Shown piece by piece: positions 1 to 20,143 of a DNA stretch of 20,143 nt; position 1 is the first letter of the stretch, and each line of letters begins with the position of its first letter. Under the pieces are notes generated by a model. It was not told where the DNA came from. It saw only the letters and a program-made list of their open reading frames with translations, and did not search any database. The stretch covers positions 1 to 20,143 of the IMG/VR virus record IMGVR_UViG_3300020215_000157; one strand, 5' to 3'. The translations under genes and the position numbers were made by a program. Source of the DNA: a virus.

Positions 1-58
1 GCTGAAGGCCGCAGCATTGGCGCAGTTCAACGCGTACCATTCAATCTCGGGAGAATCT

Positions 59-310
59 ATGCAAGACCTGATCTACGGAACTTTGAGCGTAACGATGCAT
101 GTGCAAGTGCCGCAGACGATGGACGACAGCGAGAGAAGATTCAAGCCGGTTCGCGAAGTCCAACTGTGGAAGAAAGAGGCAATCACGATGGATGAAGCAA
201 AGCGACTTGCTGGAGACTTCGCAAAGCAGAATCATGCGATCCTGAACTTTGCAGTGCTGCGCATAGTCTGGCAGCCCGAAGCACAGGTAATTAAGGATTT
301 CGAAGTCTAG
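59..310 (+). CDS. Hypothetical small protein, possibly 5'-partial
   Basis: I do not recognise this 83-residue protein. It reads as a soluble alpha/beta protein: a beta-like N-terminal half (LSVTMHVQV, VREVQLWKK), a helix (MDEAKRLAGDFAKQ) and a hydrophobic strand (AILNFAVLRIVW). There is no signal peptide or membrane segment. I chose the ATG at 59 because GGGAG sits five bases upstream. The frame has no stop back to the window edge, and a TTG at 17 with a weak AAGG upstream is an alternative, so the true start may lie at 17 or outside the window. It precedes the packaging genes but is separated from them by a structured gap. Confidence 0.6.
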   Translation: MQDLIYGTLSVTMHVQVPQTMDDSERRFKPVREVQLWKKEAITMDEAKRLAGDFAKQNHAILNFAVLRIVWQPEAQVIKDFEV

Positions 311-328
311 CACTACCGAGCACGCTAC

Positions 329-371
329 GACCAGGAGATAGACATAAAGCAGAATCGTCTATCTCTTGGTC
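329..371 (+). other. Long stem-loop in intergenic gap
   Basis: Bases 329-342 pair with 358-371 over 14 positions. Thirteen are Watson-Crick pairs and one is a G-T (G-U in RNA) pair. The loop is 15 bases (343-357). No run of T follows the right arm, so it does not look like a standard rho-independent terminator. It begins 19 bases after the stop of the upstream gene, in the only gap over 150 bases in the window. It could be an RNA processing site, a 3' stabiliser, a rho-assisted terminator or part of a small RNA. The pairing is seen; the role is not known. Confidence 0.75.
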
Positions 372-375
372 TTCG

Positions 376-445
376 CTGCTCATCAAGCAGGTTCAAAAGA
401 CTTCTGCTGAAACCAACCGAGAGTTGCTACGTTGCACTTCGCAAC
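376..445 (+). other. Cluster of small inverted repeats in gap
   Basis: Downstream of the long stem-loop are several short hairpin options. CTGCT (376-380) pairs with AGCAG (386-390), and the same AGCAG can instead pair with a second CTGCT at 404-408, so the two pairings are mutually exclusive. GTTGC (431-435) pairs with GCAAC (441-445) around a five-base loop. With the stem at 329-371 they fill the gap at 311-481, where I find no credible ORF, tRNA or clear promoter. Five-base stems are common by chance, so this is weak on its own. Confidence 0.35.
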
Positions 446-481
446 CTTAAATGCAGGAAAGAACGAAGCGCGAGTGCAGAA

Positions 482-766
482 ATGTCTGAGAGATCTCCAT
501 TCTATTCGCTAATCGACGTCCTAAATCGTCGTTATTCGAATCCTTCTTCCCTTCTTATCCGCATTGCAGATGCAATCGCATACAGCGTCTCTATTCGAAC
601 GCAGCGAACGAAGATAGAAACAGCGAATAACTACGGCATACACGCGCCGATGCCGGGGGTAAGCACTTTTTTGCGGCTGGCCAGGGCAGAATCCTTTAAC
701 GACCTTCGCAGATTTCTAAACTTTGAAACCAAATTCAGGGTCGAAGAATCTTACTATTCTCCCTGA
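482..766 (+). CDS. Hypothetical protein, 94 aa
   Basis: This is an unrecognised 94-residue protein, basic and helix-rich in its N-terminal half (LIDVLNRRY, LLIRIADAIAY), followed by a Pro/Gly turn (HAPMPGVST) and another helical part (FNDLRRFLNFETKF). It shows no membrane segment, zinc ligands or known motif. The ATG at 482 lacks a convincing Shine-Dalgarno sequence, which lowers confidence. It is kept because the frame is open on the coding strand, ends just before the HTH gene at 809, and no better frame occupies the stretch. Confidence 0.5.
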   Translation: MSERSPFYSLIDVLNRRYSNPSSLLIRIADAIAYSVSIRTQRTKIETANNYGIHAPMPGVSTFLRLARAESFNDLRRFLNFETKFRVEESYYSP

Positions 767-808
767 TCCCTAGTTCCCCGTAGCTACGCACTCCAGTAAA
801 CTAGAAAC

Positions 809-1381
809 ATGATCGACAAAGAACGCGGCCTTCAGCTTTTAGGAACAGGTTTGGGGCCAACGGATGTAGCTACTGCACTCGGCTGCGATCCTTCCTATAT
901 TTCACAGCTCCTAATGGATCAGGAGTTTGCAACAAAAGTTCTGGCTTTGCGCGTGCAGAATCTTCAGGCGCATACGCTGCGAGATCGAAACATAGATGCA
1001 ATCGAAGATAAATTAATTGAAAAGCTGGAAGAGTCAGTTCAATGGCTTACGAAGCCTCGCGACATTCTTATGGCGTTTCAAATTCTAAATAATGCCAAAC
1101 GTCGCGGAGCTACAACGCAGGGCGGCCTGACGGTTAATAATCAGGTAGTTACGATTAACCTTCCGCCGGCTGCGAAAGAATACTACTTTCCAAAAATGAA
1201 CGCACAAGGGGAAGTAGTGCAAGTTGGCGAGCAGGTTACTGTAACTGCCAGCCTGCAGACGTTGATGCAAGATAGAATAAAGAAGAAATTAGCAGAGCCA
1301 ACCGCCGCTCAAGAAGGAGAACAGAATGGAAGCGAACGCCAAACAGCAGTCTTCGACGGAGAAATTACCGTTGCAGGATAG
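809..1381 (+). CDS. HTH protein, putative terminase small subunit
   Basis: This 190-residue protein has an N-terminal helix-turn-helix at about residues 12-37 (TDVATALGCDPSYISQLL), then a helical stretch with heptad-like spacing (about 50-100, IDAIEDKLIEKLEESVQWL), then a beta-like segment (VNNQVVTINLPP) and an acidic, Gln/Glu-rich C-terminal tail. Small terminases share that plan: DNA-binding head, helical oligomer core, and a tail that contacts the large subunit. It lies two small genes upstream of the large terminase, where a small subunit is expected. A regulator with the same fold is the main alternative. The ATG has no strong ribosome site. Its 3' end overlaps the next gene by 56 bases. 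Confidence 0.6.
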   Translation: MIDKERGLQLLGTGLGPTDVATALGCDPSYISQLLMDQEFATKVLALRVQNLQAHTLRDRNIDAIEDKLIEKLEESVQWLTKPRDILMAFQILNNAKRRGATTQGGLTVNNQVVTINLPPAAKEYYFPKMNAQGEVVQVGEQVTVTASLQTLMQDRIKKKLAEPTAAQEGEQNGSERQTAVFDGEITVAG

Positions 1382-1493
1382 AAAGGAAGTTGCAAAGCAG
1401 AATGATTGCGCCGTTAAAAAGCGCGATCAGGAACGTGCGCGCGAGATGCTGCTTGGCCTCCGTTTGCAGCTTTCGGAAATGGGAGTTGAATAA
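1326..1493 (+). CDS. Small charged protein, 55 aa, overlapping
   Basis: This short gene starts inside the 3' end of the HTH gene in another frame. The ATG has an excellent ribosome site, AAGGAGA with about six bases before the start, which is the main reason to accept it. The product is rich in Lys, Gln, Glu and Arg and probably helical in its second half (AREMLLGLRLQLSEMG). It has no membrane segment. Its TAA overlaps the next ATG as TAATG, so the two are likely translationally coupled. I do not recognise the family. Position suggests a packaging accessory protein, but nothing in the residues proves it. Confidence 0.65.
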   Translation: MEANAKQQSSTEKLPLQDRKEVAKQNDCAVKKRDQERAREMLLGLRLQLSEMGVE

Positions 1494-1660
1494 TGAGCGA
1501 ACAAACAATGACCCGTTTCGTAAAGATTGCTGCAAAGCGTCCTTCTGCAAAGGACTTCTGGGCTAAGGTGCGAGAAGTGGCGCCCGACGGGAAACAGCCA
1601 ACGCTGGCACTGCCGCTACTTCTGGCAATGACACGAACAAATGCCCGCTCCCGGAAGTAA
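1493..1660 (+). CDS. Small basic protein, 55 aa, before terminase
   Basis: The start codon shares a base with the preceding stop (TAATG), and GGGAG lies seven bases upstream. The product is small and basic, with an N-terminal helix (RFVKIAAKRPSAKDFWAKVREV) cut by Pro/Gly, a hydrophobic stretch (LALPLLLAM) and an Arg/Lys tail. It overlaps the start of the large terminase by 20 bases, so terminase translation probably depends on ribosomes finishing this gene. The hydrophobic stretch is too short for a sure membrane helix. No family is recognised. Confidence 0.6.
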   Translation: MSEQTMTRFVKIAAKRPSAKDFWAKVREVAPDGKQPTLALPLLLAMTRTNARSRK

Positions 1661-3257
1661 TAAATGGGAAGAAGCACTCGGCATGGATGCAGCTTCCGTC
1701 GCCGAGCAGAAGCTAAAAAAGGAGTTTGAAGAAAAAGACGCTGCAGCAATCGCGGCCGAAAGTTATAATTCGGAAGTTACCGTTAAGCACGGTGAAGCCT
1801 TTAATGCAGCAAAAGAAGATCTGAACTTCCTAGCAGCTATGGCATTACCGGGCGTCTTTCAGTATATGTATCCGGTCCTGTTTAAAGCTGCATGGAATCT
1901 CATGACGGGAGCAGCTAATAAGGTTCGCGACTTCACGCAGCTGTGCTTAGGCATTCCGCGTGGATTCGGTAAGACAACGCTGGTAAAACTCTTTATTCTG
2001 TATTGTATTCTTTTTACTAATAAGAAATTCGTCCTAGTAATCTCTGCAACTGGGCCGCATGCGGAAAACATTATCGCCGACGTATGCGATATGTTAAGTG
2101 AGCCAAATATAATTAAGATCTTTGGCGATTGGCGGGTGGGATTGGAAGTTGATCGTCAGGATCTAAAGAAATTCGCTTTTCGTGGTCGCACTGTAATTCT
2201 TGCTGGTTTGGGCGCCGAAGGAAATCTTCGAGGCATGAACCTAAAGAACGAGCGACCGGATATAATGATCTTCGAGGACGTACAGACTAGAGAATGCGCG
2301 GATTCAAAAGTGCAGTCGGACGCTCTGGAGCGGTGGATGGTAGGTACAGCCATGAAGGCGAAGTCTCCGCATGGTTGTTTCTTTCTCTTTGTTGGAAACA
2401 TGTATCCAACGCCTTATTCCATTCTTCGAAAACTAAAAAAGAATCCGAAGTGGACCAAGTTCATCTGTGGCGGAATTCTTCAGGACGGTACTTCCTTGTG
2501 GGAAGAACTGCAACCGATTTCGCAGCTCCTGTCCGAGCTGGACAACGATATCGAAATGGGTCACGAGGATATCTTCGCAGCGGAAGTTCTAAACGACGAA
2601 AACGCAAAACTGAATACGAAGGTAAATCTTGCTAAGATCAACGAGTGGCCATATACGGAAGTCGATCAGCCGCAAGGCAAATTCATCGTTATTGATCCTG
2701 CAACTAAGAAGAAGAATGCAGATCTTATCACCATCGCTGGTTTCGAAGTCTACGACGGTACTCCGTGTATTTCGCACATCGACGAAGGTGCTTATTCACC
2801 GATGGAAACAATTAAGCGCGCGCTGTATATGGGCTTGCAGAACCAAATCTTTCTTATCGGCGTCGAATCAACGGCGTATCAGAGTACTCTTCTATACTGG
2901 TTCGATTACGTGTGCAAGCAGCTGGATCTCGGAGGATTTCAGTTCGTCGAACTCCATACCGGCGGGTATTCGAAGAATTCTCGAATTACCAATGGAATTA
3001 AGATGATGAGCAAAGGAGAACTTCGTGTTCATCCGCTCGTTCGCGGGCAGGTAATAAATCAGCTTTCTGCTTGGAATCCGCTTAAGCGAGATAACGTCGA
3101 TGGTATTCTGGACGTAATCGCATATGCTCCCGCCATGCTGGAACTTTACGGTCACATGATGACCATAGAAGGTCAAGTGCTGGACCAAGAATACCACAAC
3201 GCGAAGGTACTTCCACCTTCCGAAGATAGTTTCCTTCCATCTACTAGCTTTGGTTAA
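1641..3257 (+). CDS. terL: Terminase large subunit (packaging ATPase/nuclease)
   Basis: This is the motor that cuts concatemeric DNA and pumps it into the prohead. At 538 residues it has the usual length. The ATPase half shows a Walker A-type loop PRGFGKTT (106-113) after a hydrophobic strand, and a Walker B strand DIMIFED (207-213) whose E212/D213 are the expected acidic pair. The nuclease half has an RNase H-like strand FIVIDPA with D352, a second acidic site GVES with E409, and DGILDVIAYA with D491: the three metal-binding acids of TerL nucleases. The start at 1641 has no good ribosome site and overlaps the previous gene by 20 bases. An in-frame ATG at 1683 is an alternative. The portal follows after 12 bases. 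Confidence 0.95.
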   Translation: MPAPGSNKWEEALGMDAASVAEQKLKKEFEEKDAAAIAAESYNSEVTVKHGEAFNAAKEDLNFLAAMALPGVFQYMYPVLFKAAWNLMTGAANKVRDFTQLCLGIPRGFGKTTLVKLFILYCILFTNKKFVLVISATGPHAENIIADVCDMLSEPNIIKIFGDWRVGLEVDRQDLKKFAFRGRTVILAGLGAEGNLRGMNLKNERPDIMIFEDVQTRECADSKVQSDALERWMVGTAMKAKSPHGCFFLFVGNMYPTPYSILRKLKKNPKWTKFICGGILQDGTSLWEELQPISQLLSELDNDIEMGHEDIFAAEVLNDENAKLNTKVNLAKINEWPYTEVDQPQGKFIVIDPATKKKNADLITIAGFEVYDGTPCISHIDEGAYSPMETIKRALYMGLQNQIFLIGVESTAYQSTLLYWFDYVCKQLDLGGFQFVELHTGGYSKNSRITNGIKMMSKGELRVHPLVRGQVINQLSAWNPLKRDNVDGILDVIAYAPAMLELYGHMMTIEGQVLDQEYHNAKVLPPSEDSFLPSTSFG

Positions 3258-3269
3258 AGGGGTAAAATC

Positions 3270-5372
3270 TTGTCCCGTCCGAATGAATCTTTTCCTCTTA
3301 CCAACAAACAAGTAACTGAGTCCATTGTAGACTACGCCCGCCATGCGCAGGAGTATCTACATTCGCATTTCTCTTTGCGCGAGCGGTTAGAAGATATCGA
3401 CCGCGACTATCAGCGCGAAGGAGATATGACTGTCGAGCAGCGGAAAGCAAGAAACGCTACTCGCGCCGGAGACAAGCGGAAGCGGACGAATTTAACCGTT
3501 CCAATCATTATGCCGCAGGTGGAATCTGCGCTCGGCTATTTCGCAGAAGTATTTGCGACTGGCTATCCGATCTTCGGAGTTGGCAGTTCTCCGGAATTCG
3601 ATGATGCAGCACTGGCGATGGAAACAATCATTGCCGAAAACGCCATTACCTTCGGTTGGGTGCCGCAACTTTTAATGTGGGCGCGAGATGGATATAAGTA
3701 TAATCTGAAAGCAGTGGAAGTTACGTGGGAAAGAAAGACCACCGCTGCAGTGGAAACCGACGAGAAGTTTTCTGCAATCAAACAAGGCAAGCCGGTAGAA
3801 GTAGTCGCAGAAGGCAATGCGATTAAGTGGATGAATCTCTACAATACCGTCTTCGATCCTCGCGTTGCACCGTGGAAGATTCATTCAGAAGGTGAATTCG
3901 CAGGCTATGTCGAACTTAAGTCTCGCGTCGAGCTTAAGCGGTATATAAACAATCTCTCCGGAAAGATTCCTCCTGCTGTAGCTCTCCGTGCATTCGAGTC
4001 TGGTTCTTCCGACGTAGGTGCAAGGTCGGTAAAAGATTTCGGATTCTATATTCCGCAGATCAATCCGGATATGCTATTGGATAAAGAATCCATTGGCACA
4101 TTCGACTGGATGGCGTGGGCAACGGAAGAAGCTCGCCGCAAGATCCAATATCGCAATGTATACGAAATGCTTACGCTCTATGCTCGCATCATTCCTTCCG
4201 ACTTCTCTCTTTTCGTTCCGCAAGACAACACGCCGCAAGTGTGGAAGTTTGTAATCATCAACAACCGCGTTCTGCTTCACGCCGAGCGTTGCACCAATGC
4301 GCACGACAACATTCCAATCATCTTCGGTCAGCCGATTATGGACGGTCTGGACTATCAGACCAAGTCGCTGGCGCAGAACGTGATTCCTTTCCAGGATCTG
4401 GCAACTGCAGCCATGAACGCAAACATTGCCAGCAAGCGAAAACTCATTCAAGATCGGATGTTCTATGACCCAACCAGAATCCGTGAATCCGATATCAACA
4501 ACGAAAACGCGAGCAGTAAAATCCCAGTACGTCCGTCCGCATACGGTAAAGGTATCAGTGAAGCCGTCCATCCTGTTCCATATCGCGATGAACTCAGCGG
4601 AAATCTCGTTCAGGAGACTGAACTCTATCTTCGCTACGCAAACGTCACCAACGGACAGAATCCAGCACAGCAAGGACAGTTTCAAAAAGGAAACAAAACA
4701 AGACACGAATACTCCGATGTAATGGGGCATTCGAACATGCGGAATAAGACGATGGCGCTTGTGGACGAGCACTCGTCGCTTACCGTAATCAAGGACATTC
4801 TCCGTTTAAATATTCTGCAATACCAGCCGGAAACAGAAATCTACAATCGTGAACGCGGTGTTTCGGTTAAAGTTAATCCGGTCGCTCTCCGCAAAGCTGC
4901 TGCAGTCTTTAAAATTTCCGACGGTATGCTGCCTTCGGACAAGATGCTGAATACGGAAGAGTTTCAAGTTGCTAGTCAGATTCTTGGCTCTTCTCCCGCC
5001 TTGGCGGCTGGATACCGTATGGAACAAGTCTTTTCGCATCTGTTTAAACAACGTGGCGTCGATCTTCGTCCGTTCGAAAAGACGGAAGCAGAAAAACAAT
5101 ACGAACAGCAGATGCAGGCGTGGCAGCAAGCATATGCGCAAGTTACTGCAGTTGCTGCTGGAATGAAGATGCCGGAAGGCGTCGATCCGATGCAGTGGAT
5201 GAAGCAAATCGAGCAGTTTATTAAAGCGTCGGTTCCCCCGATGCCGCAACCCCCTTCTCCGGAAATCGTGAAAAAACAAATGGAAGATCAAGCGCGTCGT
5301 CGAGGCGCAAGTCTTTCGGATATGATTAAAGCTGTTTCCGGGCAGAGTTCCAACCCCGCCGCTCAAGGATAG
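3270..5372 (+). CDS. Portal protein
   Basis: This would be the ring at the special capsid vertex through which DNA enters and leaves. The protein has 700 residues, in the range of podovirus portals. The N-terminal part (ERLEDIDRDYQRE, then TNLTVPIIMPQVESALGYFAEVF) and the middle part (MNLYNTVFDPRVAPW, IPIIFGQPIMDG, FQDLATAAMNANIASKR) match the layout of large portal proteins: clip/stem, then wing. The C-terminal 100 residues are Gln/Met-rich and helical (about 600-650), then Pro-rich, as in portal crown or barrel regions. The start is TTG, supported by AAAGGGG a few bases upstream. Position directly after the terminase supports the call. Confidence 0.9.
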   Translation: MSRPNESFPLTNKQVTESIVDYARHAQEYLHSHFSLRERLEDIDRDYQREGDMTVEQRKARNATRAGDKRKRTNLTVPIIMPQVESALGYFAEVFATGYPIFGVGSSPEFDDAALAMETIIAENAITFGWVPQLLMWARDGYKYNLKAVEVTWERKTTAAVETDEKFSAIKQGKPVEVVAEGNAIKWMNLYNTVFDPRVAPWKIHSEGEFAGYVELKSRVELKRYINNLSGKIPPAVALRAFESGSSDVGARSVKDFGFYIPQINPDMLLDKESIGTFDWMAWATEEARRKIQYRNVYEMLTLYARIIPSDFSLFVPQDNTPQVWKFVIINNRVLLHAERCTNAHDNIPIIFGQPIMDGLDYQTKSLAQNVIPFQDLATAAMNANIASKRKLIQDRMFYDPTRIRESDINNENASSKIPVRPSAYGKGISEAVHPVPYRDELSGNLVQETELYLRYANVTNGQNPAQQGQFQKGNKTRHEYSDVMGHSNMRNKTMALVDEHSSLTVIKDILRLNILQYQPETEIYNRERGVSVKVNPVALRKAAAVFKISDGMLPSDKMLNTEEFQVASQILGSSPALAAGYRMEQVFSHLFKQRGVDLRPFEKTEAEKQYEQQMQAWQQAYAQVTAVAAGMKMPEGVDPMQWMKQIEQFIKASVPPMPQPPSPEIVKKQMEDQARRRGASLSDMIKAVSGQSSNPAAQG

Positions 5373-5383
5373 AGGATTCGTAA

Positions 5384-5680
5384 ATGAAACAACTAGAACA
5401 CAGCTTCGAAGCTTGGAGTTTTACCGAAGAAGAAATTCCGCTCGTTCGGCACATTTCCGAAGAACATCGTCGGTATCTTAAAACCATTCTTGCAGATGCT
5501 GCAGAAGAGAAACTTCGTATTCCATTCGATCCGTATAAACCGCTGCTTTTCGCACAACATGAAGCGTATCTGCGCGGGCAGATGGATATTCTTGCAATGC
5601 TCATTTCTGATTCCGATCTCGCAAGACCGAAATTAGTAGCTGCAGCAGAAGACGCATCCACCCAACCAGGAAAGGACTAA
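5384..5680 (+). CDS. Hypothetical protein between portal and scaffold
   Basis: This acidic 98-residue protein is not recognised. It is predicted mainly helical: a central stretch (EEHRRYLKTILADAAEEKL) and a second helix (LFAQHEAYLRGQMDILAMLI). It has no membrane segment. AGAGGA upstream of the ATG is a good ribosome site. It starts 11 bases after the portal stop, and the scaffold-like gene starts 3 bases after it, so co-translation is likely. Small helical proteins at this spot in other phages can be head assembly factors, but that is only context. Confidence 0.75.
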   Translation: MKQLEHSFEAWSFTEEEIPLVRHISEEHRRYLKTILADAAEEKLRIPFDPYKPLLFAQHEAYLRGQMDILAMLISDSDLARPKLVAAAEDASTQPGKD

Positions 5681-5683
5681 ACC

Positions 5684-6559
5684 ATGCTTATCTCCGGCCA
5701 GAAGTTTTCCAAACAGAACTCTATCTTCGATATGTTTCGTAGCGGAGGCGGTGGACAGCCGCAACAAGCTCCGCAGAATCAACCGCAACAGCAGCCGCTT
5801 AATGGCGGTGGAACTGGCGGTAATGTAAATGTTCCGAATGGAACTGGGCAGCAAACACCGAATACGCAACAACAGCAGCAACAGCAACCGAATTCCGACG
5901 ATACGAACAAATCCCCACTTGCCGAGTTTACGGGCCTGTGGGATAGTCCTCCTGCGCCCAAAGAGGGCGAAGCAATTCCCCCCGATTGGAACGATCATGG
6001 TTCTATCGTTCCTAAAATCAATGTAGACCCGAAGAAGTTGATGGAATCCGCAAGGAAAATCGACTTCAGCAGGGCTCTTAATCAAGACCGCGTCAAAGCT
6101 GCACTTGGTGGCGATATTGGTGCATTTAATGAAGTAATCAATAGCGCGCTGCAAGCTTCTTTCGCGAATCAAGCAATGACCATGAGCCGCATGGCAGAAA
6201 CCATGATGGCACAGATGGCGGAAAAGCTTTACTCCGGTGCTCTCCCGCATCATTTCCGCAAACATCAGGTCAACCAAACCATAGATTCAGAAAACCCAAT
6301 TTTCACTGATCCTGCAGTTGCTCCCATGCTTGAAATGGTAAAGGGGCAAATGCAGCTTAAGTATCCCAAAGCTTCCGCCAAAGAAATCTCGGATATGGCA
6401 AAGAAGTATATCTCCGGATTTGCAACTGCTGTTTCCGGTGGCAAAGGAGATGGCGGCGTAGGAACGGGGAAACCGGGCAAAGGTGGAAACAACAATGCTG
6501 GCGGAGAAGGAATGGATTGGCTCGCTTTTGCCGATATGTCCACTCCGACGCAACAGTAA
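5684..6559 (+). CDS. Putative scaffolding protein, Q-rich N-terminus
   Basis: This 291-residue protein would guide capsid assembly and then leave the prohead. The case rests on position, between portal and major capsid genes, and on composition: a low-complexity Gly/Gln/Asn/Pro N-terminal third (about 20-85, including seven Gln in a row from residue 62), a helical Met/Ala-rich middle (about 125-185, MTMSRMAETMMAQMAEKL), another helix (MLEMVKGQMQLKYPKASAKEISDMAKKY is the region around 215-240), and a Gly/Lys-rich tail before a short end motif (MDWLAFADM). Disordered ends with a helical core and a short C-terminal capsid-binding segment fit scaffolds. A minor internal head protein is the alternative. 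The ribosome site is AAAGGA. Confidence 0.7.
   Translation: MLISGQKFSKQNSIFDMFRSGGGGQPQQAPQNQPQQQPLNGGGTGGNVNVPNGTGQQTPNTQQQQQQQPNSDDTNKSPLAEFTGLWDSPPAPKEGEAIPPDWNDHGSIVPKINVDPKKLMESARKIDFSRALNQDRVKAALGGDIGAFNEVINSALQASFANQAMTMSRMAETMMAQMAEKLYSGALPHHFRKHQVNQTIDSENPIFTDPAVAPMLEMVKGQMQLKYPKASAKEISDMAKKYISGFATAVSGGKGDGGVGTGKPGKGGNNNAGGEGMDWLAFADMSTPTQQ
5867..5887 (+). repeat. CAA/CAG triplet tract encoding poly-Gln
   Basis: Seven consecutive CAA or CAG codons encode Gln residues 62-68 of the scaffold-like protein. The two codons are interspersed, which makes slippage less likely than in a pure repeat. Shorter Gln runs lie upstream in the same disordered segment. Confidence 0.85.
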
Positions 6560-6589
6560 AACCCTTTTTCAACTTCAAGAGGAATTTTC

Positions 6590-7279
6590 ATGCTCGCGCG
6601 TGGAATGATTAGCCAAGGCGGGATTCCTGCCAGGCAAGCTGGTCCCGGAGATGTTCTTGCTTCCGGTGAAGTAATTGCTGCACTTGCAACCGATGCGAAC
6701 TCCACCATCACTGGTGCGATGATCGCAGGTGGAATTCTGAACCGTACTGGCATGACTGCTGGTCGGACAGACACCACCGATACTGCACAGAACGTTCTCA
6801 CTGCTCTCGGTGGAAACGACTTTGCAGTAAACGTGATTCCTGGTACGACGTTCCGATTCACGTATCGTCAGTCGGCTGGATTTGCGACTACGTGGGGTCA
6901 CGGTCGTGGCTGGATTGCTGGCACTGGCACGCTGGATGTTACGGCGTCGCGGATCAAAGAATTTCTCATTGAAGTTCTGAATTCCACGCCAGAAGTTACC
7001 ACCAACTGCGGTACGACGAATGCTTCAGCGACAGTAACGCTGGATGTTCCGCAGCCGGCTGGTACGATCACCTCCGGAATGCTGGTTACTGGAACTGGCA
7101 TTACCGCAGGAACGCGAGTTGCTGGTGTGCATTACGGCTCCAGTTCCACGCGCAGCAACACCGACAAGATCTGCTCCATTACTTTGGACGCCAATGCAAC
7201 AGCGACTACTGCTTCCGGTGTTTCTCTCATCTTCTCTCCGGTCCTGCGCATCAACGGGCTTGGCGAGCGCACTCTTTAA
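6590..7279 (+). CDS. Head protein with Ig-like C-terminal region
   Basis: This 229-residue protein precedes the major capsid gene and has a strong ribosome site (GAGG). The N-terminal half (1-125) has Gly/Ala-rich turns (TITGAMIAGGILNRTGMT), a beta strand FRFTYRQSAGF and the segment WGHGRGWIAGTGTLDVTA. The C-terminal half (about 130-229) is Thr/Ser/Gly-rich with alternating hydrophobics and the turn motif SGMLVTGTGITAGT, typical of Ig-like beta-sandwich modules on phage particles. A capsid decoration or minor head protein is the likeliest role. It has no protease residues. The function is inferred from position and composition. Confidence 0.65.
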   Translation: MLARGMISQGGIPARQAGPGDVLASGEVIAALATDANSTITGAMIAGGILNRTGMTAGRTDTTDTAQNVLTALGGNDFAVNVIPGTTFRFTYRQSAGFATTWGHGRGWIAGTGTLDVTASRIKEFLIEVLNSTPEVTTNCGTTNASATVTLDVPQPAGTITSGMLVTGTGITAGTRVAGVHYGSSSTRSNTDKICSITLDANATATTASGVSLIFSPVLRINGLGERTL

Positions 7280-7298
7280 TCAAGGGAGATTTTAACCA

Positions 7299-8519
7299 AT
7301 GACGACCGGCATTTTCAACACCGGACAGTTCACGACCGATCACGCTCGCAAGTCATTTGCGGGAATGATTACGCACCTGATGCCCAATGGTGCGGCACCG
7401 CTGTTCGCTCTTACTTCGATGTTGGAGTCGGAAACGGCTCTTTCGTTCGAACATGGTTTCTTCACCAAAACCATGCTGTTTCCGGGACTGACGACCAGTG
7501 GCATTCAGCTGATCGGCGCAACAACTCTTACTGTGACGTCTACCGCAAACGTGCTTCCGGGCATGATTATGCGCGTGGATTCCACGGCAGAAAACCTCAT
7601 CATCAACAGCATTCTTTCCACCACGCAAGTCACGGTTACGCGCGCGGTTGGAACTACTGCTGCTGCGCAGATCGCAGATGCGGTGAATCTCTTCCAAGTT
7701 GGCAATGCGTTTGAAGAGTCCTCGCTGCGTCCGAACGCACTTGCGATCAATCCGGTTCGCGTAACGAACCTGACTCAGATCTTCCGCAACACTTGGGCTG
7801 TTTCTGGCTCTGCTGCTGCGGTGCAGATGATCGCCGGCGATTCCAACATCGCTGAAAACAAGCAGGATTGCAGCGCGTTTCATGCCAGCGATATCGAGAA
7901 AGCTCTGTTCTTCGGGCAGAAGTTTTCCGGTACTCGCAACGGCCAGCCGTTCCGCACGATGGACGGAATTGTTTCCATCATCTCGAACCTTGCGTACTAT
8001 CCGGCTTCGTATTCTTCCACCAACGTAACGGTGGCGGGTGCGACGACGAACTATACGCAGTTCGAAGCAGCGTTCGATCCTTGCTTCAACCAAACTACCG
8101 ATCCGAAAGGTGCGAACGAACGAGTTCTGTTCGTCGGTGGTACGGCGAAGAAAGTAATCAACAACATCGGACGCCTGAACGGCACGTATCAAATGGTGGA
8201 TGGCCAGACTTCTTTCGGTCTGCAATTCTCCACCATCAAGATCGCACGAGGCACTTTCCGCGTTATCGAGCATCCGCTCTTTAACACGAACTCGTCGTGG
8301 TCGAAGATTGCAATTGCTGTGGATCTGCCGACTTTCCGGTTGGCTTATCTCGGCAATCGCAAAACGCAACACAAGTCATTCAACCAGAACGGCGAAGATG
8401 CTGCCGACAACGGTGTGGATGCAGTTGGTGGAACGCTGACCACGGAAATGACGTGCGAAGTGAAGAATCCGCCTGCATTCGGAATGATGAGCAACCTGAC
8501 CGCCGGTGCGGCAGGCTAA
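7299..8519 (+). CDS. Major capsid protein, SU10/DUF5309 type
   Basis: This 406-residue protein has the features I associate with the SU10 major capsid (DUF5309) family: the turn LPGMIMRV, the segment VTVTRAVGTTAAAQIADA, then NAFEESSLRPNA, NLTQIFRNTWAVSGSA and the helix ASDIEKALFFGQ, all in order over residues 85-215. Residues about 65-135 form a Thr/Val-rich Ig-like insertion resembling the end of the preceding gene product. The rest would be HK97-fold. The ribosome site AAGGGAGA is among the best in the window, and codon use is strongly biased (almost no TTA or ACA), as expected for a highly made protein. A terminator follows directly. Confidence 0.88.
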   Translation: MTTGIFNTGQFTTDHARKSFAGMITHLMPNGAAPLFALTSMLESETALSFEHGFFTKTMLFPGLTTSGIQLIGATTLTVTSTANVLPGMIMRVDSTAENLIINSILSTTQVTVTRAVGTTAAAQIADAVNLFQVGNAFEESSLRPNALAINPVRVTNLTQIFRNTWAVSGSAAAVQMIAGDSNIAENKQDCSAFHASDIEKALFFGQKFSGTRNGQPFRTMDGIVSIISNLAYYPASYSSTNVTVAGATTNYTQFEAAFDPCFNQTTDPKGANERVLFVGGTAKKVINNIGRLNGTYQMVDGQTSFGLQFSTIKIARGTFRVIEHPLFNTNSSWSKIAIAVDLPTFRLAYLGNRKTQHKSFNQNGEDAADNGVDAVGGTLTTEMTCEVKNPPAFGMMSNLTAGAAG

Positions 8520-8522
8520 AGA

Positions 8523-8539
8523 CTTCCTCCTCTAGGAAG
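8523..8539 (+). other. Short hairpin before terminator
   Basis: CTTCCT (8523-8528) pairs with AGGAAG (8534-8539) around a five-base loop that starts three bases after the capsid stop codon. It sits just upstream of the terminator stem and may protect the mRNA 3' end or affect ribosome release. The pairing is visible; the role is inferred. Confidence 0.5.
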
Positions 8540-8546
8540 AGCGGTT

Positions 8547-8589
8547 TCCCGCCGGTTTGGATTAGACACCCAGATCGGCGGGATTTTTT
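8547..8589 (+). terminator. Rho-independent terminator after capsid gene
   Basis: TCCCGCCG (8547-8554) pairs perfectly with CGGCGGGA (8576-8583). Six T bases follow at 8584-8589. The stem is eight GC-rich pairs and the loop is 21 bases, longer than usual. It lies 28 bases after the capsid stop and 40 bases before the next start codon, so it would end or reduce the capsid transcript. Downstream virion genes then need read-through or their own promoter. I see no convincing promoter between 8590 and 8628. Confidence 0.88.
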
Positions 8590-8628
8590 CCGCAAACCAG
8601 ACTCCCCAACCAGACTAGGACCAACCAA

Positions 8629-9177
8629 ATGAATCCGCTTTCCGTAAATGGAGTTACTGTTTCTGCTTTGGCCGCAATCACGGCGCCGCAAGGAAACGAC
8701 CAACAAGAAGAACATCGGTATTATCACTGCACCATGCCAACCGCCTCCTTTCACCGACCGGATGGAAAAAAGCTTCCGTTCATTCGTGGTTTTTTCAAGA
8801 CCAATATTCGGCAGGATATCGAGTATCTCGAAAACGAACTGCAGCAAGGCAATCAATTCCTTCGTCGGGCGACTGCTGAAGAAATCGAAAGTGCCAAGCT
8901 CATGGAAGACCCGCTGGGCACCGTGCGCGAAGCAGTAAAAGAAGAAATGACGCTGGAAGAGCTGGAGAAGTTGGTTGCGAAAAAGAAGCAACTGCTCGCC
9001 GCCAACCCGAATGCAGGTGTTTCTGACGGCACCAAACTCGGCGGTGTTGATCCGTCGAAAGCAAGAGCTGCACTGCAGGCGAACGGAGTTACGAATCTTT
9101 CCACCGGACCATCCGGCCATGCGTCTGCAACTGGCGCGAATCTCGCCGGTCTGAAAAACATGGTGAAGTCGCAGTAA
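8629..9177 (+). CDS. Hypothetical virion-region protein, 182 aa
   Basis: I do not recognise this protein with certainty. It has a small beta-like N-terminal domain with HYYHC-like composition (RYYHCTMPTASF, then GKKLPFIRGFFKT and a helix DIEYLENEL, about residues 30-75), a charged helical middle (about 87-125, LEELEKLVAKKKQLLAA) and a flexible Gly/Ala/Ser/Asn tail. Phage genomes often carry a protein of this size with a phrase like GKKxxFxxGxFxT between the capsid and adaptor genes, without a known role. The ribosome site is TAGGA, eight bases from the ATG. It is the first gene after the terminator. Confidence 0.6.
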   Translation: MNPLSVNGVTVSALAAITAPQGNDQQEEHRYYHCTMPTASFHRPDGKKLPFIRGFFKTNIRQDIEYLENELQQGNQFLRRATAEEIESAKLMEDPLGTVREAVKEEMTLEELEKLVAKKKQLLAANPNAGVSDGTKLGGVDPSKARAALQANGVTNLSTGPSGHASATGANLAGLKNMVKSQ

Positions 9178-9194
9178 ATTAGGAGAATACGGCA

Positions 9195-9788
9195 GTGACC
9201 AGAACGGAAATCATTAATGAAGTAGTTTCTCTTACGGATCGTGAAGATCTGGCAGCTACTTCTATTCCTACTATGGTCACTGCTGCCACTCTCCGGATGC
9301 ATCAGTCAGATTTTTATTCTCGAGATCTTGCAGAAGATATGCTGGATCTCGGAACTGAAGGTTTCCACTTTTCTTTCGACGCCAGCACTACTTTCCCCCG
9401 CTTCCGTGCTCTGCACTATCTTCGTAAATACGATCTTACTGGCGAAACCGCTGGTGTAATGCTCTCGCATCTCGATCCACTTTCGCTCTTTGATTCTTAT
9501 GGCGTGGAAAAGAATGACGTCTGGTACAATGCAGGAAAGAACATAAATATTCGCTCGGCCAGCAGCTTGCGTTATTTGCTCGCTGGTTGGTATCAGAATC
9601 CGGACACCAGTGCAACTGGCTATTCCTCCTGGATCGCAGATATGGTGCCGCATGCGATTATTTTCGATGCTGCATCACTGGTATTTAACATGATTGCGCA
9701 ACAAGAGCAGAGCCGTAAGTTCGATTCGCTTGTTGCTGAACAGCTTGTTCTCGTGCGGATGCACGGCTTCGACGCGAGGGGTTACTAA
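9195..9788 (+). CDS. Putative head-tail adaptor (T7 gp11 / P22 gp4-like)
   Basis: This 197-residue, largely helical protein matches the size of podovirus adaptors (T7 gp11 has 196 residues). The N-terminus (MTRTEIINEVVSLTDREDL, then helix VTAATLRMHQSDFY) resembles adaptor proteins that dock under the portal. Next come a beta segment (FHFSFDASTTFPRFRALHYLRKY) and a C-terminal helical bundle (DMVPHAIIFDAASLVFNMIAQ, then EQLVLVRMHGFDARGY). It starts with GTG, supported by TAGGAGA. Twelve copies would form a ring between portal and nozzle. The call rests on architecture and gene order, not a catalytic motif. Confidence 0.7.
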   Translation: MTRTEIINEVVSLTDREDLAATSIPTMVTAATLRMHQSDFYSRDLAEDMLDLGTEGFHFSFDASTTFPRFRALHYLRKYDLTGETAGVMLSHLDPLSLFDSYGVEKNDVWYNAGKNINIRSASSLRYLLAGWYQNPDTSATGYSSWIADMVPHAIIFDAASLVFNMIAQQEQSRKFDSLVAEQLVLVRMHGFDARGY

Positions 9789-9793
9789 AAACT

Positions 9794-10336
9794 ATGACGA
9801 TTTTCGCTGCAGAAGCAGCCGCCGCAACTAGCACCCTTGCGGAACAGGTTGCTATCGCCTTGGCGCGAGGAACGGTAGTAGTCTTAGGACAGTCTGCAGT
9901 TGCAGTTTCCGGCGGCGCAGATACGAATGAAAACATTCTTGCGACGATTACCGTGCCCGCAGGCGCAATGCAGGAAGATGGCAGGATTCGAATTACCTGC
10001 AGCTTTACTGTAAACAACAACGGAAACGCAAAAACGGTTCGAGTGCGGTTTTCCGGAATCGGCGGTACGATTTATAAGTCAGCATCGCTGACGCTAGTTC
10101 TTTCGGCCAAGTTCGTAGTTGAAATTCAAAATCGAAATTCCGAAGCTTCGCAAGTTGGTTCTGCATCTGCTGCTTCTACGCATTCCGGGCTCGAACCGTC
10201 CACTGCTGCGTTGGTTACGTCGGCAGTGGATACTTCTGTTGCTACCACGATTGTGATTACGGCGCAGAAAGCCGTAGCCGGCGATACGATGACTCTTGAA
10301 TCGTATCTGGTCGAACTTTTCCCGAGGGATAACTAA
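9794..10336 (+). CDS. Beta-rich virion protein, 180 aa
   Basis: After an Ala-rich N-terminal helix (about 1-25), the rest looks like a beta sandwich: ILATITVPAGAMQEDGRIRITCSFTV is the region around 48-73, then KTVRVRFSGIGGTIY, ASLTLVLSAKFVVEIQNRNS and a final strand TMTLESYLVELF. Phage fibre tips, collars and spikes often carry a domain with this PAGAxxxDGxIRI pattern. It ends one base before the ATG of the fibre gene, so the two are probably co-translated. The ribosome site GAGGGG overlaps the end of the adaptor gene. No enzyme motif is seen. It may be a tail accessory or fibre base protein. Confidence 0.6.
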   Translation: MTIFAAEAAAATSTLAEQVAIALARGTVVVLGQSAVAVSGGADTNENILATITVPAGAMQEDGRIRITCSFTVNNNGNAKTVRVRFSGIGGTIYKSASLTLVLSAKFVVEIQNRNSEASQVGSASAASTHSGLEPSTAALVTSAVDTSVATTIVITAQKAVAGDTMTLESYLVELFPRDN

Positions 10337-10337
10337 G

Positions 10338-11513
10338 ATGGCATATACACCAGACCCAGCGAATGCTACCGAACCTGTAGTTGGACGGGAAGCAGGATCT
10401 GCTGCGGAAGAATTTCGAGTTCTAAAAGCGTACATTGCGACGCTTGCTGGTTTTCCGAATCAGTATAATATCTTTCGCAAGAACGCGATCATCGGCGGAG
10501 ATTTCAGTACCAATCCTTGGGTGCGCGGAACTAGCTTTGCTAATTTAGGTTCCGGTTCCCCAGAATATACAGCAGATCGTTGGCAGTGGATTGGAACTGC
10601 TGCTGCAGGGAAGGTTACTATATCTCGCAGTACAGATGTTCCTAGCGTGGCACAGTGTGGTCAGGTTGTCGTTAATTCTCTAGATGTTCAAGTCACTACT
10701 ATAGATGCTGCAATTGGTGCAGGTGACTATTACGTCCTTCGCCAAGCTATCGAAGGCTATAACGCATTGCCCTTAATGCAACGAGCTGTAACCGTATCCT
10801 TCTATATCAAAGCAAAAAAGACGGGAATCTACTGCGCTGGTTTAACAAACACTGGCGATCGTGGATGTCCTATGGAATTTACGATTAACGCCGCGGATAC
10901 CTGGGAAAGAAAAACATTAACATTTCCAGCCTCTCCCGCCACTGGTACTTGGAACTATACCACTGGTGTTGGTATGCAGTTGACTATTACGTTGGCTGCC
11001 GGTAGTACATTTGATGGTACTAATGGTGTTTGGGGAAATGGCAATTTCTTTAAAACCGCAAGCAATGTCAACGCTATGGATAGCGTGGCCAATTACGTCA
11101 GACTTGCATTGGTACAAGTAGAAGTAGGAAGTGTTGCGACAGCTTTCGAAGAGCGTCCATTTCAGCTAGAAGAATCTCTATGCCAACGTTATGCGTATAG
11201 TCTTGCATTAACAAACAATGGCTACAACAGAGTCATTGGTATTGTAGTTAATGGCACTACGTTATACGGTGCCGTTAATTTGCCAGTTAGAATGCGCGCA
11301 GGCCCGTCCCTTACGGTATCTGCCGCTAGTCATTTTATACTTACGGATACAGCTTCGAATTTTGCAGCAACAGTTATCACTTTTCCATCGGCAAACCGCG
11401 AAGGCGGCGAATTTGACGTTACAGCGTCAGGTGGCGGAATGACGGCACAAAGACCGATGATTCTCGCGTCTGTCAATGCCAGTGCTTCTCTATTGTTTAC
11501 ATCGGAGATTTAG
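10338..11513 (+). CDS. Tail fibre / receptor-binding protein
   Basis: This 391-residue protein would bind the host surface. The N-terminus (MAYTPDPANATEPVVGREAG, then AAEEFRVLKAYIA) matches the short anchor seen in podovirus fibres. From about residue 48 it follows a known receptor-binding plan: NAIIGGDFSTNPWVRGTSF, then YTADRWQW, a beta-sandwich carbohydrate-binding-like domain (YVLRQAIEG, VTVSFYIKAKKTG, WERKTLTFPA), and the closing motif TAFEERPFQLEESLCQRYAYS, followed by a small beta domain. I chose the ATG at 10338 (GAGGGAT upstream, one base after the previous stop) over an upstream in-frame ATG at 10296. Codon use from about residue 75 differs from neighbouring genes (many ACA and TTA codons), suggesting an exchanged binding module. 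Confidence 0.85.
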   Translation: MAYTPDPANATEPVVGREAGSAAEEFRVLKAYIATLAGFPNQYNIFRKNAIIGGDFSTNPWVRGTSFANLGSGSPEYTADRWQWIGTAAAGKVTISRSTDVPSVAQCGQVVVNSLDVQVTTIDAAIGAGDYYVLRQAIEGYNALPLMQRAVTVSFYIKAKKTGIYCAGLTNTGDRGCPMEFTINAADTWERKTLTFPASPATGTWNYTTGVGMQLTITLAAGSTFDGTNGVWGNGNFFKTASNVNAMDSVANYVRLALVQVEVGSVATAFEERPFQLEESLCQRYAYSLALTNNGYNRVIGIVVNGTTLYGAVNLPVRMRAGPSLTVSAASHFILTDTASNFAATVITFPSANREGGEFDVTASGGGMTAQRPMILASVNASASLLFTSEI

Positions 11514-11687
11514 ATGAAATACAGATATGTAGAATCTGGTCGTTTCGGTAAAGCAATCATACGACTTAATCCGGATGGAAGTACCACCAGTATTCCTGCA
11601 GTGGAAGATAACACAGATTGGCAAGAATACCAACGCTGGGTAGCAGCAGGTAATTCTGCTAGTCCTTTTGACCCGAATGAATCTTAG
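11514..11687 (+). CDS. Small fibre-associated protein (IP..N.DW..Y..W..GN motif)
   Basis: This 57-residue gene starts directly after the fibre stop (TAGATG), with CGGAGA six bases upstream. The product has a beta-like N-terminus (KYRYVESGRFGKAIIRL) and the motif SIPAVEDNTDWQEYQRWVA followed by AGN. Many phages carry this pattern (IP, then N.D...Y..WLA.GN) in fibre-linked or fibre-assembly proteins, usually next to the fibre gene as here. It is too small to be a full chaperone of the T4 gp38 or lambda Tfa type. It may cap the fibre or be the remaining end of a longer assembly protein. Confidence 0.75.
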   Translation: MKYRYVESGRFGKAIIRLNPDGSTTSIPAVEDNTDWQEYQRWVAAGNSASPFDPNES

Positions 11688-11691
11688 ATAA

Positions 11692-13338
11692 ATGGCGCAG
11701 CAGCACTCCCGCTGTAATCTTTCTGCAGCACGCTTTCCTTTCGTTACTGCCCTACACGGCAGGACGATTATCTTGCCGCAGCACGATATGAACTTTCAGA
11801 AGTCTGCAATCTTCGCAGGTGCAGACCAAGATCGTGACGTCGGTGTGCCGCAAGTGTTCTATATGCATAACTGTATGCCGACGGAACAAGGGTTTCAGTC
11901 GGTGGGCTTTGGTACGGTTATTGAACCTGCCAGTCCTGCGGTTACGGACTTTGATTCTGCGATTAATCTTGGCGATCCGGACGGAAACAAATTTCTATTT
12001 TCTCCCGCTGCTGGAAAAAACTATGTTTTCGACGCTCCGGTGGCCTCTTGGGCGTCCATTTCTAGCATCTATGGCGTTGTCCAAGCAGACGTTCTCGTAA
12101 CTCACGCATTCGTTCAAGGTCAGACGTATATATTCTACGAAGGTCGTGGATGTTATGAATACAATAAAACGACGAAAGCATTCGACGCCGTAACGCTTAC
12201 AGGCTTAAGTATAACATCCATCGTAGGCATCGTTGGTTCCAATGGCTATCTTCTTGCTTGGGACATTAACGGTGTCCTTTATTGGTCCTCTGCTACAAAC
12301 CCCCTGGATTTCGTTCCTTCTCTCCTAACTGGAGCCTCTTCCGGCGCCATTACCGATCTTAAAGGTCGCGTACAAATTATTCTTCCGATTACGAACGGTT
12401 TTATCGTATATGCGACGGAAAATGCAGTAGGTGGAACCTTTAGTGGGAACATTCGTTTTCCGTTTACGCTGAAAGAAATTCCCGGTGCCGGTGGCGTACG
12501 CTCTCGCGAGCACGTTAGTTCGGAATCCAACCTGGATGAGCACTATGCGTTGACTTCCGCCGGTTTGCAACAGCTTTCCAAGACTGCCTGCAAGACGTTG
12601 CTTGCAGAAGCCTCGGATTTTATTACTGCTCGCGTTTTTGAAGATTACAACTCGACGACGAAACTCTTTACCGTCACCTATCTCACTGGTGATCTGAACG
12701 TAAAGTTGACCGTCGTCGGTGCTCGCTACTTCGTAATCTCTTATGGAGTAGCATCTACGCTTACGCATGCGATCATCTATGATATCGTGCAAAAGCGTTG
12801 GGGTAAGGTTAAACTGGAGCATGTGGACTGCTTCGAATACACCTATCCAAACCTTTATGGCACCGTAACTTACGCTGATCTTCTCGCAGGCGGCGTAACT
12901 TACGACGATCTGCTGATTACGTCTTATGCGGACCTGTATTCGGTGGTTGCAACTGCTTCGCGCCCCCGTCGTACTCTTGCTTTCCTACAAAATACCGGCG
13001 AAGTAAAAGTGCTTAAATTCGATCTTGGTCAAGTGGATAATGATGCTGTTTTCTTGCTTGGCAAGTTCCAATTCACTCGTAATCATTCTTGCCAACTTCT
13101 TGGATTCGAAGTCGAGTGCGTCGATACTGGCTCCAACTGGGCTGCTTATGTTCTTTCCAGTTTCGATGGAAAGAATTTCCAAAGCTACGCTACTCCGACT
13201 TTAAAGCGGAATCAGGGCTATCTTCGCAAATACCAGATTCGCAAGACTGGTACGAATCACTCGCTTCTATTCGAGGGCAGTTTCAATTTAACTTCTGTGT
13301 TAATTGAATATGCCCAAGGTGGAACTGTTCGTGGGTAA
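11692..13338 (+). CDS. Putative tail nozzle protein (P22 gp10 / T7 gp12-like)
   Basis: This 548-residue protein is beta-rich with repeated blade-like units: TEQGFQSVGFGTVI, then ADVLVTHAFVQGQTYIFYEGRGCYEY is the region around 142-167, then GYLLAWDINGVLYWSSATNP with LDF, ITDLKGRVQIILPITNGFIV and HAIIYDIVQKRWGKVKLEH. The pattern of W/Y strands and 'seen as if on a surface' phrases (YWSS..NPLDF) is shared by podovirus nozzle proteins, which are beta-propellers that plug the adaptor ring. The length lies between P22 gp10 and T7 gp12. A direct repeat TYADLLAGG/TYDDLLITS near residue 400 looks like duplicated strands. The ATG at 11692 has no clear ribosome site. It is five bases after the small fibre-associated gene. 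Confidence 0.7.
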   Translation: MAQQHSRCNLSAARFPFVTALHGRTIILPQHDMNFQKSAIFAGADQDRDVGVPQVFYMHNCMPTEQGFQSVGFGTVIEPASPAVTDFDSAINLGDPDGNKFLFSPAAGKNYVFDAPVASWASISSIYGVVQADVLVTHAFVQGQTYIFYEGRGCYEYNKTTKAFDAVTLTGLSITSIVGIVGSNGYLLAWDINGVLYWSSATNPLDFVPSLLTGASSGAITDLKGRVQIILPITNGFIVYATENAVGGTFSGNIRFPFTLKEIPGAGGVRSREHVSSESNLDEHYALTSAGLQQLSKTACKTLLAEASDFITARVFEDYNSTTKLFTVTYLTGDLNVKLTVVGARYFVISYGVASTLTHAIIYDIVQKRWGKVKLEHVDCFEYTYPNLYGTVTYADLLAGGVTYDDLLITSYADLYSVVATASRPRRTLAFLQNTGEVKVLKFDLGQVDNDAVFLLGKFQFTRNHSCQLLGFEVECVDTGSNWAAYVLSSFDGKNFQSYATPTLKRNQGYLRKYQIRKTGTNHSLLFEGSFNLTSVLIEYAQGGTVRG

Positions 13339-13347
13339 ATTATTCTA

Positions 13348-13923
13348 ATGTCCGACGTTCGATTCAATCTTCCCTTCTCCATTGGACTCGGCGACGTACC
13401 GGATAATCTGCCGCCGGAATTTAAATCTTTCGCAGATACGCTCTATAACGCCTTTCAACAACTGCTTCTAGCCTGTCACAACGAGCTAGGAGTTGGCCAG
13501 CAGCTGCAGAGTTTATGGTCGATTCTAGGCTATAACCAACTGCATCGCGCGAGCATGGGCAGACTCTATTGCCTAACGTCTGAAGTAATTGCTTATGGTG
13601 CCGCAGTTAATCTCTTTTCCAATGCTGGCGTCCTTACTGCACGCAATGCAAATGCAACAAATAATACAAGACCGGCGCACGGCTTCTGTCTTGTTTCTGG
13701 CGGCTCCGCATCTGGCGTCTATACGGAAGTAGTCTTAAATCGCGGTCTAGTAACTGGATTCGCCGGACTTACTCTTGGAACTCGGTATTTTCTTTCTACT
13801 TCCAACGGGCAAGTAACTGCAGCAGCTCCTGCCGCTGCGGGAACAATAAATCAAGCACTGGGATTAGCACTGGCGACCGACGTCTTGCTGTTCGATTTCG
13901 GTTTCCATTATATTCAAAACTAA
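13348..13923 (+). CDS. Virion protein with fibre-like C-terminal beta domain
   Basis: This 191-residue protein has an N-terminal helical part (about 20-65, FKSFADTLYNAFQQLLLACHNE) that could be a trimeric stalk, then a C-terminal domain (about 75-191) with the pattern ARPAHGF-like (TRPAHGFCLVSGG), VVLNRGLVTGFAGLTLGTRYFLS, NGQVT, then QALGLAL and a final aromatic strand. The same pattern occurs in many phage surface proteins, often as a small beta domain on head fibres or fibre tips. No enzyme residues are seen. A head or tail fibre protein is the best guess. The ribosome site is poor. The next gene starts 14 bases after its stop. Confidence 0.6.
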   Translation: MSDVRFNLPFSIGLGDVPDNLPPEFKSFADTLYNAFQQLLLACHNELGVGQQLQSLWSILGYNQLHRASMGRLYCLTSEVIAYGAAVNLFSNAGVLTARNANATNNTRPAHGFCLVSGGSASGVYTEVVLNRGLVTGFAGLTLGTRYFLSTSNGQVTAAAPAAAGTINQALGLALATDVLLFDFGFHYIQN

Positions 13924-13937
13924 GGGAGAGAAAGAGA

Positions 13938-14180
13938 ATGAATCGTGTATTTATTGACAATCAAGGCCGTTTTTATAAGGCCAAAGAAGCTGCGGATGCT
14001 TCTCACGCGGAACGTTCGCTGGTTACGGCGGATATGCTCGCGGTACTTCCGGACGATGGTACGCCGATCTATCAGGTGGAAATCGACCAGAAAGTTAAGC
14101 AGCTCGCAGATAGGCGCGAAGGTGCTGCAAATGGCCTTGTTTCAGGGGAGAAAGAGCATGGGGAACAAATCGACACCTAA
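13938..14180 (+). CDS. Small hypothetical protein, 80 aa
   Basis: This hydrophilic 80-residue protein begins with a short beta hairpin (NRVFIDNQGRFYKAKEA), followed by helices and a Glu/Lys-rich end. There is no membrane segment. The ribosome site AAGGGAGAG is very strong. Its last 23 bases overlap the start of the membrane protein at 14158 in another frame, and the overlap carries that gene's GGGGAGA site, so the two are likely coupled. The N-terminal hairpin is reminiscent of small virion-associated phage proteins, but I do not recognise the family. Confidence 0.7.
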   Translation: MNRVFIDNQGRFYKAKEAADASHAERSLVTADMLAVLPDDGTPIYQVEIDQKVKQLADRREGAANGLVSGEKEHGEQIDT

Positions 14181-14412
14181 GGGGGACTCGGATGAAAGTG
14201 CTTACGTTGCAGAAGAACGAACAAAGCCACAGCGAATCTGGCTCACAGAAGAACAGCTCGACCTTCTCGCAGAACGAGCAGCAGCCAAAGCTCTCGAAAA
14301 CTTCTATCTCGAAGTCGGAAAGGTCACTGTACGATCAAGCTTGTATATCCTTGGGGCGGGGCTTATCGCGCTGTTTGGTTGGCTCGCTCTCACTGGAAAA
14401 ATCAGCGTCTAA
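14158..14412 (+). CDS. Single-helix membrane protein, lysis region
   Basis: This 84-residue protein has a hydrophilic N-terminus, a charged helix with EEQLDLLAERAAAKALENFY (about 31-50), and one C-terminal membrane helix (about 60-79, SLYILGAGLIALFGWLALTG). The frame is open further upstream, but the ATG at 14158 has GGGGAGA seven bases upstream and avoids a long overlap. The plan of a cytoplasmic or periplasmic helix with a C-terminal anchor resembles small phage membrane proteins near lysis genes, sometimes named holin-like or anti-holin. It sits just before the DUF5675 gene, so a lysis role is reasonable but unproven. Confidence 0.7.
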   Translation: MGNKSTPKGDSDESAYVAEERTKPQRIWLTEEQLDLLAERAAAKALENFYLEVGKVTVRSSLYILGAGLIALFGWLALTGKISV

Positions 14413-14419
14413 AAAATAA

Positions 14420-14833
14420 ATGCTAGTCGAACTGAAGCGGAATTGGTACAGAAATGACGGGACTTTCGGGCTTCTTGGAATTGACGATTTTCCCGTCTGC
14501 TGTACTTTAGAGCTTCCCTGGCAGAATAACGAATCCAGAGTGAGCTGCATCCCCACTGGTAGTTATATGTGCCGACGGGTAAACTCTCCTAAATTCGGCA
14601 ACACATTCGAAGTCACTAAGGTTCCAAATCGTACTCATATTCTCTTTCACGGCGCAAATACGATGAAAGATCTGCTCGGATGTATCGGTCTTGCAGAATT
14701 CTTCCATCGGTTCAACGGTGTAGCAGGCGTCGCAAATCCTAGCAAAGGTGCAGCACTGATTGAATTTCTCCAGCTTACGAAATCTGTGGATGAGTTTAAG
14801 CTGGTGATTACTGACTGTTTCTCTGGGAGGTAA
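14420..14833 (+). CDS. DUF5675 family protein, candidate lysis enzyme
   Basis: This 137-residue protein matches my knowledge of DUF5675: N-terminal LKRNWYRNDGTFGLL, then FPVCCTLELPW, IPTGSY (44-49), FEVTKVPNRTHILFHGAN with H77, and LLGCIGL with C88. The His-Gly and Gly-Cys pair eleven residues apart, after a strand, recalls the active-site order of L,D-transpeptidases (HG, later GC), so a cell-wall role is plausible. The family has no settled biochemical function that I know of. The gene lies between two small membrane proteins, and no classic lysozyme, amidase or transglycosylase gene appears in the window. The ATG has no clear ribosome site and may rely on coupling to the gene ending eight bases upstream. 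Confidence 0.8.
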   Translation: MLVELKRNWYRNDGTFGLLGIDDFPVCCTLELPWQNNESRVSCIPTGSYMCRRVNSPKFGNTFEVTKVPNRTHILFHGANTMKDLLGCIGLAEFFHRFNGVAGVANPSKGAALIEFLQLTKSVDEFKLVITDCFSGR

Positions 14834-14834
14834 A

Positions 14835-15188
14835 ATGGCACCCTTAGCAATTCTTGCGCAGCTGCTTTTTCCAATCGTCGTAGATAAGGTGAAAGAAAAG
14901 CTGGCAGAGAAAGCTGGCAATGGCTTTGCCGACGACAAAAAAGAGATCACGACCAGCGAAGTTGTTGGTCCGGTGATGAAAGTAGTTGCAACTGCAAAGC
15001 TGACGTGGTTCGCATTTGCGTTGGCAGTAGTTGCAGTTGTGGTCGAACACCAGCAACTGTTTGCTGATCTGATTCCTGCAGACTATCGCGGTTACTGGAC
15101 TGCTGCAATCGGCGTTGTGGTCCTGCTGCTCAAAAACTTCGCTACTCGCGACGTAGAGCAGAAGGTTGCTGACGTAATCAAGGAGTAA
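14835..15188 (+). CDS. Putative holin, two membrane helices
   Basis: This 117-residue protein has an amphipathic, hydrophobic N-terminus (about 4-18, LAILAQLLFPIVVDKV), a charged linker, then two membrane helices at about 55-71 (KLTWFAFALAVVAVVVE) and 87-100 (YWTAAIGVVVLLLK), and a charged C-terminal tail. Size and topology fit class II holins, which open the inner membrane so the lytic enzyme can reach the wall. It starts one base after the DUF5675 stop with GGGAGG as ribosome site, and its end carries the AAGGAG site of the next gene. A virion-associated membrane protein is the alternative. Confidence 0.7.
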   Translation: MAPLAILAQLLFPIVVDKVKEKLAEKAGNGFADDKKEITTSEVVGPVMKVVATAKLTWFAFALAVVAVVVEHQQLFADLIPADYRGYWTAAIGVVVLLLKNFATRDVEQKVADVIKE

Positions 15189-15191
15189 ATC

Positions 15192-17123
15192 ATGGCCGGA
15201 ACCCTGCCTATCCCACGCAACGGAGTTGTAGATGCTGCTGACGTTATCAGCAAGCTTGCGCCGTTGTTTCTCGGTTCCGGTCAACAAACTACTACTGGTT
15301 CCTCGTATCTTCCGGAGCTAGATCCAACCGTTGTTGCGCAATCCGATGCACTGCTCGCGTCGCTGACGCAGCGGATGAATACCACCGCACATGCGGATAA
15401 GGTAATCGAAGATATTCTCTATCGTGCTCAGCTTGCTTTCGCTCCCGTTCTTGGGGATGAAAAGAAAGCAGGTCTGTATAATACGACGGTAAGAAAACAG
15501 CTGGCGAATGAAACCGTAGCTCGTGCTTCGGCTGCTGGTGCGCAAGCAATTCTCGAAGATCAGCAGCGTGCGATGGCGGCTGCGACTCAGGTTCAAGGCA
15601 ACCGAATGCAAGCGGCTTCCAATGCGCAAGTTGCAGGGAAGTCTACTACTTCCACCAGCAGAACTTCGCCGCAAATTCCGCTGAAATCCGCTGCAACTGG
15701 AATTCTTGCCGGTATCGCTGGCAATTGGGCACTTAAGAAAGGTGCCACGAAGATCGAAGATCTGATTACGCAGCTTACTGCTCCCGGCAAGGGAATCGAA
15801 TCAGGTCCGTGGGAAGATGCTTCTGGCAATTTTTCTGGCAGTGCAGAAGACTACTTTGCAGCTTCCGGTGCTTGGCAAGCTCCTGGCATGAGCGGCGCAA
15901 ACAGCTCGCCTATGGGCTTCGGCGGAGATGATGCCATGACTGGATCATTTATGTCTGCTGAATCTGCTTCTGCGCCTTCTTCCGGAATCATGTTCGCAGA
16001 CGATACCACCGCAATGCAATCGCTGATTGACTCCGTAACTGTTCCAACTGTTTCTCCGGAAATGGTGCAAGTTGCCCAAGCTGGAGCCAGCGATTCTCCG
16101 CAAGGTCTGGAAGGCGATACTAGCGCCAGCACACTTTTAGAAGTTGCGCCTCCAATTACTGCGTCTGATGTGGTAACTCCACTTCCGATGCCTCCTGCGG
16201 TTCAAATCAATCCAATCACCGGAATGCCGCTGCAAGTAATGCCGCCAGCACAACCGATGATGCCGCCAGCTGTTCCAGATTCTACGATCGACATGGGGCC
16301 AGAAGTAATTTCTACTGGCGACGGATTCGAAGATCTTGCTTCGGACGTATTCACTGCAGATTCTGTTTCCACTGCCGGTGATGTTGCGATTTCTTCCGGC
16401 CTTGATGCTGGCGTTGGAGCTGGCAGTGCGTTCGTTGGTGACCTTGCGGTAGATCCTGCTCTTGCTGGAGCCGATGCTGCAGGTGCTGGACTGGATCTTT
16501 CTTTTCTCTCCGGTATGCCGATTCCGTATTTTACCATTGCGAATGCTGCAACCGATGGTGCGCTCGGAGAAGCAATTATGGATATTCCCGTAGTTGGCGA
16601 CGTACTTGGTGCAGCCGGAGAAGCAATCTCCGATATTCCGATCGTCGGTGATTTAGTTTCCGGCTTTTCCGAAGGTGTTGGCGATGTAGTTTCCGGCGCC
16701 GGTGATGTTCTCGAAGGTGCTGGAGACGTTGTCGGAGATATTTGGGATGGAGCTTCTGGTGTGTTTGAGGGTGTTGGCGAAGCCGCTGGCAGCATCATTT
16801 GCACCGAAGCTGTTCGTCAAAAGCTTCTTGATCCACTTCTCGTCTCTCGTGAAACTCGAATCAACTTGCAGGAAAGGAAACTTTCCCGTGCGACTTGCCG
16901 CGGCTATCAATTCCTTGCTGCGCCTCTTGTTCGCAGGATGCGTAAGGATTCTGCCTTTGCAATCAAGGCAGCTGCTTATGCGCGCGCCTACTGCGAACAT
17001 ATTACTGGCGATCGTTCTTCTTTCCTGGGTGCTCTTCTGCGTTATGTTGGCGAGCCTATTTGTTTTATGGTAGGCAAGTTCGTAGTTCCTTCCAACTTCG
17101 ATTACGTTAAGGCGATTGCCTAA
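15192..17123 (+). CDS. Putative ejection / internal virion protein 1
   Basis: This 643-residue protein has several zones: a helical N-terminus (about 50-150, Ala/Gln/Arg-rich coiled-coil-like), a Gly/Ser/Ala linker, a Pro-rich stretch (about 318-366, PPAQPMMPPAVP), a Gly/Asp/Val repeat region (about 459-535) and a compact C-terminal domain with Cys residues (ICTEAVRQKLL, ATCRGYQF, AYCEH, EPICFM). The C-terminal ICTE...GYQF layout occurs in other phage internal proteins, often as xCTELxRQGxLS. The repeat region could form membrane-active helices. Position after the holin and before a second internal protein fits podovirus ejection proteins. The ribosome site AAGGAG overlaps the holin stop. Confidence 0.6.
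   Translation: MAGTLPIPRNGVVDAADVISKLAPLFLGSGQQTTTGSSYLPELDPTVVAQSDALLASLTQRMNTTAHADKVIEDILYRAQLAFAPVLGDEKKAGLYNTTVRKQLANETVARASAAGAQAILEDQQRAMAAATQVQGNRMQAASNAQVAGKSTTSTSRTSPQIPLKSAATGILAGIAGNWALKKGATKIEDLITQLTAPGKGIESGPWEDASGNFSGSAEDYFAASGAWQAPGMSGANSSPMGFGGDDAMTGSFMSAESASAPSSGIMFADDTTAMQSLIDSVTVPTVSPEMVQVAQAGASDSPQGLEGDTSASTLLEVAPPITASDVVTPLPMPPAVQINPITGMPLQVMPPAQPMMPPAVPDSTIDMGPEVISTGDGFEDLASDVFTADSVSTAGDVAISSGLDAGVGAGSAFVGDLAVDPALAGADAAGAGLDLSFLSGMPIPYFTIANAATDGALGEAIMDIPVVGDVLGAAGEAISDIPIVGDLVSGFSEGVGDVVSGAGDVLEGAGDVVGDIWDGASGVFEGVGEAAGSIICTEAVRQKLLDPLLVSRETRINLQERKLSRATCRGYQFLAAPLVRRMRKDSAFAIKAAAYARAYCEHITGDRSSFLGALLRYVGEPICFMVGKFVVPSNFDYVKAIA
16566..16796 (+). repeat. Decaying 17-codon repeat in ejection protein 1
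   Basis: Two units start 51 bases apart (16566 and 16617) and encode GEAIMDIPVVGDVLGAA and GEAISDIPIVGDLVSGF. After them come looser copies built on GDVV, GAGDV and EGVGE. The region is rich in Gly, Asp, Val and Ala with hydrophobic residues at regular spacing, so it can form amphipathic helices. It appears to have grown by in-frame duplication followed by divergence. Confidence 0.7.
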
Positions 17124-18919
17124 TGGCCGGCACTCTCGATCTTTCCGAAATCGTAAAACAAGCTTCGCTGCAAAGCCTTGCAGAAGCAGACGAGCTTGCG
17201 CGCATTAGCAAGACACAAGAAGAACTTGGAAGTTCGGTAGGTCGGGAAACTAGCGCAATTACGCGAGAAGCAGAACTTGCCGGCGCTAAAGTAATTGCAG
17301 AAAATGCAGAAGCACTCGTAAAACAGCAACGTAATCAGGATTCGGCTGCATTCTTTGGCGTAAATCAAGAAGCCAGCAATTCATTGATTCAATCTTTCTC
17401 CGAACAAATCATCGCCGATCATCACAAACTGGTGGCTTCGGGCGAGCAGATCAAAGCCCGGCAGCAGAAATCTTTTCTCGACGATCCGCTCGGTTGGATT
17501 GCAGATCAATTCGCACTTCCTTCGGACGTAGCAGCGCACAATACTGGCGTTGCGAATATGCAGTTGAAAGTGGATACCTTAAAAAAGCTCGGTGAACTTG
17601 CCGATGCACAGGTTTCCAGAAATAATGCGATTAATTCGGCCAGTTCTGCTGCTCGTGCGAAGCTGGAAGCAGAGCGTCTTGCGCTAGTTGCTACTCGTGC
17701 AGTCGAAAATGCACGGCAGGAAGCAATGAAGCTGGGAGTTCATATTGGTTCGGTGCGGCTGGCAACTACCGGACAACAGTGGCAGCGCGCAATGGCCTTG
17801 CATAGGGCGGAAGTTGATCTGCAGCAGCTCGCTCTGCAAAAAGTCAGCAACGCTACGAACGAAAAGATGAAAGAGTTGCAGATGCAGCAGTTGCAGCTCT
17901 TGCTGGACAAGCGTAAAACCGATATGGAATCTGATCGTCGTATTCAGGCACAGCTGGATCAAGCTACTGCCGTTCTCGGAATGCGTCGTCTTACCGTGGA
18001 CGAATACGAAAAAGCTCCAGCAGAACAGAAGAGAGCGCTGTGGGATGTAATGTCAGATCCAAACACGAATTATGGGCGTCTTGGTGCAGACACTGTTATG
18101 TCCTTGCGGCGTGCAGATGCACTCAATGCTCCACTTACGCCAGAATTGCAGAAACTTCGTGGTCAGCTTAATCGTTGGACTACGGAAATGACCGATCCTA
18201 CCAAAAATCCTATCGTTGCTACGATGAAACCGGAGCAACTGCACGCGCATGTGCAGAAAGGTCTGCGCGATAAGATTGCAGGCGAAGCTGGAAACATTCC
18301 GGATGGTCACGGTCTTTATTCTGCTCCGCCGCTCGGAGCAATGGCTGGTATTCCTGCCGTTGCAAATACGATTCTCTGGAAATCTTCTTTCGAACCGCTG
18401 GCGAAAGTAAAGCCGGCTACTCCTACCTCGGCACAGCAATTCTACGACAATGCGATTAACTTGGTTTCCGAAAAGAAAATGGATATGGAGCGCGCCGTAA
18501 ACGAACTGGCGATTATTTTCTCCAGCGTCGCTGCGGACAACTCGAATACACGGCAATATAACCGCTTCGCGCTCCCCATGCAGAATTCATACTCCACCAC
18601 AATTCGCACCGGAGCAGGTGTTTTCGGCAATGGATCGCAGATCGTGGATATGTCCAATCCAACTGCAGTTCGCAATGCAATGCTTCGTACTCTTGCAGCG
18701 AATAGGCTTGATCCAATCAGCGGTTCGGCAACTCCGAACAACGGGCTTTCGCTGCCAAATCTCTCCATGCCGAATCTATCTGCAGCAGATCTTCCAACGC
18801 TCCCGTTTACTCCGGGTGCTATTTCTGGTCCTCCGGGAATTCCGAATCCATTGCTGGAAGGTCAGGAATACGAAACCAATAGTTCTGACGGTCGTCCGCT
18901 GCCGACTCGGAGATACTAG
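17123..18919 (+). CDS. Putative ejection / internal virion protein 2
   Basis: This 598-residue protein is mostly helical. Long coiled-coil stretches at about 10-70 and 150-290 are rich in Ala, Glu, Gln and Leu (ARAKLEAERLALVATRAVENA, cut here, and KMKELQMQQLQLLLDKRK). Between them is the segment SFLDDPLGWIADQFALP (about 114-131), a phrase I associate with podovirus internal virion proteins. The C-terminal part is Pro/Asn/Ser-rich (LSLPNLSMPNLSAADLP) and probably flexible. The ATG shares its A with the previous stop (TAATG). Its first five residues, MAGTL, are identical to those of the preceding protein. It would travel inside the head and be injected. Confidence 0.65.
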   Translation: MAGTLDLSEIVKQASLQSLAEADELARISKTQEELGSSVGRETSAITREAELAGAKVIAENAEALVKQQRNQDSAAFFGVNQEASNSLIQSFSEQIIADHHKLVASGEQIKARQQKSFLDDPLGWIADQFALPSDVAAHNTGVANMQLKVDTLKKLGELADAQVSRNNAINSASSAARAKLEAERLALVATRAVENARQEAMKLGVHIGSVRLATTGQQWQRAMALHRAEVDLQQLALQKVSNATNEKMKELQMQQLQLLLDKRKTDMESDRRIQAQLDQATAVLGMRRLTVDEYEKAPAEQKRALWDVMSDPNTNYGRLGADTVMSLRRADALNAPLTPELQKLRGQLNRWTTEMTDPTKNPIVATMKPEQLHAHVQKGLRDKIAGEAGNIPDGHGLYSAPPLGAMAGIPAVANTILWKSSFEPLAKVKPATPTSAQQFYDNAINLVSEKKMDMERAVNELAIIFSSVAADNSNTRQYNRFALPMQNSYSTTIRTGAGVFGNGSQIVDMSNPTAVRNAMLRTLAANRLDPISGSATPNNGLSLPNLSMPNLSAADLPTLPFTPGAISGPPGIPNPLLEGQEYETNSSDGRPLPTRRY

Positions 18920-18921
18920 AA

Positions 18922-20143
18922 ATGGCTGAAGAAAAAGTACTTACTACCTCCGATCTGCATATTGCAACCGACAATCATGCGGTTGCTGCAACTGGCAAAT
19001 CCATTATGGATTCGGTCGCCGACGTAGTAACCAAAGGCGTTCCGCTTACCGGACTTTCCATCTATAATTCGTTCGTAAATACCGGCGTCGATGTTGCCAA
19101 CTTCTTTGGCGCAGGCGTTCAGCGAAATGATCCAATCGAACAACTTCGCGGCTACGACGATGATTTGCTTAAATACTATGAGGAAAAAGGAGATGCGATC
19201 GAAGCCGCTGGTCTTATTGTTGGAAGCTTCGTACCAGGAACAGCAGCTATCAAAGCTCTGCGCCTTGCTCAGTCTGGAAAGTTCGGCGAGAACATCAAAC
19301 GCGCTACCGGCATTCTCTCCGGAAAACGTGACGACATTATCAAAAATGCACTCGATGAAATCGAAAAAGGATCTGCCACTACCGCCGCTCAAGTCGATAA
19401 GTGGAAAGCGATTGCCTACGGTTTCGGCGACCAAGCTCTTATGGCAGCCGCGTGGGAGACAGCGACGCTCGCGACGATGAAAGCAAATCCGCTTCTGGAT
19501 AAGGACAGTCTCGGCGATGTGCTTTCGCACTTAGTCTGGGGAACTGCTCTCGGAGGCGGTATTGGCGGCGTAATCGAAGGTATCGCAATTCGTTCTACCA
19601 TTAATAAAGCACTGCTTGTGGCAGATACGAAAGAAAAAGTATTCGACATTGCCACGCGGCTCGGAGATAAGATTCAGCTGGAAGGTCTTTCTGCTGGTGA
19701 TCGTGTAGTTAAGCTCATTGAATCCATTGACTCCATGCCAGTTGCAGCTTCCGAACGGCAGGCTGCAAAAGCTGCTCGCACCAAGACGCAAGCAGAGTTG
19801 GATGCATGGAAGATTCTGAAAGAGATTTCTCCGGAAGGTGACGAGAACCTCGGCAAAACCTTTCTGGATACGCTGCATTATATGCGAAATGAACTCGGGA
19901 TGGAGAAAGAGGAAATGTATGACTACCTCGCTCGCCTTTCCCGCGTCGGCAGGATCAATGAATTCTCCCATCTAAACGAACAAAAGATATTCTACATTAA
20001 TCGCTTCGGAAAAGGCGATGCGAAGAATCTTTCCGATTTCCAATCTATGACTGCGCGCGAAGATGCGGAACTTTCGCTTGCATTCACGGTTAAAGACGAA
20101 ACGATTCCGCTGCGTTCTGCCCGCTATTCGGATATGCTGGAAT
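18922..20143 (+). CDS. Large internal virion protein, 3'-partial
   Basis: The frame opens two bases after the previous stop and is still open at the window end, giving 407 residues of an unfinished protein (MAEEKVLTTSDLHIATDNHA at the start). It has two Gly-rich hydrophobic stretches, at about 94-113 (AAGLIVGSFVPGTAAIKAL) and 200-218 (SHLVWGTALGGGIGGVIEG), which may enter membranes. Between and after them are charged helices (AASERQAAKAARTKTQAELD, DYLARLSRVGRINEF). I see no lysozyme or transglycosylase active site in the visible part. Gene order suggests a counterpart of T7 gp15/gp16-type ejection proteins or a very large podovirus internal protein. Confidence 0.7.
   Translation, partial: MAEEKVLTTSDLHIATDNHAVAATGKSIMDSVADVVTKGVPLTGLSIYNSFVNTGVDVANFFGAGVQRNDPIEQLRGYDDDLLKYYEEKGDAIEAAGLIVGSFVPGTAAIKALRLAQSGKFGENIKRATGILSGKRDDIIKNALDEIEKGSATTAAQVDKWKAIAYGFGDQALMAAAWETATLATMKANPLLDKDSLGDVLSHLVWGTALGGGIGGVIEGIAIRSTINKALLVADTKEKVFDIATRLGDKIQLEGLSAGDRVVKLIESIDSMPVAASERQAAKAARTKTQAELDAWKILKEISPEGDENLGKTFLDTLHYMRNELGMEKEEMYDYLARLSRVGRINEFSHLNEQKIFYINRFGKGDAKNLSDFQSMTAREDAELSLAFTVKDETIPLRSARYSDMLE

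Follow-up and report, generated by a model that had tools for sequence, protein, structure and literature searches.

The window analyzed here is a linear virus fragment of 20,143 nt from IMG/VR, with packaging, portal, and SU10-like capsid genes of a tailed phage. The initial annotation proposed that three consecutive genes at 14158–15188 form a lysis cassette built around a DUF5675 protein, and that no classical endolysin is visible in the window. All three ORFs are present on the plus strand, and Pfam searches of 25 window ORFs agree with the second point, returning the SU10-like major capsid protein and DUF5675 as sole matches and no classical endolysin. A six-frame search of the window gave no match to Amidase_2. 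Since the window is a fragment whose missing part could encode an endolysin, this absence is weak evidence alone, and relatives are needed. Searches for window relatives yielded none with the 548-aa protein and one 8-kb fragment with the portal.

The first gene of the cassette (14158–14412, plus strand) encodes an 84-aa protein that precedes the predicted enzyme and may be a holin or its partner, with a single hydrophobic helix at its C-terminus (residues 62–80, from hydropathy) and no match in Pfam or PHROG. The ORF list gives this frame solely as a longer GTG ORF (13945–14412); the ATG at 14158 is preceded by a GGGGAG stretch and produces a 23-base overlap with the preceding gene. It is followed by the 137-aa DUF5675 protein (14420–14833, plus strand), a predicted YkuD-fold peptidoglycan hydrolase, and by a 117-aa membrane protein (14835–15188, plus strand), a candidate holin with a helix at residues 50–68 and an N-terminal hydrophobic stretch. 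The earlier description of the 117-aa protein as two-helix and holin-like is borne out as regards its membrane character, but it matches no holin family in Pfam or PHROG.

The 137-aa protein belongs to PF18925 (DUF5675; E = 4.4e-25, 88.2 bits against a curated cut-off of 26.7) and matches phrog_1501, to which PHROG assigns no function. PF18925 is its only match at E up to 0.1, with none to PF03734, the strict YkuD family. A sequence search of the PDB returned one chance match (E = 1.3) for the window protein and none for a profile of the 58-sequence family, and hence no solved DUF5675 structure. Hydropathy indicates neither a signal peptide nor a hydrophobic helix in the protein, and no SAR-type N-terminal anchor.

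Conservation was assessed over 58 DUF5675 sequences filtered to approximately 85% identity. Thr29, Glu31, Arg71, His77, Gly87, and Cys88 are each invariant (58/58), and His77, Gly87, and Cys88 remain so after the addition of Microviridae, Mu-like, Microcystis, and Vibrio members (26 sequences). The initial annotation had read His77-Gly78 followed by Gly87-Cys88 as recalling an L,D-transpeptidase active site. The letters are right and three of these positions are conserved throughout, but Gly78 occurs in only 2 of the 58 sequences and lies outside the motif. The adjoining positions 79 and 80 are Gly (56/58) and Asn (57/58), and position 85, Leu in the window protein, is Ser or Thr in 56/58. Alignment by hhalign with six YkuD proteins places His77 and Cys88 on His194 and Cys210 of LdtB (E = 0.0026 and 0.0011, at low probabilities of 11.5% and 20.5%). 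With this alignment and their invariance, the His and Gly-Cys residues correspond to the catalytic motif of the YkuD superfamily, His77 (codon 14648–14650, plus strand) being the predicted catalytic base and Cys88 (codon 14681–14683, plus strand) the predicted nucleophile.

The Arg found two residues past the catalytic Cys in many L,D-transpeptidases is missing from DUF5675; position 90 is Leu, Ile, Val, Gly, or Cys in all 58 sequences and Arg in none. According to the portions of PMC12729407 and PMC10653827 available, this GCxR arginine is found in many LD-transpeptidases, and the hydrolase DpaA is without it. Since the arginine is missing and the closest structures, described below, are hydrolytic, a hydrolase (L,D-carboxy- or endopeptidase) is favored over a transpeptidase on sequence and model grounds. 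The earlier assignment holds for the alignment of His77 and Cys88 with the YkuD catalytic residues; the transpeptidase label is the less likely one. The DUF5675 of the R21Y type (L090, 5980–6414) has a longer His–Cys loop (HKGN...THSNGC, 19 residues), nearer the classical YkuD spacing, and is possibly a bridging subfamily.

The AlphaFold model of the window DUF5675, built from 58 sequences, has a mean pLDDT of 96.0 and a pTM of 0.89. Foldseek placed Bacillus subtilis YkuD at the top, weakly (E = 0.076, TM 0.43) and level with an RNase E chain whose TM was <0.2, so a second comparison, with VIA-align, was needed. All 50 matches listed there are YkuD/L,D-transpeptidase-fold enzymes (Z 6.6–9.9), the best among them being Pgp2 (Z 9.9, rmsd 2.6 over 110 of 137 residues), with Csd6 (8.9), YkuD (8.9), DpaA (8.4), and Tlde1a (8.2) also listed. 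A second model (pLDDT 91.3) was made for a distant DUF5675 protein, 35% identical to that of the window, which occupies the endolysin slot in the Mu-like contig L125. It gave 22 YkuD rows at Z 6.5–11.1, including Pgp2 (11.1, 119 of 141 residues), Csd6 (9.3), Tlde1a (9.2), Bd1075 (9.2), and DpaA (8.6); the next, unrelated row scored 2.5. Both predicted models have the YkuD-superfamily fold, and the comparison with YkuD that had been proposed for this protein is positive for each.

The L,D-carboxypeptidases Pgp2, Csd6, and Bd1075, the best structural matches of the DUF5675 models among those listed (Z 8.9–11.1), have the same Cys-based peptidase fold and act on the stem peptide. These are, however, host cell-shape enzymes with extra domains, whereas DUF5675 is one small phage domain beside membrane proteins and lacks PF03734. 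DpaA (YafK/LdtF) of Escherichia coli resembles DUF5675 in its YkuD fold, missing GCxR arginine, and short His–Cys spacing (8 vs. 11), but is a host hydrolase that cuts the Lpp–peptidoglycan bond. YkuD domains are counted among phage lytic proteins in PhaLP (10 entries under PF03734, PF10908, or cd16913; PMC8310338), and DUF5675 is not among these entries in the part of the source available.

Other DUF5675 proteins are among the structural relatives of the window model in the BFVD viral library. A further relative there, A0A7M1RYB0 of the uncultured crAss-like phage cr116_1 (E = 5.2e-8, 22% identity), already bears the name "L,D-carboxypeptidase/transpeptidase"; its likeness to the window protein is structural, and the assignment is by name only. 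The BFVD entry A0A1L7N1E2_2 of Ralstonia phage RP31 contains a DUF5675 domain inside a 1251-residue model. Some DUF5675 members may therefore be virion parts, and certain large phages may have a virion-associated form.

The whole cassette recurs in two IMG/VR contigs, L045 and L060, which share with the window the order virion protein, 191-aa protein, small protein, one-helix protein, DUF5675, membrane protein(s), and two large proteins. The 191-aa protein (13348–13923, plus strand) serves as a syntenic marker, with relatives in L045 (1.8e-25) and L060 (3.9e-25). The small protein, 80 aa in the window (13938–14180, plus strand), is a conserved neighbor with weakly similar proteins in the matching position of both contigs, and probably lies outside the lysis unit. 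A one-helix protein directly precedes DUF5675 in all three (110 aa in L045, 109 aa in L060), with no sequence similarity detected between the 84-aa window protein and the other two. What lies 3′ of DUF5675 varies: the window has the 117-aa protein, L045 a phrog_1544 protein of 180 aa, and L060 two hydrophobic proteins of 73 and 74 aa. Lysis cassettes often keep their gene order while the membrane proteins change. The Pfam families listed for the 41 ORFs of the 33.8-kb L060 record (25 of 28) include no known lysin.

Small membrane proteins are enriched beside DUF5675 generally. Neighbors were counted, with crude gene calling, for 57 of the 58 representatives, leaving out the window; an upstream neighbor was available for 53 and a downstream neighbor likewise for 53. 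Small (<260 aa) helix-bearing proteins occupy 24/53 upstream and 32/53 downstream positions, compared with 254/1513 genes of the same contigs (one-sided p of 1e-6 and 1e-12, for sequences that are not fully independent). A holin scan covered 98 of the 106 neighbors (eight long ones were dropped) and the two window proteins. Among these 100 proteins, GTA_holin_3TM was matched by six and phrog_3427 by six, and phrog_20 was found upstream of DUF5675 in L002. In Vibrio phage 1.122.A, DUF5675 and GTA_holin_3TM pair up as a unit of two genes, with the neighboring genes on the other strand, and in Salinibacter phage M8CRM-1 GTA_holin_3TM lies three genes downstream of DUF5675. Recognized holins were found only beside the DUF5675 of relatives; the 84-aa and 117-aa window proteins matched no holin family.

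A phrog_1544 membrane protein lies 3′ of DUF5675 in unrelated phages (L045, 6795–7334; L108, 4402–4884; L092, 10397–10987), and Mu-like cassettes have a similar protein of approximately 200 residues after GH108 and after GH24. We regard phrog_1544 as a candidate holin family.

The position of DUF5675 in Mu-like phages bears on its function. In phage Mu, spanin genes and the gene for the releasin gp25 (DUF2730) come after that for the endolysin gp22, and 34 active Mu-like phages have DUF2730 no more than five genes downstream of their endolysin, as described in the part of PMC9239132 available. The Mu-like Vibrio phage martha 12B12 has DUF5675 at the place of the endolysin, with the late activator gene on one side and DUF2730 on the other. 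Vibrio phage 1.028.O is 98.1% and 97.3% identical to martha (DNA) in the flanks; between them, the martha segment of DUF5675 and its preceding gene is swapped for another gene and a GH108 lysozyme (PF05838, 1.2e-20; PF09374, 4.2e-18). The gene directly upstream of the slot (L092, 9181–9639 in martha; L094, 982–1434 in 1.028.O) changes along with DUF5675 or GH108, and the product of the martha version has a signal-peptide-like N-terminus. The slot also holds GH108 in Shewanella phage MuM16-2 and DUF5675 in Vibrio phage ZX4290.

A survey of Mu-like loci via the martha terminase gave 80 loci, of which 70 could be scored, the slot being out of reach in 10. The slot contains GH108 in 59, GH24 (PF00959) in six, Amidase_2 in one, an SLT domain in one, a sub-threshold lysozyme or SLT match in one, and DUF5675 in two; DUF5675 and GH108 occur together in none of the 70. 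As the slot otherwise always holds a lytic enzyme, its occupation is strong evidence that DUF5675 is one. The proposal that DUF5675 could be a cell-wall enzyme acting as endolysin is accordingly supported, at the level of sequence, by the exchange with GH108. The slot evidence comes from four DUF5675 carriers only (martha, ZX4290, L125, and L160), which probably represent one or two acquisitions. The endolysin locus is thus occupied by the DUF5675 of Mu-like phages, a group to which the window phage does not belong. Pfam analysis of 47 martha proteins gave no known lysin among the 25 of 56 families listed, and a swap search around VA-RY-3 did not find a clean replacement. The known slot endolysins (GH108, GH24, amidase, SLT) share with DUF5675 the location from late activator gene to DUF2730 and the rule of one enzyme per phage, but are unrelated to it in fold and chemistry. 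Mu gp22, moreover, is a SAR endolysin according to the available portion of PMC9239132, whereas DUF5675 is without an N-terminal helix.

Other lysins were sought in 48 DUF5675 records, comprising 37 IMG/VR contigs of at least 30 kb and 11 phage records, by searching for PF00959, PF05838, PF01510, PF13539, PF08291, GH19, and SLT. The first five of these were found in 0/48, and GH108 was detected in both positive controls. GH19 (PF00182) was silent in targets and controls alike, so its result is uninformative and is not counted. An SLT transglycosylase is present in 3/48, and DUF5675 is therefore not always the sole possible wall enzyme. In L039 the SLT gene (8810–9373) lies approximately 0.4 kb upstream of DUF5675, beside the gene for a 1797-aa protein, and its product may be virion-associated.

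DUF5675 also occurs in complete Microviridae genomes of 5,035 and 6,406 nt (L088, 7–384; L089, 3650–4042), a possible case of wall-degrading lysis in ssDNA viruses. In the descriptions available for the virulent Vibrio phages R21Y and Virtus, DUF5675 is listed as DUF5675 or hypothetical and no endolysin is named. SIO-2 carries a DUF5675 gene, and for a close relative of SIO-2 the accessible part of PMC11719698 names a holin alone. No tie to lysis was found in the portions of the literature available on DUF5675, PF18925, or phrog_1501, and the lysis terms looked for are absent from the crAss-like phage paper PMC7886860.

The explanation that best accounts for these data, to which we give a probability of roughly three in four, is that DUF5675 is a phage endolysin, namely a holin-released, Cys-dependent L,D-peptidase with a YkuD fold. 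Its basis is computed: the fold, the His/Gly-Cys motif, the absent arginine, the slot swap with known endolysins, and the membrane-protein and holin neighbors of relatives. From these we infer peptidoglycan hydrolysis by DUF5675, the exact bond cut, and the role of the window membrane proteins as a holin system. DUF5675 would be a small single-domain YkuD-fold enzyme working as a hydrolase. As signal peptide and helix are absent, it should build up in the cytoplasm until the membrane is opened; the 117-aa protein, the 84-aa protein, or both would open the inner membrane and release it. On reaching the periplasm, the enzyme would use Cys88, with His77 activating it, to attack the amide bond that follows the L-center of diaminopimelate in the stem peptide, and the product would be released to water, so that cross-links are cut and the cell lyses. 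As an endolysin, DUF5675 would be a known kind of enzyme with an unusual fold.

The same fold would also suit a true L,D-transpeptidase or exchange enzyme that remodels or blocks cross-links and so weakens the wall during host growth. T6SS Tlde1 effectors have been reported to remodel or block cross-linking, and LD-transpeptidases and Tlde1a are among the YkuD-fold matches listed (Z ~8–9). We nevertheless consider a transpeptidase unlikely, given that the missing arginine is shared with the hydrolase DpaA, that DUF5675 swaps one for one with a GH108 lysozyme, and that, lacking an export signal, it would need a holin first. The likeness to DpaA itself (Z 8.4–8.6, short His–Cys spacing, no arginine) raises the alternative of an amidase that frees outer-membrane lipoproteins from peptidoglycan as a helper, with the main endolysin encoded elsewhere. 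This seems improbable, as DUF5675 occupies the endolysin slot rather than the spanin slot, and no other lysin was found among the families listed for the 47 martha proteins (25 of 56) or the 41 L060 ORFs (25 of 28).

Least probable, and in our estimate very unlikely, is that DUF5675 is virion-associated or otherwise unrelated to lysis and stands beside membrane proteins by chance. Such a role would agree with the tail or virion genes adjoining DUF5675 in R21Y and the window, the domain in the large RP31 protein, and the SLT gene alongside it in three of 48 records. It is at odds with the lone DUF5675–holin pair of Vibrio 1.122.A, oriented opposite to its neighbors, the Mu-like slot swap, and the enrichment of transmembrane neighbors.

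Returning to the endolysin reading, it is more likely than not that DUF5675 represents a widespread class of YkuD-fold Cys endolysins, unrecognized so far, with L,D bonds in the stem peptide as their target. Such enzymes would serve tailed phages of many bacteria as well as tiny ssDNA microviruses, and within lysis cassettes they could trade places with lysozymes, transglycosylases, and amidases. An endolysin seems to be missing from many phage genomes, R21Y and Virtus being examples in the descriptions available. If the reading is correct, a large set of phages would gain an annotated lysis system, PHROG 1501 and PF18925 would gain a function, and a Cys-based L,D-peptidase would be added to the chemical types of endolysin. 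Phage phiX174 lyses its host by means of a single-gene inhibitor; if DUF5675 is an endolysin, microviruses carrying it may, as opposed to such phiX174-type inhibitors, lyse by a wall-degrading enzyme.
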